Shown here piece after piece: positions 1 to 64,000 of a stretch of DNA of 64,000 nt (its first letter is position 1; every line of letters starts with the position of its first letter). The stretch spans positions 1 through 64,000 of the forward strand of contig NZ_MWLQ01000018.1 in the NCBI RefSeq assembly GCF_010634855.1, in the 5' to 3' direction. The notes beneath the pieces were generated by a model. It had not been told where the DNA came from. It worked only from the letters and a program-made list of their open reading frames with translations, and ran no database searches. A program made the translations under genes and the position numbers. The stretch comes from Microbacterium sp. B35-30 (GTDB taxonomy: Bacteria; Actinomycetota; Actinomycetes; Actinomycetales; Microbacteriaceae).

Positions 1-2
1 GC

Positions 3-38
3 TGACGGCGGGATCCGCCGGGGCGGATCCCGCCGTCA
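3..38 (-). terminator. strong hairpin terminator
   Basis: Two 17-base arms, at 3-19 and 22-38, are perfect inverted copies separated by two bases; the folded RNA would form about 15 pairs with a small loop. It lies immediately after the stop codon of the leftward hydrolase gene, so it probably ends that transcript. There is no clear U-run, which is common in high-GC actinobacteria. Its symmetry means it could also stop a rightward transcript entering from outside the window. Confidence 0.75.
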
Positions 39-46
39 CGTGCGGC

Positions 47-760
47 TCAGGACAGGTGGGCGAGCGCGTCCTGGATCAGGTCGGCGACGGCGTCGGGGTT
101 CGAGACCATCACCGAGTGGGACGCTCCCTCGATCTCCACGGTCTTGAGCGAACCGGCGCGGTCGGCCATGAAGCGAAGTCCTTCGGCGGGGATGTTCTTG
201 TCGCCAGTGCCGAAGACGAACCACGACGGGAGGGTCTTCCACGCCGGCGTCTCGGCGGGCTGCGGCTCGCCGAGGGCGAAGTCGCGGATGGCGCGCTGGG
301 TCGCCGCGGCGATCTTGGCGTCCTCGAGCGGAACATCGCCCGCGAACTGGTTCGGGAACAGCTCGCGGTCGACGATCAGGTCGTTCGTGCCGTCGCCCAG
401 CGGGTACGCGCGGACGGTCTCGCCCAGCGTGCTGCCCGGGAACTGGCCGGTCAGACCGAGGGCGGTCTCGCCGTGGTCCGGGGCGAACGCGGCGACGTAG
501 ACGAGACCCGCGGCCGCGTCGCTGCCGACGGCGGCTTCCGTGATGACGGCGCCACCGTACGAGTGGCCGACGAGCAGCACAGGGCCGCCGATCGACTCGA
601 CGGCGCTGCGCACGTTCGCGGCGTCGGTCGTGACGCTGCGCAGCGGGTTCGGGGTCGCGATCGCGTTGACGCCGCGGCTCTGCAGGGTGGCGATGACGCC
701 GCTCCAGCTGGCCGATTCGGCGAACGCTCCGTGGACGAGGACGACGGTGGGTGCACTCAT
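47..760 (-). CDS. alpha/beta-fold hydrolase
   Basis: A 237-residue cytoplasmic alpha/beta hydrolase with no signal peptide. The oxyanion motif HGAF is at residues 10-13, the nucleophile elbow GHSYGG places the serine at 67, an acidic residue follows in FGTGDK (D187), and the general base histidine is H215 in GASHS. Length and order match the EstC/salicylate-esterase-like Abhydrolase_6 family that PGAP simply calls alpha/beta hydrolase. The substrate cannot be read from the sequence. The start is supported by an AAGGAG ribosome site seven bases upstream. It is the last gene of a leftward group and is followed by a strong hairpin. Confidence 0.85.
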   Translation of the reverse strand: MSAPTVVLVHGAFAESASWSGVIATLQSRGVNAIATPNPLRSVTTDAANVRSAVESIGGPVLLVGHSYGGAVITEAAVGSDAAAGLVYVAAFAPDHGETALGLTGQFPGSTLGETVRAYPLGDGTNDLIVDRELFPNQFAGDVPLEDAKIAAATQRAIRDFALGEPQPAETPAWKTLPSWFVFGTGDKNIPAEGLRFMADRAGSLKTVEIEGASHSVMVSNPDAVADLIQDALAHLS

Positions 761-862
761 GATTGCTCCTTCTTGTCAGCGACTACCGATCCTCCCACCG
801 CTGATCGCACCCGCGGACCCGCTTCGCGATCCCGCTCGGCGTCCGTCCCGGTGACGCGGCCG

Positions 863-1444
863 TCAGAAGCGGTGGCGCAGCAGCTGCATGTCGGTGGTGC
901 CGGGCTCCAGACCCTCGTCGATGAAGCCGGCGCGTTCGGCGACATGGCGTGCGACGGCGTTCGCCGGGCGGGTGCGCACCACGACGTCGGTGCCCGGCGC
1001 GAGGAGGGGCGCCAGCGCCAACGACTGCTCCACGACGATGCGCGCCAGTCCTCGCCCCTGTGCCGCCGGCGCGAAGCGATAGTAGACATTGAGCACCGGC
1101 AGGCCATCCAGGGTGTGATGCCGGATGCCGCCGAGACCGGCGAATACCCGGGCGCCGTCGGCGATGTCGGCGCCGCGCACGCCATCCGGCCAGTCCGCAG
1201 CTGGGAGGAGTACCGCCCAGTAGCCGAACCCGTGCTCCGCCCAGTGGTCGAGTATCGGCACCAGGAACCGCGCGGACTGCTCGACGTCGGCGTGGGTCTC
1301 CTGCGGGTCGTAGCGGTAGACGGCAGGGTCGCCGTGGGCGGCGAAAACGCCCGCGGCGTCGGCTTCGCGCGGCCGGCGCAGCAGCACTCCGGCGTGGGTG
1401 GTGATCCGCAGCACCCTCCGGCGCGCTGCCTCGGCGGTCGTCAT
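863..1444 (-). CDS. GNAT family N-acetyltransferase (RimJ/RimL-like)
   Basis: A 193-residue acetyl-CoA-dependent acyltransferase of the RimJ/RimL type. Near the N terminus is the typical opening LLRRPREADA, followed by a YRYDP stretch. The acetyl-CoA loop is AAQGRGLA, matching the Q/RxxGxG/A pattern, and a late AVARHVAERAGF helix-strand is characteristic of the fold. The acceptor (an amine on a protein N terminus or a small molecule) is not predictable. The start ATG overlaps the stop of the upstream membrane protein gene by four bases (ATGA), so the two are translationally coupled. The ORF could be extended upstream in frame but this would run through the neighbouring gene. Confidence 0.8.
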   Translation of the reverse strand: MTTAEAARRRVLRITTHAGVLLRRPREADAAGVFAAHGDPAVYRYDPQETHADVEQSARFLVPILDHWAEHGFGYWAVLLPAADWPDGVRGADIADGARVFAGLGGIRHHTLDGLPVLNVYYRFAPAAQGRGLARIVVEQSLALAPLLAPGTDVVVRTRPANAVARHVAERAGFIDEGLEPGTTDMQLLRHRF

Positions 1445-2034
1445 GCGGTGAGGGTGACGATGCCGACGAGGACCGCGACCACGACGTCGAGCACCGCGCA
1501 GAAGCGCGCGAGCGCATGGTCGACGACGCGTCCGGTGCGATGGTGGTGAACGTCCCACGCTGCGTGGCCGAGCAGTGCGGCCGCGACCAGCAGGCCGCCG
1601 ACGGTCGGCTCGAGCCGCAGGGCCAGCACGGCGGTCGCGCCGAGCACGAGCATCGCCGCTGTCTGCAACGGCAGTGCCCACCAGGGATGGGCGCGGCGGG
1701 AGGCGGGTCCTCCGACGACCAGCACTCCGGCCAGCACCAGCAGCCACGGCATGGCATCCAGATCTGCGAACTTGTCCAGCGAGATGAGAGCGAACGCGAT
1801 GCCGAAGGCCACCCACGCCGCCCACCGCCGTTGCGTGGCGGCTGCAGCGAGATAGACGAGACCGGATGCCGCGACCACCGGGGCGACATCGCGGCCATCA
1901 GTCAGCCCGTATGCGGTGGCGGCGGCCACCAGCACCGCGAGTGCGATGGGCCATGCCACCTGCCACCACCCACCACCTGCACGTCGGGGTGGCTGTGCAC
2001 GGTCGGGCGATTCATGCGTGAGGACGGCATCCAT
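1441..2034 (-). CDS. small multi-pass membrane protein of unknown function
   Basis: A 197-residue integral membrane protein with about six hydrophobic helices after a short hydrophilic N terminus. A conserved-looking HAAWDVHHHR segment near residue 165 sits between the last helices and could bind metal or form a cytoplasmic loop. I do not recognise the family with confidence; similar short proteins occur next to acetyltransferases in Microbacteriaceae. It is cotranscribed with the downstream acetyltransferase. Its promoter region carries half-sites also found in front of the MFS gene across the TetR regulator, so it may be under that repressor. Confidence 0.7.
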   Translation of the reverse strand: MDAVLTHESPDRAQPPRRAGGGWWQVAWPIALAVLVAAATAYGLTDGRDVAPVVAASGLVYLAAAATQRRWAAWVAFGIAFALISLDKFADLDAMPWLLVLAGVLVVGGPASRRAHPWWALPLQTAAMLVLGATAVLALRLEPTVGGLLVAAALLGHAAWDVHHHRTGRVVDHALARFCAVLDVVVAVLVGIVTLTA

Positions 2035-2053
2035 CTCGAATCCTCTTTTTCTT

Positions 2054-2094
2054 GAACACCAGTATACGAGTTATTAAACTGTACGCCAGTGTTC
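2054..2094. promoter_or_regulatory. imperfect inverted repeat, candidate TetR operator
   Basis: The 14-base element at 2054-2067 and the one at 2081-2094 form an inverted repeat that matches at 10 of 14 positions, with GAACAC and GTGTTC at the outer ends. A leftward minus-10 box TATACT (2066 to 2061) falls inside the left half. It lies between the leftward membrane protein gene and the rightward TetR gene, the usual place for a TetR operator. The same outer sequence TGTTCGA recurs in the MFS promoter. The function is inferred from placement and symmetry. Confidence 0.45.
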
Positions 2095-2193
2095 GAGTTA
2101 TTGGAAGCCTTTCCCAGCCACCCCGGTGAACGACCCTATGGCGACGCGCCAGCAGGCTAAAGTGCACGTGACTGTCTGATTTAGGAGGGGATC

Positions 2194-2805
2194 GTGGCCG
2201 CAGCGGGAGCGAAGGTCGCTGAACCTGCGGGTGCGTCCTCCCCGGATCGGACGAAGCGGGCGGACGCCGTGCGCAACATCGAGGCGATCATCGCCGCCGC
2301 CACGAGGCTCCTCGCCGTCGACCCCGACGCGAGCATCAACGACATCGCCAAGGCTGCGAACGTCGGACGGGTGACGCTCTACGGTCACTTCGACTCTCGG
2401 TCCACCCTCATCCGCGAGGTCGTGGACCGCGCGATCGCGCAGACCGAGGAGGCGCTGGCGGGTCTCGACCTCGACGGCGACCCTCGCGAAGCTCTCGGTC
2501 GCCTGCTCGAGGCCACCTGGCATCTGACCCATCGGTTCGGTGCCGTCGTCGTCGCGGCGTCTCAAGCACTGCCCCCCGAGCAGATCCGCCGTGCCCACGA
2601 CGAGCCCGCGGTCCGCGTGCGGGCACTGCTCGAGCGCGGACGCGACGCCGGCGAGTTCCGCCCCGACATGCCCATCGACTGGCAGATCAGTGTCATTCAG
2701 GCGATCCTGCACGGGGCGTCGGCAGCCGTTCATCGCGGCGAGATCACCGCCGAGGAGGCGCCCGCTCTGGTGCGCGACACGAGCCTGGCCGCGCTCGCCG
2801 TCTGA
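2194..2805 (+). CDS. TetR/AcrR family transcriptional repressor
   Basis: A 203-residue regulator with an N-terminal TetR helix-turn-helix: NIEAIIAAATRLLAVD forms helix 1, and INDIAKAANVGRVTLYGHF gives helices 2 and 3 with the usual YGHF turn, followed by an all-helical ligand-binding half. The start is GTG, chosen because an AGGAGGGG ribosome site sits five bases upstream. It is the likely repressor of the downstream drug-efflux type MFS gene and possibly of the divergent membrane protein. The C-terminal half includes an acidic, alanine-rich stretch typical of actinobacterial TetR proteins. The ligand is unknown. Confidence 0.88.
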   Translation: MAAAGAKVAEPAGASSPDRTKRADAVRNIEAIIAAATRLLAVDPDASINDIAKAANVGRVTLYGHFDSRSTLIREVVDRAIAQTEEALAGLDLDGDPREALGRLLEATWHLTHRFGAVVVAASQALPPEQIRRAHDEPAVRVRALLERGRDAGEFRPDMPIDWQISVIQAILHGASAAVHRGEITAEEAPALVRDTSLAALAV

Positions 2806-2921
2806 TCCGATCCATCGGCTCGCGCCCGGCGGCCCCGAATGGGGTCGCCGCGGTCTGCCATGCTCGGCGCGCCGAGCGCGAGGTGCCTGCCCTGCTTGAG
2901 GCAGCGCACAGCGCCTCTTGT

Positions 2922-2965
2922 CGAACACGTGTGTACGGTTTACCGTACTCATACAATGCTGTTCG
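2922..2965 (+). promoter_or_regulatory. promoter with nested palindromic operators for the MFS gene
   Basis: A perfect palindrome with 7-base arms (GTACGGT-TT-ACCGTAC) occupies 2933-2948 and abuts a good minus-10 box TACAAT at 2952-2957. Around it is a second, wider inverted repeat, CGAACA at 2922 and TGTTCG at 2960. The outer element resembles the half-sites upstream of the TetR gene. A repressor bound here would block RNA polymerase, consistent with TetR control of the efflux gene starting at 2986. No convincing minus-35 is visible. Confidence 0.55.
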
Positions 2966-2985
2966 ATTTATGAAGGGTTGTCGTC

Positions 2986-4365
2986 GTGCACACCTCAGAT
3001 TCCGCGGCCGCGAAGGCCCTCCCCGCCGCCGATCCGTCCCGCTGGCGCATCCTCGCCCTGCTGGGCGTGGCGCAGCTGATGCTGATCGTCGACGTCACGG
3101 TCGTCGCGATCGCGCTGCCCGACATGCAGGCCGATCTCGGGCTGGACCGGACTACCGTCGCATGGGTCGCGAGCATCTACGCCCTCGTCTTCGGTGGCTT
3201 GATGCTGCTCGGTGGCAAGGCCGCCGACATCCTCGGTCCGCGCCGCGTGGTGCTGGCAGGCCTGGCGGTGTTCGTCGCCGCCTCGCTGCTCGCCGGACTG
3301 GCGGGCAGTGGTGAGATGCTGCTGCTCGCCCGCGCGCTCCAGGGCGTGGGAGCGGCGGCGATGTCGCCCGCGGCACTGTCGGTGATCGTGCGGACGTTCG
3401 CAGGTGCGGAGCTGACCCGCGCCCTGGGCGTGTGGTCTGCCCTCGGCGGCGCGGGCGCCGCGATCGGCGTGCTGCTCGGTGGCCTGCTGACCGCCGGGCC
3501 GGGCTGGCCGTGGGTGTTCTTCGTCAATGTGCCCGTCGGCATCCTGCTGTTCATCGGTCTGGTGAGGTCGGTCCGACCGCTGCCGGGATCGGGCGGCCGC
3601 CTCGACGTGGTCGGCGCGGCGCTGGTGACGGCCGCGACGGGCGCCGCGGTGTACGGCCTCGCCACGGCCGGCGACGAGGGCTGGTTGAGCGCCTCCACCC
3701 TGATCGCGACCGGCGCCGCGCTGGTGGGATACGCGACCTTCGCATGGCGGATCCGCACCGTCGCAGCCCCGCTCATCGAACCGGCGATGCTCAGGCGAGG
3801 ACCGGTGCTGCGCGGGCTGGGGCTGATCTTCGTCGCGGCCGCCCTGATGATCTCGGTCTTCTTCCTCGGCTCGTTCTCGCTCCAGCACCTCCATGGATTC
3901 AGCGCGCTGGAGACCGGGCTGTCGTTCCTGCCTGTCGCCGCAGGCACCATCCTCGGTGCCACGCTCGGCGGCCGCATCATCCCACGGTGGGGCGTGCGGA
4001 CGGTCTCGGTGACGGGGCTGCTCATCACCGCCGCAGGACTCGCGGCAGCGGCGGGGTTCTTCTCCATGACGGTGCTGATCGTCGGCACCAGCGTGGCGGG
4101 CTTCGGTGTGGGCGCGGTGTTCGTCGCGGCGTCGGGCAGCATGTTCTCCGCTGTCGAGCCGGCCGAAGCCGGTGTCGCGTCGGGCGCGCTGAGCACCTTC
4201 CACGAGTTCGGTGCTGCCGCGGGGGTTTCCGCCGTGTCGAGCGTGGCGGCGGCGGCCCTCGTGGCTCCCGGGTTCGCCGCCTTCGCTTCGGGCTATTGGT
4301 TCATGGCGGCCGTGGCGCTCCTGGCCGGCCTGGTGTCGCTGCTGTGGCCACGACGGGCGGGCTGA
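2986..4365 (+). CDS. MFS transporter, DHA2 (EmrB/QacA) type
   Basis: A 459-residue proton-coupled drug exporter of the 14-helix DHA2 group. The N-terminal half opens with RWRILALLGVAQLMLIVDVTV, matching the DHA2 motif in helix 1 where an acidic residue (D in MLIVDVTV) is expected. Motif A-like GGKAADILGPRRV follows helix 2, and motif C-like GVLLGGLLT lies in helix 5. The substrate is a lipophilic drug or metabolite but cannot be specified. Start is GTG. It follows a TetR gene by 180 bases and has its own operator-bearing promoter, so it is probably induced by its substrate. Confidence 0.88.
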   Translation: MHTSDSAAAKALPAADPSRWRILALLGVAQLMLIVDVTVVAIALPDMQADLGLDRTTVAWVASIYALVFGGLMLLGGKAADILGPRRVVLAGLAVFVAASLLAGLAGSGEMLLLARALQGVGAAAMSPAALSVIVRTFAGAELTRALGVWSALGGAGAAIGVLLGGLLTAGPGWPWVFFVNVPVGILLFIGLVRSVRPLPGSGGRLDVVGAALVTAATGAAVYGLATAGDEGWLSASTLIATGAALVGYATFAWRIRTVAAPLIEPAMLRRGPVLRGLGLIFVAAALMISVFFLGSFSLQHLHGFSALETGLSFLPVAAGTILGATLGGRIIPRWGVRTVSVTGLLITAAGLAAAAGFFSMTVLIVGTSVAGFGVGAVFVAASGSMFSAVEPAEAGVASGALSTFHEFGAAAGVSAVSSVAAAALVAPGFAAFASGYWFMAAVALLAGLVSLLWPRRAG

Positions 4366-4396
4366 CGGATGCCGCAGCAAGCGCCGACCAGGGCAG

Positions 4397-5392
4397 CTAC
4401 GGCATGCTCACCACCGTCTTCCCGCGTGAGCCGCCCGCCGCGACGAGGCGGAGCGCCTCGGCCGTCTGGTCGAAGGGAAGAACTCGCCCCACCACCGGCC
4501 GCAGCACGCCCTCGTCGACCAGTCGGGTGATGTCGCGCAGCTGCTCGCCGCTGGCGTGCATGAACAGGAACTCGTAGCCGACGCCGAGCTTTCGCGCTTG
4601 CCTGCGCACCTTCCGGCTGAGCCCGCGGATCGCCAGCCGCACGAGAGGGTTGAGTCCGGCATCCCGCGCGAACTGCGGGTCGGGAGGCCCCGCGATGCCG
4701 ATGGCTCGTCCGCCGGGCTTCAGGATGCGCAGCGACCTCTCCAGGTTCTCGCCCCCGACCCCGTCGAGCACGAGGTCGAAGCCGCTGAGCTGCGGCACGA
4801 AGTCCTCGGACCGGTAGTCGATGACGATGTCGGCGCCGAGATCGCGCACGAATTGTGCATTCGCGGCGCCGACGGTGGTGGCGACGGTCGCGCCCAGGTG
4901 CTTGGCGAGCTGGATCGCGATGGACCCGACCCCGCCGGCGCCGCCGTGCACGAGCACCTTCTGTCCGGGTTGCAGCCGACCGCGCTCCACCAGAGCCTGC
5001 CACGCCGTCAGCGCCACGAGCGGCAGTGAGGCCGCCGCCTCGATGTCCACGGAGACCGGGGTGATCGCGAGGTCGGCTTCGTTCACCGCGATGCGCTCGG
5101 CGAACGTGCCGATGTGATCGTCGTCCGCGCGGCCGTAGACCGCGTCGCCGGGCTTGAGGCCCCGCACGTCGGCGCCGACCCTGATCACCGTTCCCGCGAC
5201 ATCGTGGCCAAGGATGAGCGGAAACGCGTGCGGCAGGATCTGCCGGAACTCCCCGAGCCGGATCTTCTCATCGAGGACGTTGACCCCGGCGGCGCGCACG
5301 CGGACGAGCACGTCGGAGCGCCCGACGTGCGGTTCCGGCGCCTCGATCTGCTCGAGCGGACCCTTGTATGCAGAAACGGCGAACGCCTTCAT
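4397..5392 (-). CDS. NADP-dependent quinone oxidoreductase-like medium-chain dehydrogenase
   Basis: A 331-residue zinc-independent MDR-family enzyme. The GroES-like N-terminal domain contains AAGVNVLDEKIR and the GHDVAGTV signature, and the Rossmann domain has VLVHGGAGGVGSIAIQLAKHLGA at about residue 145, the NADPH-binding AxxGxxG loop of quinone oxidoreductases. Zinc-ligand cysteines of classical alcohol dehydrogenases are absent. It likely reduces quinones or enones in the cytoplasm. It is convergent with the MFS gene and divergent from the KAS III-like operon. A TATAGT box and direct repeats lie upstream. Confidence 0.88.
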   Translation of the reverse strand: MKAFAVSAYKGPLEQIEAPEPHVGRSDVLVRVRAAGVNVLDEKIRLGEFRQILPHAFPLILGHDVAGTVIRVGADVRGLKPGDAVYGRADDDHIGTFAERIAVNEADLAITPVSVDIEAAASLPLVALTAWQALVERGRLQPGQKVLVHGGAGGVGSIAIQLAKHLGATVATTVGAANAQFVRDLGADIVIDYRSEDFVPQLSGFDLVLDGVGGENLERSLRILKPGGRAIGIAGPPDPQFARDAGLNPLVRLAIRGLSRKVRRQARKLGVGYEFLFMHASGEQLRDITRLVDEGVLRPVVGRVLPFDQTAEALRLVAAGGSRGKTVVSMP

Positions 5393-5449
5393 ATCTCTGT
5401 CGTGCTCCTCTTCGTCAGCGAGGCGATGCGGTCGACCTCGATATCACCA

Positions 5450-5480
5450 ACTATACTCAATAATGAGCGTACTCGGTAAT
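5450..5480 (-). promoter_or_regulatory. minus-10 box with direct-repeat operator candidate
   Basis: On the minus strand a TATAGT minus-10 box (5455 to 5450) precedes the oxidoreductase gene by about 58 bases. Immediately upstream are two direct copies of TACTCRRTAAT, at 5454-5464 and 5470-5480, with a 16-base period (9 of 11 bases agree). Repeats in this position suggest a binding site for an unlinked or MarR/HxlR-type regulator; none is encoded next to it. The AT-rich character stands out from its surroundings. Confidence 0.4.
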
Positions 5481-5534
5481 TGTGGGTGCGAAGGCGAACG
5501 AGGCAGGAGGGTCGCTGGCCCTAGTGTCATCACC

Positions 5535-6677
5535 ATGGGCGCAACGGCGACTGCCTACCTCACCGGCTTCGGCCGGTATCTGCCTGGTCCGCCCGTCGAC
5601 AACGACGGCATCGCGGCCCGGCTCGGCGGCGACGATCCCGTCACGGCGCGCATCCGGCGCCGCATCCTGGAATCGAACGGCATCCGTCAGCGGCACTACG
5701 CGCTCGACGAGCACGGCGACCCGACCGAGCTGAACGAGGAGCTCGCCGTGAAGGCCCTCCTTGCGGCGCTCGACGATCGCGGGATCGATGCGAGCGACCT
5801 CCGCATGCTGGCGTGCGCGACGACGATGGGCGACGTCCTCGTGCCCGGGTTCGCCTCGATGGTGCACGGTCGCCTCGGCGGCGGGCCGATGCAGCTGCTG
5901 TCGGCGTCGGGCGTGTGCGCGTCGAGCCTCGCCGCGCTCGATGCGGCCGTCAGCAAGATCCGGCTCGGTGACCATCCGCGGGCCGCCGTCGTCGGCTCGG
6001 AGCTGCCGAGCCGGAGCCTCCGGCAGCGGCGCTACGACGGCATCCGCGCCGGCATGGACTCCCACTTCCTCCGATGGATGCTGTCGGACGGCGCCGGCGC
6101 CGTCATCGTGGAGTTCCAGCCGCACCCCGACAAGCCCTCGCTGCGGGTCGACTGGGTGCGGCACGTCTCCCTGGCCCACGAGTACGACGTGTGCATGCGC
6201 GCCGGGATGGTCGGCCCCGAGCCGGTCGTGGGCGGCACCTGGCAGGACGTCGGCATCGCCGACGCCGAGGCCGCCGGGATGTTCCTGCTTCGTCAGGACG
6301 TGGGGATGCTCGATGACCTGGCGGATGCCGGCATCCGGCAGTTCGAGCAGCTCGTCGACATCGGGCTCGTCGACGTGCGGCACCTCGACCACGTCATCTG
6401 CCACTACAGCACCAACATGTTCCGCGACGTCGCGTTCGAGGCGCTGCGCCGCCGCATCCCCACGCTCGACACCGACCGCTGGTTCTCGAACCTCGAGACC
6501 CGCGGCAACACCGGATCGGCGAGCATCTTCATCGCCCTCGAAGAGGCGTGGCACTCCGGTCGGTTCGCGCCCGGCGAGACGGTGCTGCTCGCGGTGCCCG
6601 AGTCGGGACGATTCTCGTTCGCCTTCGCCCACCTCACGGTGGTCGCCCCACCGGATCAGCAAGGAGCATCGACATGA
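5535..6677 (+). CDS. KAS III-like 3-oxoacyl-ACP synthase family protein
   Basis: A 380-residue thiolase-fold condensing enzyme. The catalytic triad of FabH-type enzymes is intact: Cys128 in SGVCASS, His290 in CHYSTN, and Asn325 in RGNTGSAS. It is longer than FabH (about 320-330 residues), and HYSTN differs from the usual HQAN, so it is unlikely to be the housekeeping initiator; it may condense or transfer a special acyl group. A TAGTGT box at 5522-5527 places transcription start at or next to the ATG, so the mRNA looks leaderless, and there is no ribosome site. Its stop overlaps the next ATG, starting a three-gene unit. Confidence 0.82.
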   Translation: MGATATAYLTGFGRYLPGPPVDNDGIAARLGGDDPVTARIRRRILESNGIRQRHYALDEHGDPTELNEELAVKALLAALDDRGIDASDLRMLACATTMGDVLVPGFASMVHGRLGGGPMQLLSASGVCASSLAALDAAVSKIRLGDHPRAAVVGSELPSRSLRQRRYDGIRAGMDSHFLRWMLSDGAGAVIVEFQPHPDKPSLRVDWVRHVSLAHEYDVCMRAGMVGPEPVVGGTWQDVGIADAEAAGMFLLRQDVGMLDDLADAGIRQFEQLVDIGLVDVRHLDHVICHYSTNMFRDVAFEALRRRIPTLDTDRWFSNLETRGNTGSASIFIALEEAWHSGRFAPGETVLLAVPESGRFSFAFAHLTVVAPPDQQGAST

Positions 6678-7372
6678 GCACCACTACGACTGCGGCCACC
6701 GAGGCGACGCCTGCGGGCGCCGCAACGCTGTTCGAACGGCTCGCCGACGTCTGGGTAGAGCTCGAGGAGCGTCTCGATGCCGTGCCGCTCCTCGCGCGGC
6801 TCGCCGAAGGGGCGGTGACGGTCGACGACTACCGGCGGCTGCTCTTCAATCTGCGCCAGCAGGTGGTCGACGGGTCGCCGTGGATCTCTCGCGCCGCCGC
6901 CAGCTTCGACATCGACCACTTCGAGCTGCGCTCCGCCGCGATCCGCCATGCCGAGGAGGAGCACCGCGACTACCTCATGATCGAGCGCGACTACGTCGCC
7001 ATCGGCGGCTCACTCGACGAGTTGCGCGCCGGACGGAAGAACGTCGGCTCGGAGGCGCTCTCTGGGTACATGTTCCACTACGCCGCCCGGCCGAATCCCG
7101 TCGGGCTGCTGGGGGCGATGTTCATCATCGAAGGGCTCGGTGCGAAGCGCGCCGCCGGGTGGGCGGCCCGCTTCCAGGAGGTGCTCGGGCTCGCCGACAA
7201 TCAGGTGCATTTCATGCGCTACCACCACGATGCCGACGCCGAGCACACCGGGAATCTCGAGGCCATCCTGACCTCGGGTGCGATCGACGACCGGGCGGCC
7301 GATGAGATCGTCCGCTGCGCGCAGGTGGTCGCCCGGCTCTACGCGCTGCAGCTCGAGGAACTGGATCGCTGA
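6674..7372 (+). CDS. haem-oxygenase-fold iron-containing redox enzyme (HDO/UndA-like)
   Basis: A 232-residue all-helical protein of the TenA/haem-oxygenase-like class, which includes non-haem diiron oxidases (HDOs) such as UndA. Visible metal-ligand candidates are E94-x-x-H97 in HAEEEHRDY, E153 in MFIIEG, and a His/Asp/Glu cluster at H184, H185, D188, E190 and H191. The E-x-x-H to E spacing resembles UndA, but the first-helix glutamate of UndA is not obvious, so the exact chemistry is open. It is translationally coupled to the KAS III-like gene (ATGA) and followed within two bases by an unrecognised gene, implying a shared pathway on a thioester or fatty-acyl-like substrate. Confidence 0.72.
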   Translation: MSTTTTAATEATPAGAATLFERLADVWVELEERLDAVPLLARLAEGAVTVDDYRRLLFNLRQQVVDGSPWISRAAASFDIDHFELRSAAIRHAEEEHRDYLMIERDYVAIGGSLDELRAGRKNVGSEALSGYMFHYAARPNPVGLLGAMFIIEGLGAKRAAGWAARFQEVLGLADNQVHFMRYHHDADAEHTGNLEAILTSGAIDDRAADEIVRCAQVVARLYALQLEELDR

Positions 7373-7373
7373 C

Positions 7374-8225
7374 GTGCCGGAGTTCGTGCGATCCGACCCC
7401 AGCATGTGGGAGGCGATCTACGCCGATCCGTCGGTGCCGCTCGACCGCGCGCTGGTGCGGCAGATCATCGACGACCAGCGGCGGCTGTCACGACGCTGGC
7501 TCTATCCGGTCGCGCGCGTGCTCTCCCGCGTGCTCGTCGCACTCGTCTCGATCGTCAAACGCGTGCTGCCCTTCCGCTGGATGCCGCTGCGGACCATGGA
7601 CACCCTGTGCGTCTGGTTCCTCCGCAGGTTCGTGTCGCCGGATGCGGTGGAGCTGCTCATCCGGCACTTCGTGATCGAGACGAATCTGGTCAACTTCATC
7701 ATCCGGAACACCTCGGCCGAGATGGAGCCGGTGACGCTGCGGCCCGAGACGCTCGCGGGACTGGGCGACTCGGCGGTGGTGGAGCATGACGTCAACGTCT
7801 ACGACGTGCTCATCGCCTTGGACGGCATCCCGCTGACCCGGCCCGAGCACCTCGACTTCGCGCGGCTCGACGTCCCGCCCCTGGACGCCGAACGGCGGCG
7901 CCGCCGCCTGCTCAACCTCGACATCCAGACCGCGCTGTGCTTCATGAACATCCCGTTCTCGATGGCGCTCACCGTCGAGGAGTACCGCCGCGCGGTGCAC
8001 TCCATCCGGTTCGACGACTCGTTCCTGGAGATCCTCGCGCTGGTGTGCGACGACGAGACGTTCCGGCATTGGAAGCTCGCCGGTATGAGCCTCTGGATGG
8101 ACTCGAACGTCGACGTGCCGCGCATGGTCTACCGCCACGCGCTGGTCTGCGAGTACGCCCACGCGCGGCTCGTGAAGCTCGCCGGTGGCGCCTACCCGCG
8201 CGACACGGCGGCCGCGTTCGACTGA
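7374..8225 (+). CDS. unrecognised protein, third gene of the KAS III/HDO unit
   Basis: A 283-residue protein I cannot place in a known family. It starts with GTG one base after the upstream stop codon. Residues about 41-70 form a basic, strongly hydrophobic segment (two amphipathic helices rich in R, V and L) that could associate with membrane. Further on are helices carrying H98 and E102 (RHFVIET) and a C-terminal RHALVCEYAHARL helix with paired His/Glu/His, which hints at metal binding or a ferritin-like arrangement but proves nothing. Tight coupling says it works with the condensing enzyme and the HDO-like protein. No signal peptide is visible. Confidence 0.7.
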   Translation: MPEFVRSDPSMWEAIYADPSVPLDRALVRQIIDDQRRLSRRWLYPVARVLSRVLVALVSIVKRVLPFRWMPLRTMDTLCVWFLRRFVSPDAVELLIRHFVIETNLVNFIIRNTSAEMEPVTLRPETLAGLGDSAVVEHDVNVYDVLIALDGIPLTRPEHLDFARLDVPPLDAERRRRRLLNLDIQTALCFMNIPFSMALTVEEYRRAVHSIRFDDSFLEILALVCDDETFRHWKLAGMSLWMDSNVDVPRMVYRHALVCEYAHARLVKLAGGAYPRDTAAAFD

Positions 8226-8328
8226 CTCCGGAGCTTCGGGGCACCGGCGGCATCGCGGATCTCCGCCGCGCACCTCGCGGGGGCGTTAGCATCGCACCGT
8301 TGGAACGCGCCGGACGAGAGGCAGGCGG

Positions 8329-8676
8329 ATGAGCCTGGATGAGATCGACCCCATCGTGCCGCCTTCGGGCGAGGGCTGCGCCGACTGCGACGCGGTCGGC
8401 GGCTGGTGGGTGCACCTGCGGCGGTGCGCCGTGTGCGGACAGGTCGGATGCTGCGACACATCGCCGGCGCAGCATGCGACGGCGCACTTCCACACCAGCG
8501 GCCACCGCTACGTGCGCAGCTTCGAGCCGGGCGAGAGCTGGTTCTGGGACTATGTCGACGCGGACTACGTGGACGGTCCGGAGCTCGCGCCGCCCGTGGC
8601 CCGACCGGACTCGCAGCCGTCGCCGGGTCCGGCGGGCAGGCTGCCGGCCGACTGGCGGGAGTTGATCCACCGATGA
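8329..8676 (+). CDS. UBP-type zinc finger domain protein
   Basis: A 115-residue protein consisting mostly of a UBP-type zinc finger. Likely ligands are C17, C20, C33, C36, C41, C42, H49, H53, H55 and H59, in the order CxxC, CxxC, CC, then a histidine run, followed by a Trp-rich GESWFWDY segment. In eukaryotes this domain binds the ubiquitin C terminus; bacteria lack ubiquitin, so the role is unknown. It is coupled by ATGA to the flavoprotein gene that follows, and such pairs recur in actinobacteria. A TAGCAT box at 8287-8292 may be the promoter. Confidence 0.85.
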   Translation: MSLDEIDPIVPPSGEGCADCDAVGGWWVHLRRCAVCGQVGCCDTSPAQHATAHFHTSGHRYVRSFEPGESWFWDYVDADYVDGPELAPPVARPDSQPSPGPAGRLPADWRELIHR

Positions 8677-10334
8677 GCGCGCACGAGATCTCGCCGGCGA
8701 AGCAGCGAGAGATCGAACGGATGACGAAGCCGGTGCTGTCGGAGGCGCAGTGGCAGCGGCTGCTGACGTTCGGCGAGCCGCATGATGTCGCGGAGGGCGA
8801 GTACCTCTTCCGGGCCGGTGATCTCGACTACGACCTGATCCTGGTCGACACCGGCGAGGTCGAGATCGTGCGTGTCGCTTTCGGCTGGGTCGACGAGACG
8901 CCGGTCGGCACGATGGGTCCGCGCAGCTTCGTCGGCGAGCTGGGGCTGCTCAACGGGCAGGGGGCGTTCCTTTCGGCCCGCGCCTCTCGCGCCGGCCGGA
9001 TGCTGCGCGTCAGCCGGGCGCGCCTGCGCCTGCTGATGGCCGAGGACGACGAGCTCTGCGACATCGTCCTGCACGCGCTGTGGGCCCGGCGCGAGATGCT
9101 CCGTCGCGGACCGGCCGCGCTCACGCTCAAGCTCGTCGGCCCGCGGTCGTCGCGCGACTTCCTCGCCCTGCGCAGATTCGCGGAGCGGCTCGACCTCGTC
9201 CACACGGCGGTCGAGCTCGTCCCGGGCGACCTCGGCGTTCTCGGCGAGCACGGGATCACCCTCGACGACCTTCCCGTCGCGTTCATCCAGGGTGAGCCCA
9301 TGCCCCGCGCGACGCCGGGCACGGTCGCCGAGCGCCTGGGGCTGAGCTATCAGGCGCGCGCCGACGAGGTCGTGGATCTCGTCGTGGTGGGTGGCGGGCC
9401 GGCCGGGCTGGCCGCGGCGATCTACGGCGCGTCCGAGGGTCTCGACACGGTGCTGCTGGATGCCGTCGCCCCGGGCGGGCAGGCCGCGGCGACGTCGAGG
9501 ATCGAGAACTTCCTGGGGTTCCCGTTCGGGGTCAGCGGCGGCGACCTGATCGGCCAGGCCTCGCTGCAGGCGCTGAAGTTCGGGGTGCGCGTCTATGCGC
9601 CCTGCGAGGCGGTCGACCTGCGCCCCGTCGGGGACGACATCGACATCGCCCTCACCGATGGGCGCCTCATCCGCACGCGCACCGTGATCGTCACCTCCGG
9701 CGCCGCGTATCGCACCCTCGATCTGGAGCGGTGGAACGAGTTCGAGGGCGCCGGCATCTTCTACGCCGCGACGCCGCTGGAGCTCCGCCAGGTGCTGGAG
9801 TCGCCGGTCGTCGTCGTGGGCGGCGCCAATTCCGCCGGCCAGGCGTCGCTGTATCTGGCGGCGAACGGATGCCCCGTGCACCTGGTGGTGCGCGGCTCCG
9901 ACCTCGGCAGTCGGATGTCGTCGTACCTCGTGGACCGCCTGCTCGAAGACCCGCGGATCGACGTCCACACCGGCTCGCGCGTCGTGGGTCTCGGCGGGGA
10001 ATCCGCGCTCGAGCGCGTGAGCATCGACTCCGTCGGGGATGTCGCGGCGCGCGGGCTCTTCTGCTTCATCGGCGCCGAACCCGCCACGTCATGGCTCGCC
10101 GAGCTCGACCGCGACCCCGACGGGTTCCTGCGCACCGGCACAGACGTGTCGGTCCAGGCGCTCCAGCGCTGGCAGGGCCTCGGGAGGGAGCCGCTGCCGT
10201 TCGAGACGTCCGTGCCTCGGATCTTCGCGGCGGGCGACGTGCGCCGCGGCTCGATGAAGCGCGTCGCCGCGGCGGTCGGCGAGGGCTCCAGCGCCGTCGC
10301 GTCGGTGCACCGCGCGCTCGCCGACTTCCGCTGA
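8673..10334 (+). CDS. cyclic-nucleotide-binding domain fused to thioredoxin-reductase-like flavoprotein
   Basis: A 553-residue two-domain protein. Residues about 20-140 form a cAMP/CRP-type beta-roll (EGEYLFRAGD, then SFVGELGLLNG). After a linker, the FAD motif VVGGGPAGLAAA starts near 240, followed by PGGQAAATSRIENFLGFP typical of thioredoxin reductase, and a second nucleotide motif VVVGGANSAGQAS near 380, and a final IFAAGDVRRGSMKR FAD loop. Where thioredoxin reductase has the redox pair CATC, this protein has A365-A366-T367-P368, so it cannot pass electrons through a disulfide there. It probably reduces another acceptor, gated by a ligand on the N-terminal domain. It is coupled to the zinc-finger gene. 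Confidence 0.85.
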   Translation: MSAHEISPAKQREIERMTKPVLSEAQWQRLLTFGEPHDVAEGEYLFRAGDLDYDLILVDTGEVEIVRVAFGWVDETPVGTMGPRSFVGELGLLNGQGAFLSARASRAGRMLRVSRARLRLLMAEDDELCDIVLHALWARREMLRRGPAALTLKLVGPRSSRDFLALRRFAERLDLVHTAVELVPGDLGVLGEHGITLDDLPVAFIQGEPMPRATPGTVAERLGLSYQARADEVVDLVVVGGGPAGLAAAIYGASEGLDTVLLDAVAPGGQAAATSRIENFLGFPFGVSGGDLIGQASLQALKFGVRVYAPCEAVDLRPVGDDIDIALTDGRLIRTRTVIVTSGAAYRTLDLERWNEFEGAGIFYAATPLELRQVLESPVVVVGGANSAGQASLYLAANGCPVHLVVRGSDLGSRMSSYLVDRLLEDPRIDVHTGSRVVGLGGESALERVSIDSVGDVAARGLFCFIGAEPATSWLAELDRDPDGFLRTGTDVSVQALQRWQGLGREPLPFETSVPRIFAAGDVRRGSMKRVAAAVGEGSSAVASVHRALADFR

Positions 10335-10440
10335 GCCGAGCCAGGTCGGTCGCGCCGGCGTCGCCGACGCGTGCCCTCCTCCGGTCCGGCCGGGTATCAC
10401 CGGGGTCGCCCTGCCCTCCTCTGCGGTGGTGGAGGTACCA

Positions 10441-10456
10441 CCGGGCGTGCGCCCGG
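10441..10456 (+). other. short perfect hairpin in the subtilase leader
   Basis: The sequence CCGGGCG-TG-CGCCCGG is a perfect 7-base-arm inverted repeat located 34 bases before the subtilase start codon and upstream of its GGGGGGA ribosome site. It may stabilise the 5' end of the mRNA or mark a terminator for the upstream flavoprotein gene. No U-tract follows. Confidence 0.35.
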
Positions 10457-10489
10457 AACCGCGTGCGCCGACTGATGGGGGGAACCATC

Positions 10490-13114
10490 ATGAGGTCCAG
10501 GATCGTCTCGATACTCGCTGCCTGTGCGGTGACGCTCGGTGTGCTGGCGCTCGCGCCACCCGCGAACGCCGCCCCGCCGGATCGGGTGCGCGTCATCGTC
10601 CAGCTCGACCACAAGGCGTCGGCGGACCAGGTCGTGCGAGGAGTCGCCGGGGGAGCGACCGATGTGAAGAAGACGGCGACGATGCCGTACGTGATCATGG
10701 AGGTGCCGGAGCCGGCGCTGAAAGGACTGCGGCACAACCCGCACGTCGTCGGCGTGGTGGAGGACTTCGCGGATCCGCCGGCACTGGCCAACACGCTGGC
10801 AGTCGTGAACGGCGATGACGTGCAGGCGCTCGGCTTCACGGGCGCCGGTGCCACCGTCGCGATCCTCGACACCGGCATCGACGCCGATCATCCGTTCTTC
10901 GGGTCGCGCATCGTCGCCCAACACTGCTTCTCGGACCCCGACGACGACGACGGAGACGGCGACGAGGCGAGCCTCTGCCCCGACGGCACGACCGAGGACA
11001 CTTCCGCCGACATCGACAGCGACAACAACGCGACCTGTGTGAACGGCGGCGGCAACATCTGCGACCACGGCACGCACGTCGCGGGCATCGCGGCGGGCAG
11101 CTCGGCCGACGACGCCGGGGGCTCGCCTCCGGGCAACGGCGTCGCACCGGACGCGCAGATCATCGCCGTGCAGGTGTTCACGCGGGTCAACGTCGCGAGC
11201 GACTGCGCACCCAACCCGGCACCCTGCGTGCTGTCCTTCGTCTCGGACCAGATCCAGGGACTCGACTGGGTGCGCGGCCAGGCGGCCGCCAACCCGGCGT
11301 GGAACGTCGTGGCGAGCAACATGAGCCTCGGCGGCGGCAACAACTCGTCCGCCTGCGACGGCGACACCCGCAAGGCAGCGATCGACAGCAACCTGGCTGC
11401 CGGCATCGCGACCGTCATCGCCTCCGGGAACAACTCGTTCCTCAACGCGGTGGGCGCGCCCGGCTGCATCTCGACGGCGTTCACCGTCGGCCGCACGAAC
11501 GACGATGACACGACGACGAACTCGGGCAACCGCGGTCCGCTCCTCGATGTCATGGCTCCGGGCTCGTCGATCGACTCCTCGATCGACGACGACGTGTACG
11601 GCAGCAAGAGCGGCACATCCATGTCGACGCCGTTCGTCGCCGGTGCGCTGGCGGTGCTGCGGTCGGCTTACCCGTCGCGACCGATCGGGAACCTGCTGGC
11701 CGACATCACGTCGACCGGTGTGCCGATCACGTACACCACGAACGCTGCCGGGACGACGACGAACACGACGCCGCGCCTCGACCTGTTCGGTGCGCTGCAG
11801 TCGGCGAACGCGGCCCCCGTGGTCACCGCGGATGCCGCGGCGGTCATGGTCGACGAGGGGTCGCAGGCGACGAACTCCGGAACGGCGACGGATGCCGACG
11901 GCATCATCACCGAACTCACCGCGAGCATCGGCACGGTGACGCCCTCCGGTTCGACGTGGTCGTGGTCGTACACGCCCCCGGACGGACCCGTCGACGCGAC
12001 GGTGACCATCACCGCGACGGACGACAAGGGTGAAACGGGAGAGACCTCGTTCTCGCTGCACGTCGACAACGTCGCTCCGGCGGTCGTGGTCGACACGGTC
12101 ACCGCAGCGGACGAGAACGACGTCGTGACGCTCGCCGCGCACTTCGCCGACCCGGGTGTGAACGACACGCACACGGCCAGCGTCGATTGGGGCGACGGCA
12201 CCGTGACGGCCGCCACCGTGACCGGCACATCGGTCGAGGCGACGCATGTCTACGGCGACGACGGCTCGTTCCCGGTCACGCTCACCGTGACCGACAACGA
12301 CGGCGGCGCGGGCTCCGACGCGGGCACCGCGACGGTGTCCAACGTCGCCCCGACGGCCGAGATCACCGGACCGCCGACGACGTCGTGGAACGGGCAGGAC
12401 ATCGTGTTCGGCACCGCCGGCGACCCGGTGGCCTTCGAGGCGCGGGGCACCGACCCGGGCAGCGACGACCTCGTGTTCGCGTGGGACTACGGTGACGGCG
12501 CGACGGCCAGTCACACGAGCCTGGTGAACCCGCCGGCCGTCGACGCAGACCCGAGCCCGAGCATCCAGCCTCGGGACGTGTCGGATGCCGCACCGCACAC
12601 GTACGCGATCGCGTGCGCTGCGACGACCGGCGTCGAGGTGTCGGACGACGACGGGGGCTCGGCATCCGACGATGTCCAGGTCGTGATCCTCGGCACCAGC
12701 ACCGATGCCGGAACGCTGGGCGTGTGGCAGACCGACTATCGCGACAAGCGCAGCGCGCTGCACACGGTGGACGAGAAGCTGTGCCTGCTCTCGGTCGTGC
12801 GGGTGCTGAGCGCCGTGTTCGACGAGAAGGTGCCGCTGACGACCATCCCGGAGGCGGTGTCGGCGCTGTGGCCGAAGCAGACGAAGAACGCGGAGAACCA
12901 GTTCGACGCGCATCTGCTGTCGCTGTGGCTCAACGTCGCCGACGGCTCGATCGCGCTGAGCGATCCGGTCGACACCGACGGGAACGGCACGGCCGACTCC
13001 ACGGTCGGCGCCGTGATCCAGGCCGGTGAGGCCGAGCGCACGGCGGCGAACCCGTCGCAGAGCGCGCTCACCTCGTTCAAGAACCTGTACGAGGCGATCA
13101 ACGCGGCCGCCTGA
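10490..13114 (+). CDS. secreted S8 family serine peptidase (subtilase) with PKD-type domains
   Basis: An 874-residue exported subtilisin-family protease. A Sec signal peptide (MRSRIVSILAACAV... ending at ANAA, about residue 27) is followed by an inhibitor_I9-like propeptide. The catalytic triad is D127 (AILDTGIDADH), H193 (DHGTHVAG) and S377 (SGTSMSTP). An acidic insert rich in D near 150 and several extra cysteines may bind calcium or form disulfides. Beyond about 440 come Ig/PKD-like repeats (DWGDGTVTAATV, WDYGDGA), then a helical C-terminal domain with a DTDGNGTAD calcium-loop-like motif. The start was placed at the ATG eight bases after the GGGGGGA ribosome site, not at the in-frame ATG five codons earlier. 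It digests extracellular protein. Confidence 0.9.
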   Translation: MRSRIVSILAACAVTLGVLALAPPANAAPPDRVRVIVQLDHKASADQVVRGVAGGATDVKKTATMPYVIMEVPEPALKGLRHNPHVVGVVEDFADPPALANTLAVVNGDDVQALGFTGAGATVAILDTGIDADHPFFGSRIVAQHCFSDPDDDDGDGDEASLCPDGTTEDTSADIDSDNNATCVNGGGNICDHGTHVAGIAAGSSADDAGGSPPGNGVAPDAQIIAVQVFTRVNVASDCAPNPAPCVLSFVSDQIQGLDWVRGQAAANPAWNVVASNMSLGGGNNSSACDGDTRKAAIDSNLAAGIATVIASGNNSFLNAVGAPGCISTAFTVGRTNDDDTTTNSGNRGPLLDVMAPGSSIDSSIDDDVYGSKSGTSMSTPFVAGALAVLRSAYPSRPIGNLLADITSTGVPITYTTNAAGTTTNTTPRLDLFGALQSANAAPVVTADAAAVMVDEGSQATNSGTATDADGIITELTASIGTVTPSGSTWSWSYTPPDGPVDATVTITATDDKGETGETSFSLHVDNVAPAVVVDTVTAADENDVVTLAAHFADPGVNDTHTASVDWGDGTVTAATVTGTSVEATHVYGDDGSFPVTLTVTDNDGGAGSDAGTATVSNVAPTAEITGPPTTSWNGQDIVFGTAGDPVAFEARGTDPGSDDLVFAWDYGDGATASHTSLVNPPAVDADPSPSIQPRDVSDAAPHTYAIACAATTGVEVSDDDGGSASDDVQVVILGTSTDAGTLGVWQTDYRDKRSALHTVDEKLCLLSVVRVLSAVFDEKVPLTTIPEAVSALWPKQTKNAENQFDAHLLSLWLNVADGSIALSDPVDTDGNGTADSTVGAVIQAGEAERTAANPSQSALTSFKNLYEAINAAA

Positions 13115-13125
13115 GCCGCGACGCG

Positions 13126-13149
13126 GGGCCCGGCCGGAAGGCCGGGCCC
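13126..13149 (+). terminator. hairpin terminator after the subtilase
   Basis: Ten-base arms at 13126-13135 and 13140-13149 pair perfectly around a GGAA tetraloop, twelve bases after the subtilase stop codon. It is very GC-rich and lacks a U-run. Transcription of the protease probably ends here, separating it from the riboswitch-controlled transporter. Confidence 0.8.
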
Positions 13150-13225
13150 TCACGTGCCTCGAGGTGTCTCGCAGCCCGCCGCCGCCGCTGCGGACACCCG
13201 CCGGGAGCCTGCTACGGTGATCGTG

Positions 13226-13330
13226 ATAGCGCCTAGGGTTCCGGAGTCTCGGCTCGCCTGGTCCGAGCGGCGCCACGATCCGCCGCCCGTGCGGCGGGTC
13301 GTCATCTGACAGGACAAAAGCCCGGAGGAC
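13226..13330 (+). promoter_or_regulatory. ykkC-family riboswitch (guanidine-I-like)
   Basis: The leader of the EamA transporter carries the hallmarks of the ykkC class: CTAGGGTTCCGG at 13233-13244, CTGGTCCGAG at 13257-13266, a GC-rich helix with a perfect CCGCCC...GGGCGG-like core around 13278-13297, and GGACAAAAGCCCGG at 13312-13325. These blocks come in the order and spacing known for guanidine-I riboswitches. The terminal part reads ACAGGACAAAAGCCCGGAGGA, slightly shorter than the usual CGGGACAAAAGCCCGGGAGA. The related subtype-2 RNAs that sense ppGpp or PRPP share much of this sequence, so the ligand is probable, not certain. It lies 39 bases before the GTG start. A TACGGT box at 13213-13218 could be the promoter. 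Confidence 0.82.
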
Positions 13331-13368
13331 CCTGTTCGTCGCGCCCGCGGCGAGCGGAAGGGTCCCGC

Positions 13369-14232
13369 GTGTCCACTCTCGCCATCCTGCTCGTCCTCGC
13401 CGCCGCCGTCGCCCACGCGTCGTGGAACGTGATCGCGCACGGAGCCAGCCGCTCCGGCCTGCCGTTCCTGTGGGCCGGGTCGGTCGCGAGCACCCTGCTG
13501 TGGCTGCCGGTGGTGCCGCTGACCGGAGGGATCGGCGCCGGCGACCTGCAGGGGTTCGCGATCGGCGTGGCCGTGTCGGCCGCACTGCACGTGGCGTACA
13601 TGCTCGTGCTGCAGCGGGGCTACGCCGTCGGCAACCTCTCCACCGTCTACGCGACCGCACGGGGGAGCGGTCCGCTGATCACCGTGGTGATCGCGGTCGC
13701 GGTGCTGGGCGAACGCCCGTCGCCGATCGCGCTCGTCGGCGTCGCCGCGATCATCGTGGGCGTGATCGGCATCGGCTTCATCGATCGCGGCAGCTCGACG
13801 CACGCCGGACGGTTCGATCCCGCCCTCATGTTCGGGCTCCTCACCGGCGCGGCGATCGCCGCCTACACGCTGTGGGATGCCCAGGCGCTGCGCACCTGGA
13901 GCATCTCGCCGGTCGCCTTCATGGTCGGCTGCACCGCCCTCGAGGTCCCGCTGTTCACCGCGCTGCTCGGCCGACGTCTTCCCGAAGGCCTGCGGACGCT
14001 GCGACGGGACTGGCGGCGACTGCTGGTGTTCGGCATCCTGTCTCCGCTGTCGTACATCCTGGTGCTCGCGGCCGTCACGATCGCGCCGGTGTCCATCGTC
14101 GCCCCGATGCGCGAGGTGAGCGTGGTGCTGGTCAGCCTGTTCGGCGCGTTCGTGCTGCGCGAGGCGCGCCCGGGTGCGCGCTTGGTCGCGTCGGCCGTGG
14201 TCGTGGCCGGGATCGCGCTGCTCGCTGTGTGA
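13369..14232 (+). CDS. EamA/DMT superfamily transporter
   Basis: A 287-residue integral membrane protein with ten predicted helices formed by two EamA repeats (about residues 1-137 and 148-287). Characteristic features are the HASWNVIAH opening, the STVYATARGSGPLITVV segment at the end of the first repeat and the related SIVAPMREVSVVLVSLFGAF in the second. EamA proteins export or import amino acids, metabolites or drugs. The GTG start at 13369 follows a ykkC-type riboswitch, suggesting that expression responds to guanidine or a related ligand and that the protein exports it or a nitrogen compound. The family partner normally seen for this RNA is a four-helix SMR exporter, so the EamA case is less common. 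Confidence 0.85.
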   Translation: MSTLAILLVLAAAVAHASWNVIAHGASRSGLPFLWAGSVASTLLWLPVVPLTGGIGAGDLQGFAIGVAVSAALHVAYMLVLQRGYAVGNLSTVYATARGSGPLITVVIAVAVLGERPSPIALVGVAAIIVGVIGIGFIDRGSSTHAGRFDPALMFGLLTGAAIAAYTLWDAQALRTWSISPVAFMVGCTALEVPLFTALLGRRLPEGLRTLRRDWRRLLVFGILSPLSYILVLAAVTIAPVSIVAPMREVSVVLVSLFGAFVLREARPGARLVASAVVVAGIALLAV

Positions 14233-14238
14233 GACCGA

Positions 14239-14991
14239 TCAGGCGCTGCCGAGCGGGCGCACGTATGCGTCGCCCTGGCGCGAGCGCCCGGAGGCCGACA
14301 CCGTGAACCGCACCACATCGCTCAAGTAGCGGTCGTCGGATGCCTCGAACGTGCGTCCGGCGGCATCCCGCGTGACGCGCCGAAGGCGCAGGACGGGGGA
14401 ACCGAGCGGCACCTCGAGCAGGCGGCTGTCGGTCTCGTCCGCCGCGATCGCATCGATCTCGTGGTCCACATCGGCCGAGCCCGTGCCGTGCTCCTCGAGG
14501 TACTCGGTGATCGACACGGTGTCGAGGTCGACGCCGAACAGCACCCGCCCGACGGGCTCGATGTAGGTGAGGCGCTCGAGCATGGTCAGGCGGCCGTCGA
14601 GCAATCGCAGGCGCAGCACGTCGACGACGAGGTCACCCTCGGTGATCCCGAGGAGCGCCGCCTTCTCGGCATCCGCTCGCCGAAGGCTCACCTCCTGCGT
14701 GCGCGCACCGGGAACCGCCCCGATGTCGCGCGCCCACCGTGTGAAGGGGATGGAGACGTCGACGGCCTGGTGCGCCTTGCGTGCGGTGACGCGAGCCGGT
14801 CGCCCTCGGGTGGTCTCGATGAGCCCCTCATGGCGCAGGGTGGCGAGAGCGTTGCGGATCGGCCCGCGCGAGGTGTTCCAGCGCTGTGCCAGCTCGGCCT
14901 CGGTCGGCACATCGTCGCCGGGAGCGAGCCGCCCGCTGACGATGAGTCCGCGCAGGTCGTCTGCGATCAGCTTGTATACCGTGTCTGCCAC
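14239..14991 (-). CDS. GntR family regulator with UTRA domain (PhnF-like)
   Basis: A 250-residue repressor of the HutC/PhnF branch. The N-terminal winged helix spans about residues 1-70 (VYKLIADDLRGLIVSGRLAPGDDVPTE then LAQRWNTSRGPIRNALATL), and the rest is a UTRA ligand domain with the typical LERLTYIEP and DRYLSDVVRF strands. It is divergent from a phosphonate importer operon, so it most likely senses a phosphonate or its breakdown product. The start is GTG at 14991; a TAGTAT box (minus strand, 15003 to 14998) puts transcription start exactly on that G, making the mRNA leaderless. An operator-like palindrome lies between it and phnD. Confidence 0.87.
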   Translation of the reverse strand: MADTVYKLIADDLRGLIVSGRLAPGDDVPTEAELAQRWNTSRGPIRNALATLRHEGLIETTRGRPARVTARKAHQAVDVSIPFTRWARDIGAVPGARTQEVSLRRADAEKAALLGITEGDLVVDVLRLRLLDGRLTMLERLTYIEPVGRVLFGVDLDTVSITEYLEEHGTGSADVDHEIDAIAADETDSRLLEVPLGSPVLRLRRVTRDAAGRTFEASDDRYLSDVVRFTVSASGRSRQGDAYVRPLGSA

Positions 14992-15073
14992 ATGGGAATA
15001 CTACTCAGGGTCGCGGTTCCCAAGAGGGCGTGGCACCAAGTGTTCTCCTCGCGTCGAGTTAGGTGAACAACCT

Positions 15074-15099
15074 TTGAACATTGCCTACGTAGGTACATT
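15074..15099 (+). promoter_or_regulatory. phnD promoter region with CCTACGTAGG palindrome
   Basis: A perfect ten-base palindrome CCTACGTAGG is at 15084-15093, directly followed by a TACATT minus-10 candidate at 15094-15099. The less symmetrical flanks (TTG before, TACA after) extend it weakly. This lies about 66 bases before the phnD start and 93 bases before the divergent GntR gene, where a GntR/UTRA repressor would be expected to bind. TTGAAC at 15074 could act as a minus-35 but its spacing (14) is short. Confidence 0.5.
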
Positions 15100-15164
15100 T
15101 CTCGAATGCCGGGGTGCGAGAGTTCTGGAGGTTCTTCATCCCTCCCCTCACCCGAAAGGCTGTC

Positions 15165-16094
15165 ATGAACCTCCGTGCAAAGAACGCGTCGATCGCACTC
15201 GCCGGCGCCGCACTCCTCGCTCTCGGTCTGTCCGCGTGCTCCGGCACCGCCGGTGCCACCACTGAAGAAGACAGCGCCACGACCGCCGGCTACGCGGTCG
15301 ACGCCGAGACCCTCGTCTTCGGGGTCGTGCCCGACTCGGCCGACACCGAGACCAACTACCAGCCGCTCATGGACTACATCGCGCAGGAGACCGGCAAGAC
15401 CGTGGAATACCACGAGTCCACCGATTACGCCGCGCTCATCGAAGCGGCCATCGCCGGCAAGATCGACGTCGCCTCGTTCTCGGGCTTCACCTACGTGACG
15501 GCGACCAACAACGGCGCCGAGCTCACCCCGATCTCGTCCATCGTCACCGAAGAGGGCCAGGAGCCCGGGTACTTCTCGCAGGCGATCGTGCCGACGGCCA
15601 GCGACATCCAGTCCCTCGCCGACTTCGCCGGCAAGAAGGTCTGCTTCGTCGACCCGTCGTCGACCTCGGGCTACCTGTTCCCGTCGTACAACCTCCTCGA
15701 GGAGGGCATCGACCCCGAGACCGACGTCACGCCGGTGTTCGCGGGCAAGCACGACGTGAGCGTGCAGAAGACCGGTGAAGGTGTCGAGTGCGAGGCCGGC
15801 TTCGCGGAGGACAGCGAGGTCGAGAAGTCCGACAAGGTGCGCGTCATCGAGGAGACCATGGTGCCCGGTGCGCCGCTGGTGTACTCCAACACGCTGCCGG
15901 ACGACGTGAAGGACCAGCTGGTCGGCATCCTCGCCGAGGTCACGATCGACGACATCATCGCCAGCGGCGTCGACAGCGCCGACTCGGACGGGTTCCGGAG
16001 CGTCTTCTTCGAGACCAAGCCGGTCGACGACGCGTACTACGACCTGATCCGCGACATCTGCGAGAAGACCGACGCCACCCAGTGTCAGGGCTGA
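15165..16094 (+). CDS. phnD: phosphonate ABC transporter substrate-binding lipoprotein
   Basis: A 309-residue PhnD-type binding protein. The lipoprotein signal ends in LSAC with the lipidated Cys25. The mature part has the family order LVFGVVPDSADTETNYQPLMDYI (ligand-pocket strand), YAALIEAAIAGKIDVASFSGFTYV, and KKVCFVDPSSTSGYLFPS, the diagnostic DPxSTSG loop. It captures phosphonate, phosphite or phosphate outside the membrane; the catabolic genes downstream favour an aminoalkylphosphonate. The start ATG follows GAAAGG; an upstream in-frame start would spoil the signal peptide. It opens a six-gene operon. Confidence 0.92.
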   Translation: MNLRAKNASIALAGAALLALGLSACSGTAGATTEEDSATTAGYAVDAETLVFGVVPDSADTETNYQPLMDYIAQETGKTVEYHESTDYAALIEAAIAGKIDVASFSGFTYVTATNNGAELTPISSIVTEEGQEPGYFSQAIVPTASDIQSLADFAGKKVCFVDPSSTSGYLFPSYNLLEEGIDPETDVTPVFAGKHDVSVQKTGEGVECEAGFAEDSEVEKSDKVRVIEETMVPGAPLVYSNTLPDDVKDQLVGILAEVTIDDIIASGVDSADSDGFRSVFFETKPVDDAYYDLIRDICEKTDATQCQG

Positions 16095-16134
16095 CCTCCA
16101 CCCGCTGATTCACGCTGACGAGGACCGAGCAGAC

Positions 16135-16962
16135 ATGAACACCACCGCATCCGAGACGGTCGTCCGACTGGACGGTGTCGTCAAGGGCTTCGGCGCTACC
16201 ACCGCCCTCGACGGCGTCTCGCTCACCGTGGACCGCGGCGAGATCGTCGTGCTGCTCGGTCTCTCGGGCTCCGGCAAGTCCACCCTGCTGCGGCACCTCG
16301 ACGGGCTGGAGGTTCCGACCTCCGGTTCCGTCGAGGTGCTCGGCGAGGACGTGCCGCGCCTCTCCGGCCGGCGCCTGCGCGCCCTGCGCTCGAGCGTCGG
16401 CTTCATCTTCCAGCAGTTCGAGCTCGTGCCGTCGCTGACGGTGCTCGAGAACGTGCTGACCGGGTCGCTGGCCGGCGTCCGCGGCCCGCGACTGGGGCTG
16501 TGGTCGTACTCGAAGGCCCGCCGGCTGGCCGCCCTCGGGCACCTCGACCGCGTCGGGCTGCTCGATCGGGCCTACCAGCGCGCCGACACCCTGTCGGGTG
16601 GCCAGCAGCAGCGCGTGGCGATCGCCCGCGCCCTCATGCAGAACCCGAGCGTCCTGCTGGCCGACGAGCCCGTCGCCTCGCTCGACCCCGAGTCGAGCGA
16701 CCAGGTGATGGCGCTGATCCGCGAGATCGCCGCCGACGAGGGGCTCACGGTGGTGTGCAGCCTGCATCAGGTCGACCTCGCGATCTCGTGGGCCGACCGG
16801 ATCGTCGGCCTCCGCCACGGCCAGGTCGTCCTCGACCTGCCGACCCGCGACCTGTCCAAGACACAGGTCATGGAGATCTACGGGCGGGTCGCGACCAGCA
16901 CGGCGGAACTGCGCGCGGTGCAGGATGAGCTGCTCCTCGAAGCTGCCACGGAGCCGGCGTGA
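16135..16962 (+). CDS. phnC: phosphonate ABC transporter ATP-binding protein
   Basis: A 275-residue ABC ATPase. Walker A is GLSGSGKST (about residues 40-48), the Q-loop is FIFQQFELVPSLTVLENVLTG, the signature is TLSGGQQQRVAIAR, Walker B is LLADEPVASLDP, and the switch histidine is in CSLHQVDLA. The FQQFELVPSLTVLENVL and LHQVDLA segments are typical of PhnC and not of the PstB family. It powers uptake with PhnD and the fused PhnE. Its stop overlaps the next start, showing translational coupling. Confidence 0.93.
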   Translation: MNTTASETVVRLDGVVKGFGATTALDGVSLTVDRGEIVVLLGLSGSGKSTLLRHLDGLEVPTSGSVEVLGEDVPRLSGRRLRALRSSVGFIFQQFELVPSLTVLENVLTGSLAGVRGPRLGLWSYSKARRLAALGHLDRVGLLDRAYQRADTLSGGQQQRVAIARALMQNPSVLLADEPVASLDPESSDQVMALIREIAADEGLTVVCSLHQVDLAISWADRIVGLRHGQVVLDLPTRDLSKTQVMEIYGRVATSTAELRAVQDELLLEAATEPA

Positions 16963-18707
16963 TGACCACCACCGTCGACCGGCCGCGCCTCGCGCAGCCT
17001 TCGCCCTCTCTCCTCGACCGGGCGCCGAAGCGCCGCGTCTCGCCGGAGCGCATCGCCGCCGGGCTGACGCTGCTCGCCCTCCTCGCGCTCTCCGTCGCGG
17101 CCCTGGGCGAGGTGCAGATCTCGATCCCCGACATGATCGCCAGCTGGGGCAACGCCGAGCGCTTCTTCGCCCGCGTCGGCTCGCTGTCGTTCCCCGAGCC
17201 CGCCGAACTGGCCTGGCTCATCGCCCTCACCCTGGGGCTCGTGCTCACCGGTACCCTGCTGGCCGCAGCGCTGTCGGTGCCGATCGCCTACCTCGCCGCA
17301 TCCAACACCACGCCCGGCAACGGCTGGCGCGCCGCGGCCCGCTTCGCCGGCGTGCTCGCGCGGGCGGTCCCCGACGTCGTGCTCGCCATGGTGTTCGTGC
17401 TGATGTTCTCGCTCGGCGCGCTTCCCGGCATTCTCGCGATCGGCATCCACTCGATCGGCATGATCTCCAAGATGTTCGCCGACGCGATCGAGCAGATCGA
17501 CGAGGGCCCGCGCCTCGCCATCCGCGCCGCGGGCGGCACCCGCATGCAGGAGTTCTTCGGCGGCATCCTGCCGCAGGTGCTCCCGTCGTGGGTCGCCACG
17601 GTGCTGCACCGCAACGACATCAACCTGCGCGGGTCGGTGGTGCTCGGCTACGTGGGCGTGGCCGGCCTCGGCCTCGAGATGTCGTACGCGTTCAAGTCGC
17701 TGAACTACGGCCTCGGCCTCGGCATCGCGCTCGTCATCTTCGTGCTGTGCGTCGTGATGGAGATCGTCTCGAGCGCCGTACGCGCGGCCATGCTCGGGCG
17801 GGTCGGCGACCGCGGCTCGTGGGCGGACAGACTCGTAGGCAGGCGCCTCGTGCGGGATCAGGATGCCGCGGCCCGGCGTCCCGCCCCGCGACCGGCCGCT
17901 GGGTGGGCACGCTCGCCTCAGACGGCATTGCGCCGGCCGTGGACGTCGGAGCGTGTGCGCAACGTCGCCGCCGGCTGGCTCGCGGCGGCCGTCGTGGTCG
18001 CCGGCGTGTGGGTGTGCCAGATCAACTGGGGCGACTTCCTGACGTTCTGGGCGAAGATCCCCGCGGTGGCGGTCCAGTTCTGGCCGCCGACCTTCGGCGT
18101 GTACGGCGCCGAGGTGATGTTCGAGGCCCTGCGCGAGACGATCGCCATCGCGCTCGCCGCCACGCTGCTCGCCCTCGGTGCCTCGCTGCTGCTCGGCTCG
18201 TTCGCCGCACGCAACGTCGCGCCGAACGGCGGCATCCGCGGCGCCGCGCGCTTCGCCCTCGTCGGCATCCGCGGCATCCCCGAGATCATCCTCGCGATCG
18301 TGCTCATCGTGATCACCGGCCTGGGCATGCAGGCCGGCACGATCGCGCTCGCGGTCGGCGGCGTGGGCCTGCTGGGCAAGCTCATCGCCGACTCGTTCGA
18401 GGAGGTCGACCGCGGGCCCGAGCGCGCCCTATTCGCCACCGGTGCGACGCGGCTCCAGGTGTACGGCGGCGCCACGGTGCCGCAGGGCGCCCAGGCGCTC
18501 GTCGGCCACACCTTCTACCTGCTCGACACCAACATCCGTGCGGCGACCATCCTCGGCATCGTCGGCGGCGGCGGGGTGGGCTACTACCTGCTCAACGCGA
18601 GCCAGGGCGCGAACTACGGCATGGTCACCGCGATCGTGCTGATGATCCTGGTGACAGTACTGGTGATCGAGGGGATCGCGATGTGGATGAGGAAGGTCTT
18701 CCGATGA
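16959..18707 (+). CDS. phnE: fused phosphonate ABC transporter permease (PhnE-PhnE)
   Basis: A 582-residue permease that joins two complete PhnE units in one chain. The first unit spans roughly residues 75-285 and the second 375-580; each has a six-helix core and its own EAA-type coupling loop (EGPRLAIRAAGGTRMQEFFGGILPQ, and RGPERALFATGATRLQVYGGATVPQ). The linker between them is basic and proline-rich. Such covalent dimers replace two separate or homodimeric permeases. The start may be the GTG at 16959 or the ATG right after it at 16962. It is coupled to phnC upstream and the oxidoreductase downstream. Confidence 0.9.
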   Translation: MMTTTVDRPRLAQPSPSLLDRAPKRRVSPERIAAGLTLLALLALSVAALGEVQISIPDMIASWGNAERFFARVGSLSFPEPAELAWLIALTLGLVLTGTLLAAALSVPIAYLAASNTTPGNGWRAAARFAGVLARAVPDVVLAMVFVLMFSLGALPGILAIGIHSIGMISKMFADAIEQIDEGPRLAIRAAGGTRMQEFFGGILPQVLPSWVATVLHRNDINLRGSVVLGYVGVAGLGLEMSYAFKSLNYGLGLGIALVIFVLCVVMEIVSSAVRAAMLGRVGDRGSWADRLVGRRLVRDQDAAARRPAPRPAAGWARSPQTALRRPWTSERVRNVAAGWLAAAVVVAGVWVCQINWGDFLTFWAKIPAVAVQFWPPTFGVYGAEVMFEALRETIAIALAATLLALGASLLLGSFAARNVAPNGGIRGAARFALVGIRGIPEIILAIVLIVITGLGMQAGTIALAVGGVGLLGKLIADSFEEVDRGPERALFATGATRLQVYGGATVPQGAQALVGHTFYLLDTNIRAATILGIVGGGGVGYYLLNASQGANYGMVTAIVLMILVTVLVIEGIAMWMRKVFR

Positions 18708-19840
18708 ATCGTGGATTCGACGTCGCCGTCGTCGGCGCGGGAATCGTCGGGCTGGGCGCGGCGTACGCCGCGGTGCGCCGCGGGCAAAGCGTGGTCGTCA
18801 TCGAGCGCGCCCCCGAGGCGCTCGGTGCGACGGTGCGCAACTTCGGGCACCTCTGCATCGGCGCGCAGACCGGCCTCGCCCGCGAATACGCCGACGCGTC
18901 GCGCCCCCTGTGGCTGCGCCTCGCCCGCGACGCGGGGTTCTGGCTGCGCGAGTCGGGCACCCTCGTCGTCGCCCGCCACGCGGACGAGCTCGCGCTGCTC
19001 GAAGTGGCGTCCGGCGCCGGCGGGATCGAGCTCCTCGACGCCCGCGAACTCGAGACCCGGGCGTCGGTGCGCCCGGGCGTGGCGGTGGGTGGCGCATGGG
19101 TCATGCCCGATCTGCAGACCGACCCGCGCACGGCGGCGGCCGCCATCCGCGCGCATCTCGAGACGCTGGGCGTCGAGTTCCGCTCGCGCACCTCCGTCGG
19201 TGCCGTCGAGACGGGGCGCGTCCACACGACCCGCGGTCCCATCGACGCCGGACTCGTCGTCGTCGCCGTGAACCACGACATCGACCAGCTCCTTCCGGAC
19301 CTCGCCGAGGCCGTGGGCGTCGTGCGGTGCGGCCTCGACATGCTGCGCGTGCGCGGGGGAGCGGCATCCGTCTCGGCTCCGCTGCTGACCGGCTGGTCGC
19401 TGGTGCGGTACGGCAGATTCGGGGCGCTGCCCGAAGCGACCGTCGTGCGGGAGCGCCTGCACGCGGAGCGTCCCGACCTCGCGGCGCTCGACCTCAACCA
19501 GATGTACACGCAGCTTCCCGACGGGTCGATGATCGTCGGTGACACCCACTACAAGGGCGTGGGCATCGCGCCCTTCCAGCCCGAAGCTGCCGCCGAACTG
19601 CTGCTCGAGGAGTTCGAGGCCCTGTTCGGGGCCCAGCCGTCAGTGCTCGAGCGGTGGCAGGGCGTGTACGCCAGCGGCCCCGACGACTTCCTCGTCGCCG
19701 AACCGGAGCCCGGCGTGCTCGCGCTCGCCGCGACCACCGGCATCGGCATGACCACCGGACTCGGCCTCGCCGAGACCGCACTCGCCCCCCGCCTCGGCGT
19801 CGACGCCGGCAGCCTCATCCCGGAAGGAATCCGCCCATGA
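18704..19840 (+). CDS. DAO-family FAD-dependent oxidoreductase of phosphonate clusters (HpnW-like, TIGR03364)
   Basis: A 378-residue flavoprotein with the FAD motif VVGAGIVGLGAAYAAVRRG at residues 9-27 and the family-specific ATVRNFGHLCIG just after it. The C-terminal ATTGIGMTTGLGLAE closes the FAD site. TIGR03364 proteins are of the glycine-oxidase/DAO fold and occur next to phosphonatase-like hydrolases and PhnCDE importers. The likely role is oxidation of the C-N bond of an aminoalkylphosphonate, giving a phosphono-aldehyde for the next enzyme; this is inferred from context. It is coupled by ATGA on both sides, and no PhnW transaminase is encoded in the window. Confidence 0.85.
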   Translation: MNRGFDVAVVGAGIVGLGAAYAAVRRGQSVVVIERAPEALGATVRNFGHLCIGAQTGLAREYADASRPLWLRLARDAGFWLRESGTLVVARHADELALLEVASGAGGIELLDARELETRASVRPGVAVGGAWVMPDLQTDPRTAAAAIRAHLETLGVEFRSRTSVGAVETGRVHTTRGPIDAGLVVVAVNHDIDQLLPDLAEAVGVVRCGLDMLRVRGGAASVSAPLLTGWSLVRYGRFGALPEATVVRERLHAERPDLAALDLNQMYTQLPDGSMIVGDTHYKGVGIAPFQPEAAAELLLEEFEALFGAQPSVLERWQGVYASGPDDFLVAEPEPGVLALAATTGIGMTTGLGLAETALAPRLGVDAGSLIPEGIRP

Positions 19841-20559
19841 CCACCCCCGCCACCGAGACCATCACGCTCTCCCTGCCCACCGTTCCCGTCGAGCTCGTCG
19901 TGCTCGACATGGCGGGAACGACGGTGCGCGACGACGGTGTGGTCGAGCGCGCGTTCGAGCGCGCCGCGAACGAGACGGGCGTCGCCGAACGGATGCCGTG
20001 GGCCGAGGCCCTCGACTACGTGCGACGCACGATGGGCCAGTCCAAGATCGACGTCTTCACGCACCTCGCCGGCGGCGATACGGCTCGCGCCGTCGACGCG
20101 ACGACGGCCTTCGAGCGCGCCTACGCCGACCTCATCGCCGAAGAGGGCGTCGAGCCGATCGCCGGAGCGCAGCGGACGCTCGAGCAGCTGCGGGCGACAG
20201 GCCTTTCGGTGGTGCTCACCACCGGCTTCGCCCCGACCACCCGTGACGCGATCCTGGACAGCCTGGGCTGGCGGGCGCTGGTGGACGCGGCCCTGTCGCC
20301 CGTCGACGCGGGCCGTGGCCGCCCCGCGCCCGACCTCGTGCTGACGGCGGTCATCCGGTCGCAGGCGTCGTCGGTGGCATCCGTCGTCGTCGTCGGCGAC
20401 ACGACCAGCGACGTCGCCTCCGGCCGTGCCGCCGGTGCGGGTCTCGTCGTCGGCGTGCTCACCGGCGCGCATGACCGGGCCGCGCTGACCGCCGCGGGCG
20501 CGGATGCCGTGATCGACGACGTGTCGGCGCTGCCGGCCCTGCTCGGAATCGACGCCTGA
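19837..20559 (+). CDS. phosphonatase-like HAD hydrolase (TIGR03351 type)
   Basis: A 240-residue HAD-superfamily hydrolase. Motif I is DMAGTTV (about residues 26-32), close to the DxAGTT of PhnX phosphonatase, motif II lies in VVLTTGF, and motif IV is VVVGDTTSDVASGRAAG. In the cap, MGQSKIDVF places a lysine at the position of the PhnX Schiff-base lysine (MGxxK), so C-P bond cleavage of a phosphono-aldehyde through an imine is plausible. The known PhnX reaction turns phosphonoacetaldehyde into acetaldehyde and phosphate; whether this protein uses that substrate is unproven. Coupled to the flavoprotein upstream; the alcohol dehydrogenase follows one base after the stop. Confidence 0.87.
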   Translation: MTTPATETITLSLPTVPVELVVLDMAGTTVRDDGVVERAFERAANETGVAERMPWAEALDYVRRTMGQSKIDVFTHLAGGDTARAVDATTAFERAYADLIAEEGVEPIAGAQRTLEQLRATGLSVVLTTGFAPTTRDAILDSLGWRALVDAALSPVDAGRGRPAPDLVLTAVIRSQASSVASVVVVGDTTSDVASGRAAGAGLVVGVLTGAHDRAALTAAGADAVIDDVSALPALLGIDA

Positions 20560-20560
20560 C

Positions 20561-21700
20561 GTGGCGTCGGCGGCCGTGGCGCCGGTGGTCGCCTCGCGCG
20601 ACGTGCGCCTCACGCCGCCCGCCACCGCCATGGTGTGGCTCGGGCCCGGTCGTCCGCACGAGGCGATCGCGGTCCCCGGTGTGCGGCTGGGCGACGGCGA
20701 CGTGCTCGTCGAGCTCGAACTGGCGACCGTCTGCGGCTCGGACGTGCACACCGTGTCGGGGCATCGTAAGGCGCCGACACCCTTGGTGCTCGGCCACGAG
20801 TACGTCGGCCGCGTGGTCGCGGTGCTCGACGAGGTTCGCGGCGCCGACGGCGTGGCGATCGGCGTCGGTGACCGGGTGGTGTGGTCGATCATGGCGTCGT
20901 GCGGGCGCTGCGACCGCTGCCGACGGGACCTGCCGCAGAAGTGCCGCGAGCTGCGCAAGTACGGTCACGAGCGGCTCGTCGCGCGCTGGGAGCTCTCGGG
21001 CGGCTTCGCCACGCACGTGCACCTGCGCGCCGGCACGACGATCGTGCGCGTCGGCGAGTCGATCCCCGCGGCTGTGCTCGCCCCCGCCGCATGCGCGACC
21101 GCGACCGCGTGGGCCGCGGTCGACCGCGCCGGCGACATCGTGGACGTGGACGGCGCGACCATGCTGGTGACCGGGGCGGGGCTCATCGGGCTCACCGCGA
21201 CGGCGATCGCGACGCGCGCCGGCGCTCGCGTGATCGTCGCCGACCCCGACCCGGCGCGGCGCACGCTCGCGCGGTCGTTCGGCGCCGCGGCGATGATAGA
21301 CCCCGCAGAGCCAGGAGCCCTGGGCCGGGCGCTGCGACGCCTGCGTGCGCGCGAGCTCGACATCGCGATCGAGGCGTCGGGCGCGGCGGCGGCGGTCTCG
21401 TCGGCGCTCGACGAGATCGGCGTCGGAGGCGTCGTCGTCCTCGTCGGGAGCGTCTCGCCGGGCCCCGCGTACGCGCTGGACCCGGAGCGCACGGTCCGGA
21501 ACCTGACGACCGTCCGCGGGGTCCACAACTACGATCCGGCGGATCTGGCGGGCGCCGTCGCGTTCCTCGAGGAGCACGCGCACCGCTACCCGTTCGCGCA
21601 GCTCGTCGGCCGGCCGCACCCGCTGGCGGAGCTCGACCATGCGCTCGACCGCGCGGCCGCGGGCGCGGATGTGCGCGTCGCGATCGACCCGCGCCTCTGA
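20561..21700 (+). CDS. zinc-binding alcohol dehydrogenase of phosphonate clusters (HpnZ-like)
   Basis: A 379-residue medium-chain alcohol dehydrogenase. The catalytic-zinc site is CGSDVHTVSGH with GHEYVGRV, and the structural-zinc loop is CGRCDRCRRDLPQKC. The nucleotide motif is TGAGLIGLTATAIATRAGA. This corresponds to the proposed phosphonate-catabolism-associated dehydrogenase family (TIGR03366). It could oxidise a hydroxyalkylphosphonate or reduce the aldehyde released by the phosphonatase-like enzyme. Start is GTG one base after the upstream stop. It is the last gene of the operon; no terminator hairpin is evident in the 19-base gap to dinB. Confidence 0.87.
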   Translation: MASAAVAPVVASRDVRLTPPATAMVWLGPGRPHEAIAVPGVRLGDGDVLVELELATVCGSDVHTVSGHRKAPTPLVLGHEYVGRVVAVLDEVRGADGVAIGVGDRVVWSIMASCGRCDRCRRDLPQKCRELRKYGHERLVARWELSGGFATHVHLRAGTTIVRVGESIPAAVLAPAACATATAWAAVDRAGDIVDVDGATMLVTGAGLIGLTATAIATRAGARVIVADPDPARRTLARSFGAAAMIDPAEPGALGRALRRLRARELDIAIEASGAAAAVSSALDEIGVGGVVVLVGSVSPGPAYALDPERTVRNLTTVRGVHNYDPADLAGAVAFLEEHAHRYPFAQLVGRPHPLAELDHALDRAAAGADVRVAIDPRL

Positions 21701-21719
21701 GACCCCGAGCCGCCCGGCG

Positions 21720-22817
21720 TCACCATCCGCCGCGGGTCGGCGTGTGCCCTTCCCGCGCGTCGTCGGGCATCGCCATCTCGGCGCGCACGCCCAGCAGGCG
21801 GATGGGGCGGCCGGGCTCGATCTTGGCGACGAGCTCCATCGTCCGGGCGCGAACGACGGCACGGTCGGCGGTCGAGGGGATCTTCTTGGTGAAGGTCTTG
21901 GTGAGAAACGGCGCGTAGCGCACCTTGAGCCCGAGGCCGACGACGGGCCGGTCGTCGGCGGCCACCTCGTCCAGCACCTGGTCGAGCAGGCTGCCGGCGG
22001 CCGCCTCGATCTCGGCGGGGTCGACGATGTCGCTCTGGAACGTCGTCTCCTTGCTGTGCCCGCGGGCGACCCAGGGAGCGTCGTCGACGACAGCAGAGCC
22101 GTCGCCGCGCCCGAGCTGCCGGTACCAGAGGCCCATCCGCGGCCCGAACTCGCCGGTCAGCGCCGTCTCGTCCGCGACGGCGAGCTCGGCGACGGTGCGG
22201 ATGCCGAGGAGCGCGAGCCGCTTCGACACCTTGGACCCGACGCCCCACAGCTCGATCGTCGGACGCTCACCCATCACCTCGAGCCAGTTCTCGGCGGTCA
22301 GCCGGAAGGTGCCGCGCGGCTTGCCGAAGCCCGTCGCGACCTTCGCCCGCACGAGCGTGTCGCCGATGCCCACGGAGCAGTGCAAGCGAGTCCGGTCGAG
22401 CACGTCCTGCTGCAGGCGCCGGGCGTAGGTCTCGGGGTCGTCGGACTCGACGCCCACGAACGCCTCGTCCCACCCCAGCACCTGCACGACGGCGCCGGGC
22501 TGGTCGCGCAGGGTCGCCATGACCTCTTCGGATGCCGCCAGGTACAGCGGCGCGTCGACCGGCAGGATGACGGCATCAGGCACCTTCCTCGCCGCGATCC
22601 GCAGCGGCATGCCCGAGCCCACCCCGAACTCGCGCGCCTCGTATGACGCGGTCGAGACGACCGCGCGCTCGGTCGGGTCGCCGCGGCCGCCGACGATGAC
22701 GGGCTTGCCGGCGAGCTCCGGCCGACGCAGCACCTCGACCGCCGCGATGAACTGGTCGAGATCCACGTGCAGCACCCACGGCCCGGCCGCAGCAGGCGAC
22801 GGCACGGCGCCGTTCAC
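21720..22817 (-). CDS. dinB: DNA polymerase IV (Y-family)
   Basis: A 365-residue translesion DNA polymerase. The palm carries LHVDLDQFIAAVE, with the two metal-binding acidic residues completed by GWDEAFVGV; the finger motif VSTASYEAREFGVGSGMPLRIA is clear, as is the SVGIGDTLVRAKVATGFGKP segment and the little-finger domain ending near MAMPDDAREG. It is slightly shorter than many actinobacterial DinB proteins because the C terminus lacks a beta-clamp-like tail that I can identify. The GTG at 22817 was taken as start; several ATG or GTG codons lie in short tandem repeats just upstream, so the real N terminus may differ. Confidence 0.92.
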   Translation of the reverse strand: MNGAVPSPAAAGPWVLHVDLDQFIAAVEVLRRPELAGKPVIVGGRGDPTERAVVSTASYEAREFGVGSGMPLRIAARKVPDAVILPVDAPLYLAASEEVMATLRDQPGAVVQVLGWDEAFVGVESDDPETYARRLQQDVLDRTRLHCSVGIGDTLVRAKVATGFGKPRGTFRLTAENWLEVMGERPTIELWGVGSKVSKRLALLGIRTVAELAVADETALTGEFGPRMGLWYRQLGRGDGSAVVDDAPWVARGHSKETTFQSDIVDPAEIEAAAGSLLDQVLDEVAADDRPVVGLGLKVRYAPFLTKTFTKKIPSTADRAVVRARTMELVAKIEPGRPIRLLGVRAEMAMPDDAREGHTPTRGGW

Positions 22818-22880
22818 GACCCCGCGCCGTTCACGACCCCGCTCCGCTCATGCCCCCGGCTCCGCTCATGCCCCCGGCTC
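22811..22880. repeat. short tandem repeats at the dinB start
   Basis: Two 17-base units beginning CGTTCACGACCCCG (22811 and 22828) are followed by two identical 18-base units beginning CGCTCATGCCCCCG (22845 and 22863). On the minus strand each unit carries a GTGAACG or ATGAGCG start-like triplet, but the spacing changes the reading frame, so only the last unit is in frame with dinB. The array probably arose by slippage and could alter translation initiation. Confidence 0.75.
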
Positions 22881-23176
22881 CGCGGCATCCGCATTCATGA
22901 CTCCGCCTCCCGCGACCGGCGCATGAGACGAGACTATGCCGCGCAGCCGACACGCCGCACGGGCGGGCGCGGGATCCGGAGGGTCCACAGCCCCGTGGCC
23001 GCGACGGCTCCGACCCTGGGCTGCACGGCTGCCTGTTGCCTGTTGAACCGGTCGCTCAACAGGTCAACCGCGCTTCCACAGGAGGTTGAGTCGTTTCAAC
23101 CACCTGTGGAAGCCTGGTTGACCTGTTGGCGGAGGGGTGGTGTGCCAGGAACGGCGCGAGGACTCTCGCGGGCGGG
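22818..23176. other. gene-free stretch between dinB and a TetR gene
   Basis: About 360 bases without a supported gene. The left part holds the tandem repeats overlapping the dinB start and a GC-rich segment with nothing recognisable. The right part holds a long inverted repeat (23057-23128), preceded by CCTGTTGCCTGTTGAACC, which repeats the same CTGTTG/GTTGAACC words. No tRNA or small-RNA signature beyond that is visible. Confidence 0.6.
23057..23128. repeat. long imperfect inverted repeat, possibly a terminator or mobile-element remnant
   Basis: The left arm runs CAACAGGTCAACC, then CTTCCACAGG, then GGTTGA; the right arm CAACC, CCTGTGGAAG and GGTTGACCTGTTG mirrors it around a loop near 23091-23096. 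Roughly 28 of 32 positions pair, far more than a normal terminator needs. It sits 49 bases beyond the stop of the leftward TetR gene. It may terminate that gene, but the length and the blocky match also resemble a small palindromic repeat element. No other copy was noticed in the window. Confidence 0.6.
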
Positions 23177-23749
23177 TCAGCCGAGCGTTGCGATGAGCCG
23201 CTCGGCCGCGGCGCGGGCGGTCGCCGTGCCGGTCGCCGCCGACGCGATGTCGCTCAGGAAGACGTTGTGCAGCGCGATGCCGACGACGCCGTACGCCACG
23301 GATGCGCACGCGCCGGCATCGGCGGCAGGATGCTCGGCGGCGAGCAGTTCGCCCAGCGCCTGGTGCGTGCCCTGATACGCCGACACGAGCAGACCGGCGA
23401 GCACCGGATCGGTGCGGGCGGCCTCGACGAACCCGAGCACGACGGCGTTCTCGTTGCCGGGCGCGGCGAACTCGTCGCCGAAGAGGAAGTCCAGGGCGCT
23501 GCTGACATCGCCGGTGCCGCGGGGGAGCATCGAGTCACCCTCGGCGTCTTCGTAGTAGAACCGGCGCGCGCTCTCGCGCAGCAGCTCCTCGCGATTGCCG
23601 ACGAAGTGCCGCACATGCCCCCGCGACATTCCGGCCTCTTCGGCGATGCGCTCGAGGCTGGCTCCGGTGATGCCGTGCGCGGCGATCGTGCGGATCGTCG
23701 CGTCGACGATCTGCTGGATGCGTTCCTCGGCCACAGACGGGCGAGCCAT
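23177..23749 (-). CDS. TetR family transcriptional regulator
   Basis: A 190-residue TetR repressor. The DNA-binding part is RIQQIVDATIRTIAAHGITGASLERIAEEAGMSRGHVRHFVGNREELL, where RGHVRHFV replaces the common KGxLYHYF, a variant seen in BetI-like members. The effector domain is helical and typical in length. It is divergent from a CocE/NonD hydrolase gene, with a perfect palindrome in the shared promoter region, so it is probably the local repressor of that hydrolase and its DUF3237 partner. Effector unknown. Confidence 0.88.
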   Translation of the reverse strand: MARPSVAEERIQQIVDATIRTIAAHGITGASLERIAEEAGMSRGHVRHFVGNREELLRESARRFYYEDAEGDSMLPRGTGDVSSALDFLFGDEFAAPGNENAVVLGFVEAARTDPVLAGLLVSAYQGTHQALGELLAAEHPAADAGACASVAYGVVGIALHNVFLSDIASAATGTATARAAAERLIATLG

Positions 23750-23783
23750 CGATACCTCCCTCTCGCACCATAGTGCGCTCTGA

Positions 23784-23837
23784 TTGACAGTTTATTGTCT
23801 AGTCAGACTTGACTAACAACAACAGAATCCCTACCGT
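23784..23837 (+). promoter_or_regulatory. promoter and palindromic operator of the CocE hydrolase operon
   Basis: TTGACT at 23809-23814 and TACCGT at 23832-23837 are spaced by 17 bases and form a credible promoter. Over its minus-35 lies the perfect palindrome TAGTCA-GACT-TGACTA (23800-23815). A further TTGACA (23784-23789) with an imperfect GACA...TGTC repeat lies upstream. The arrangement between divergent TetR and hydrolase genes is the classical layout for TetR repression. Confidence 0.6.
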
Positions 23838-23868
23838 TGCTCTCACCCCGCTCGAAGAGGAGTCATCC

Positions 23869-25551
23869 GTGCCGCAGATCGTTCACGTCGGACCCGCGCC
23901 CGTCAGCCCTGCCGCCCGCGAAGAGCGGGTGCGCATGCGCGACGGCGCGCGCCTCGCGACGGACGTGTACCTCCCGGGTGCCCCGGCCGATCCCGACGCG
24001 ACGCCCGGCGACACGGTCCTGATCCGGCTGCCGTACGACAAGAGCGGCGAGTACACGTTCATCCCGCTGATCGCGGAGTACTTCACCGGCCGCGGCTACC
24101 GCGTGGTCGCGCAGGATGTCCGCGGCAAGTTCCGCTCCGAGGGTGACGCGCTCCTGTTCGTGAACGAGGTGGACGACGGGTTCGACACGATCGAATGGAT
24201 CGTGTCGCAGAGCTGGTCGAATGGCCGCGTCGCGATGTGGGGCGACAGCTATTACGGCTACACGCAGTGGGCCGCGGTGGCATCGCAGCACCCGGCGCTG
24301 AAGGCGATCGCGCCGCGGGTGACGGGGACGATGCTCGGAGAACCCGTGCGCGCGGTGCCGGGGGAGCGCAGCCGGCCGGTCGAGTGGGCGATCACCTACC
24401 TCTACCCGCTGACCTATTTCCACTCGCAGGACGCCTACTTCTGGGAGCTCGACCCCGCACGGCGCCCCTTCAGCGCCCAGGCGGAGGAGGTGGTCGCCGA
24501 GCTCGGCTCGCGCTCGCTCTCGTACGACCAGTGGTACCCGCGCGCCGTCCACCTGCCCCGGTTCCCGTTCGCGAGTCCGTTCGACGCGCGTCCGGTTCCG
24601 ACACTCCACACCATCGGCTGGTGGGACAACTGCGCGCCGCTGTCATGGGCCGACGTCGCCGAGATCGAGAAGCGGCCGGCCTGGGCGCTCAACCACTTCC
24701 TCCGCATCGAGTCCATGGACCACGAGTCGTACTACCTCGACGACCCGCTGACGGCGCGCGTCGAGGAGCGCAGCGAGGAGCAGATCCGTGCAGAGCTGCC
24801 ACGGATGCTGCAGCCCGCCGTGGACTTCTTCGAGGTGTTCCTGCGGGGCCGGGGCCGCGCCGCCGACATCCCGCGGGTCAGCTGGAACCTGGCGGGCACC
24901 CCCGGCATGTGCGCGGCCGACGTGTGGCCTCCGCGGGAGGCCGCCGCCCGCACTCTGTACGCCCACTCGGGCGGCGGGCTGTCTCCCGATGCTCCGGATG
25001 CCTCGACCGAGCTCGAGTGGCTGCACGATCCCGACGACCTCGTGCCTTCCAGCGTGCCGAACGCGTTCGCCTTCCTGCTCTTCCAGCCCGACGAGGCTGC
25101 GCTGGGCGCTCGGGCCGATGTGCTGTCGTTCACCACCGACGCGTTCGCCCGCGACGTCGACCTGGCGGGGCCGGTGCGGGTGGCGGCATCCGTGTCGTCC
25201 GACGGTCCGGCGATGGACGTGTTCGCGCGCCTGCTCGACCTGGCACCCGACGGCACGGCGCTGCGCATCGCGCGCGGCCAGGTGCACGTGACCGATGCCG
25301 GGCGCCCGACGCCCGTCGACATCGACCTCGGGCAGCTGGGCTACCGCGTGCGTGCGGGGCATCGCCTCCGCCTGCACGTGCACTCGAGCGACTTCCCCGA
25401 GTTCCTGCCGCAACCGGGCACCGGCGAAGAGCCATGGGGCGCCGTGGTGACCGCAGTCAACCGGCAGCGCGTCACGCTCGGGGGCGAGGACCCGCTGCGG
25501 GTCCACCTGACAGTTCTGCCCGACACCCGAGCCGAGGAGGCCCGTCCATGA
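23869..25551 (+). CDS. CocE/NonD family hydrolase (S15-type alpha/beta hydrolase)
   Basis: A 560-residue hydrolase of the cocaine-esterase/X-Pro-peptidase-like family. The N-terminal catalytic domain has RMRDGARLATDVYLP, QDVRGKFRSEG and the nucleophile in WGDSYYGYTQ (S127); ESMDHESYYLDD lies in the region bearing the acid, and the histidine should be further on. The C-terminal jelly-roll (PVDIDLGQLGYRVRAGHRLRLHVHSSDFPEF) is diagnostic. It cleaves an ester or amide in the cytoplasm. I chose the GTG at 23869, six bases after GAAGAGGAG, because the in-frame TTG at 23809 lies inside the promoter. Its stop overlaps the DUF3237 start. Confidence 0.87.
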   Translation: MPQIVHVGPAPVSPAAREERVRMRDGARLATDVYLPGAPADPDATPGDTVLIRLPYDKSGEYTFIPLIAEYFTGRGYRVVAQDVRGKFRSEGDALLFVNEVDDGFDTIEWIVSQSWSNGRVAMWGDSYYGYTQWAAVASQHPALKAIAPRVTGTMLGEPVRAVPGERSRPVEWAITYLYPLTYFHSQDAYFWELDPARRPFSAQAEEVVAELGSRSLSYDQWYPRAVHLPRFPFASPFDARPVPTLHTIGWWDNCAPLSWADVAEIEKRPAWALNHFLRIESMDHESYYLDDPLTARVEERSEEQIRAELPRMLQPAVDFFEVFLRGRGRAADIPRVSWNLAGTPGMCAADVWPPREAAARTLYAHSGGGLSPDAPDASTELEWLHDPDDLVPSSVPNAFAFLLFQPDEAALGARADVLSFTTDAFARDVDLAGPVRVAASVSSDGPAMDVFARLLDLAPDGTALRIARGQVHVTDAGRPTPVDIDLGQLGYRVRAGHRLRLHVHSSDFPEFLPQPGTGEEPWGAVVTAVNRQRVTLGGEDPLRVHLTVLPDTRAEEARP

Positions 25552-26003
25552 ACGAACCCGTGCTGGAATTCGCGTTCGAGATCCGCGTCGACATCGACCC
25601 CTACCTCCGCATCGGCCGCAGCGCCGACGAGGAGCTGAGCTTCACGCCGATCGCCGGCGGCACCGTCGCCGGCCCGCTGCTCAACGGCGAAGTGCTGCCG
25701 GGCGGCGGGGACTGGGCGGTCGAGCGCTCGGGCACGGCCCAGCTCGAGGCGCGGTATCTGCTCCGCGCCGACGACGGCGCGGTCATCGACATCCTCAACC
25801 GCGGCTACTACCGGGCGTCCGCGGAGGTGATGGCGCGCGTCGAGGCGGGGGAGAACGTCACCGAGACGGAGTACTACTTCCGGACCGCGCCGGTGTTCCA
25901 GACGGATGCCGCGCCCCACCGCTGGCTCGCCGAGCACCAGTTCATCGGACTCGCGCGCGACGAGGACGGCCAGGTGTGCGTCCGGGTCTACGTGGTGCGT
26001 TGA
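25548..26003 (+). CDS. DUF3237 domain protein, copy 1
   Basis: A 151-residue single-domain beta-barrel-like protein of the DUF3237 family. Typical segments are LEFAFEIRV, TPIAGGTVAGP, LEARYLLRADDGAVIDILNRGYY and the ending HRWLAEHQFIGLAR. Its function is not known; family members accompany catabolic hydrolases and may bind small carboxylic or aromatic compounds. It is coupled by ATGA to the CocE hydrolase. A second copy, about half identical by eye, ends the neighbouring transporter-amidase operon. The last 16 bases overlap the convergent TetR gene. Confidence 0.85.
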   Translation: MNEPVLEFAFEIRVDIDPYLRIGRSADEELSFTPIAGGTVAGPLLNGEVLPGGGDWAVERSGTAQLEARYLLRADDGAVIDILNRGYYRASAEVMARVEAGENVTETEYYFRTAPVFQTDAAPHRWLAEHQFIGLARDEDGQVCVRVYVVR

Positions 26004-26614
26004 TGCGACCCCGACGCGTGCTCGGAAGCTGCCGACCGCGGCTGCGCCGAGAGGGTCGCGTGGATGACCTGGCGCAGCTGCGGCTCGTCCCACCGCGCCG
26101 GGTCCTCCGAGCTCGCGACGTACGACCCGCGCACCAGAAGGTACGCGAGCCCGGCGACGTGCTCGGGGTCGGCGAAGCCGGCGGTGCGCGCCTCTTCGAG
26201 CAGCAGCCGCTGGAACTCGCCGGTCTCGCGGTGAAGCGCCGTGCGGAGATCGGGCTCGCGGTCGGCGTTGGCGACGATCTCGAGGATGAGGGCGCGGAGC
26301 ACGGGCTCGTCCGGGCCGGTCGTCAGCGACCACTCGATGACGGCCGTGAAGCGGTCCTCGGGCGCGGCGGCGGCCAGCGTCTCGTCCAGCGCCGCCTGCC
26401 AGCGGTCGCGCCCGTGATCGAGCGCGTTGATGATCAGGCCGGCGCGCGAGGGCAGGTAGTTCGTGACGAGCGTCGTCGAGCCGCCGAGCTCCCGGGCGAC
26501 CGACCGGATCGTGACGGCGTGCGAGCCGGCGGATCGCGCGACGCGGATCGTCGCGGCGGCGATGTCTGCGAGCCGCTGATCGGCGTCTACCTCCCGGGGC
26601 ATGACACCCACCAT
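25988..26614 (-). CDS. TetR family transcriptional regulator
   Basis: A 208-residue TetR-type protein. The helix-turn-helix region is IAAATIRVARSAGSHAVTIRSVARELGGSTTLVTNYLPSRAGLI, with an unusual TTLVTNYLPS recognition helix. The start could be at 26614 or the internal ATG four codons later (MPREVD). It is divergent from an oligopeptide-type ABC operon whose promoter carries a perfect palindrome, so it is the likely repressor of that operon. Its end overlaps the DUF3237 gene tail-to-tail by 16 bases. Confidence 0.85.
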   Translation of the reverse strand: MVGVMPREVDADQRLADIAAATIRVARSAGSHAVTIRSVARELGGSTTLVTNYLPSRAGLIINALDHGRDRWQAALDETLAAAAPEDRFTAVIEWSLTTGPDEPVLRALILEIVANADREPDLRTALHRETGEFQRLLLEEARTAGFADPEHVAGLAYLLVRGSYVASSEDPARWDEPQLRQVIHATLSAQPRSAASEHASGSHQRTT

Positions 26615-26641
26615 ATTCAGGCCTGTAACACAAATGCAACA

Positions 26642-26669
26642 TTGATGTACAACAGTGTTGTACTACCCT
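26642..26669 (+). promoter_or_regulatory. promoter with palindromic operator in its spacer
   Basis: TTGATG (26642-26647) and TACCCT (26664-26669) are 16 bases apart. The spacer is filled by the perfect palindrome GTACAAC-AGT-GTTGTAC (26647-26663). A protein bound there would sit exactly between the two polymerase contact sites, a strong repression geometry. It precedes the substrate-binding protein gene by about 65 bases and lies next to the divergent TetR gene. Confidence 0.6.
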
Positions 26670-26734
26670 GAGGGCTATCGCGGCGATGGCGCCGCGATCA
26701 GTGATCTCCCTCGACCGACCCGAAAGGAAACGAG

Positions 26735-28390
26735 ATGAGAATCCGAGGCAAGGCCGCCACGGTCGTCGCAGCCGCTGCAGCCCTGGTGCTGCTCGCAGGA
26801 TGCACTCCCCGCGACGTCGAGACGTCGCCGACCGGCGATGAGACGTCCGCACCCATCGAACTCGTCGACGCGCTGCCCGCGGGCGAGACCGAGGTCGACG
26901 AGGTCACCTGGGCGCTCGTCGAAGGCGAGCCCCGCTCGCTGGTGCCGGGCGCCGACTACAACTTCGTCCAGCCCAACCTCTGCGACAGCCTGCTGCGCGT
27001 GCAGCCCGGCTTCACCGTCGAGGCGGGCATCGCCGAGTCGGCGGACTGGGTCGACCCTGTGACGTTCGTCATCGACATCCGCCCGGGCGTGACGTTCTGG
27101 GACGGCACGTCGGTCACGCCGGAGGACGTCGTGTACAGCCTCGAGCGTCATCACTCGGACGTCACCTCGGCCTTCTACGGCGCCTTCGTGCTCGTCGCGC
27201 CGGAAGCCGGCATCGAGATCACCGGCGACAACCAGGTGACCGTGCACTTCGTCGCGCCGGACTCGACGTTCCGCGAGGCCATCGCGGGCGGCGCGGGAGC
27301 GGTGCTGGGCAAGGCCGTGAGCGAGGCCCAGGGGCCGGCGCTCGGCACCTCCGGTGGCGAGCTGATGTGCGCGGGACCCTACGAGCTCGAGAGCTGGACC
27401 CCCGGAACCGAGATCGTCACGGTCGCCAACGAGGACTACTGGGACGGCGCACCGCTGGTGAAGAAGCTCACCTACCGGTTCATCCCCGACGGCACGACCC
27501 TCACCAACGCCCTCTTGGAGGGCGAGGTCGATGGAGCCTTCAACGTCGCGCCGGCCAGCCGCAGCGCCTTCGAGTCGTCCGACGCGGGCCGGCTCGTCAT
27601 CGGCCCGTCGACGGCGTCGTTCTCGTTCGGCCCCACGCGTGACACCGGCGCCGGTGCGAATCCCATGATCCGTCAGGCGCTGAGCCTCGCCATCGACCGC
27701 GAGCAGTACATCTCGACGGTGCTGAAGGGCTTGGGTCAGCCCCAGAGCACGTTCGTCGCACCGTTCTCGTGGTCGGGCTCGGCCGCGGCCGACGTGTACC
27801 AGGCGGGCTACGACGCCCTCGCGGCACCGGAGGTCGACCTCGAGGCTGCGAAGAAGCTCGTCGAGGAATCGGGCGAGGACACCTCGGTGCCCCTGCGCAT
27901 CGCGATCCCCGCCGGCAACAAGGAGCTGTCGCAGACGGCGGCGATCATCCAGAGCGCCGCCGGGCAGATCGGCCTGACGATCGAGATCGACGAGCGTCAG
28001 GCGGCGGACTTCGCCGCGATCTTCCTGCCCGATCCCGGACCCCGCGAGAACATCGACTTCGTCGCGACCACCGGGTACACCGAGACCCCGGGAGTGCTCG
28101 CCTACCCGCAGCTGTTCCTCCTTCCGGCCGAGCAGGGCGGCATCTTCAACTGGACCGGCTACGCGAACCCCGAGGTCACCGCGGGGCTCGAGGCCGCGCG
28201 CACCACGCCGGATGCCACCGGCGCGGCCCAGGCCTACGTCGGCGCGCAGGAGATCTTCGCGCCCGACCTGCTCCAGGTGACGCTCGCGGGCTCGTACCAC
28301 ACGACCTTCCTGACCGATGAGCTGAGCGGCGTCGTCACGTCGGTGGCGGCGTACTCCAGCCCGTGGGCGCTGCACCTCGGCGGCCAGTGA
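26735..28390 (+). CDS. ABC transporter substrate-binding lipoprotein, peptide/nickel (SBP_bac_5) type
   Basis: A 551-residue lipoprotein with the lipobox LLAGC (Cys23). The mature region follows the DppA/OppA pattern: VDPVTFVIDIRPGVTFWDGTSVTPEDVVYSLERH is the family's diagnostic stretch, followed by GAGANPMIRQALSLAIDREQY. It captures a peptide-like or amide ligand outside the cell for the permeases encoded downstream. Its partners are two permeases, a fused double ATPase, an amidase and a DUF3237 protein, so the imported compound probably contains an amide bond. The start follows GAAAGGAAACGAG. Confidence 0.9.
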   Translation: MRIRGKAATVVAAAAALVLLAGCTPRDVETSPTGDETSAPIELVDALPAGETEVDEVTWALVEGEPRSLVPGADYNFVQPNLCDSLLRVQPGFTVEAGIAESADWVDPVTFVIDIRPGVTFWDGTSVTPEDVVYSLERHHSDVTSAFYGAFVLVAPEAGIEITGDNQVTVHFVAPDSTFREAIAGGAGAVLGKAVSEAQGPALGTSGGELMCAGPYELESWTPGTEIVTVANEDYWDGAPLVKKLTYRFIPDGTTLTNALLEGEVDGAFNVAPASRSAFESSDAGRLVIGPSTASFSFGPTRDTGAGANPMIRQALSLAIDREQYISTVLKGLGQPQSTFVAPFSWSGSAAADVYQAGYDALAAPEVDLEAAKKLVEESGEDTSVPLRIAIPAGNKELSQTAAIIQSAAGQIGLTIEIDERQAADFAAIFLPDPGPRENIDFVATTGYTETPGVLAYPQLFLLPAEQGGIFNWTGYANPEVTAGLEAARTTPDATGAAQAYVGAQEIFAPDLLQVTLAGSYHTTFLTDELSGVVTSVAAYSSPWALHLGGQ

Positions 28391-28424
28391 TCGACGCGGC
28401 ACCGCGCACCGGAGAGGGACGACG

Positions 28425-29384
28425 ATGAACGCCAGCGTGGCCCGGCAGCTGCTGGGCAAGCTCGGAGGGCTGCTGCTCACCCTGTTCCTGTCGAGCATCG
28501 TCATCTTCTCCGCCGTCCTGCTCACCCCCGGCGACCCGGTCGTCGCGCTCGCCGGGGGTGTGCGGCCGACGCCGGAGATGATCGCGGCCATCAAGGCGGA
28601 GTACCACCTCGACCAGCCGGTGTGGGTGCAGTACTTCTACTGGATCACCGGCGTGCTCAGCGGCGACCTCGGCACATCCTTCGTGTACAAGACACCGGTG
28701 GCCGAGCTCATCGCGCCGCGCTTCGGGATCACGCTGCTGCTCGTGCTGTACACGCTCGTGCTGATCGCCGTCTTCGGCATCGGCTCCGGCATCCTGGCGG
28801 CCACGCGCGGCCGGAGAACCGACCGCGCCGTGCTGGTCGCCACCTCGTTCGGCGTCGCACTGCCCACGTTCGTCGTCGCGATCCTGCTGATCTGGGTGTT
28901 CGGCCGCGTGCTGGGCTGGTTCCCGGTGTACGGCGCCGGCGAAGGATTCCTCGACAACCTCTACCACCTGACCCTGCCCGCGATCTCGCTCTCGGTGCTG
29001 TACATCGCGTACCTGAGTAGGATCACGCGCGGTGCCGTGGTGGGGCAGCTGCACTCCGAGCACGTCGACACGGCCCGCGTGCGCGGCATCCCACGCGCCA
29101 GGATCTTCCGCCATCACGTGTTCCTCAACGCCTCGCCGCAGATCCTCGCGATCTCCGGCGCCACCGTCGCAGGGCTCTTCGCCGCATCCGCGATCGCCGA
29201 GCAGGCGTTCGGTCTCGGCGGGCTCGGCTCGCTGCTGACGGAGGCCGCCGCCCGCAAGGACCTGCCGGTCGTGCAGGTGATCTCGCTGCTGCTCGTGATC
29301 CTGTTCGTCGTCTTCAACGCGGCGGCCGATATCGCGATCGCCGTGATCGACCCCGATTCCGTCAAGCCGAGGAGGAACGCATGA
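28425..29384 (+). CDS. ABC transporter permease, DppB type
   Basis: A 319-residue permease with an N-terminal anchor helix (LLLTLFLSSIVIFSAVLLTPGDP) and the DppB/OppB features DPVVALAGG, HLDQPVWVQYFYWI-like YHLDQPVWVQYFYWI and the coupling loop EHVDTARVRGIPRARIFRHHVFLNA. It forms the membrane channel with the next permease. A four-base overlap couples them. Sub-membrane loops and length agree with the family. Confidence 0.92.
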   Translation: MNASVARQLLGKLGGLLLTLFLSSIVIFSAVLLTPGDPVVALAGGVRPTPEMIAAIKAEYHLDQPVWVQYFYWITGVLSGDLGTSFVYKTPVAELIAPRFGITLLLVLYTLVLIAVFGIGSGILAATRGRRTDRAVLVATSFGVALPTFVVAILLIWVFGRVLGWFPVYGAGEGFLDNLYHLTLPAISLSVLYIAYLSRITRGAVVGQLHSEHVDTARVRGIPRARIFRHHVFLNASPQILAISGATVAGLFAASAIAEQAFGLGGLGSLLTEAAARKDLPVVQVISLLLVILFVVFNAAADIAIAVIDPDSVKPRRNA

Positions 29385-30244
29385 GCGTCGCTCAGCTCGC
29401 CGGCGGCCGCGTCCCGACCTTCGCCCGTCGCCTGGCCGTGCGCGATCCGCTGCTGATCGCTGCCGGCATCGTGATGATCGGCATCCTGGCGATGGCGCTG
29501 TTCGGTCCGCTGCTCGCCCCGTACGACCCGAACCAGCTCTATGCCGGACCGGTGGCGGGTCCGCCGTCCCCCGCGCACTGGATGGGCACGGACGACCTCG
29601 GCCGCGACATCCTGTCCCGCGTCCTCGTCGGCGCCCGCCCGAGCGTCTTCGGACCGATCCTCGTCGTGCTGGCCTCCTCGCTGCTGGGCACGCTGCTCGC
29701 CATCGTGTCGGCGTGGTTCGGCGGATGGGTGGACGGCGTGAGCTCTCGGCTCATCGAGGTCATCTTCGCCATCCCGGGCCTCGTGCTGGCCGTGCTCGCG
29801 GTGTCGATGTTCGGCAAGGGGCTCATCGCCCCCGTCGTGGCGCTGTCGATCGCGTACCTGCCGATCGTTTCGCGGCTGGTCCGCGCCTCGGCACGGCAGG
29901 AGCTCTCGAAGCCGTATATCGCGGCGCTGCGCATCCAGGGCGTCGGATCGTTCGCGATCTGCTTCCGCCACCTCGTCCCCGCGCTCCTGCCGGCCGTGCT
30001 CGCGCAGTCGACGGTGGGCTTCGGGTACGCGATGCTCGACCTGGCCGCGATCTCGTTCCTCGGGCTCGGCGCCCAGCCGCCGGCATCCGATTGGGGTGTG
30101 ATGATCGCCGCGGGGCAGCCGTCGCTGCTCGTCGGCGCCCCCGAGCAGTCGATGTTCCCCGCCGCGCTCGTGGTCGTCACGGTGCTCGCGGTGAACATCC
30201 TCGGGGCGCGCGTCACCACCTGGGCCGAAGGAGCCGACCGATGA
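29381..30244 (+). CDS. ABC transporter permease, DppC type
   Basis: A 287-residue permease of the DppC/OppC family. The N-terminal segment ends in LFGPLLAPYDPNQL, followed by HWMGTDDLGRDILSRVLVGARPS, the DppC hallmark, and the coupling loop ALRIQGVGSFAICFRHLVPALLPA. It heterodimerises with the upstream permease to import an oligopeptide-like substrate. Overlaps with both neighbours (ATGA) show a single operon. Confidence 0.92.
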   Translation: MSVAQLAGGRVPTFARRLAVRDPLLIAAGIVMIGILAMALFGPLLAPYDPNQLYAGPVAGPPSPAHWMGTDDLGRDILSRVLVGARPSVFGPILVVLASSLLGTLLAIVSAWFGGWVDGVSSRLIEVIFAIPGLVLAVLAVSMFGKGLIAPVVALSIAYLPIVSRLVRASARQELSKPYIAALRIQGVGSFAICFRHLVPALLPAVLAQSTVGFGYAMLDLAAISFLGLGAQPPASDWGVMIAAGQPSLLVGAPEQSMFPAALVVVTVLAVNILGARVTTWAEGADR

Positions 30245-31953
30245 CCGCTCTCGTCCTCGAACTGGATCAGGTGTCGATCGCCGCGCCGGCGCCCGACGTG
30301 CGTCGCCAGGCTCAGCAACCGCGCACGCTCGTGCACGACTGCACGCTGCAGGTGCGCGCCGGCGAGGCGCTGGGTCTCGTCGGCGAGTCGGGGTCGGGCA
30401 AGACGCTGTCGGTGCGTGCCGTGGCCGGGCTCCTTCCGGAGGGCTTCACCGTGGGCGGCACGATCCGCATCGACGGCGAGGACATCTCGACGCTCCCCGC
30501 CCGGCGCCTGCGCGACATCCGGGCGCGACGCCTGGGCATGGTGTTCCAGACCCCGCGGGCGCACCTCAACCCGCTGCGGACGATCGGCGACTTCATGACA
30601 GAGGCGCTCGTCTCCGTCGCGGGGGAGAAGCCGGATGCCGCCGACCGGCGCGCGCAGGACCTGCTCGCCGAGGTCGGCATCCCGGACCCCGCCCGCCGGA
30701 TGCGGCAGCGGCCCGGCGACCTGTCGGGCGGCCTGCTGCAGCGCGTGATGATCGCGGCGACCCTGGCCATGGACCCGCCGCTCCTCCTCGCCGACGAGAT
30801 CACGACGGCACTCGACGTCACCACGCAGGAGGAGGTGATGGCGGTGATCGCCGACCTCCGCCGCCACCGCGACCTCGCCCTGCTGTTCATCACGCACGAC
30901 CTGGCGCTGGCCGGTGCGGTCTGCGACCGCGTCGCGGTGATGCAGCACGGGCGCACCGTCGAGACCCTTCGTGCGGCGACGATGCGGAAGGATGCCGCGG
31001 ATTCGTACACGCAGCGCCTGCTGTCGGCGACCCTGCCCGGCGACCTGATCGCGGACCGCGTCGAGGCCGACGAGCCGGTGCTCTCGGTCGACGGGCTGCG
31101 CAAGACCTTCCAGGTGCGCTCGCCGCGCGGCGGCCGCGAGGAGTTCGTGGCGGTCGACGACATCGGCTTCACGCTCGCTCGCGGCGGTTCGCTCGGCATC
31201 GTCGGCGAGTCGGGGTCGGGCAAGTCGACGACCGCTCGGATCATCTGCGGTCTCGAGACGGCGGATGCCGGGTCGGTCACCGTCAAGGGCGCCGACTGGA
31301 CCCGGCCGGCCCGGCATGCGGCCGATCGGCGGGCCCGGGCGCGGATCGCGCAGATGGTGTTCCAGGATCCCTACCAATCGCTCGACCCCCGCCAGACCGT
31401 AGGGCAGTGCCTGTCGGAGGCGGTCGCGGTGCATCGGCGCGGCATCGGACGCGCCGAGCTCGATGCCCGCGTCGACGAGCTCATGGCCGCCGTGATGCTC
31501 GCACCCGCGCTCGCGGCGCAGCGACCGCGTTCGCTGTCCGGCGGCCAGCGGCAGCGCGTCGCGATCGCACGGGCGCTCGCGGCCGAGCCCGAGATCCTGG
31601 TGCTCGACGAGGCGGTCTCGGCCCTGGACGTCACGACTCAGGTCGAGATCCTGACGCTGCTCGACGGCATCCGTCGCACCACCGGCGTGGCGCTGCTGAT
31701 GATCTCGCACGATCTGACGACCGTCCGGCGCCTCTGCGACCACGTCGTGGTCATGAAGTCCGGCGCGGTCGTCGAGCAGGGGCCGATCGCCGACGTCCTC
31801 GACCGCCCGCACGCCGAGTACACGCGCACCCTGCTCGATTCGATACCGCGGGCGGGGTGGGTGCCTCGGCGCCGGCTTCCGGCGCGCACGTCCGCCCTGC
31901 CGACGGTCGCGACCGCGACCACCCACATCCCTACGTCCCGAGGAGAGAGATGA
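30241..31953 (+). CDS. fused dual ABC ATPase, DppD-DppF type
   Basis: A 570-residue protein combining two complete peptide-transporter ATPases. Domain 1 has Walker A GESGSGKT, signature LSGGLLQRVMIAA and Walker B LLLADEITTALD; domain 2 has Walker A GESGSGKST, signature LSGGQRQRVAIAR and Walker B ILVLDEAVSALD. In domain 1 the usual LSGGxxQR reads LSGGLLQR and the Walker B Asp-Glu is followed by I instead of P, but catalytic residues are retained. The second domain starts near residue 278. It drives the importer encoded just upstream. Start is ATG coupled to the DppC-type gene. Confidence 0.92.
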   Translation: MTALVLELDQVSIAAPAPDVRRQAQQPRTLVHDCTLQVRAGEALGLVGESGSGKTLSVRAVAGLLPEGFTVGGTIRIDGEDISTLPARRLRDIRARRLGMVFQTPRAHLNPLRTIGDFMTEALVSVAGEKPDAADRRAQDLLAEVGIPDPARRMRQRPGDLSGGLLQRVMIAATLAMDPPLLLADEITTALDVTTQEEVMAVIADLRRHRDLALLFITHDLALAGAVCDRVAVMQHGRTVETLRAATMRKDAADSYTQRLLSATLPGDLIADRVEADEPVLSVDGLRKTFQVRSPRGGREEFVAVDDIGFTLARGGSLGIVGESGSGKSTTARIICGLETADAGSVTVKGADWTRPARHAADRRARARIAQMVFQDPYQSLDPRQTVGQCLSEAVAVHRRGIGRAELDARVDELMAAVMLAPALAAQRPRSLSGGQRQRVAIARALAAEPEILVLDEAVSALDVTTQVEILTLLDGIRRTTGVALLMISHDLTTVRRLCDHVVVMKSGAVVEQGPIADVLDRPHAEYTRTLLDSIPRAGWVPRRRLPARTSALPTVATATTHIPTSRGER

Positions 31954-33383
31954 CCGACCGAGACCTGTGGCAGCTCAGCATGCGCGAGATCGCGGATGCC
32001 GTGCGCTCGCGTTCGACGACCGCGCGCGCGGTGATCGACGCCCACCTGGATCGCATCGACGCGATGAATCCCATCGTGAACGCGCTCACCGTCGTGTTCC
32101 ACGAGCGGGCGCGCTCCCTCGCCGACGCGATCGACACGGCGCTCGACGCCGGCGAGACCGTCGGACCCCTCGCGGGCGTGCCGTTCACCGTCAAGGAGAA
32201 CATCGACCTGACGTGGTCGGCGAGCACCAGCGGCTGGCCCTTCATGGCGGAGGCGGTCCCCGCCAAGGACGCCACGATGGTCCGCCGCCTGCTCGAGGCG
32301 GGCGCGATCCCCATCGGCCGCGGCAACATGCCCGACTGGGGCCTGCGCTGGGACACCGACAACGACCTGTTCGGCCGCACGCTCAACCCGTGGGACCCCT
32401 TCCGCGTGCCCGGCGGCTCGAGCGGCGGCGACGCGGTCGCGGTGGCGACCGGCATGACGCCACTCGGCCTCGGCAACGACTACGGCGGCTCGCTCCGGCT
32501 GCCCGCGTACGCCGCGGGCGTCTGCGCGCTGCGCCCGTCGGCCGGCCGCATCCCGGCGCCGATGGCCGACATCACCGAGCCGGTGTCGCTGTCACTGCAG
32601 TTCTTCGCCGTGAACGGGCCGATCGCCCGGCGCGTCGACGACCTCGACGCGGCCTTCACGATCATGCACGGCGCCGACGGCAGCGATCCGGCGGCCCTCA
32701 CGCTGCCGCATCCGGCTTCGTACGACGGCCGCCGGCGGGTCGCCGTCGTGCGCGACCCGCTCGGCTGGGGCGTGGACCCGCAGGTCGCCGCCGCGGTCGA
32801 CCGCGCCGCCGCCGCGCTCGCCGAGGCCGGATGGACCGTCGACGACGTCGAACCGCCCCTGATCGAGGAGGCGGCGACGCTGTGGCGTCGGATCTCGACC
32901 ACCGAGATGGTCGGCGCCTTCCTCCCCGGCGCGCTCCCTGTGCCGCTGTCGCACGGCTCCACGCGGTACTTCCTCGACAACGCCGAGGAGACGGAGGTGC
33001 TCGTGTCGGGCGAGGCCTATGGCGGCGCCTGGGCGCAGCGCGCGGTCATCGCGGCCGCGTGGGAGAGGTTCCAGGCCGAGTACCCGATCGTGCTCGGCCC
33101 GGTCTCGGCGCGGCGCATGCCAGAGATCGGCTACGACCTGTCGGGCCCGGCGGCGACCACGGAGCTCTGGCGCGACCACCGGCTGCTGGTGACGGTCAAC
33201 TTCCTCGGGCTGCCCTCGGTCGCCGTCCCTACCGGGCTGGATGAGGACGGTCTGCCGACGGGCGTGCAGCTCATCGGGCCACGGAACGCCGACCACATCT
33301 CCCTCGCGGCGGCACGCGATGTCGAGGCGGCACTGGGCGGGCTGACCCCCGTCGAGGCACGTGTCGCCGGAGCCGTCGCATGA
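31950..33383 (+). CDS. amidase (amidase-signature family)
   Basis: A 477-residue Ser-cisSer-Lys hydrolase. The three catalytic residues are visible: Lys in GVPFTVKENID (about residue 78), the cis-Ser in VPGGSSGGD and the nucleophile Ser in GNDYGGSLRLPA. The last motif normally reads GTDxGGSIR; here N-D-Y is a modest variation. A C-terminal VPTGLDEDGLPTGVQLIGPR is typical. It hydrolyses an amide in the cytoplasm, probably the compound brought in by the coupled ABC importer. Start ATG follows CGAGGAGAGAG and overlaps the ATPase stop. Confidence 0.9.
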   Translation: MTDRDLWQLSMREIADAVRSRSTTARAVIDAHLDRIDAMNPIVNALTVVFHERARSLADAIDTALDAGETVGPLAGVPFTVKENIDLTWSASTSGWPFMAEAVPAKDATMVRRLLEAGAIPIGRGNMPDWGLRWDTDNDLFGRTLNPWDPFRVPGGSSGGDAVAVATGMTPLGLGNDYGGSLRLPAYAAGVCALRPSAGRIPAPMADITEPVSLSLQFFAVNGPIARRVDDLDAAFTIMHGADGSDPAALTLPHPASYDGRRRVAVVRDPLGWGVDPQVAAAVDRAAAALAEAGWTVDDVEPPLIEEAATLWRRISTTEMVGAFLPGALPVPLSHGSTRYFLDNAEETEVLVSGEAYGGAWAQRAVIAAAWERFQAEYPIVLGPVSARRMPEIGYDLSGPAATTELWRDHRLLVTVNFLGLPSVAVPTGLDEDGLPTGVQLIGPRNADHISLAAARDVEAALGGLTPVEARVAGAVA

Positions 33384-33841
33384 GCGCCCTCGAGCCCGGG
33401 CTCGAGTTCGTGTTCGAGCTGAGGGTCGCGGTGTCCGAGCCGATCCGCGTCGGGCGCACGGCATCCGAGGATCTCAACGTGACGCCCATCGTCGGCGGCA
33501 CCGTCGTAGGGCCGCGGCTGAACGGACGCGTGCTGGGGGTCGGCGCCGACTGGTGGGTGACGCGGGGCGCGACCACGCAGCTCGACGCGCGCTACCTGAT
33601 CGAGGCAGACGACGGCGCGGCCGTCGACGTCGTCAACCGCGGCTACTGGCACGCCGGCGAAGACGTCGAGCGGCGCCTCTACGCCGGCGAGGACGTCGGT
33701 GAGGACGAGCTGTACTACCGCACCGCCTTCGTGTTCCAGACCGGTGCCGAGGCGCACCGCTGGCTCACCGAGGCGCAGTTCGTCGGCTACGCGCGGCCCG
33801 AGCCCGGGCACGTCTGCATCCGGGTGTTCCGCGTGCGCTGA
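33380..33841 (+). CDS. DUF3237 domain protein, copy 2
   Basis: A 153-residue DUF3237 protein with the same landmarks as the copy at 25548: LEFVFELRV, TPIVGGTVVGP, LDARYLIEADDGAAVDVVNRGYW, YYRTAFVFQTG and HRWLTEAQFVGYAR. By eye about half of the positions match without gaps. It is coupled by ATGA to the amidase gene, just as copy 1 is coupled to the CocE hydrolase. Each hydrolase therefore has its own DUF3237 partner, suggesting a role in substrate or product handling. Exact function unknown. Confidence 0.85.
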   Translation: MSALEPGLEFVFELRVAVSEPIRVGRTASEDLNVTPIVGGTVVGPRLNGRVLGVGADWWVTRGATTQLDARYLIEADDGAAVDVVNRGYWHAGEDVERRLYAGEDVGEDELYYRTAFVFQTGAEAHRWLTEAQFVGYARPEPGHVCIRVFRVR

Positions 33842-33951
33842 CGCTCACCGATGCTCGAGGCGGGCATTACCCGCGGCCTTTCGCGGAGTCAACCCCGTGC
33901 CCCGGCACCGCTCGGTTTCGTACGGTGGCTGTTCCAGTGAAAGGAGCCGTC

Positions 33952-34425
33952 ATGGCGACCAGCATTGTGACAGCAGAGATCGACGTGGATGCCCCGATCC
34001 GGGCCGTCTACGACCAGTGGACCCAGTTCGAGGAGTTCCCGCGCTTCATGTCCGCGGTGGAGCGCATCGACCAGCTCGACGACCAGCGCACCCACTGGAT
34101 CGTGAACATCGGGGGAGTGGAGCGCGAGTTCGACGCCACCATCACCGATCAGGTGCCCGACGACCACATCTCGTGGGCGAGCCACGGTGAGAAGCTCCAC
34201 ACCGGCCGTGTCAGCTTCGTGCCGGCGGGCGACGGCACTCGGGTCTCCCTCGAGATGACCTGGGTGCCCGAGTCCTTCACGGAGAAGGCCGGCGCCGCGC
34301 TCGGCATCGACGAGCGGGCCGCGAAGAAGGACCTCGAGCGCTTCAAGGAGTTCATCGAGGAGCGCGGCCGTGAGACGGGCGGCTGGCGCGGCGAGATCCA
34401 CGGCGGGTCCACCCGCGAGGTCTGA
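33952..34425 (+). CDS. SRPBCC family protein (START-like cyclase/dehydrase type)
   Basis: A 157-residue protein with the polyketide_cyc/SRPBCC fold: IDVDAPIRAVYDQWTQFEEFPRFMSAVERI at the start is the family's classical opening, and VSLEMTWVP and the long C-terminal helix follow. Such proteins bind hydrophobic ligands in a deep pocket and are often stress-related in actinobacteria. The ATG at 33952 is preceded by GAAAGGAG, so it was preferred over in-frame GTG codons up to 27 bases earlier. It stands alone before an acidic hypothetical gene. Confidence 0.82.
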   Translation: MATSIVTAEIDVDAPIRAVYDQWTQFEEFPRFMSAVERIDQLDDQRTHWIVNIGGVEREFDATITDQVPDDHISWASHGEKLHTGRVSFVPAGDGTRVSLEMTWVPESFTEKAGAALGIDERAAKKDLERFKEFIEERGRETGGWRGEIHGGSTREV

Positions 34426-34467
34426 CCCGCCGCGCGTCTGAATCCCGCTCGAGGAGAGGAGAACCCG

Positions 34468-34815
34468 ATGTCCGACAGCCTTCCCGCCGACATTCCGCCG
34501 GCACCCGACGGCCAGGTCGGGGAGCAGGTCGGCGTGCAGCCGCTCCGCGACCGCGACACGTCGATCGAACCCGACCCCACCCGCGACCCCGCGCAGGCCG
34601 AGTGGGATCGCACGACCGCGCTCGACGCCGGCGAGGACCCGGACGTCGAGACGGCGACCGGTGACGACCCGGCGCATCTGCCCTCCGACGGCGACGATGT
34701 GCCGCGTGAGGATCTGCCGTCGGCGGCGCTGCAGCCCGATACCCAGGGCTTCAGCCCGGAAATCGCGGAGCTCGGGGACGCAGGGCAGGGCGACCTCGCG
34801 CCCGAGGACTACTAG
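34468..34815 (+). CDS. acidic, probably disordered hypothetical protein
   Basis: A 115-residue protein very rich in Asp, Glu, Pro and Ala, without hydrophobic core segments, so it is probably intrinsically disordered. A GAGGAGAGGAG ribosome site eight bases before the ATG and a start close to the SRPBCC gene support real expression. I do not recognise it. Similar small acidic proteins in Microbacteriaceae are linked to stress but no motif here proves that. It is followed after nine bases by the glycosyltransferase gene. Confidence 0.6.
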   Translation: MSDSLPADIPPAPDGQVGEQVGVQPLRDRDTSIEPDPTRDPAQAEWDRTTALDAGEDPDVETATGDDPAHLPSDGDDVPREDLPSAALQPDTQGFSPEIAELGDAGQGDLAPEDY

Positions 34816-34824
34816 GCAGCCGAC

Positions 34825-35862
34825 GTGCGCATCCTCCTGTGGCCGATCCACGGCGGCTACACCGACGCCTTCGTCCGCGGTGAGCACGAGTACCTCCTGC
34901 CGGTGCGCGACGTCCGTCCCGGCGAGGACGACGGCGTCAGCGGCTGGGGATGGCAACGAGCCCGCGCCGTCGCCTTCGACGCCCTGCGCGCCGAACACAT
35001 CGACGCCGTGGTCCTGCAGCGCCCGGAAGAGATCGAGCTGGTCGAGACGCTGACGGGCCGGGTACCCGGCCGTGATCTGCCGGCGGTCTATCTCGAGCAC
35101 AACACGCCCGGTCCGGCGGCGTTCACCACGCGGCATCCGCTCGCCGACCAGCGCGACATCCCGATCGTCCATGTCACGCACTTCAACCGGCTGTTCTGGG
35201 ACAACGGCGTGGCGCCGACGACGGTGGTCGAGCACGGCGTGCCCGATCCGGGTCCGCTCTACTCCGGAGAGCTGGCCCGGATCGGCGTCGTCGTGAACGA
35301 GCCGGTGCGGCGGTGGCGTGCCACCGGAACCGACCTGCTGCCCGCGTTCACCCGCGAGGCGCCGCTCGACGTGTTCGGCATCGACGCCGGCCGGCTCGCG
35401 GACGCGTTCGACGACGATCCTGCGATCGTCGGGGTGGAGAGCCTGGCGCCGCAGCGACTGCACGCCGAGCTCGCCCGGCGCCGCGTGTATCTGCATCCGT
35501 TCCGGTGGACCTCGCTCGGGCTGTCGCTGATCGAGGCGATGCATCTCGGGATGCCGGTGGTCGCGCTCGCGACGACCGAGGCCGTGCGGGCCGTGGCAGC
35601 GGGCACAGGGGTCGTCTCGACGGACATCGACGACCTGCGCCGAGCTGCTCGCGCCTTCCTGGAGGAGCCGGAGTGGGCTGCGGAGGTGGGCGCGCGGGCG
35701 CGTGAGCACGCCCTGGCGCACTACGGCCTGCCGGCGTTCCTCGCCCGCTGGGACGAGGTGCTGCTCGAGGCCATCGCGGCCCGGCCAGGCCCCGGCGTGG
35801 TCTACGCGAACGCGAACAGCGGCGGGAACGCCACGACGACGATCGACGCCCACGCCAGGTAG
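34825..35862 (+). CDS. glycosyltransferase, GT4-like
   Basis: A 345-residue protein with the C-terminal GT-B signature: RVYLHPFRWTSLGLSLIEAMHLGMPVVALATTEA, a GT4 donor-binding motif with the conserved E in SLIEAM. The N-terminal half begins MRILLWPIHGGYTDAFVRG and contains YLEHNTPGP, as in short glycosyltransferases acting near the cell envelope. The donor and acceptor are unknown. Start is GTG. Its 3' end overlaps the convergent membrane-protein gene by 61 bases. Confidence 0.83.
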   Translation: MRILLWPIHGGYTDAFVRGEHEYLLPVRDVRPGEDDGVSGWGWQRARAVAFDALRAEHIDAVVLQRPEEIELVETLTGRVPGRDLPAVYLEHNTPGPAAFTTRHPLADQRDIPIVHVTHFNRLFWDNGVAPTTVVEHGVPDPGPLYSGELARIGVVVNEPVRRWRATGTDLLPAFTREAPLDVFGIDAGRLADAFDDDPAIVGVESLAPQRLHAELARRRVYLHPFRWTSLGLSLIEAMHLGMPVVALATTEAVRAVAAGTGVVSTDIDDLRRAARAFLEEPEWAAEVGARAREHALAHYGLPAFLARWDEVLLEAIAARPGPGVVYANANSGGNATTTIDAHAR

Positions 35863-37178
35863 ACCGGGAGGAAGCCGGTCTGCCACCGCTCCAGCCGCTC
35901 GAACGGAGCGCGGCGCATCGTGAAGCGCAGCTGCAGCCAGGCCGCGCCGGCGAGGTTCGCGAACAGGATCACATTGAGTCCGAGCGAGGCGAGCTTGTTG
36001 GGACTCGCCCCCCATTCCGCGATGCGGCCGATCATCGCCACGAGCACCATGATGTCGACGACGAGCGCCGCCACGACCATGACCAGCTGCAGCCGGTCGA
36101 ACAACGACGGCGGGGCGAGCGGCTCGCGGGCCGACAACGCGTACAGCAGCAGTCCCACGACGACCACGAGCACGATGTCGAAGAGGATCAGCAGGTCGCG
36201 CTGACCGAACGCCTCGGTCTCGCCGCCGTCGACGAGGCTTCCCTGCAGGAACCCGGCGACGATGAAGGCGAGCAGCAGCAGGGTGAACAGCGGTGTGAAC
36301 AGTTTCGTCAGCACCGGCGCGATGTTCTCGATCACGCTCTGCTTCGCCTCGACCAGCCATGCGGAGATCACGACCGCGCCCGCGACGCCGCACGGCACCA
36401 TGAACTCCTCGACGAACCACTCCGCGTCGAGGCTGATCGCCGAGAACACGCCCATCGTGAGAGCGACGAGCACGCCGCCGCCGAGGGCGATGAGGGCGAG
36501 GTACACCAGCCATTCGCCAGTGAACCTGATGAAGTCCATGCGCGAACGACTCGATCGCACCCGGCCGTCGACGTAGGCGATGCCGGTCACGATCCAGAGC
36601 GCAACGGCGACGTGGGTGGCCGCCAGCACGAGCGTCGCGCCGTCCGGAGCGAAGGGATAGACCGCCATCACGACGGCGGCGATCGCGAACGGCACGCCGA
36701 CCATCGCGATCGTGGGCACCGACGCCCTGCGACGCACCAGGAAGTACGTCGCGAGGAACGGCAGCACGAGCAGCGCGGCGAAGCGCGCGTAGAAGTCGCC
36801 GTCTTCACCGAAACGGATGCCGAACAGGGCCGGGATCTTGATCGCCAGGGCCGCGGCGACCGCCAGCCCGACGGCGAGTACGAGCCCGCCGGTGCGCGGC
36901 GCGCGGGACTCGCCGGGGATCATGAGCTGCTTCCACAGCCGGTCGGAGTGCTCGCGGGCGAACTCGCGCGACAGGTCGTCGAGGCCGCCGAGCCGCTTCA
37001 CGGCGACGAGGAAGGACTCATCGGCGTCGAGACCGGATGCCGCGAGCCGGTCGATCTGCCCGCGCAGATGGTCTTCGAGCTCGTCGACGTCGCGCCCGTC
37101 GATCGCCTCGGGGCGCGAGACGTACGCCCGCCACGCCGAGATCTGGTCTTCGATGCGGGGTTCGAGGTGATCCGCCAT
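35802..37178 (-). CDS. membrane protein with permease prefix domain
   Basis: A 458-residue membrane protein. The N-terminal 80 residues (EDQISAWRAYVSRPEAIDGRDVDELEDHLRGQIDRLAASGLDADESFLVAVKRLG) are a permease-prefix domain, which in other proteins leads MacB/FtsX-type permeases. About ten transmembrane helices follow. No FtsX motifs are evident, so it is a prefix-domain integral protein of unknown function. It is directly downstream of a PadR regulator (one-base gap); such pairs are common. The start was placed after GGAGGTGCGTGAG. The longer in-frame ORF reaches into the PadR gene. Confidence 0.82.
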   Translation of the reverse strand: MADHLEPRIEDQISAWRAYVSRPEAIDGRDVDELEDHLRGQIDRLAASGLDADESFLVAVKRLGGLDDLSREFAREHSDRLWKQLMIPGESRAPRTGGLVLAVGLAVAAALAIKIPALFGIRFGEDGDFYARFAALLVLPFLATYFLVRRRASVPTIAMVGVPFAIAAVVMAVYPFAPDGATLVLAATHVAVALWIVTGIAYVDGRVRSSRSRMDFIRFTGEWLVYLALIALGGGVLVALTMGVFSAISLDAEWFVEEFMVPCGVAGAVVISAWLVEAKQSVIENIAPVLTKLFTPLFTLLLLAFIVAGFLQGSLVDGGETEAFGQRDLLILFDIVLVVVVGLLLYALSAREPLAPPSLFDRLQLVMVVAALVVDIMVLVAMIGRIAEWGASPNKLASLGLNVILFANLAGAAWLQLRFTMRRAPFERLERWQTGFLPVYLAWASIVVVAFPPLFAFA

Positions 37179-37179
37179 C

Positions 37180-37566
37180 TCACGCACCTCCGAACGCCGG
37201 GGTGCCGGCGAAGTCCGTGCCGCCGTCGCGCTCCGACCACACGCGCTGCAGCGCACGGCTGACCACGGCCCATTGCTGCCGCTGCTCGGCGAACGCCGCG
37301 CGGCCGCTGCTGCTGAGGCGATAGTGCTTGCGCGGGCGACCGCTGGGGGATGCGCCCCACGAGGACTCCACGTGCCCGAGGCGCTCGAGCCGGTGCAGCA
37401 GCGGATAGAGCATGCCGTCGCTCCATTCCAGCTCGCCGCCCGAGAGCTCGCCGACGCGCTGCAGGATCGCGTAGCCGTACGACTCGCCGTCGGCGAGGAT
37501 GCCGAGCACCATCGGCGTCGCCGCGGCGGCGACGAGGTCTTTGCCGATCTTCACATCGTCCTCCAT
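37180..37566 (-). CDS. PadR family transcriptional regulator
   Basis: A 128-residue PadR winged-helix protein: PMVLGILADGESYGYAILQRVGEL and WSDGMLYPLLHRLERLGHVESSWG, then GRPRKHYRLSSSGRAAFAEQ, are the hallmarks. The start ATG at 37566 was preferred over one seven codons upstream that lies in the operator. It probably autorepresses itself and the membrane-protein gene through the CTATGTACATAG palindrome. PadR dimers of the AsnC-like C-terminal helix size are typical at this length. Confidence 0.87.
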   Translation of the reverse strand: MEDDVKIGKDLVAAAATPMVLGILADGESYGYAILQRVGELSGGELEWSDGMLYPLLHRLERLGHVESSWGASPSGRPRKHYRLSSSGRAAFAEQRQQWAVVSRALQRVWSERDGGTDFAGTPAFGGA

Positions 37567-37577
37567 GCGTAGAAGTC

Positions 37578-37589
37578 CTATGTACATAG
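37578..37589 (-). promoter_or_regulatory. PadR-type operator palindrome
   Basis: The perfect 12-base palindrome CTATGTACATAG lies 12 bases upstream of the PadR start codon. Its core ATGTACAT is the known recognition motif of PadR regulators (ATGT-N-ACAT). The related TTGTACTTCT lies next to it. Binding here would block transcription of the regulator and the membrane protein gene behind it. Confidence 0.65.
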
Positions 37590-37726
37590 AAGTACAAGTT
37601 ACCTAGAACTGCAAGGTACGCAGATGACATCGGATGACGGCGCCCGATCGCCACGGGGAATGCGTGTGCCCGCGCCGTGTTCTGATGGAAGGGCGAACCC
37701 ACCGCCTCCCCGGACGAAGGACCTGC

Positions 37727-38479
37727 ATGACCCTCCCCGCGAGCACCCCCGAGACCGTCACCGACGCGCGCTGGCGCGCCGTATCGTCCGACCACGGCGT
37801 CGCCGCGCTCCGGCACACGCATTGGCTCGACGGCGAGGCGCGCGCGTACGACGTCGCCCCGGGACTCTGGCGCGCGGTGGACGGACGGGTGGTCGGCAGT
37901 GGGCTGCGCGCGGACGCACCGGATGCGGCAGCCGACGAGATCGTGCTCGCGCCGGGGGAGCACTTCGACGTCGGACGCCTGCGCCTGAAGGCCATCAGCC
38001 GCGAGGGTGCGCCCGCGCTGCGGGTCTTCGACCCTGAGACACCCGGACGCACGCGGCTGCGCGGCATCCTGTCGTTCCCTCACGACGACGCGTGGGCGAT
38101 CACGGGTGTGTTCCGCCCGGCGGCCGAGGGCCAGATCAACGTCATCCGGAGTGTCGACGGGTACGAGCGGGAAGAGCCCGCGGTCGGCACGATCGCGCTC
38201 GAGGTGGACGGTGCGCCGGTCGAGCTCACGGTCACCGGCGATCCTGCCGAGGGGCTGAGCGCCGTGATCGCGGACGCGACGAGCAACGTCGACGCGTACC
38301 GCTTCCGCTTCCTCGAGATCGACGCGCCGGCCGCCGACGGGTCGGTCACGGTCGACTTCAACAACGCCTACCTGCCGCCGTGCGCCTTCAGCGACCACTA
38401 CGTGTGCCCGCTGCCTCCGGCGAACAACCGTCTCCCCGTGCGCGTCGAGGCGGGGGAGCGCGCGACCGTCGTCGACTGA
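37727..38479 (+). CDS. DUF1684 family protein
   Basis: A 250-residue protein of the DUF1684 family. The diagnostic C-terminal motif is DFNNAYLPPCAFSDHYVCPLPPANNRLPVRVEAGE, with the conserved cysteine pair and PxxNRL. The rest is beta-rich, with no signal peptide or membrane segments. The activity is unknown; the conserved His/Cys cluster suggests metal or cofactor binding. The start ATG at 37727 follows CGAAGGA. An upstream in-frame start would extend into the PadR promoter. Confidence 0.8.
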   Translation: MTLPASTPETVTDARWRAVSSDHGVAALRHTHWLDGEARAYDVAPGLWRAVDGRVVGSGLRADAPDAAADEIVLAPGEHFDVGRLRLKAISREGAPALRVFDPETPGRTRLRGILSFPHDDAWAITGVFRPAAEGQINVIRSVDGYEREEPAVGTIALEVDGAPVELTVTGDPAEGLSAVIADATSNVDAYRFRFLEIDAPAADGSVTVDFNNAYLPPCAFSDHYVCPLPPANNRLPVRVEAGERATVVD

Positions 38480-38608
38480 GCCCGCCCGCGTTCGGGCTGC
38501 CCGACAGCGTTCCGGGCGAAAGCGCCGGTCGCGCCGCGGGCATCGGGGCGAGGACAATGGGGGCCGCAGCCGGAGTGTGTCCGGCGTGGCCTGATCCGAG
38601 GAGCCGAC

Positions 38609-39712
38609 ATGGCCCGTTCCCTCTCCGAGATCCGCGAGCGATCCCGCGAGCGCGCACGTGCGCGAGCTGCGGCGCGCGCCGAGCTGAAGAACACCGCGTA
38701 CGAGATCTTCATCGGCGCGCTGTCGATCCTGTCGATCGTGAACCTGGTGTTCGTCTACGTCATCGCGGGCGACTCGGCGCTCGAACTCGTGCTGTCGGTC
38801 ATGAACGCGCTGTTCAGCGCCATCTTCCTCGGCGACTTCATCTATCGGATCTCGACCGCGCCCTCGCCGGGGCGCTACTTCTTCCGCGGGTTCGGCTGGG
38901 CCGACCTCCTCGCCAGCCTGCCGTTCCCGCAGTTCAAGATCCTGCGCCTGTTCCGGCTGCTGCGGGTGTTCCGGCTCCTGCGCGAGCTGGGCCCGCGGAC
39001 GGTCTGGGCGACGCTCACCCATGACCGCGCCAACAGCGCGCTGATGACCTTGCTCCTGATGGGCGTCCTCGTGCTGCAGTTCGGCAGCATCACGATCCTC
39101 GCTGTCGAAGAGAACGCCGACGGCGCCAACATCACCTCCGCCTCCGACGCGCTCTGGTACACCCTCGTCACGATCTCGACGGTCGGCTACGGCGACCGAT
39201 TCCCGGTGACCAATGCCGGTCGGCTCATCGGCACGCTCATCATCGTCGTCGGCGTCGGCATCTTCGGAACGTTCACCGGGTACCTGGCGAACCTGTTCCT
39301 CGGTCCGGGCAGGGGCGGAGCGGAGGCGGCGGAGACGGATGCCGATGCCGCCGCCGCGACCGACGAACCGGCCGCTCCGACCGATGCCGACGCCGACCAG
39401 CCCTCGCTCGCGCGGCACGCGGCGCACGGCGTCGCCGCCGGGGCCGCGGCGGGTGCCGTCGGCGCCGGTGTGGCGGCCGGGGCGGGGAGCGCGGCCGACG
39501 GCGACGCCGGCGGGTCGACGCTGCCTGTCTCTGAGACTCCGGCGATTCCCGAGCCGGCGGCGGTGCCCGAGCCGGCGGCGATCGTTGAGCCCGCGGCATC
39601 CGGGGCTGCCATCGACGGGGAGGTGACGGCCGAGCGGCTGCGGGCGCTGCTCGTGCAGTCCGAGCAGGCGATGGCCGAGATCAGGCGGCTGCTCGCGGAC
39701 GCCAGGCCCTAG
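38609..39712 (+). CDS. voltage-sensor-type potassium ion channel
   Basis: A 367-residue six-helix channel. The pore has the selectivity filter TVGYGD at residues 191-196, after a pore helix WYTLVTIS. Earlier is an S4-like helix with regularly spaced arginines (KILRLFRLLRVFRLLREL, about 110-127). The N-terminal 27 residues are strongly basic. The C-terminal 110 residues are low-complexity, Ala/Pro/Glu-rich and disordered, then end with a short coiled helix (TAERLRALLVQSEQAMAEIRRLL), a probable oligomerisation or regulatory part. It should conduct potassium. The stop codon shares bases with the convergent LacI gene. Confidence 0.86.
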   Translation: MARSLSEIRERSRERARARAAARAELKNTAYEIFIGALSILSIVNLVFVYVIAGDSALELVLSVMNALFSAIFLGDFIYRISTAPSPGRYFFRGFGWADLLASLPFPQFKILRLFRLLRVFRLLRELGPRTVWATLTHDRANSALMTLLLMGVLVLQFGSITILAVEENADGANITSASDALWYTLVTISTVGYGDRFPVTNAGRLIGTLIIVVGVGIFGTFTGYLANLFLGPGRGGAEAAETDADAAAATDEPAAPTDADADQPSLARHAAHGVAAGAAAGAVGAGVAAGAGSAADGDAGGSTLPVSETPAIPEPAAVPEPAAIVEPAASGAAIDGEVTAERLRALLVQSEQAMAEIRRLLADARP

Positions 39713-40791
39713 GGCGCTGCCGCGGTTCCCACCGAGGGCGGGGCGCTGTCGGCCGCTGCCGGTGCTCGCGGAGATGCCGCCGCCTGCGGGCGGGTCGAGC
39801 TGCGGACGATCAGATGCGTGGGCAGGGGCGTGTCCTCGGTCACGCTGTCAGGCTCTTCGACCGCGATGAGCACCTTCTGCATCATCAGCTCGCCGAGGCT
39901 CGCGAAGTCCTGGCGCACGGTGGTGAGTGCGGGGTAGAGGTAGCCGGCCTCGGGCACGTCGTCGAAGCCGACCACGCTGATGTCCTCCGGCACCCGCAGC
40001 CCGCGCTCGCGCAGCGCCGACAGCAGGCCGATCGACATGTGGTCGTTCGAGGCGAACACGGCGGTGCCGGACGAGATGTCGAGGTCGGCGCCGAGCCGGT
40101 AGCCGCTCGCGGCCGACCAGTCGCCGTGTCGCGGCTCGACGACTTCGAGGCGGTGGGAGGCCAGCTCGTCGCGCCACCCGCGGATGCGTTCGAGGGCGTC
40201 GGGGGCGCGCTGCGGCCCGGCAAGGTGGAGGATCCGCGTGTGGCCGAGCTCGGCCAGGTGCCGCACCGCCGAGCGCGCACCGCGGTACTGGTCGATCGAG
40301 ACGATCAGCGGACTGCGCCGGGCGGTGGCGGCAGCGGCCACCACCGGGATGCTGAGGTCCAGGCCTCGCACGACCTCGAGCACACCGACATCCACCACGA
40401 TCAGCACGATCGCGTCGACCCGCTGCCGGAGCAGCGACTCGATCACCGATCGCACGGCGGCCGGGTCGGGGTCGAGAGCGCTCACCGTCTCGACGCTGTA
40501 GCGCTCGGCCCGTGCGGCGAAGTTGAAGGCGGTCGCGACCGAGGTCGGGCCGTAGTCCGACACACCTGGTGCGACGAGCCCGATGGTGCGGGTGCGGCGC
40601 GTGACGAGAGCCCGTGCGGCGGGGGAGGGGCTGTACCGCAGCTGCGCGATCGCCTGCTCCACGCGTGCGCGGGTGGCGGGGCGGACGTTGGGCAGGTCGT
40701 TGAGCACCCGCGAGACCGTCTGGTGGGAGACGCCCGCGAGCCGGGCCACGTCGAAGATGTTCGCGGACCGCGCCGGCTTGTCGTCGGTCAT
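39709..40791 (-). CDS. LacI family repressor of the sugar ABC operon
   Basis: A 360-residue LacI/GalR regulator. The helix-turn-helix is NIFDVARLAGVSHQTVSRVLND (residues 11-32), followed by hinge and periplasmic-binding-protein-like effector domain (VFASNDHMSIGLL, PEDISVVGFDD). It is the last gene of a six-gene operon for a sugar importer. Two LacI-type palindromes precede the operon, so it likely represses its own operon until the sugar arrives. The start overlaps the preceding ATPase gene's stop by four bases. The C terminus has an unusual Ala/Pro-rich tail. Confidence 0.9.
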   Translation of the reverse strand: MTDDKPARSANIFDVARLAGVSHQTVSRVLNDLPNVRPATRARVEQAIAQLRYSPSPAARALVTRRTRTIGLVAPGVSDYGPTSVATAFNFAARAERYSVETVSALDPDPAAVRSVIESLLRQRVDAIVLIVVDVGVLEVVRGLDLSIPVVAAAATARRSPLIVSIDQYRGARSAVRHLAELGHTRILHLAGPQRAPDALERIRGWRDELASHRLEVVEPRHGDWSAASGYRLGADLDISSGTAVFASNDHMSIGLLSALRERGLRVPEDISVVGFDDVPEAGYLYPALTTVRQDFASLGELMMQKVLIAVEEPDSVTEDTPLPTHLIVRSSTRPQAAASPRAPAAADSAPPSVGTAAAP

Positions 40792-42323
40792 CGCGCCGCC
40801 TCGTCGTCGTCGTCGGCGTCGTCGGCCTGTGCCACGAGCGCCATGAGCGACTCGACGGTGAGCGTCTCGGAGGGGAGGGTGTCGACGACGCGGCCCCCGC
40901 GGAGGATCGCGACGCGGCTCGCCACGCGCAGCACCTCCTCGAGCTCCGCCGAGATGAAGACCACCGACAGCCCGTTGTCGGCGAGCTCTCCCACGAGGTT
41001 CTGGATCTCGACCTTGGCGCCGACGTCGATGCCCCGCGTCGGCTCATCGAGGACGAGCACGCGCGGGGACAGTGCGAGCAGGCGTGCCAGCAGCACCTTC
41101 TGCTGATTGCCGCCCGACAGTGTGCCCGCGGGACGGTCCGGATCGGCCGGCCGGATGTCGAGCGCCTCGATCCAGCTCATCGCCAGCTCCCGGCGCCGCT
41201 GATCCCGGATGCGCCGGAACACGCCTCGCTCGGCCTGCAGCGCGAGCGTGATGTTGTCCTGCACGCTCAGCTCGCTGATGATGCCCTCGGTGCGCCGGTT
41301 CTCCGATGAATAGACGACGCCGAACGCGATGGCCTCGCGAGGGCTGCGCGGGTCCACGCGTCGGCCGCTGATCGTGATGATCCCGGCGTCCAGCCGGTCG
41401 GCGCCGGTGATGGCGCGGGCCAGTTCCGTGCGTCCCGAGCCGAGGAGCCCCGCGAGCCCGAGCACCTCGCCCTCGTGCAGGTCGAGGTCGGCCTCGGCGA
41501 TGCCGGGAGCGACCGTCACCCCTTCCGCGGTGAGGAGAGCGGATGCCTCCTCCGGCGCGGCGTCGACGCGGTCGCGTGTGCCGAGGTCGGAGAGGCTGCG
41601 CCCGAGCATCTTCTCGACGAGATCGATCCGCAGCAGCTCCGTGGGCACGTACTCGCCGACGAGCCTGCCGCCGCGGAGGACGGTGATGCGGTCGGCGATC
41701 TCGTAGACCTGGTCGAGGAAGTGGGAGATGAAGATGATGGCGACGCCGCGCTCCTTGAGGTCGCGGATCACACGGAAGAGCTCGGCCACCTCGTCGATGT
41801 CGAGGCTCGACGTGGGCTCGTCGAGCACCAGCACCCGCACGTCGATCGAGATCGCGCGGGCGATGGCGACGAGCTGCTGGACGGCGAGCGAGTGGCTTCC
41901 CAGCATCGACGCCGGATCGATCGTCAGCCCGAGCCCCGACAGCACCCCCGCGGCGCGCTCGCGCATCGCCGACCAGTGGATGGTGCCGAACCGGCGCGGT
42001 TCGCGACCGAGGCAGATGTTCTCGGCCACCGTGAGATTCGGCAGCAGGTCGATCTCCTGGTAGACCGTGCTGACCCCCGCCCGCAGCGCATCGGCCGGCG
42101 TGGCGAAGCGGACGGCATCCCCATCGAGTTCGATGCGCCCGGCATCCAGGTGCAGCGCCCCGGTGAGGGCTTTGATGAGCGTCGACTTGCCGGCGCCGTT
42201 CTCTCCCATGAGGGAGTGCACCTCGCCCGGGAACACGCGGAAGCGCACGTCGTCGAGCGCGGTCTCCGCGCCGAACCTTACCGTCGCCCCGGTGAGTTCC
42301 ATGAGCGGACGCCGCTCGTCCAT
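40788..42323 (-). CDS. sugar ABC transporter ATP-binding protein, second copy
   Basis: A 511-residue double-domain ATPase of the RbsA/YtfR type. Walker A is MGENGAGKSTLIKALTGA, and the YtfR-like VYQEIDLLPNLTVAENICLGREPR follows; the second half has the degenerate Walker A of the family (GLLGSGRTELARAI) and signature LSGGNQQKVLLAR. It closely resembles the ATPase at 44468-46000, suggesting a tandem duplication within this operon. It may work with the same permeases or with a second system. It starts 49 bases after the permease stop and is coupled to LacI. Confidence 0.9.
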   Translation of the reverse strand: MDERRPLMELTGATVRFGAETALDDVRFRVFPGEVHSLMGENGAGKSTLIKALTGALHLDAGRIELDGDAVRFATPADALRAGVSTVYQEIDLLPNLTVAENICLGREPRRFGTIHWSAMRERAAGVLSGLGLTIDPASMLGSHSLAVQQLVAIARAISIDVRVLVLDEPTSSLDIDEVAELFRVIRDLKERGVAIIFISHFLDQVYEIADRITVLRGGRLVGEYVPTELLRIDLVEKMLGRSLSDLGTRDRVDAAPEEASALLTAEGVTVAPGIAEADLDLHEGEVLGLAGLLGSGRTELARAITGADRLDAGIITISGRRVDPRSPREAIAFGVVYSSENRRTEGIISELSVQDNITLALQAERGVFRRIRDQRRRELAMSWIEALDIRPADPDRPAGTLSGGNQQKVLLARLLALSPRVLVLDEPTRGIDVGAKVEIQNLVGELADNGLSVVFISAELEEVLRVASRVAILRGGRVVDTLPSETLTVESLMALVAQADDADDDDEAAR

Positions 42324-42372
42324 CCCGCCATTATGTCGCGAGACGCGAACGGGTCCGCTCATGGCACTCGGG

Positions 42373-43392
42373 TCATCTGCGACGGTCCGACCGGGTGACG
42401 ATGAAGCGCTGCACGACGATGAAGACCAGCAGCAGCCCGCCGATGATGATGCGGGTCCACGACTGCTCCGCACCCATGAACGCGATGATGGTCTTGATCA
42501 CGCCGTACACGAGCACGCCGATCATCGAGCCGATCACGTAGCCGGACCCGCCCGTCAGGAGCGTGCCGCCGATCACGACCGCCGCGATCGCGTCCAGCTC
42601 GGTGCCGACGCCGTTGAGGGGATATCCTGCGCCGGAGTAGGCCGTGAGGACGAGGCCGGCGAGACCGCCGCACACGCCGCTGATGACGTAGACGAGGATC
42701 TTCGTCCGAGCGACCGGCAGGCCCATCAGCCGCGCCGACTGCTCGTTGCCGCCGATGGCGTAGATCGTGCGTCCGAATCGCGTCCACTGCGTCACGAAGA
42801 CGCCGATCGCCACGATGAGGAGGGCCAGGATGCCGGTGGGCGTCAGGTACCAGTCGCCCACCGTGAGCCGGGTGCGCTGCAGCCAGAGCACCGCGGGGTC
42901 TTCGACGCGGATGGACGAGAGGCTGACGACGAAGGCGAGGCCGCGTGCCAGGAACAGGCCCGCCAGCGATGCGATGAACGGCTGCACATCGAAGTAATGC
43001 ACGAGCACGCCGATCAGCAGGCCGATGGCTGCGCCGCCGAGCAGCATGAGCGGTATGGCCACGATCGCCGGAAGGCCGTCCGCCAGCAGCTTCGCGCAGA
43101 GGATGCCGGTGAACGCCATGACCGAGCCGACCGAAAGATCGATGCCGCCCGTCAGGATGACGAACGTGAGACCGACGGCGAGGATGAGCAGGTAGGCGTT
43201 GTTCAGCAGCAGCGCCGACATGTTGCGCGGCGTGATGAAGTTGCCGAAGGCGAACTGCGCGCCCACCAGGAGCACGATCAGGATCACGATGGCCGCGAAC
43301 GTCGGCATGAGCGACGAATGGCGGCTCATGAAGGTCGCGTAGCGGTCGGCGAGCGTCGGACGCCCCGCCTCGGTCTGAGTCGTCGTGGTCAT
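42373..43392 (-). CDS. sugar ABC transporter permease, YjfF type
   Basis: A 339-residue permease. VGLTFVILTGGIDLSVGSVMAFTG is the canonical RbsC/YjfF motif, with GNEQSARLMGLPVARTKILVYVISG as coupling loop. The nearest fit is YjfF, the second permease of the YtfQRT-YjfF galactofuranose system. Its start overlaps the stop of the preceding YtfT-like permease by four bases. Ten hydrophobic helices are apparent. It partners with the 43389-44471 protein. Confidence 0.88.
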   Translation of the reverse strand: MTTTTQTEAGRPTLADRYATFMSRHSSLMPTFAAIVILIVLLVGAQFAFGNFITPRNMSALLLNNAYLLILAVGLTFVILTGGIDLSVGSVMAFTGILCAKLLADGLPAIVAIPLMLLGGAAIGLLIGVLVHYFDVQPFIASLAGLFLARGLAFVVSLSSIRVEDPAVLWLQRTRLTVGDWYLTPTGILALLIVAIGVFVTQWTRFGRTIYAIGGNEQSARLMGLPVARTKILVYVISGVCGGLAGLVLTAYSGAGYPLNGVGTELDAIAAVVIGGTLLTGGSGYVIGSMIGVLVYGVIKTIIAFMGAEQSWTRIIIGGLLLVFIVVQRFIVTRSDRRR

Positions 43393-44471
43393 CGGACCGC
43401 CTCCGCCTTCGTCGGCTCCGTCGTTGTCGGGGGTGTGGGTGCGGGCGTGCTCGGACCGCCGCCGTCCGGGCGGCGTGAGGCGAACAGCCCGCGGGCGAGT
43501 CGGTGAAGCCGCGGCGACTGGACGAGGACGACCACGACCACGACCGCCGCGAAGAACACGGGTGCCTGCGCAGAAGGCACGCCGAGGAACAGGATGGTGG
43601 ATTCGAGCGTCTGGATCGTCAGGACGCCGACGACCGTTCCGGCGATCGTGAACTTGCCGCCCATCAACGACGTGCCGCCGAGCACGACGGCGAGGATCGC
43701 ATAGAGCTCGATGTACAGCCCCGCGGCATTGGCGTCGGCCGCCATGATGTTCGAGCTGTAGAGGACGCCCGCCATGCCGGCCAGCACGCCGCTCGCGGCG
43801 TAGGCGCCGAAGACGATGCCGCGAGCGCGGACGCCCGCCAGACGGCTCGCCTCGGGGTTGATGCCGACGGACTCCGTCAGCACGCCGAGCGCGGTGCGCC
43901 GCTCCAGCAGTGAGATCACGACGATCGCCGCCACCGAGATGAACAGCGCGAACGGGAGCCCGATGACGTACCCGGTCGCGATGAACTTGTAGGGCGCGCT
44001 GGTGACCGTGGTGATGAAACCGTCGGTGATGAGCAGCGCCACGCCGCGGCCGGCGAGCATGAGCACGAGGGTCGCGATGATCGGCTGGATGCCCAGCACG
44101 GCGATGAGGAAGCCGTTCCAGACGCCCAGGACGAGGGCCACGAGGATGCCGACCAGGAGCGCGACCGCCACGGTGGCGCCGCTGCCGGGATCGCCGGAGG
44201 TATCGATGATCGTCAGTGCGACTGCCCCCGAGACGGCCATGATGGCTCCGACCGAGAGGTCGATGCCCCGGGTGGCGATGACGATCGTCATCCCGAGGGC
44301 CACCAGCATGAGCGGAGCGCTGTTGCGGAGGATGTCGATCAGCGCGCCGTACAGCTGGCCGTCGCGCACGGTGATGCTGATGAACTGCGGTCGCGCGATC
44401 GTGTTGACCACGATCAGTGCGAGCAGGGCCATGACCGGCCAGAACAGCCGGTGTGTGACGAGCTTCTTCAC
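43389..44471 (-). CDS. sugar ABC transporter permease, YtfT type
   Basis: A 360-residue permease with VALGMTIVIATRGIDLSVGAIMAVSGAVAL, the usual sugar-permease signature, and GINPEASRLAGVRARGIVFGAYAASG as coupling loop. The C terminus carries an extra proline/threonine-rich tail of about 35 residues. It matches YtfT in gene order after the YtfR-type ATPase. Coupled to both neighbours by overlaps of four bases. Confidence 0.88.
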   Translation of the reverse strand: MKKLVTHRLFWPVMALLALIVVNTIARPQFISITVRDGQLYGALIDILRNSAPLMLVALGMTIVIATRGIDLSVGAIMAVSGAVALTIIDTSGDPGSGATVAVALLVGILVALVLGVWNGFLIAVLGIQPIIATLVLMLAGRGVALLITDGFITTVTSAPYKFIATGYVIGLPFALFISVAAIVVISLLERRTALGVLTESVGINPEASRLAGVRARGIVFGAYAASGVLAGMAGVLYSSNIMAADANAAGLYIELYAILAVVLGGTSLMGGKFTIAGTVVGVLTIQTLESTILFLGVPSAQAPVFFAAVVVVVVLVQSPRLHRLARGLFASRRPDGGGPSTPAPTPPTTTEPTKAEAVR

Positions 44472-46000
44472 GCTGCGCTCCCCTCGCCCTCATTGGCGAT
44501 GTAGTCGATGAGCAGGTCGAGGTCGACGGTGCTGGAGTCGAGCTCGCCGATGCGGCGTCGATCGCGCATGACGACGACTCGCTGTGCCAATCGAAGCACT
44601 TCTTCGAGCTCCGATGAGATGAATACGACAGACAGGCCCTGCGCCGAGAGCTCGGCGACCTTGCGCTGGATGTCGGCCTTCGCCCCGACGTCGATGCCGC
44701 GGGTGGGCTCGTCGAGGATGATCAGCTGCGGCGCGGTCGCCAGCCAGCGGGCGAGAAGCACCTTCTGCTGGTTGCCGCCCGACAGATTGCGCACCAGCAT
44801 GTCCGGGTCAGCCGGTCGCACACCGAGTGCCGAGATGTACTCCGAGACCACCTGGTCGCGTTCCGCACGGCGCACGGGCCGCATCCATCCCCGCTTCGCC
44901 TGGATGCCGAGCACGATGTTCTCGGCGACCGTCAGGTCGGCGATGATCCCCTCGGCGCGGCGGTCCTCGGAGGAGAACGCGATGCGGTGGTCGATCGCGT
45001 GTCGGGGCGACGTGAGCCGTGCCGGCCGACCGCCGATCTCGACCGTTCCCGAGTCGGCCTTGTCGGCGCCGTACAGCAGTCGCACCAGTTCGGTGCGGCC
45101 AGAGCCGAGGAGTCCGGCGAGGCCGACGACCTCGCCCTCGTAGATGTCCAGGTCGGCGGGCTCCAGCATCCCTCGCCGTCCGACGCCGGTGGCGCGCAGC
45201 ACCGGCGCCGCGGTCCGGTCGATGACGCGATCGGCCGTGCGCGAGATGGCCGCGAGCTCGTCGAGCTCGCGCCCGATCATCTGGCTCACGAGGCTGTCGC
45301 GCGGCAGATCGACGGCGAGGTGCTCGCCGACGAGCCGGCCGTTGCGCAGCACGGTGATGCGGTCGGAGATCTCGTAGACCTGCTCGAGGAAATGGCTGAC
45401 GAACAGGATCGCGACGCCCTGGTCGCGGAGCTCCCGGATCACCGCGAACAGGCGTTCGACCTCACCGCGGTCGAGGCTGGAGGTCGGCTCGTCGAGGATG
45501 AGCACCTTCGCGTCCAGCACCATGGCACGGCTGATGGCCACGAGCTGCTGGATCGCGATCGAGTGGCTGGAGAGGATAGAGCGCGTGTCGATGGAGAGGC
45601 CGAGGCCTGCAAGGTGCTCGGCGGCGAGCCGGTGGACCGCCTTCCAGTCGATGCCCGCCCGGCCGCGCGGCTCGTGCCCGAGCATCACGTTCTCGCCGAC
45701 CGAGAGGTTGGAGCACAGGTTGACCTCCTGGTAGACGGTGGAGATCCCGGCCGCCTGCGCGTCGGCGGTGGCGGCGAAGATCCGCTCCTCACCGTCGACC
45801 TCGATGGTGCCGCGGTCGATCTTGTACACGCCGGTCAGCGCCTTGATGAGAGTCGACTTGCCGGCGCCGTTCTCCCCCATGAGGGAGTGGACCTCACCGC
45901 GGCGGAGCGTGAAGTCGACGTGGTCGAGGGCGAGGACGCCGGGGAAGCTGATGGTGATGCCCCGCATCGCGACGGCGGGGGTGTCTTCGTTGACGGTCAT
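44468..46000 (-). CDS. sugar ABC transporter ATP-binding protein, YtfR type
   Basis: A 510-residue two-domain ATPase. Domain 1 has Walker A MGENGAGKSTLIKALTGV and STVYQEVNLCSNLSVGENVMLG, which is characteristic of YtfR; signature SHSIAIQQLVAIARAM-like. Domain 2 has GLLGSGRTELVRLLYG and NLSGGNQQKVLLARWLA with Walker B LIILDEPTRGIDVG. It energises the YtfT/YjfF-like permeases. Its ATG lies 80 bases after the binding-protein stop, with a strong hairpin in between. Confidence 0.9.
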   Translation of the reverse strand: MTVNEDTPAVAMRGITISFPGVLALDHVDFTLRRGEVHSLMGENGAGKSTLIKALTGVYKIDRGTIEVDGEERIFAATADAQAAGISTVYQEVNLCSNLSVGENVMLGHEPRGRAGIDWKAVHRLAAEHLAGLGLSIDTRSILSSHSIAIQQLVAISRAMVLDAKVLILDEPTSSLDRGEVERLFAVIRELRDQGVAILFVSHFLEQVYEISDRITVLRNGRLVGEHLAVDLPRDSLVSQMIGRELDELAAISRTADRVIDRTAAPVLRATGVGRRGMLEPADLDIYEGEVVGLAGLLGSGRTELVRLLYGADKADSGTVEIGGRPARLTSPRHAIDHRIAFSSEDRRAEGIIADLTVAENIVLGIQAKRGWMRPVRRAERDQVVSEYISALGVRPADPDMLVRNLSGGNQQKVLLARWLATAPQLIILDEPTRGIDVGAKADIQRKVAELSAQGLSVVFISSELEEVLRLAQRVVVMRDRRRIGELDSSTVDLDLLIDYIANEGEGSAA

Positions 46001-46032
46001 GCGATCCGTGCTTTCGTGTCGAGTCCGACGTC

Positions 46033-46064
46033 CGTCGGGGATCGGCTTCAGTCGATCCCCGACG
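46033..46064 (-). other. intercistronic hairpin after the sugar-binding protein gene
   Basis: Twelve-base arms at 46033-46044 and 46053-46064 pair perfectly around an eight-base loop. The structure lies between the binding-protein stop and the ATPase start. Such hairpins usually attenuate readthrough or protect the upstream mRNA, giving more binding protein than membrane components, as in malE-malF. No U-run follows, so full termination is unlikely. Confidence 0.75.
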
Positions 46065-46080
46065 AACGCGGGGACGGGGA

Positions 46081-47061
46081 TCAGTACGCGCGGGAGTCGA
46101 TGACCTCGGCGGCCTGCTCCTGCGTGAAGGACTGGTCCTCGAGGTAGTTCTCCTTCTCGACGTCGTTGCCGTCGAGCACGTCGGTCACGAGGCCGGCGGC
46201 GAGCTCGCCGAGCAGCGGGTTGCACTCCACGATGAAGTTGATCTTGCCGTCGACGAGGGCCTGCATGCCGTCATGCACCGCGTCGATCGAGACGATCTTG
46301 ATGTCCTCTCCGGGAACGCCGCCGGCTGCCTCGATCGCCTCGATCGCGCCGAGCGCCATGTCGTCGTTGTGCGCATAGAGCAGGTCGATGCCGTCCACGC
46401 CGTACTTCTGGAGGAAGCCCTCCATGACCGTCTTGCCGCCGTCGCGCGTGAAGTCGCCGGTCTGCGAGTCGATCGTCTCGATCGCCGTGCCCTCGATCCC
46501 CTCGTCGAAGCCCTCGGCACGGTCGTTCGCGGGCGCGGAGCCCGTGGTGCCCTCGAGCACGACCATCTTCGTCGGGGTATCGCCGAAGTTCTCGGCCGCC
46601 CACTCGCCGGCGGTCACGCCCTCCTTCTTGAAGTCGAGCCCGACCCAGCTCGCGTACAGATCGTCGGATGAGGTGACCGTGCGGTCTTCCAGCACGACCG
46701 GGATGCCGGCATCCGACGCCTCCTGGAGCACGTCGTCCCACCCGTCCTCCACGATCGGGGCGATGACGATCGCGTCGACGCCCCGGCTGATGAAGTCGCG
46801 GACCGCCGCGATCTGCGCCGCCGGGTCGTTGTCGGCGGCGTTGAAGATGAGCTCGAAGCCGTTGTCCTCGGAGAACGCCTCCTTCATCGACTCGGTGTTG
46901 GCGCTCCGCCAGCCCGACTCGGAACCGGTCTGCGCGAAGCCGACCGTCACGAGTTCGTCGCCGCCGTCGCCCCCTGCGCCGTTGCCCGAGCTCGCGCAGC
47001 CTGTGGCCACCAGTGCCAACGCTCCCAGAAGCGCTGCACCGGCGAGAATCCTGTTCTTCAT
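46081..47061 (-). CDS. sugar ABC transporter substrate-binding lipoprotein, YtfQ type
   Basis: A 326-residue periplasmic-binding-type lipoprotein with lipobox VATGC (Cys22). The mature N terminus VTVGFAQTGSESGWRSANTESM is strikingly like the YtfQ family (GFxQxGSESGWR), which binds galactofuranose and related furanose sugars; homologues in other bacteria import arabinose. DFKKEGVTAGEWAAENF and the NDDMALGAIEAIEAAG pocket segment follow. Start ATG follows GAGGAGG. It heads an operon with ATPase, two permeases, second ATPase and LacI. Given GH127 nearby, L-arabinofuranose is an inferred ligand candidate. Confidence 0.9.
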   Translation of the reverse strand: MKNRILAGAALLGALALVATGCASSGNGAGGDGGDELVTVGFAQTGSESGWRSANTESMKEAFSEDNGFELIFNAADNDPAAQIAAVRDFISRGVDAIVIAPIVEDGWDDVLQEASDAGIPVVLEDRTVTSSDDLYASWVGLDFKKEGVTAGEWAAENFGDTPTKMVVLEGTTGSAPANDRAEGFDEGIEGTAIETIDSQTGDFTRDGGKTVMEGFLQKYGVDGIDLLYAHNDDMALGAIEAIEAAGGVPGEDIKIVSIDAVHDGMQALVDGKINFIVECNPLLGELAAGLVTDVLDGNDVEKENYLEDQSFTQEQAAEVIDSRAY

Positions 47062-47375
47062 TCCCAAAACCTCCTCGTTCGGGTCCGGCATCGACGCCGG
47101 TATCACTGTGCCGCGGGCCGCACTCGTGCCGCCCGTCCGCCTGAATGTTAGCCTTCACATTCCGGGTTCGCGCAAGATGTGAGCGGTAACATTTGCGTAA
47201 CGCGGGCAGAAGCCAGGGTTGCCGAACCGCGAGAATCCGCGAATCGCGGCCGAAAGTGAGGGATCACATAGCAGTGGCCCGTCCGTCATCGAAGCCGTCA
47301 TGGTCACCCGAGCGGATGAGCGCGTTCACAACACGGCGGACCGCGGACACTGCTGTCCGCCGGGATGCCTCGCGC
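47062..47375. other. regulatory region between the sugar operon and an MFS gene
   Basis: A 314-base stretch without a gene. It holds the leader of the YtfQ-like gene, the two LacI-type operators (47144-47193) and, further right, sequence with no recognised element. The MFS gene to the right is transcribed toward this region, so its transcription must end here, but no convincing terminator hairpin was seen. Confidence 0.6.
47144..47193 (-). promoter_or_regulatory. pair of LacI-type operators
   Basis: Two 18-base quasi-palindromes lie at 47144-47161 (AATGTTAGCCTTCACATT) and 47176-47193 (GATGTGAGCGGTAACATT). They are inverted copies of each other with 14 of 18 positions matching, and each has ATGT/ACAT ends around a GC core, as LacI-family sites do. 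Their centres are 32 bases apart, about three helical turns, which suits cooperative binding. They lie 83-132 bases upstream of the YtfQ-like start codon. Confidence 0.7.
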
Positions 47376-48623
47376 TCAGTGACGCGAGGCGACCGCGTTC
47401 CACACACCCGCACCGAGTACGACGGTGGCGGCGAGCAGCGGTGCGCCGAGGGCGGTCCCCGCCCCCGCGGCGTCGGCGACGAGGCCGGTGACGGCGGATG
47501 CCCCGGACTGGCCGACGACGACCGCCGAGCCGAGCATCGTCATGACGGTCGCTGAGCGACCACGGGGGCTGAAGGCGGCCGCCAGGCTGTACTGGGTCAC
47601 GAGCGTCGGGCCGATGCCCACGCCGATGACGAGCAGGCAGATCGCCATCGCGCCGACCGTGCCGACGAAGGGCAGCGAGACCGCGCCCGCGACGAGGATG
47701 CCGGCGAACGTCAGCCATCGAGCCCGCAGCGTGAAGCCGGCCGGGAACAGCGCGACGCCGAGGGCGAGCGCGGCGGATCCGATGCCCATCGCGCCGTAGA
47801 CGAGTCCCGCCTGCTCCGGCACGCCGCGCTCGGCCATGAACGCGGTGAGCGAGGTCAGCATCGCGCCGAAGAAGAGCCCCATGCCCAGCGCGCCGACGAC
47901 GGGTGCGAGCACACGCGCGCGGAAGAGCTCGCGCAGCGGCGCCTGCTGGGGACGGACGCCGTCGACGGATGCCGCGGCCTTCGCGGCGGTCGGGTGCAAG
48001 GCGAACGCGGTCACGAAGACCAGGCCGAGTACGGCGGCGCCGATCACGGGTGCCGCGGGGTTGAGCGTGGTCGCCAGCAGGCCGACGATGACCGGGCCGA
48101 AGACGAAGACGATCTCGTCCGCCGCGGATTCGTACGCCATCGCGCCGTTGACCGTCGACGTGCGGCGCTCCGCCGGGTACGCCCGTGCGATGAGGCCGAC
48201 GAGGCGGCTCCGCGAGAGCGGCGCGACCTGGGGCATCGAGGCGCCGATGAAGAACGCGACCGCCAGGAGGGCGACATCTCCGACCGGTGCGAAAGCGAGC
48301 CACGCGAACGCGCCCAGCAGAACGCTGTTGACCACGCCGGCGATCAGCAGCACCCGGCGCTGGCCGAAGCGGTCGGCGGCAGCGCCCAGGAGCGGGCCGA
48401 CGAGGGCCGTGCCGAGACCGGTCATCGCACTGGTCACGCCGCCCAGAGCGAGCGATCCACGCGCCGACACGACGAGCGTGAGGATGCCGACCACCATCAT
48501 CGCGAACGGCAGGCGTGCGATCAGTGCGACGGGGAAGTACGCGTAGCCGGCTTCGCGGATGAGGCTGGGGCGTCGGGCGGTGTCAGCAGGGCGCGGTCGC
48601 GCGTGGGTGAGGGTCGTGTGCAT
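47376..48623 (-). CDS. MFS transporter
   Basis: A 415-residue twelve-helix MFS protein. Motif A-like GAAADRFGQRRVLL lies between helices 2 and 3, and SRSRLVGLIARAYPAERRTSTVNGAMAYES is a loop seen in a family of actinobacterial efflux pumps. It resembles exporters rather than sugar importers. It probably belongs with the upstream ArsR-like regulator. A short cysteine-rich ORF overlaps its start out of frame and may form a regulatory leader. Ribosome site before the ATG is weak (GGAAAG, 13 bases away). Confidence 0.85.
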   Translation of the reverse strand: MHTTLTHARPRPADTARRPSLIREAGYAYFPVALIARLPFAMMVVGILTLVVSARGSLALGGVTSAMTGLGTALVGPLLGAAADRFGQRRVLLIAGVVNSVLLGAFAWLAFAPVGDVALLAVAFFIGASMPQVAPLSRSRLVGLIARAYPAERRTSTVNGAMAYESAADEIVFVFGPVIVGLLATTLNPAAPVIGAAVLGLVFVTAFALHPTAAKAAASVDGVRPQQAPLRELFRARVLAPVVGALGMGLFFGAMLTSLTAFMAERGVPEQAGLVYGAMGIGSAALALGVALFPAGFTLRARWLTFAGILVAGAVSLPFVGTVGAMAICLLVIGVGIGPTLVTQYSLAAAFSPRGRSATVMTMLGSAVVVGQSGASAVTGLVADAAGAGTALGAPLLAATVVLGAGVWNAVASRH

Positions 48624-48711
48624 CGTGGTTCGGGGCTTTCCGGCCGCAACGGCGGCATTGCGTGCCGCCTTGTCCGCAGCGAGAGAAGGCCGCAGGCAGG
48701 TAGATGCACAT
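48583..48711 (-). CDS. possible cysteine-rich leader peptide upstream of the MFS gene
   Basis: A 42-codon ORF starting MCIYLPAAFSRCGQGG and containing six cysteines, five within the first 22 codons (pattern C..RCG..QCRRCGR), overlaps the MFS start by 41 bases in another frame. A TAGACT box (minus strand, 48734 to 48729) would place transcription start about 11 bases upstream. Over the Cys-rich part the RNA can form a hairpin, GGCGGCA-CGCAA-TGCCGCC. This looks like a translated attenuator that could sense cysteine or ribosome stalling. Without conservation data it remains a hypothesis. Confidence 0.35.
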   Translation of the reverse strand: MCIYLPAAFSRCGQGGTQCRRCGRKAPNHDAHDPHPRATAPC

Positions 48712-48767
48712 CGAGGATGGCCCCGTCAGTCTACCGGGGACCACCTGAACGGGGCCTGGCTGCGGTG

Positions 48768-49757
48768 TCAGAGCACGGCGCCGACCATCGCCTCGCCGAG
48801 CGGGGTGCGGCGGTGCAGCACGCGGGCGCCGTCCCGCGTGCTTGCGAGCAGGCCCGCGTCGCGCAGCACGGTGAGGTGGTGCGACGCGGTCGAGATCGCG
48901 AGCGCGGTGTCCCGCGCCACCTGGGAGGTGGTCCGCGGCTCGTGGGCGTCGAGCAGGATGCGGGCGCGCGCGGGTCCCAGCAGCGCGCCGAGCGCCGACG
49001 TCACGTCGGCGGGGTCGCGCGCCCAGCTCGCGGTGACCCCCTGCGCCGGGTAGAACAGCGTCGGCTGCGCCGGCGGCTCGGTGAGCACGAAGCATCCGGT
49101 CGCGCCCATGACCGACGGCACGAGCACCAGCCCGCTTCCCCGGCAGTCGACGACCTCGCTCCAGATCCGCATCGCGACGCGCACCGCGCCGTCGTGCCAT
49201 TCCACGCGGTCGTGCAGCGTCTGGATCATGGCGCCGATGCCGCTCTCGGCGATGCGGCGGGAGCGCACGGCGATGTCTGCCCGCAGCAGCCGCTCGAGCT
49301 GGGTCCAGACCGGAGCGATGCCCGTGTTCCACACCGACAGCCATGCCTCGGCGATCATCGCGCGGGCGCGGTCGGGGTGATCCAGCATGCTCTGCACGGC
49401 GGCCTGGCGGGCACCCTCGGTGCGTACCAGCACCTTGGTCATGTCGACGCGGAAGCGCTCGTCGTCGATGTCGCGCAGCCGCTCGGCCTCGGCCTCCGGC
49501 GTGAGCTCCCACGTCGGCGTTGTCGTGAAGAAGTCGGGGAAATACCCCTCGTCGCGGATCAGCAGCGCGAGCACCTCGAAGTCGTCGCGCGGGATCGTGC
49601 TGCGGGCCGTCCGCATCCATCCCCACTGCAGCGGGTACTCGTCGGGTCGGAGCAGCGTGCGCACGGCGTGGCACAGCTCGTGACCCGGCGAGACGCCGAA
49701 CCGGATCGCGGTCAGGTCGCCCGGTGCGAGCTGGAAGTCGACGAACTTTCGATCCAC
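48768..49757 (-). CDS. ArsR-like winged-helix regulator with DUF5937 domain
   Basis: A 329-residue protein with a long N-terminal DUF5937-type domain and a C-terminal ArsR winged helix (DVTSALGALLGPARARILLDAHEPRTTSQVARDTALAISTASHHLTVLRDAGLL). Such proteins commonly neighbour and control MFS exporters, here the leftward pump gene. The start is GTG at 49757: a TATAGT box (49769 to 49764) sets the transcription start on that codon, so the message is leaderless. Longer in-frame ORFs would ignore this promoter. Confidence 0.82.
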   Translation of the reverse strand: MDRKFVDFQLAPGDLTAIRFGVSPGHELCHAVRTLLRPDEYPLQWGWMRTARSTIPRDDFEVLALLIRDEGYFPDFFTTTPTWELTPEAEAERLRDIDDERFRVDMTKVLVRTEGARQAAVQSMLDHPDRARAMIAEAWLSVWNTGIAPVWTQLERLLRADIAVRSRRIAESGIGAMIQTLHDRVEWHDGAVRVAMRIWSEVVDCRGSGLVLVPSVMGATGCFVLTEPPAQPTLFYPAQGVTASWARDPADVTSALGALLGPARARILLDAHEPRTTSQVARDTALAISTASHHLTVLRDAGLLASTRDGARVLHRRTPLGEAMVGAVL

Positions 49758-49830
49758 ATCGAAACTATAGGGCGCTCGCAGGGCGGCGAGGAGGCTGGTG
49801 CCACACCCCGCAGAAAGGACAGAGCACCTC

Positions 49831-50214
49831 ATGAATACCACCATCCCGGCGATCGTCTCCGCCGCCGACCTGGTCGTCGGCACGGGTCGCCTCCGCCGAT
49901 TCATCGGCGCCGAGCACGGCGCCGCCGTGTCGTACTTCTTCGTCGACACCGAGCCCGGGCTGGGTCCCGACATCCATCGCCACCCCTACGCCGAGACCTG
50001 GGTGCTGCTCGAGGGCGAGGCCCGCATCACGATCGACGGTGAGACATTGGACGCCGTCGCCGGCGACACGGCCACGGCCCCTGCGGGCGCCTGGCACCAA
50101 TTCAAGAACTCGGGCAGCGGCCGCCTGCGCATGCTGTGCATCCACGCGTCGGACCGCATCATCCAGGAGTGGCAGGACGAACCCGGCGTGCTCGACATCC
50201 CCACCAGCGACTGA
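49831..50214 (+). CDS. cupin domain protein
   Basis: A 127-residue single-domain cupin. Motif 1 is DIHRHPYAETWVLLEGEARI, with the histidine pair and glutamate expected to bind a metal, and motif 2 is APAGAWHQFKNSG with the final histidine. It has no signal peptide. Substrate unknown; similar small cupins act as oxygenases or sugar-binding sensors. Start ATG follows AGAAAGGACAGAG. A DUF4287 gene follows it closely. Confidence 0.83.
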   Translation: MNTTIPAIVSAADLVVGTGRLRRFIGAEHGAAVSYFFVDTEPGLGPDIHRHPYAETWVLLEGEARITIDGETLDAVAGDTATAPAGAWHQFKNSGSGRLRMLCIHASDRIIQEWQDEPGVLDIPTSD

Positions 50215-50227
50215 TTGGATCCGGTTC

Positions 50228-50518
50228 ATGACATTCCAGGCATATCTCGACAACATCGAGGCCAAGACCGGCCTCACGCCGCGGCAGTTCCTCGATATCG
50301 CGCACGAGAAGGGCTTCGGCGAAAGCACGAAAGCGACCCCGATCGTCGAATGGCTCGCCGCCGACTACGGCCTCGGCCGCGGGCACGCGATGGCGCTCGT
50401 CCACGTCATCACCAAAGGCCCGCAGATCAGCGACAAGCACGTCGGCACCGGCACCGCCCACTCCGACCCGTCGAACACCCTCTGGCTCGACGGCAAGGCG
50501 ACGAACCCGAACCCCTGA
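50228..50518 (+). CDS. DUF4287 domain protein
   Basis: A 96-residue protein of the DUF4287 family, recognised by TGLTPRQFLDIAHEKGF, KATPIVEWLAADYGLGRGHAMALVHVI and the closing segment. Its role is not known; family members are small cytoplasmic helical proteins. The start lies 13 bases after the cupin stop, and the two probably form one transcript ended by the hairpin at 50572. Confidence 0.82.
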   Translation: MTFQAYLDNIEAKTGLTPRQFLDIAHEKGFGESTKATPIVEWLAADYGLGRGHAMALVHVITKGPQISDKHVGTGTAHSDPSNTLWLDGKATNPNP

Positions 50519-50571
50519 ATGACGGCGGCCGGACAGGACGCGATCGGCGTCCCGCCCGGCCGAGGGGCGCA

Positions 50572-50595
50572 GGGGATCGGAAGGAGCCGATCCCC
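50572..50595. terminator. bidirectional hairpin terminator
   Basis: Nine-base arms GGGGATCGG and CCGATCCCC surround the loop AAGGAG. It lies between convergent genes, the DUF4287 gene and the leftward metalloprotease gene, and can serve both. It begins 54 bases after the first stop and ends 12 bases before the second. Confidence 0.75.
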
Positions 50596-50606
50596 CGGCA
50601 CGTCCC

Positions 50607-53165
50607 TTACCCCTCGAGGGTGAATCTCACCTCGGTGGTGTTGCCGGCGACGTCGGCGACCACGAGCACGTTCTCGCCGAGCTGTGCGCCAGGCTGCCCG
50701 GGCTGGATGCGATCGATGTCACTCTTCGTTCCGGACGTCTCCTGCACCACTCCGTTGAGCGTCACCGATGCCACGCGGTCGTTATCGCGGATCTTGAAGC
50801 TCACCGCGGTGTACGTGCCGTCGCCGCCGCTCGTGAAGGCTGCGCCGCTCTTGACCTTGACGGTCGGCGCGGTGGCGTCGATCGACAGCGCGAACGAGGT
50901 CGTGGCCGAGACGTTGCCCGCTTCGTCCTTCGCGTAGTACCTCACGGTGTACGCGCCGTCGGCGAGGCCACCGACCGTCGCGGTGTGGGATGCCGCGGTG
51001 TCTCCGTCCAGCGCCGTGCGGGTGCTCTTGATGAGCTTGCCGCCCTTGTAGACATCGGCGACGATCTTCGCGAGTCCGACGTCGTCGGTCGCGTCGACCT
51101 GGATCGACAGCGCGGCGAGAGGTCCGGCGGCCGCCGGGGAGACCAGGACGGCTTCAGGAGCGGCGGTGTCGGGCGCCCACAGCGCGACGAGGTCGACGGA
51201 TGTCGCGCCCGCGGGAATCGTCCATCCCGCAGGCAGCGGATCGCTCGAGCCTGCCAGTGCCCATCCGGCGAAGCGCTCGCCGCTGCGCGACCAGTCTTCG
51301 CCGGCGACGTCCGTGACGGAGGGCAGGCCGAAGCCCTGCGCGGGGGCGTCGATGGTCGCCAACTCATCACCCGAGACAAGCGTCACCCGCACCGGCAGGA
51401 TGTAGGCCGACGTACCCTGCGCCGCCGTGCGGTCCGTGTCCTCGAGCATCCAGCGCGTTGCCGCCGCCGCATCCGTCAGCGTCATCGACACCCCCGAGCC
51501 GGGCCGCCCGTCCAGGACGAGCGAACGGCCGTTGGCCCGGTTCACGAGATGCCCGTCGTAGGCGTTCGCAGCGGTCGTGACGTCGGCCGCGAACGTCCAC
51601 GTCTGGCGCGGGTCGGATGCGTCGCGCTCGATGCCGCGATACGCGACCTCCGTGTCGGAGACGGCGGCCAGCACGCCGCTGCCGTCCGACGCGCTGATGA
51701 CGAAGCCGCCGCCCTCGTACGCGAGCTTCCAGACGCCGCCGCCCCACCGGAACCAGATCACCATGTCGCGCGACGGGTGGTCGGGATCGCCGGCGTAGCG
51801 ATCGATCTGATACTCCGAACCCAGGCTGGCGGTGACGATCCGGAAGATGTCCTGGCCGTAGTCGACGTCCGTCGCCTCCACGCGGGCCGGCTGCGCGGGC
51901 TCTCGGCGGAAGTCGCCGTGGTAGATGTCGGGCCCCGCCACGTCCCATGGCGAGGGCATTGTGACGTCGTCCGGGTAGATCGACGCGAAGAAGGCGTACG
52001 ACATCGGGTCGTATTCCTTCAGCTCCCCGCGCGTGTTGATGGGACTGCGCACGCCATCGTTCCAGTCGGGCTTCTCGGCCATGTTGTCGAACCAGATCGC
52101 CGAAAGCGTCGCGAAGAACTCGTCGCGGTTGGACATCGCGTAGGTGTTCGGCCAGCGACCGGTCGTGTAAGCGTTCTCGTACGCGGCGAAGAAGGCGTCG
52201 GAGAGGGTCGGGTCCGCCTGCTCCTCGATGCCGACCGAGAGCACCGCGTGACCGAATTCGTGCACGAGGATGTTCTCGTTCGGGTACGCCGTGTTCAGGA
52301 ACGCGTTGGCGTCGCCACGCGTGCGCAGCACGTTACGCTCCGAGATCGACGACACGCAGTCGTTCCACATATTCCCGCCGTAGCCCTCAACGTCGTACAT
52401 GGTCGGGTTGTACCCGCCCCGGTGCTCGGGAACGAGGTATGCGTTCTCGCGCGAGCCGTAGACCGCCAGGGAACACCCGTTCGCGGCCATGGTGGCCGCG
52501 ATGCCCGTGCCGGTTTGCGCGAGCTGGGCGTCGACCTGAGCGGCGGCCTTGGTGAGGGTGGCGGCCGCGACGCGGCCCCCCGCCTTGACCTCGATGCCTG
52601 CACCTGTCATCAGCGATTGCGTGTAGTAGTCGAGCTTCGGCACACCCGTGTAGGTCGCCGTCTTGGCCGGCTTGCCGGCGGAATCGGCGATGGCGGCGCC
52701 GTCGATCTCGAGGGTGAGGGGCAGGTTCGGGTCGATCGGGCCGGTGTAGGCGATGCTCGACAGGTGGAGGTCCTCGGGCAGCCGCGCCATGCTGTTGGCG
52801 GCCGTCGCGGCGATCTGCTTGTTGTCCCTGTCGAAGAAGATGGTGTCGGTGCCGCCCTGCGCCGGCTTCGCCTTCAGGGCGATGGTGCGCTCGCCGTTGC
52901 GCAGCGTGATGTTGTCCGGGCTCACCGCCGCGTTCTCGTCGACGTAGCGGTCCCAGTAGATCTCGAGGTACTTCGCCTCGTTGACCACCCGCACCTCGGT
53001 GACCTGGGGCCCGTCGTAGCCCGTGTCGAGCTGCACTGTGCCATCGCCGGCCACGGGCACATCGCCGTCGGCGGCGACGGCGGCGGGGCCGGTCCATGAC
53101 ACCGCCGAGGCGACGACGAGGCCGCCGACGGTCAGGCCGCCGACGAGTGTTCTCCTGCGTTTCAT
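50607..53165 (-). CDS. large secreted zinc metalloprotease, multi-domain
   Basis: An 852-residue exported protein. A signal peptide (MKRRRTLVGGLTVGG... to AVAA, about 32 residues) leads a beta-rich N-terminal domain (fibronectin-like) and then the zincin motif HEFGH at 302-306, with E303 as catalytic base; the third ligand is probably E349 in SNRDEFFATLSAIW, as in anthrax-lethal-factor-like zincins. Further on is a lectin-like segment with tryptophan-rich repeats (about 455-545) and three C-terminal Ig-like repeats (about 640-850). The exact family is uncertain. It likely digests or processes extracellular protein. It follows the hydroxyproline operon on the same strand, separated by a terminator. 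Confidence 0.82.
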   Translation of the reverse strand: MKRRRTLVGGLTVGGLVVASAVSWTGPAAVAADGDVPVAGDGTVQLDTGYDGPQVTEVRVVNEAKYLEIYWDRYVDENAAVSPDNITLRNGERTIALKAKPAQGGTDTIFFDRDNKQIAATAANSMARLPEDLHLSSIAYTGPIDPNLPLTLEIDGAAIADSAGKPAKTATYTGVPKLDYYTQSLMTGAGIEVKAGGRVAAATLTKAAAQVDAQLAQTGTGIAATMAANGCSLAVYGSRENAYLVPEHRGGYNPTMYDVEGYGGNMWNDCVSSISERNVLRTRGDANAFLNTAYPNENILVHEFGHAVLSVGIEEQADPTLSDAFFAAYENAYTTGRWPNTYAMSNRDEFFATLSAIWFDNMAEKPDWNDGVRSPINTRGELKEYDPMSYAFFASIYPDDVTMPSPWDVAGPDIYHGDFRREPAQPARVEATDVDYGQDIFRIVTASLGSEYQIDRYAGDPDHPSRDMVIWFRWGGGVWKLAYEGGGFVISASDGSGVLAAVSDTEVAYRGIERDASDPRQTWTFAADVTTAANAYDGHLVNRANGRSLVLDGRPGSGVSMTLTDAAAATRWMLEDTDRTAAQGTSAYILPVRVTLVSGDELATIDAPAQGFGLPSVTDVAGEDWSRSGERFAGWALAGSSDPLPAGWTIPAGATSVDLVALWAPDTAAPEAVLVSPAAAGPLAALSIQVDATDDVGLAKIVADVYKGGKLIKSTRTALDGDTAASHTATVGGLADGAYTVRYYAKDEAGNVSATTSFALSIDATAPTVKVKSGAAFTSGGDGTYTAVSFKIRDNDRVASVTLNGVVQETSGTKSDIDRIQPGQPGAQLGENVLVVADVAGNTTEVRFTLEG

Positions 53166-53275
53166 CTGCTACTCCGTTGATCTCAGCCGGGCGACGATGC
53201 TCCGGCACGGCCGGAACCGCGGGGTGGAGCGTCGTCGCATCTCGTACTGTCCGGACTGATTCCGCCCGGTAGTAG

Positions 53276-53289
53276 TGCAATGGTACTGG
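53276..53289 (-). promoter_or_regulatory. TACCATTGCA motif upstream of the metalloprotease
   Basis: On the minus strand the sequence CCAGTACCATTGCA lies 111-124 bases upstream of the metalloprotease start. It agrees at 13 of 14 bases with the element in front of the hydroxyproline operon (61425-61438). TACCAT inside it also fits a TANNNT minus-10, so the match may reflect a shared regulator, a shared promoter type or both. Confidence 0.45.
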
Positions 53290-53331
53290 TGATATGTGAA
53301 ATGACACCAGGGATTCATGCGACCGGAAACA

Positions 53332-53364
53332 ATGCGGCCCCCGGGGTTCCCCCAGGGGCCGCAT
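53332..53364 (-). terminator. terminator after the hydroxyproline operon
   Basis: Ten-base arms ATGCGGCCCC (53332-53341) and GGGGCCGCAT (53355-53364) pair perfectly around a GC-rich loop that itself can extend the stem. On the minus strand it lies 17 bases after the aldehyde dehydrogenase stop and is followed by TGTTTCC. It separates the operon from the metalloprotease gene. Confidence 0.78.
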
Positions 53365-53380
53365 CGTCATGCGCGTGCTG

Positions 53381-54841
53381 TCATGCTGCGATCAGCACGC
53401 CGTCGATCCGCCGGGGGATCCCGAGGGGGTTGGATGCCTGCAGAGCCGGCGGCAGTAGGGCATCGGGCATATTCTGATAGGTCACCGGGCGCAGGAATCG
53501 CGTGATCGCCGCACTGCCTACTGACGTGGTGCCTACGGCCGTCGTCGCGGGGTAGGGTCCGCCGTGCTGCTGCGCCCAGGTCACCGAGACGCCGGTGGGC
53601 CATTGGTTCCACAGCACCCGTCCCGCTTTGGTCGACAGCACCGGCACGAGCTCGGCGGCGACCGCGTCGCCCTCGGACCCGAAGACCGTCGCGGTCAGCT
53701 GGCCATCGAGGACCTCCGCGACGGCGACTATCTCGGACTCGTCCTCGTAGGTGGCGACGAGAGCCGCCGGGCCGAACATCTCGGAGATGAGCGACTCGTG
53801 GTCGGCGCGCAGGGCTGCTGCGGTGGTTTTCAACAGAACCGGCGCCGGATCGCCGTCCGCATGCCGTGAGCCCGAAAGCACCTCGACGGCGTGGTGGCAT
53901 GCCGTCGCCTCGACCGCACCGCGGAAGCCCTCGGCGATCCCGTCGTTGAGCAGCGGCGCCGGTGCGGGCAGCGACGCCAACGCGAGCATCGCATCCAGGC
54001 CCGAGTCGGCGGGGACGAGCAGGACGCCCGGCTTCGTGCACAGCTGGCCGGAGCTGCCGGTGACCGAGGCGACGAAGCCCTGCACGATCTCATCGCCCCG
54101 CTCGGCCGCGGCCGACCGCGTGACGAACGCCGGGTTCACGCTGCCGAGCTCGCCGTAGAAGGGGATGGGCTGGGGCCGGGACGAGGCGATGTCGAAGAGC
54201 GCGCGGCCGCCGGCGATCGATCCGGTGAACGCGGCCGCCTGCATCAGCGGGTCCTTGAGCGCCTGCACCCCGGCCTGCGTGCCGTACACGGTGTCGAACA
54301 GACCGCGTGGTGCCCCGACTGCGGCCAGCGCGTCGCGCACCACCTGCGTCGTCAGCGCGGAGAGCTGCGGGTGCCCGCGGTGGGCCTTCACGACGACCGC
54401 GTTGCCCGCGGCCAGCGCGCTCGCGGAGTCGCCGCCCGCCACCGAGAAGGCGAACGGAAAGTTGCTCGCGGAGAACACGAGCACGGGTCCGATCGGCTCG
54501 AGCTGGCGGCGCAGGTCGGGGCGGGGCGCGCCCATCGGCCACTCGCCGTCCGCCCGGTCGATGCGGGCGTCGAGCCAGGTGCCCTCCTCGAGCACGTCGC
54601 CGAACAGCCGCAGCTGGAAGCTGGTGCGGCGCACCTCGCCGCGCAGGCGCGCCTCGGCGAGATGCGTCTCGCGCCGGGCTTCGGCGATGAGCTCGTCGGC
54701 GTGGGCGTCGAGCGCGTCCGCGACGGCGCCGAGCGCACGGACGCGTTCGCCGATCGTGCTGCGCCGCCAGATCGCGGATGCCGCGGCCGCGCGTCGCACG
54801 ATCGCGGAGACGTCCTCGGGCGTGGATGCGGGGATGGTCAT
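53381..54841 (-). CDS. aldehyde dehydrogenase, 2-oxoglutarate semialdehyde type
   Basis: A 486-residue NADP-type aldehyde dehydrogenase. The catalytic cysteine is C268 in SSGQLCTKPG and the general base E231 in GELGSVNPAF; the ASNFPFAFSVAGGDSASALAAGN stretch is typical of ketoglutarate-semialdehyde dehydrogenase (KGSADH) as found in hydroxyproline and sugar acid catabolism. It completes conversion of hydroxyproline to 2-oxoglutarate. It is the last gene of the operon, three bases after the flavoprotein stop, and followed by a terminator. Other dehydrogenase specificities cannot be excluded from sequence alone. Confidence 0.88.
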   Translation of the reverse strand: MTIPASTPEDVSAIVRRAAAASAIWRRSTIGERVRALGAVADALDAHADELIAEARRETHLAEARLRGEVRRTSFQLRLFGDVLEEGTWLDARIDRADGEWPMGAPRPDLRRQLEPIGPVLVFSASNFPFAFSVAGGDSASALAAGNAVVVKAHRGHPQLSALTTQVVRDALAAVGAPRGLFDTVYGTQAGVQALKDPLMQAAAFTGSIAGGRALFDIASSRPQPIPFYGELGSVNPAFVTRSAAAERGDEIVQGFVASVTGSSGQLCTKPGVLLVPADSGLDAMLALASLPAPAPLLNDGIAEGFRGAVEATACHHAVEVLSGSRHADGDPAPVLLKTTAAALRADHESLISEMFGPAALVATYEDESEIVAVAEVLDGQLTATVFGSEGDAVAAELVPVLSTKAGRVLWNQWPTGVSVTWAQQHGGPYPATTAVGTTSVGSAAITRFLRPVTYQNMPDALLPPALQASNPLGIPRRIDGVLIAA

Positions 54842-54844
54842 CGG

Positions 54845-56308
54845 TCAGTCCTTTCCGTCGGCGAGCGCTGCGAGGTCGGCGACCTTCACCGGGGTCGCCA
54901 GTGGCCGTTTTGCGAGCGGCTCGAGGTCTGCGGGGCCGGCCGGCCGCCCGGTCTGGGCCGACACCAGGCACGAGAGCGCGAACCCGCAGACGCGGCCCTG
55001 GCACAGGCCCATGCCCGGGCGCGCCGTGACCCGGACGTCGCGCGGGTCGTCGGCGCCGAGCCCGTGAACGGTGACGGCCACCGCACCCGCGTCGACCTCT
55101 TCGCATCGGCAGACCGTCGTGTCCGCCGCGAGCCATGTCGTCCATTCGGCGGGCACGGGAGAGGCCTGGTGCATGCCGACCGCGAACCGGCGGCCCCGGG
55201 CGATGCGGCGACGCAGCCGCGCGCGCCGGCGCGGGTCGTCGGCGCGGCCGGCGTCGACCGCGGCGGTGAGCGCGGCGAGCTCGCCTTCGGCACACGACTG
55301 CACCGCGCCGCCGATGCCGGTCACTTCGCCGGCGAGGTAGACCCCGTGGACGCTCGCGCGCTGGTCGGCGTCGGCGACTGCGACGAGAGAGTCGTCGACG
55401 TCGACGCGCGTCTTCGCGCCCACGCCGATCGCGAGCTCGAGCTGCGGCGTGAAGCCCCAGCCGAGCGCGACCAGGTCGGCCTCGACGGTGCGCTCGGTGC
55501 CGGGCTGGATCCGGCCGCGGGCGTCGACGCCGGCCAGCGTCACGCGTGAGACGCGCCCCTCGCCCGAGACCGCCGCGACGATGGTGCGGGTGCGCAGCGC
55601 GATGCGGTGCTTCAAGAACGCGGCGGCATAGCCGATGCCCTCGAGCAGCTTGCCGGGCTCCTGGATCGCCCGCAGCGGCGTGGCGGCCCAGCGCGACAGC
55701 GCGTTCGCATCGCACACGGCGACCACCTCGACGCCGGCGTCGGCCAGCCCCGCGGCGACCGAGAGGAGGAACGGCCCGGTGCCGGCGACGACGGCGCGCC
55801 GTCCCGCCGCCACCTGGTTCGCCTTGAGGAGCGCCTGCACGCCGCCCGCGGCCATCACTCCTGGGGTCGTCCACCCGGGAAGGGGGAGCTGGCGGTCGTA
55901 CGCGCCCGTGGCGAGCACCACCCGCTCGGCTCGGACGGCCGGCTCGCCGGCATCCGTCGCGTCCTCGTCGGATGTGAACGTCGTGCGCAGGACCAGCAGC
56001 GTCTCATCGCGGTCGATGCGCCACACGTGCCGCCCCGCGACGTGGACGAGCCGCCCGCCCTCGACCGCACGCCGCAGCCGGGCGCGAAGATCGCGGTACT
56101 GAGACCAGTGGTGGTGCCCGGTCGATTCGTGGCGTTCGAATGCGTCGAGGTGCTGTTCGTCGGGGTGCCGCCAGTACTGGCCGCCGCTCTGCTGCCCGGC
56201 GTCGACGAGCGCGACCGCCAGGCCGCGTTCGGCCGCCGCGACGGCGGCAGACAGGCCCGCAGGCCCCGCACCGATCACTGCGAGCTCGTAGACGGATGCC
56301 TCAACCAC
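54845..56308 (-). CDS. FAD/NAD(P)-binding oxidoreductase subunit with [2Fe-2S] BFD-like site (D-hydroxyproline dehydrogenase)
   Basis: A 487-residue flavoprotein of the OoxA/HcnB type. The FAD motif is VIGAGPAGLSAA (about 11-22) and the second nucleotide motif VVAGTGPFLLSVAAG. C-terminally, C400, C402, C436 and C441 form a BFD-like iron-sulfur site (CRCEE...CQGRVC). In hydroxyproline degraders it is the large subunit of D-hydroxyproline dehydrogenase with a small ferredoxin-like subunit and a DAO-like subunit, both encoded immediately upstream. The start is GTG at 56308 after GGAGGG, overlapping the preceding gene by eight bases. Confidence 0.87.
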   Translation of the reverse strand: MVEASVYELAVIGAGPAGLSAAVAAAERGLAVALVDAGQQSGGQYWRHPDEQHLDAFERHESTGHHHWSQYRDLRARLRRAVEGGRLVHVAGRHVWRIDRDETLLVLRTTFTSDEDATDAGEPAVRAERVVLATGAYDRQLPLPGWTTPGVMAAGGVQALLKANQVAAGRRAVVAGTGPFLLSVAAGLADAGVEVVAVCDANALSRWAATPLRAIQEPGKLLEGIGYAAAFLKHRIALRTRTIVAAVSGEGRVSRVTLAGVDARGRIQPGTERTVEADLVALGWGFTPQLELAIGVGAKTRVDVDDSLVAVADADQRASVHGVYLAGEVTGIGGAVQSCAEGELAALTAAVDAGRADDPRRRARLRRRIARGRRFAVGMHQASPVPAEWTTWLAADTTVCRCEEVDAGAVAVTVHGLGADDPRDVRVTARPGMGLCQGRVCGFALSCLVSAQTGRPAGPADLEPLAKRPLATPVKVADLAALADGKD

Positions 56309-56606
56309 CGTGCCCTCCCGCCATCGGCAGCGCCTCGTGCGGGTCGTCGCTGCGCACGACCTGCCCGTCGCGTGCGGGTGTGACACAGGCCCGCCGCGCC
56401 CGGGCGCCGTCGACGGTGAGGATGCAGTCATAGCAGACGCCGATGCCGCAGAACAGCCCGCGCGGCTCGCCGGTCACGCGGGTCGTGCGCCACGCGGAGA
56501 CCCCCGCCGCCGCGAGCGCGGCGCCGATCGTCTGACCCTCGCGGAAGGCGATGCTCCGCCCGTCGAACGTGAGCTCGCCGGTGCGGTCCGGCTTCGGAGC
56601 GTTCAT
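56301..56606 (-). CDS. small [2Fe-2S] ferredoxin-like subunit of D-hydroxyproline dehydrogenase
   Basis: A 101-residue protein with the cysteines C53, C58, C61 and C74 in GLFCGIGVCYDC...C, matching the small iron-sulfur subunit (HcnA/OoxX type) of multi-subunit amino-acid dehydrogenases. It starts with an ATG that overlaps the stop of the DAO-like gene and ends overlapping the flavoprotein gene. It passes electrons between the two flavin subunits. No other function fits the context. Confidence 0.85.
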   Translation of the reverse strand: MNAPKPDRTGELTFDGRSIAFREGQTIGAALAAAGVSAWRTTRVTGEPRGLFCGIGVCYDCILTVDGARARRACVTPARDGQVVRSDDPHEALPMAGGHGG

Positions 56607-57772
56607 GCGGCAGGCCTTTCGTCGAACCGATGCGGCCGGAACGGCTCCAGGGAGAGGTCGGTGGGCTCGCCCCGCAGGGATTGCACGAGGAGCTTCGCGG
56701 TGCCGACCGACAAGCCGATGCCCGCGCCCTCGTGGCCGGCGGCGTGCCAGAGCCCCGGCATCCTTCCGTCCTCCCCGATGACGGGGAGATGGTCCGGGCA
56801 GTACGGGCGGAACCCGGAATAGGTGCGCATGATCTGGACGCCGGCGAGCACGGGGAACAGTTCGATCCCGGCGCGCGCGATGCGGCCGACCGCCTCGGAC
56901 GAGAACGTGGTGTCGAACCCCACCCGCTCGCGGCTGGCGCCCATGAGGATCGTGCCGCTCGGCGTGCCCTCGACGACCGACGACACCTGGAGTCCGGCGT
57001 CCGAGCTCGCCACGTTCTCGACGTACTCCGCCGAGTAGACCTTGTGACGGACGGTCGGGGGCAGCGGCTCCGAGACGAGGACGAATCCGCGGCGGGGGAG
57101 CACGGGGAGTGTGACGCCCGCGAGGGCGGCGACCTCGCCGCTCCACGGGCCGGCGCAGACGATCACGGCGCCCGCGTCGATGCGTCCGGCGGTGGTGTCG
57201 ACTCCGGTGGCGCGGCCGCTCGTCACGTGGATCGCGTGGACAGCGGTGCGGGTCAGCAGCCGGGCCCCGCGGTCGCGGGCGAGGCGCAGCAGGTGGTGCG
57301 CCGCGAGCACGGGCTGCACCTGGGCGTCGTCGGGGTAGAACGCGCCGCCCGCCATCGCGGGGTTCAGGTACGGCTCGATCTCGCGCAGTGCCCCCGCATC
57401 GCCGACGTCGTCGACACGGATGCCGAGTCCGCGCTGGTGCGCCACGAGCGCGCCCAGGGCGCGCTTGCCGCGGTCCGTCGCCGACACGACCAGTCCGCCC
57501 TTCGCCTCGAACTCCCAGTCCGCGGCGTGCTCGGCCAGCTCGCCGCGCCAGAGCGTCTGCGAGTAGAGCGACAGCTCGAGCTCGGGCCCGACCTCCTTGT
57601 CGGAGACGAGGAGGTTCCCCTCGCACCTGCTGGTGGTGCCGGACGCGATCGAGCCGCGCTCGACGACCGTTACCGACAGGCCCGCCGACGAGGCGAAGTA
57701 CGCGACGGCCGCGCCGAGGATCCCCGCTCCGATGATCACGACGTCCGAGCGGGGTGCTGCGGCCGCGCTCAT
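56603..57772 (-). CDS. DAO-family FAD oxidoreductase, catalytic subunit of D-hydroxyproline dehydrogenase
   Basis: A 389-residue D-amino-acid-oxidase-fold protein. The FAD motif is VVIIGAGILGAAVAYFASSAG (about residues 11-31), and the C-terminal FRPYCPDHLPVIGEDGRMPGLWHAAGHEGAGIGLSVGTA is typical of the DAO/glycine oxidase family. It should oxidise cis-4-hydroxy-D-proline to 1-pyrroline-4-hydroxy-2-carboxylate. Neighbours encode the epimerase that forms the D-isomer and the deaminase that uses the product. Overlaps of four bases tie it to the GntR gene and to the ferredoxin subunit. Confidence 0.87.
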   Translation of the reverse strand: MSAAAAPRSDVVIIGAGILGAAVAYFASSAGLSVTVVERGSIASGTTSRCEGNLLVSDKEVGPELELSLYSQTLWRGELAEHAADWEFEAKGGLVVSATDRGKRALGALVAHQRGLGIRVDDVGDAGALREIEPYLNPAMAGGAFYPDDAQVQPVLAAHHLLRLARDRGARLLTRTAVHAIHVTSGRATGVDTTAGRIDAGAVIVCAGPWSGEVAALAGVTLPVLPRRGFVLVSEPLPPTVRHKVYSAEYVENVASSDAGLQVSSVVEGTPSGTILMGASRERVGFDTTFSSEAVGRIARAGIELFPVLAGVQIMRTYSGFRPYCPDHLPVIGEDGRMPGLWHAAGHEGAGIGLSVGTAKLLVQSLRGEPTDLSLEPFRPHRFDERPAA

Positions 57773-58479
57773 GCGGGGCGGGGGATGCCCGCGGGAGGGG
57801 ACCCGGCGGCGGAGTAATCGGACCAGTCGGTCAGGACGTGCTCGATGTGGGCATGGACCAGCTCGCGCGCGAGTGCCGCGTCGCCGGCCTCGATCGCGTC
57901 GAGCATGAGATCGTGCTCGCGCGCGGACGAGGTCAGCCGGCCTTGCTCGGCGAGCGCCGAGAGGCCGAACAACCTGGTCTGCGAGCGCAGCGAGGCCACG
58001 AGCTCGGTCAGGCGCGAGTTGCCTGCGTACTGCAGCAGGGCCAGGTGGAAGTCGCTGTCCGCGGTGAGATACCCGATGAGGTCGCCGGTCTCGGCGCCCT
58101 CGATGATCGCCGCGGCCTGCCGCCGGAGACCGGGGAGCGCTTCGGCGGGGACATGCGGGGTCGCGCGCTCGATCGCGGGCGGCTCGAGCAGAAGACGCAG
58201 CTCGGTCACCTCGAGGAGGTCCTGCGGCGACACCTCGGTCACCTGGAATCCGCGGTTGGGCAGCGCGATGACCAGCCCTTCGCGGACGAGGTCGAGCATC
58301 GCCTCGCGGATCGGCGTCGCCGACACGCCGAACTGCTCACCGAGGCTCGGGGCCGAGTACACACGACCGGGCTGCATCTCACCGCTGATGATCGCCGAGC
58401 GCAGCGCCCGCGTGACGGTGTCGCGGATGCTCGGCTGCTTGCTCAGGCGCACGACGCTGCGCAGCTCGGGACCGGTCAT
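57769..58479 (-). CDS. GntR/FCD family regulator
   Basis: A 236-residue GntR regulator. The winged helix is IRDTVTRALRSAIISGEMQPGRVYSAPSLGEQFGVSATPIREAMLDLVREGLV, and the C-terminal FCD domain includes the metal-binding ligands D/H pattern (DFHLALL, EHDLML, HIEHVL). FCD regulators sense carboxylic or amino acids, so hydroxyproline or a pathway intermediate is the obvious ligand. It is encoded inside the operon it probably controls, overlapping both neighbours. The likely binding sequence is the motif near 61425. Confidence 0.87.
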   Translation of the reverse strand: MTGPELRSVVRLSKQPSIRDTVTRALRSAIISGEMQPGRVYSAPSLGEQFGVSATPIREAMLDLVREGLVIALPNRGFQVTEVSPQDLLEVTELRLLLEPPAIERATPHVPAEALPGLRRQAAAIIEGAETGDLIGYLTADSDFHLALLQYAGNSRLTELVASLRSQTRLFGLSALAEQGRLTSSAREHDLMLDAIEAGDAALARELVHAHIEHVLTDWSDYSAAGSPPAGIPRPA

Positions 58480-59477
58480 CTGTGGGCCTCCTCGGACGCG
58501 GACGGCTCGTCCGTTCGCGTGGACTCCATGATCCTCTCCACGACGGCCAGGTCTTCCCACGCCATGCCGACCCCGGTGTACACTGCCGGCGCGCCGGGAC
58601 GGCGGACGAACTCACCGCGGATCAGCTCGGCGAGGTTCGCGATCGGCTGGGTGCCGCCCGCCCATTCCTCGTCCGTGCGCGCGGCGGCGAGATTGCCGTT
58701 CTCACGCAACGCCGACGCGCGCGCCTCGACCACGAGGTCGGCCGCCCGCACCAGTCGCTCGCCGAGTTCGCGGTGATCGCGCCCGTGCGACCCGATCGCC
58801 GCGACCACGGCGTCCGGGCGTACGTCGTCGAGGTCGAGCAGGGGTCTCGGCGACGAGGTGGCGGTAACCACGACGTCCGCCGCAGCCACGTCGTCGCGCG
58901 AGCCGGCGTCCGCCGCGATGCCGGCGGCGCGCAGTGCGGCGACGGCGGAGTCGACGCGGCCGGGCGTCCGCCCGATCACGCTCACCCGCCCGGCCGGCAG
59001 TAGGTCGGCGAGGGTCAGGATGTGCTCGACCGCCTGAGGCCCAGACCCTACGACGGCGAGGTGGTCGATCGAGGTCCGGGGGCCGGCGGGATCGGCGGTC
59101 AGCAGCCCGCAGACCGCCACAGCCGTCACCGCGGGCGTGCGCAGCGTCGTCAGGCGCGCGCCGTCGAGGACCGCGCGGGGCTCGAGCGTCTCCCGGTCGA
59201 ACAGGAGGTACCACGCGTGGATCTTCGGCAGGCCGAGCCGCGTGTTGCCCGGGGCGATCGTGGCCACCTTGATTCCCGCGGAAGACGCGGACTCCGCCGG
59301 CATCAGCAGGAACTCGCCGCCCGCGAGCGGGGCGAACAGGCGGTCGTGGGCGTTCTCGACATCCCACCCGGCCCGCAGCGTGGCCGTGATCGCCTCGACC
59401 GCGTCCCTGCGTGAGAGGGCAGCGTCGATGTCGGTCGCGCTCACGACCGGGATGCCGACAGTGGAGGAGAGGCTCAC
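58476..59477 (-). CDS. ornithine cyclodeaminase/mu-crystallin family protein
   Basis: A 333-residue OCD-family protein with the NAD-binding LAVVGSGPQAVEHILTLADLL (about residue 120) and the family motif KIHAWYLLFDRETLEPRAVLDGARLTTLRTPAVTAVAV. In hydroxyproline loci, OCD-like proteins act as 1-pyrroline-2-carboxylate reductases (LhpI), used in trans-3-hydroxyproline breakdown, or as ketimine reductases. Its presence suggests the operon may handle more than one hydroxyproline isomer, or recycles a by-product. Start is GTG overlapping the epimerase stop (GTGA). Confidence 0.86.
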   Translation of the reverse strand: MSLSSTVGIPVVSATDIDAALSRRDAVEAITATLRAGWDVENAHDRLFAPLAGGEFLLMPAESASSAGIKVATIAPGNTRLGLPKIHAWYLLFDRETLEPRAVLDGARLTTLRTPAVTAVAVCGLLTADPAGPRTSIDHLAVVGSGPQAVEHILTLADLLPAGRVSVIGRTPGRVDSAVAALRAAGIAADAGSRDDVAAADVVVTATSSPRPLLDLDDVRPDAVVAAIGSHGRDHRELGERLVRAADLVVEARASALRENGNLAAARTDEEWAGGTQPIANLAELIRGEFVRRPGAPAVYTGVGMAWEDLAVVERIMESTRTDEPSASEEAHR

Positions 59478-60475
59478 AGCACGAACCCCCGCGGGAACGG
59501 ATCGGACGGATCGAGCATGTATTGCGCCGTACCCGTGACCCAGGCGCGGCCTGTGATCGTCGGGATCACGGCCGGGGTGCCGGCGACCCAGGTCTCTTCG
59601 ACGAGTCGGCCGGTGAAGGCGGTGCCGATGTAGGACTCGTTCACGAAGTCGGTGCCGAGCGGCAGCAGGCCCCGTGCGTGCAGCTGGGCCATGCGCGCAC
59701 TCGTCCCGGTCCCGCAGGGGGAGCGGTCGAACCACCCCGGGTGGATCGCCATGGCGTGGCGCGAGTGGCGGGCGGTGGAGCCCGGCGCCTCGAGGTACAC
59801 GTGGTGGCAGCCGTGGATCGTGGGATCGACCGGGTGCCTCGGCTCATCCACCTCGTCGATCGCGGCCATGATGGCCAGTCCCGCCGCGAGGAGGTCGTCC
59901 TTGCGCGAACGCTCGAAGGGCAGGCCGAGGCTGTCGAGCGACACGATGGCGTAGAAGTTGCCGCCGAATGCGAGGTCGTACGACACCGCGCCGTAGCCGG
60001 GGACGTCGACCGACCGATCGAGCCCGACCACGAACGAGGGCACGTTGCGGATCGTGACGCTCTCGGCATGCCCCTCGGCGACGGCGACGTCGGCGATCAC
60101 GAGGCCTGCCGGCGTGTCGAGGCGGATCGTCGTCACCGGCTCGACGACCGGCACCATCCCGGTCTCGACCAGCACGGTCGCGACGCCGATGGTGCCGTGC
60201 CCGCACATGGGGAGGCAGCCCGACACCTCGATGTACAGCACGCCGAAGTCCGCGTCAGGACGCGTAGGCGGCTGCAGGATCGCGCCGCTCATCGCGCTGT
60301 GCCCGCGAGGCTCGTTCATCAGGAGAGTACGCACGTCGTCGCTGTTCGCCATGAACCACTGGCGACGCTCCTCCATCGTCGCTCCCGGGAGCACACCCAT
60401 CCCGCCCACGATGACGCGGGTGGGCATGCCCTCGGTGTGGGAGTCGACGGCGTGGAAAACGCGCTGCGATCGCAT
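59474..60475 (-). CDS. 4-hydroxyproline epimerase (proline racemase family)
   Basis: A 333-residue ProR-family enzyme. Two catalytic cysteines are present: C91 in PMCGHGTIG and C254 in SPCGTGTSA. Having both bases distinguishes racemase/epimerases from the 3-hydroxyproline dehydratases, which have threonine at the second site. It converts trans-4-hydroxy-L-proline into cis-4-hydroxy-D-proline, the first step of the pathway encoded by the operon. The ATG follows GAGGACCCGA. Specificity for 4-hydroxyproline over proline is inferred from its neighbours. Confidence 0.9.
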   Translation of the reverse strand: MRSQRVFHAVDSHTEGMPTRVIVGGMGVLPGATMEERRQWFMANSDDVRTLLMNEPRGHSAMSGAILQPPTRPDADFGVLYIEVSGCLPMCGHGTIGVATVLVETGMVPVVEPVTTIRLDTPAGLVIADVAVAEGHAESVTIRNVPSFVVGLDRSVDVPGYGAVSYDLAFGGNFYAIVSLDSLGLPFERSRKDDLLAAGLAIMAAIDEVDEPRHPVDPTIHGCHHVYLEAPGSTARHSRHAMAIHPGWFDRSPCGTGTSARMAQLHARGLLPLGTDFVNESYIGTAFTGRLVEETWVAGTPAVIPTITGRAWVTGTAQYMLDPSDPFPRGFVL

Positions 60476-60488
60476 TCGGGTCCTCGGA

Positions 60489-61397
60489 TCAGCGGTAGCC
60501 CTTGGCCAGGACGGCCTCGGTGTCGGAGATGATACGCGCGCGCACGTCGTCGGGGAGCGGCAGGCGCGGCGGGCGCGTGGTGATGCCTGCTGGGGCGACA
60601 CCGGCGACCTCCTGCGAGAGCTTGATCGCCTGGACGAACCAGGTCTTCGAGTCCCAGCGCAGCAGCGCGTGGAGGTCGCGGTAGATGTCGCGAGCCTTGA
60701 CCCAGTCGGTCGGGTCGTCGGAGGTCGACAGGTTGTACAGCTCCACAGTCGACGCGGGAATCGCGTTCGGGTAGCCGGCGACCCAGCCGACGGCTCCGTT
60801 GATACCGAGTTCGAGTACGACGTCGTCGGAGCCGATCGAGATGTCGAGGCCCGGAGCGAGCTCGCGGATCTCGAACGCGTGGCGCACGTCGCCCGAGAAC
60901 TCCTTCACGGAGACGATCAGGCCTTCCTGGTACAGGCGCGCCAGCAGATCCGGTCGCAGGTCGACCTTGGTGTCGATGGGGTTGTTGTAGGCCAGCACCG
61001 GCAGGCCCACGGCGGCGACGCGGCGGAAGTGGTCGACGACCTCGTCGTCGCTCGCACGGTACGCGTTGGGTGGAAGCAGCATGACGGCGGGGGCGCCGTG
61101 CTCGGCCGCGTGCTCGGTCAGGCGCACGCTCTCGAGCGCGCCGTAGGCGCCGACGCCGGGGATGACGGCGGTTCCCGTAGGAGCAGCGTCCAGGGCGGTG
61201 AGGTAGACCTGTCGGCGCTCATCCTCGGTGAGCGTCTGGTACTCGCCGAGCGACCCGTTGGGGATGATCCCCGTGACGCCGTTCGATGTCGTGAAGCGCA
61301 CGTGCTCGGCGTACGCGTCGTAGTTCACCGAGAAGTCGGGATTGATGGGGAGGGTCGTGGCGAGGTTCACACCGTGCCAGGGCTTGCGGTCGGTCAT
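60489..61397 (-). CDS. dihydrodipicolinate synthase-like deaminase (1-pyrroline-4-hydroxy-2-carboxylate deaminase)
   Basis: A 302-residue TIM-barrel lyase. The Schiff-base lysine is K165 in SVKEFSGD and the tyrosine Y137 in VLAYNNP; GSLGEYQTLTEDERR is the family signature. In this setting it is most likely the deaminase that turns 1-pyrroline-4-hydroxy-2-carboxylate into 2-oxoglutarate semialdehyde, not lysine biosynthesis DapA. It is the first gene of the hydroxyproline operon, 13 bases before the epimerase and 57 bases after the GH127 stop, with a shared motif in that gap. Confidence 0.88.
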   Translation of the reverse strand: MTDRKPWHGVNLATTLPINPDFSVNYDAYAEHVRFTTSNGVTGIIPNGSLGEYQTLTEDERRQVYLTALDAAPTGTAVIPGVGAYGALESVRLTEHAAEHGAPAVMLLPPNAYRASDDEVVDHFRRVAAVGLPVLAYNNPIDTKVDLRPDLLARLYQEGLIVSVKEFSGDVRHAFEIRELAPGLDISIGSDDVVLELGINGAVGWVAGYPNAIPASTVELYNLSTSDDPTDWVKARDIYRDLHALLRWDSKTWFVQAIKLSQEVAGVAPAGITTRPPRLPLPDDVRARIISDTEAVLAKGYR

Positions 61398-61418
61398 CGT
61401 GTCTCCAGTGTCGAAAGG

Positions 61419-61438
61419 TGCAATTGCAATGGTAATGG
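61419..61438 (-). promoter_or_regulatory. palindromic motif upstream of the hydroxyproline operon
   Basis: The perfect palindrome TGCAATTGCA is at 61419-61428, overlapping the minus-strand CCATTACCATTGCA (61438 to 61425). The latter is nearly identical to the element before the metalloprotease gene. TACCAT inside it may be a minus-10 with TAGACG about 17 bases upstream; transcription would then start in the palindrome. It is a good candidate for the GntR/FCD site. Confidence 0.5.
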
Positions 61439-61454
61439 GGCGGACGGGTTCCGT

Positions 61455-64000
61455 CTAGGTCCGCGGCCGCCCGGGCAGGACGAGCCTGCGACGCGGCTCC
61501 TCGTTGCCGGCGCGGTCGGTCGCTGCGTACTCGATGATCTGCTCGTCGTCGGTGAGTGCGCGCACGAACGCCTCCTGGAAGGTCGCCCAGAAGGTCCCCG
61601 GCCCCTGCCACTGGATGCGTTCGGCACCTGAGACGTCGTCGCGCGCGACGAAGGTGATCTCGACGCCGGCGCCCAAGGGCTTCACGCGTGCCTCGGTCAC
61701 CGGAGGAGTCGTGTCGATGTGGAGCGTGCGTGCTGCGAATCCGGTGAGTCCCGAAGCGGTGGCCCGCGCCTCGATGCGCACCGAGCCCTCGATCCCGACC
61801 CGCAGCACGTCGGTGTACACCTGCCAGTCGTCCTCTCCGACGCGCACTTCGACGGACTCGACCTCGTGCTCCCCGCACGTCGCACGCACGCGGATCTGCG
61901 GCGGTGTCGTATGCCAGCCGGACGCGGCCGGCTCGGGTGCGAGGATCTCGACGAGGGGGACGGATGCCGCGTACTCGACGTCCGCGGTCTGCTCGAGCCA
62001 CTCCTCGGCCGGCCCGACGTCGGGTGCGTCTTCCCACGCTCCCCGGAGGCTCGCCGCATCGAGCTCCAGTGCGCGACGGAGCACCGTGCGCGCCTCGCCG
62101 AGGCTCAGCAGGGAGTCGGCGTGCCCGAGCTGCACCGCACCCAGCACGCGGGCGACGAATGCGCTTCGCGTGCAGGGGAGGGGGTCGGTCCAGAGATCGT
62201 CAAGGATCGTGGCGCCGTCCTCACGTCGGCGCGCGGCGACGCCGGTGTCGACGCCCGCGAAGCCGATCGTGGCGTCCGCCGATCGCACGTACAGGTGGTA
62301 CCGGTGGTCGGTCCCCGTCCACACGGGCGCGAAGGGCAGGCCGTCGACGCGCACGGCGCCTTCCGAGAGCAGCGTCGTCCGCGGATCCGCGTCGTCGCCG
62401 ATGAGGGTGCCGTCGAGCAGCCGCCGACGATCGAGGGCGATCTCGAGCCACGTCGTGCTGTCGGACCGGGCCGCCAGGACGCTCGGGCCGAAGGCGACGT
62501 GACGCACCTGCGGATCGTCGGGCGTCGCGTGGGCTCGCAGGCTCATCGGCAGTTCGAGGACCAGCTCTTCGCCGGGCGTCCAGTCGCGGTGCACGTCCGC
62601 ATACTGCCCTGGCCGCACGTCCAGCGCCACAGGCTCGGCGCCGATCCGGGCGGACGCCGGCGCGCCGACCCATCCGGGGACGCGCACGTGCAGAGTCAGC
62701 GGCACCGGGTCGGGGCATCCGTCGGTCCGCTCCACCCGTATGCGCACCTGCGAGCCGAGCGGAAGCTCGGATTCGAGGACGATGCGTAACCCTCGTTCGC
62801 GCCACGTGAGTTCGGCGGGCGTGTGCGGATTGATCCACAGCTCGGCGTCGGTGCCGACCCCGCGGAAGAACACGGAGTCCTGGTACTTGACGTGGTTCTC
62901 GAGGCCGGTCCCGCCGCAGCACGTTCCGACGTTGTCGAACTCGGGGAGGGCGCCCGGGTGCACCGGGAACATGTAGGTGACCTCGGGGCTCGTCTCGGAG
63001 CGGACGTCCCGCCGGGAACCGAGGATGTGGTTGAGCGCGCCGCGCTCGTAGTACTCCATGTACTTCGCGTCGAGCGTGTGCTGGAACAGCAGTCGCGAGA
63101 GCTTCAGCAGGTTGTAGGTCGCGCATGTCTCGGCGTTGCGGTGCCCGATGTCGCCGGCGACTCGGCCGGCCGGCCCCCACAGCTCGCTCTCCCCGGTGCC
63201 GCCGTGCGCGTACATGCGCCCCGGCACCACCTGGTCCCACAGCCCGGCGGCGGCGTCGAGATACGCGCGCTCGCCGGTGGCCTCGTACTCGTGAACGTAG
63301 CCGATGAGCTGTGGCAGGTGCTGATTGGCGTGCATGCCGTCGAGGATGTCGCGGCGTGACGCTCCTGCGGCGACGAGCTCGTGCTGATCGAACATCCTCG
63401 CGGTCTCGAGGAAGAGCGGCTCGTCGGCGACAGCCGCGAGCCGCGTCATCGTCTCGTTCATGCCGCCGAACTCACCGGCGATGTAGAGGGACCACATGTG
63501 TTGGCGCCGGGCGTCGTCCAGCCGCGAGAGACGGCCGTGGACCCAGCGCCCCATCGCCCTCGCCACGGCGAGCGCCTGCTCGCTGCCGACCAGCTCGTGC
63601 GCGTCGAGGAGGCCGGCCATGATCTTGTGGCAGGTGTAGTACGGTGCCCAGATCTCGCCGTAAGGGGCGCCGTCCTCGAGCCGGGAGAACTGCCACTCGC
63701 CGTAGGCGGCGAGGAACCCCGGGTGGGAGTAGCGGCCCGTCGCCGCGAGGACCGACTGCACCTCGGCGAGACCCGCGACGAACTCCTCGGTCTTGGCGTG
63801 GAGCACCGGGTCGCCTTCGCCTGCGGCGGCCATCGCGAGCATCGACAGGAAATGCCCGGCGTAGTGGCCGCGAAGCAGGTTGGCCGTCTGGGCGGCCTCG
63901 CGGCCGGGGTAGTCGTGCTCGCTCCACGCGTCTTCGGCGGGGTGCCCGAAGTCCTCCCACGAGCCCGGCGGCACGGCGCCGCGGGTGTCGAGCCCGGAAT
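61455..64000 (-). CDS. GH127/GH146-type beta-L-arabinofuranosidase, 5' end outside the window
   Basis: At least 848 residues are visible; the gene continues beyond the right edge, since the frame is open to base 64000. The DUF1680/GH127 barrel is recognised by LLRGHYAGHFLSMLA, NAETCATYNLLKLSRLLF and CCGGTGLENHVKYQDS. E (63129-63131) and C (63123-63125) in AETC, with the double cysteine (62916-62921), reproduce the HypBA1 zinc/nucleophile site (E338, C340, C417, C418). Accessory beta domains and an OmpL47-like repeat (DRAGNEEPRRR) end the protein. HypBA1 releases L-arabinose from hydroxyproline-linked beta-arabinofuranosides, which fits the hydroxyproline operon downstream. Secretion cannot be judged without the N terminus. 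Confidence 0.88.
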   Translation of the reverse strand, partial: SGLDTRGAVPPGSWEDFGHPAEDAWSEHDYPGREAAQTANLLRGHYAGHFLSMLAMAAAGEGDPVLHAKTEEFVAGLAEVQSVLAATGRYSHPGFLAAYGEWQFSRLEDGAPYGEIWAPYYTCHKIMAGLLDAHELVGSEQALAVARAMGRWVHGRLSRLDDARRQHMWSLYIAGEFGGMNETMTRLAAVADEPLFLETARMFDQHELVAAGASRRDILDGMHANQHLPQLIGYVHEYEATGERAYLDAAAGLWDQVVPGRMYAHGGTGESELWGPAGRVAGDIGHRNAETCATYNLLKLSRLLFQHTLDAKYMEYYERGALNHILGSRRDVRSETSPEVTYMFPVHPGALPEFDNVGTCCGGTGLENHVKYQDSVFFRGVGTDAELWINPHTPAELTWRERGLRIVLESELPLGSQVRIRVERTDGCPDPVPLTLHVRVPGWVGAPASARIGAEPVALDVRPGQYADVHRDWTPGEELVLELPMSLRAHATPDDPQVRHVAFGPSVLAARSDSTTWLEIALDRRRLLDGTLIGDDADPRTTLLSEGAVRVDGLPFAPVWTGTDHRYHLYVRSADATIGFAGVDTGVAARRREDGATILDDLWTDPLPCTRSAFVARVLGAVQLGHADSLLSLGEARTVLRRALELDAASLRGAWEDAPDVGPAEEWLEQTADVEYAASVPLVEILAPEPAASGWHTTPPQIRVRATCGEHEVESVEVRVGEDDWQVYTDVLRVGIEGSVRIEARATASGLTGFAARTLHIDTTPPVTEARVKPLGAGVEITFVARDDVSGAERIQWQGPGTFWATFQEAFVRALTDDEQIIEYAATDRAGNEEPRRRLVLPGRPRT

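Follow-up and report, generated by a model that had tools for sequence, protein, structure and literature searches.

In Microbacterium sp. B35-30, a run of 16 minus-strand genes (contig positions 72271 to 53381) appears to constitute a utilization system for arabinosylated hydroxyproline (Hyp) peptides of plant cell wall glycoproteins, in which the peptides would be imported, stripped of arabinose inside the cell and cut, and the Hyp oxidized. The run encodes an Opp-type peptide ABC transporter, an S33 iminopeptidase-like hydrolase, aminopeptidase P, a GH146-like probable beta-L-arabinofuranosidase without a recognizable export signal, and eight genes for a probable Hyp-catabolic pathway. Much the same set, in different arrangements, recurs in many actinobacteria. 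The substrates, the transport of intact glycopeptides and the regulation of the locus are inferred from gene content, order and recurrence.

Gene content of the Microbacterium locus

The analysis began with a window of 64,000 nucleotides (positions 1 to 64,000 of contig NZ_MWLQ01000018.1), for which an initial annotation had proposed that a GH127-type gene and the adjacent Hyp genes serve one substrate, glycosylated Hyp peptide, and that no dedicated Hyp importer was visible. All of the genes that it listed were confirmed on the minus strand (Table 1), but two corrections were needed. First, the window ends inside the glycosidase gene, whose GTG start lies 154 bases beyond it, and the importer and two peptidase-type genes follow directly upstream. 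Second, the glycosidase is nearer to GH146 than to GH127. Within the run, 10 of the 15 joints are 4-base overlaps, while a 57-base gap separates the glycosidase gene from the first Hyp gene.

Table 1. Coordinates of the genes and operator-like sites in and around the locus, in contig positions
Position	Strand	Feature
50607-53165	-	Protein with a signal-like N terminus, an HEFGH motif and an Ig-like C terminus; homologs follow the Hyp genes in two core loci (L049, L044); possible extracellular protease, weakly supported
53381-54841	-	Aldehyde dehydrogenase, probable 2-oxoglutarate semialdehyde dehydrogenase
54845-56308	-	Second flavoprotein subunit (Pyr_redox_2) of the probable D-hydroxyproline dehydrogenase
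56301-56606	-	2Fe-2S subunit (Fer2_4) of the same dehydrogenase
56603-57772	-	FAD protein related to glycine oxidase/D-amino acid dehydrogenase, probable subunit of D-hydroxyproline dehydrogenase
57769-58479	-	GntR/FCD regulator, HypR-like by family and context
58476-59477	-	OCD/mu-crystallin family, probable pyrroline-2-carboxylate reductase; no match in three Microbacterium core loci (L044, L046, L053)
59474-60475	-	Two-cysteine proline racemase family protein, probable 4-hydroxyproline 2-epimerase
60489-61397	-	DHDPS-like protein, probable pyrroline-4-hydroxy-2-carboxylate deaminase
61418-61428		Operator-like site GTGCAATTGCA in the gap between glycosidase and deaminase genes
61455-64154	-	GH146-like (PF07944) beta-L-arabinofuranosidase by family, 899 aa (61455-64000 within the window)
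64151-65596	-	Aminopeptidase P
65593-66876	-	S33 iminopeptidase-like hydrolase
66873-72271	-	Opp-type peptide ABC transporter (five genes)
72337-72353		Longer related operator-like site TGCAGTTGTACATTGCA before the transporter genes
73580-78720		Neighboring GH127 plus sugar-ABC cluster

The glycosidase matched the PF07944 catalytic domain over residues 17-426 with 258 bits against a cut-off of 24.9. Its best PDB sequence matches were the GH146 entries 5opj (E 1.4e-56) and 8k7y (2.9e-41), compared to 2.6e-10 for the best other entry, 5mqo. Fold comparison, for which we used the 81% identical M. hibisci ortholog, gave Z scores of 33.2-28.3 for GH146 entries and 26.2 or less for GH127 entries. 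Residues E324, E342, C344, C412 and C413 were invariant in 27 homologs and aligned with 5opj and 8k7y, consistent with an intact Zn-binding Cys3-Glu site, nucleophile Cys and acid/base Glu as described for the family (PMC10850190). The GH146 enzymes XeHypBA1 and Bll4HypBA1 act on Araf-beta-Hyp (PMC10850190). However, the solved GH146 enzymes nearest to this protein are BT0349, which acts on arabinan-derived oligosaccharides, and Bll3HypBA1, which is beta-1,3-specific and nearly inactive on Araf-Hyp (PMC10850190), so family membership does not fix the substrate.

The epimerase contains the CGHG and SPCGTG cysteines and matched PF05544 with 428 bits; its best NCBIfam model was 4-hydroxyproline epimerase at 352.9 bits (cut-off 376), followed by proline racemase at 350.7, so there was no formal equivalog match. 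The three dehydrogenase subunits occur in the order given for SCO6289-6291 (PMC6608401), although no equivalog cut-off was reached. The DHDPS-like protein and the aldehyde dehydrogenase matched PF00701 and PF00171, likewise without reaching an equivalog cut-off.

The transporter consists of an SBP_bac_5 protein, two BPD permeases with OppC_N and two oligo_HPY ATPases, and it reached no listed substrate-specific NCBIfam cut-off. Aminopeptidase P (M24B) contains AMP_N and Peptidase_M24 domains (58.6 and 146.3 bits, over cut-offs) and aligned to aminopeptidase P structures, but did not reach the NCBIfam equivalog cut-off (180.7 against 465). The S33 protein scored far below the curated prolyl aminopeptidase equivalog model (30.5 bits against 259.75), and its nearest solved proteins were 8jgm and 8jgn, the latter named AT3g61540 (E 3e-88). 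We refer to it only as iminopeptidase-like.

Recurrence of the locus and its operator-like sites

We examined 80 relatives in public genomes. Of these, 53 lie in such a locus (hereafter core loci; labels such as L044 denote individual loci), and in 43 of the 53 all eight transporter-to-glycosidase genes occur in the order SBP-perm-perm-ATP-ATP-PIP-APP-GH146. In contrast, a peptidase or Hyp-catabolic gene lies within 10 kb in 0 of the 27 other relatives. No export signal was seen in 52 of 52 core enzymes for which a start was chosen, while 25 of the 27 others carry twin-arginine (Tat) signals. This check used a simple script that picked the start giving the most hydrophobic N terminus and, for core loci only, barred starts inside the gene before; L079 had no start chosen. 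Some core N termini are mildly hydrophobic (L061, L063), but none has a twin-arginine motif with a hydrophobic stretch. The two sets split at one branch of a quick tree with SH-aLRT support alone, from which L079 was left out because its translated segment had 5 residues; the GH127 outgroup sits on a very long branch, and we use only the unrooted split.

A proline racemase family gene was found in all 48 core genomes that could be searched, and the Hyp-catabolic set was linked to the glycosidase cluster in 40 of the 48, in at least six arrangements. Two core loci outside that search, L039 and L049, have the epimerase in the locus. Linkage was not seen in the remaining eight, some of which lie on short contigs. 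In different lineages the Hyp set lies downstream, upstream co-directional, upstream divergent or on the opposite strand, which makes inheritance as one block less likely as the sole reason for adjacency. Outside the Microbacterium type, the Hyp proteins are only about 37-61% identical to those of the window, and the epimerase about 69-75%. These results support the single-substrate interpretation of the initial annotation, with GH127 corrected to GH146-like (clan GH-P).

Within the genus, 12 of 12 genomes with the glycosidase ortholog have the epimerase, compared to 16 of 137 without it (Fisher p 1.9e-10, not corrected for kinship). However, the Hyp set also stands without the system: 16 of 28 genus genomes with the epimerase lack the glycosidase ortholog, and in all 4 of those 16 that were retrieved no aminopeptidase P, iminopeptidase-like or glycosidase match lies near, although one, L160, has a distant peptide-type transporter. 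In a class-wide sample, all 5 loci with a close (57-72% identical) co-directional transporter next to aminopeptidase P begin with a GH127 instead of a GH146. Of 10 further aminopeptidase P loci in this sample, 5 have no GH127/146: L145, L154 and L153 (peptidases plus GH36), and L148 and L150, which have a distant (31-49%) transporter on the other strand.

Operator-like sites precede both halves in many loci, and some resemble the published HypR site. One contains GTGACATTGTA, the exact reverse complement of the HypR site TACAATGTCAC (PMC6608401). Some relatives add further sugar genes, as expected for extensin (Ser-alpha-Gal, Hyp-beta-Ara). A GH36 alpha-galactosidase is present in 6 of 53 core loci, a minority, and may have another role. 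The araDBA genes lie beside the core in L036 and L051, accompanied in L051 by aldose epimerase, galT and galK. A Promicromonospora neighbor matched Peptidase_M6, but below its cut-off.

A proposed pathway and alternative readings

We consider it likely that the locus is a self-contained utilization system for arabinosylated Hyp peptides from plant hydroxyproline-rich glycoproteins, extensins above all, although this rests on genomic evidence without activity, growth or transcript data. In this model, proteases and perhaps secreted arabinosidases cut the glycoprotein to short glycopeptides outside the cell, and the Opp-type transporter imports them still carrying arabinose. The cytoplasmic GH146-like enzyme then removes the beta-L-arabinofuranose bound to Hyp, aminopeptidase P cuts Xaa-Hyp bonds, and the iminopeptidase-like enzyme removes N-terminal Hyp/Pro. 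Free Hyp would pass through epimerase, dehydrogenase, deaminase and semialdehyde dehydrogenase to 2-oxoglutarate, and arabinose through araBAD, with a HypR-like GntR controlling both halves through related operators.

It is possible, though less likely, that the real substrate is free Hyp-arabinosides, arabinosylated small peptides or solanaceous lectin fragments rather than extensin. Only imported molecules can reach an enzyme without a recognizable export signal, and solanaceous lectins carry the same Ser-Hyp4 arabinosylation (PMC6085000). On the other hand, the Opp-type transporter and two peptidase-type genes point to peptides, and the GH36 found in some lineages fits the Ser-alpha-Gal of extensin (PMC4908140).

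General scavenging of proline/hydroxyproline peptides, for example from collagen or gelatin, with the glycosidase as an incidental passenger, appears unlikely. The transporter, both peptidase-type enzymes and the Hyp pathway would also serve collagen peptides, Streptomyces coelicolor HypR controls Hyp genes together with a putative collagenase (PMC6608401), and half of the further aminopeptidase P loci lack GH127/146. However, the glycosidase keeps its place in 43 of 53 core loci, a GH127 stands in for it in the 5 class-sample loci, araDBA and GH36 join it in some lineages, and beta-L-arabinofuranose does not occur in collagen. Similarly doubtful is the possibility that the glycosidase acts on another glycan (arabinan tails, rhamnogalacturonan II, arabinogalactan) and is placed beside the Hyp genes by coordinated life on plant walls: although BT0349 and Bll3HypBA1 act on arabinan or AGP arabinosides (PMC10850190) and the neighboring GH127 plus sugar-ABC cluster probably serves arabinosides, the gene is embedded in the peptide operon in many bacterial families, it lacks an export signal, and the sugar-type cluster goes with the Tat-exported paralog in some loci (L103, L104, L110). 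More speculatively, the system might import and dismantle arabinosylated plant peptide hormones of the CLAVATA3/CLE and related kinds, so that actinobacteria living with plants could remove host signals as well as feed on wall protein, but we regard this as improbable.

Relation to known systems

The component families are known, but in the open-licence literature searched, which excluded preprints, we found no description of the assembled system: nothing that we saw joins a GH127/146 arabinosidase gene with Hyp-catabolism or proline-peptidase genes, and a search combining Xaa-Pro aminopeptidase, hydroxyproline and arabinofuranosidase returned no paper. The Bifidobacterium longum HypAA-HypBA2-HypBA1 system, with Bll4HypBA1 (GH43, GH121, GH127, GH146), uses clan GH-P cysteine beta-L-arabinofuranosidases to remove Hyp-linked beta-arabinan, and a GH127 plus sugar ABC transporter lies 1.3 kb from the present operon. 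However, B. longum takes up the freed arabinobiose (PMC6085000), whereas here a peptide transporter, peptidases and Hyp oxidation are joined to the glycosidase, and no GH121 or GH43 is among the 16 genes. In the Xanthomonas euvesicatoria XeHypBA1/XeHypBA2/XeHypAA system, XeHypBA1, counted as GH146 (PMC10850190), prefers Araf-beta-Hyp (PMC6085000); it is described as extracellular, without Hyp catabolism or peptide transport in the text examined. Latescibacteria were proposed to use GH127 on extensin (PMC4454575), again without Hyp catabolism in the text examined.

The S. coelicolor HypR regulon (SCO6289-SCO6294 and others) contains the same kinds of Hyp genes and a related operator, and the Streptomyces core loci share its order FAD-FeS-FAD-DHDPS-epimerase-GntR. 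Deletion of the epimerase gene abolished growth on L-Hyp there, but the regulon table examined holds a collagenase and no arabinosidase or peptide-transport operon (PMC6608401). A neighborhood network of the proline racemase family reports peptidase, ABC transport and OCD families near some members in Bacilli (PMC4113996), but the terms "glycosid" and "arabino" do not occur in its main text. The Pseudomonas aeruginosa Lhp and Sinorhizobium meliloti Hyp clusters follow the same pathway logic to 2-oxoglutarate (PMC6608401).

The bacterial extensin work that we saw concerns removal of its sugars. The locus examined here would be a complete route for sugar, peptide and hydroxyproline together, with the unusual plan of bringing the glycopeptide in before deglycosylating it. 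It proposes testable functions for a GH146 subfamily, an Opp transporter and a peptidase pair that recur through many actinobacterial families, and it predicts a regulon.

Gene content of the run within and beyond the window

The initial annotation had placed a GH127-type gene 57 bases upstream of eight tightly coupled Hyp genes, and all of these genes were found where it put them. The joints between them are tight: the epimerase/OCD, OCD/GntR, GntR/FAD and FAD/2Fe-2S pairs overlap by 4 bases and the 2Fe-2S/second flavoprotein pair by 8 bases, while gaps of 13, 3 and 57 bases separate deaminase/epimerase, flavoprotein/aldehyde dehydrogenase and glycosidase/deaminase, respectively. Searches against Pfam and NCBIfam supported the families, namely PF00701, PF05544 (428 bits), PF02423, GntR plus FCD, an FAD protein like glycine oxidase/D-amino acid dehydrogenase, Fer2_4, Pyr_redox_2 and PF00171. 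However, no NCBIfam equivalog cut-off was reached, so the exact substrates are inferred from the set.

The initial annotation also stated that no dedicated hydroxyproline importer was visible in the unit. We examined the contig (C9, of a 4.56 Mb genome) beyond the end of the window. Upstream of the glycosidase, on the same strand, lie genes for aminopeptidase P, an S33 iminopeptidase-like hydrolase and an oligopeptide-type ABC transporter, joined by 4-base overlaps and one 2-base gap. Thus, the run has 16 genes, and the importer is simply outside the window. A class-V aminotransferase-fold gene lies divergent from the transporter genes and recurs near the core in nine other loci, two of which belong to one genome. 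Further on are a true GH127 gene, with best PDB matches to 4qjy, 6ex6, 5mqo and HypBA1, a sugar-type ABC transporter, and araD, araB and araA. This GH127-plus-sugar-transporter cluster is separate and recurs in eight other loci (L024, L026, L029, L103, L104, L110, L155 and L156), in these loci near a relative of the GH146-like enzyme outside the peptide system, and represents a possible arabinoside-import route parallel to the peptide route.

Features located in and around the run and in related loci
Location	Feature	Orientation	Remarks
Window 50607-53165	HEFGH-containing, apparently secreted protein		No Pfam catalytic match; homologues in L049, L044 and L112
Window 61488-61661	OmpL47/Ig-like domain ending the glycosidase		Residues 832-889; 41.9 bits, cut-off 40; more conserved than the stretch before it
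C9:64151-65596	Aminopeptidase P	Same strand as glycosidase	Outside the window
C9:65593-66876	S33 iminopeptidase-like hydrolase	Same strand as glycosidase	Outside the window
C9:66873-67733	Oligopeptide-type ATPase	Same strand as glycosidase	Outside the window
C9:67730-68605	Oligopeptide-type ATPase	Same strand as glycosidase	Outside the window
C9:68602-69600	Permease	Same strand as glycosidase	Outside the window
C9:69597-70571	Permease	Same strand as glycosidase	Outside the window
C9:70574-72271	Peptide-binding protein	Same strand as glycosidase	Outside the window
C9:72432-73568	Class-V aminotransferase-fold gene	Divergent from the transporter genes	Outside the window; also near the core in L012 and L049 (one genome), L019, L040, L050, L053, L068, L074 and L143
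C9:73580-75523	GH127 (HypBA1-like)		Cluster with the next entry spans 73580-78720
C9:75520-78720	Sugar-type ABC transporter
C9:83731-87767	araD, araB, araA
C5:151076-152326 (L001, L006)	Third PF07944 glycosidase in the genome		Best match of the family search, 335.4 bits
L051:16258-17406	Amidohydrolase-family gene, possible dipeptidase	Downstream of the glycosidase
L057:7235-8428	Amidohydrolase-family gene, possible dipeptidase	Downstream of the glycosidase
L061:12916-14118	Amidohydrolase-family gene, possible dipeptidase	Downstream of the glycosidase

Family and predicted location of the glycosidase

The glycosidase contains PF07944 and the GH127 middle domain. In contrast to its initial assignment as GH127-type, it was nearest to GH146 both by sequence and by predicted fold. 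For the latter analysis, we used an AlphaFold model (mean pLDDT 82.2, pTM 0.85) of the 81% identical orthologue found on a 607,494-base contig of Microbacterium hibisci. This model matched GH146 entries at Z 33.2-28.3 and GH127 entries at 26.2 or less, and Foldseek also ranked GH146 entries first. Residues E324, E342, C344, C412 and C413 align with the GH146 entries and are invariant in 27 homologues. Two GH146 enzymes, XeHypBA1 and Bll4HypBA1, were previously reported to act on Araf-beta-Hyp, while Bll3HypBA1 itself hardly does (PMC10850190).

To assess whether the enzyme is likely to be exported, we checked N termini by script across 80 related loci, of which 53 were core loci (defined in the next section). 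Of the 53 core enzymes, 52 had a start chosen, and none of these showed a twin-arginine or clear hydrophobic signal. Of the 27 others, 25 carried a twin-arginine signal, and the remaining two (L106 and L111) showed none with the starts available. In a tree of 52 core loci plus the window against the 27 others, the two sets fell on two sides of one branch (SH-aLRT 100).

Recurrence and linkage to Hyp catabolism

To determine whether this arrangement recurs, we scanned 84,980 species genomes with an alignment of ten orthologues, which found 122 relatives, and the best 80 loci were kept. A neighbour search indicated that 53 of the 80 are core loci, 52 with aminopeptidase P and/or the iminopeptidase-like gene, plus one (L061) with Hyp genes only. 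Of the 53, 43 have all eight genes from binding protein to glycosidase in one order and strand. In contrast, 0 of the 27 others had a match to either peptidase or to six Hyp enzymes, although the core definition uses the peptidases, so that this zero is informative mainly for the Hyp genes. Core loci occur in Microbacterium, Pseudoclavibacter, Leucobacter, Glycomyces, Promicromonospora, Brachybacterium, Nesterenkonia, Streptomyces, Kineosporia, Kineococcus, Actinoplanes, Catenuloplanes, Symbioplanes, Actinosynnema and a Ruaniaceae genome. Several loci are cut by contig ends. In Leucobacter and Nesterenkonia loci, amidohydrolase-family genes lie downstream of the glycosidase, the one in Nesterenkonia alba being placed by sequence similarity only.

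We next tested for linkage to Hyp catabolism with a PF05544 search. Of the core genomes searched, 48 of 48 had a match, whereas 1 of 14 control genomes passed the cut-off. Linkage was seen in 40 of the 48, including three (L064, L077 and L081) that are split by contig ends with part of the core next to Hyp genes. It was not seen in L036 (190 kb away), L041, L043, L051, L057, L072, L073 and L076. The Hyp set was found downstream in the Microbacterium order; downstream in another order (Glycomyces); upstream divergent (Promicromonospora); upstream co-directional with the semialdehyde dehydrogenase and then GntR (Kineosporia, Catenuloplanes, Symbioplanes, Actinosynnema, Kineococcus); the same without the dehydrogenase (Streptomyces); upstream with GntR first (Ruaniaceae and one Microbacterium genome, G013); and on the opposite strand downstream (Brachybacterium). 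Outside the Microbacterium type, the Hyp proteins are about 37-61% identical to those of the window, and the epimerase about 69-75%.

Within the genus, 22 of 149 genomes had a glycosidase match at 1e-60. Twelve of these have the orthologue (60% identity or more; two fragments at 71% and 46% in one genome, G102), and 10 have only the 47-49% paralogue or weaker. All 12 had an epimerase match at 1e-50, as compared to 16 of the other 137 (Fisher p 1.9e-10, not corrected for kinship). In all four of those 16 that were examined (L157-L160), Hyp genes were present without an aminopeptidase P, iminopeptidase-like or glycosidase match within the 20 kb examined, although L160 also has a distant peptide-type transporter.

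In a class-wide sample of 345 genomes, aminopeptidase P matched at 1e-140 in 9 (11 matches), and we examined the 10 matches outside the window's genome. Five (L146, L147, L149, L151 and L152) have a close co-directional transporter, and each has a GH127 (41-43% to that of the window's genome) ahead of the binding protein. Of these, L147 and L149 also have the whole Hyp set, L151 has only GntR, L152 has a deaminase-like gene and a nearby GH36, and L146 has no Hyp gene and no iminopeptidase-like match. Among the other five, L153 has both peptidases and GH36, L145 has aminopeptidase P and GntR, L154 has aminopeptidase P (and a 29% ATPase match), and L148 and L150 have aminopeptidase P with a distant (31-49%) transporter on the other strand. 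The glycosidase matched at 1e-150 in 4 of 345 genomes: the window's genome, G112 (the paralogue), and G214 and G307, where it lies beside a GH127 plus sugar-transport cluster with no peptidases. Because the first pass scored only a few candidates per genome, misses are possible in this sample.

Operator-like sites and substrate clues

We then searched for operator-like sites. In Microbacterium, TGCARTTGYACATTGCA with up to 2 mismatches was found in 19 of 22 loci examined (M. yannicii counted twice). In 18 of these it lies within 200 bases of the transporter gene match and in L053 it lies 1.5 kb upstream, while L014, L020 and L090 lack it. The reversed pattern gave 0 in the same loci, and the pattern gave 0 in 24 non-core loci. 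In the glycosidase-deaminase gap, GT[AG]CAATTGCA occurs in 18 of 19 loci, not in L053, although no control was run for this short site. In the window's genome the long site occurs exactly once, before the transporter. However, at up to 3 mismatches there were 7 places against 6 for the reversed control, so only the exact match means much.

In loci of the upstream co-directional types, TGTGACATANTACTG with at most one mismatch was found 16 times in 10 loci, as compared to 0 for the reversed control and 0 of 24 non-core loci. In 6 of the 10 loci (three Streptomyces, Catenuloplanes, Symbioplanes and Kineococcus) it stands both before the first Hyp gene, 2 bases from its likely start codon, and before the transporter, while the other four show one copy. 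Some of the conservation of the operator-like sites may be promoter sequence. One copy (Kineococcus) contains GTGACATTGTA, the reverse complement of the published HypR site TACAATGTCAC (PMC6608401).

The neighbouring genes provided further clues to the substrate. A GH36 alpha-galactosidase gene lies in 6 of 53 core loci, between aminopeptidase P and glycosidase in L043 and L051, and divergent from the transporter in the four Glycomyces loci (L042, L072, L073 and L076). Extensin carries single alpha-galactose on serine (PMC4908140). Beside the core in M. arabinogalactanolyticum (L036) come GntR and araD-araB-araA, and in Leucobacter sp. wl10 (L051) the order on one strand is iminopeptidase-like, aminopeptidase P, GH36, GH146, LacI, araD, araB, araA, aldose epimerase, galT, galK and amidohydrolase. 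In neither of these two genomes was the Hyp set seen next to the core. Arabinose, galactose and Hyp peptide are the parts of extensin.

The component families are known, but the assembled, import-first system was not described in the literature that we examined. Although activity has not been shown, one substrate for both parts of the locus is well supported by recurrence, different arrangements, replacement of GH146 by GH127, and paired operator-like sites. CLAVATA3-like signalling peptides also carry arabinose (PMC5897480), so they remain possible substrates.
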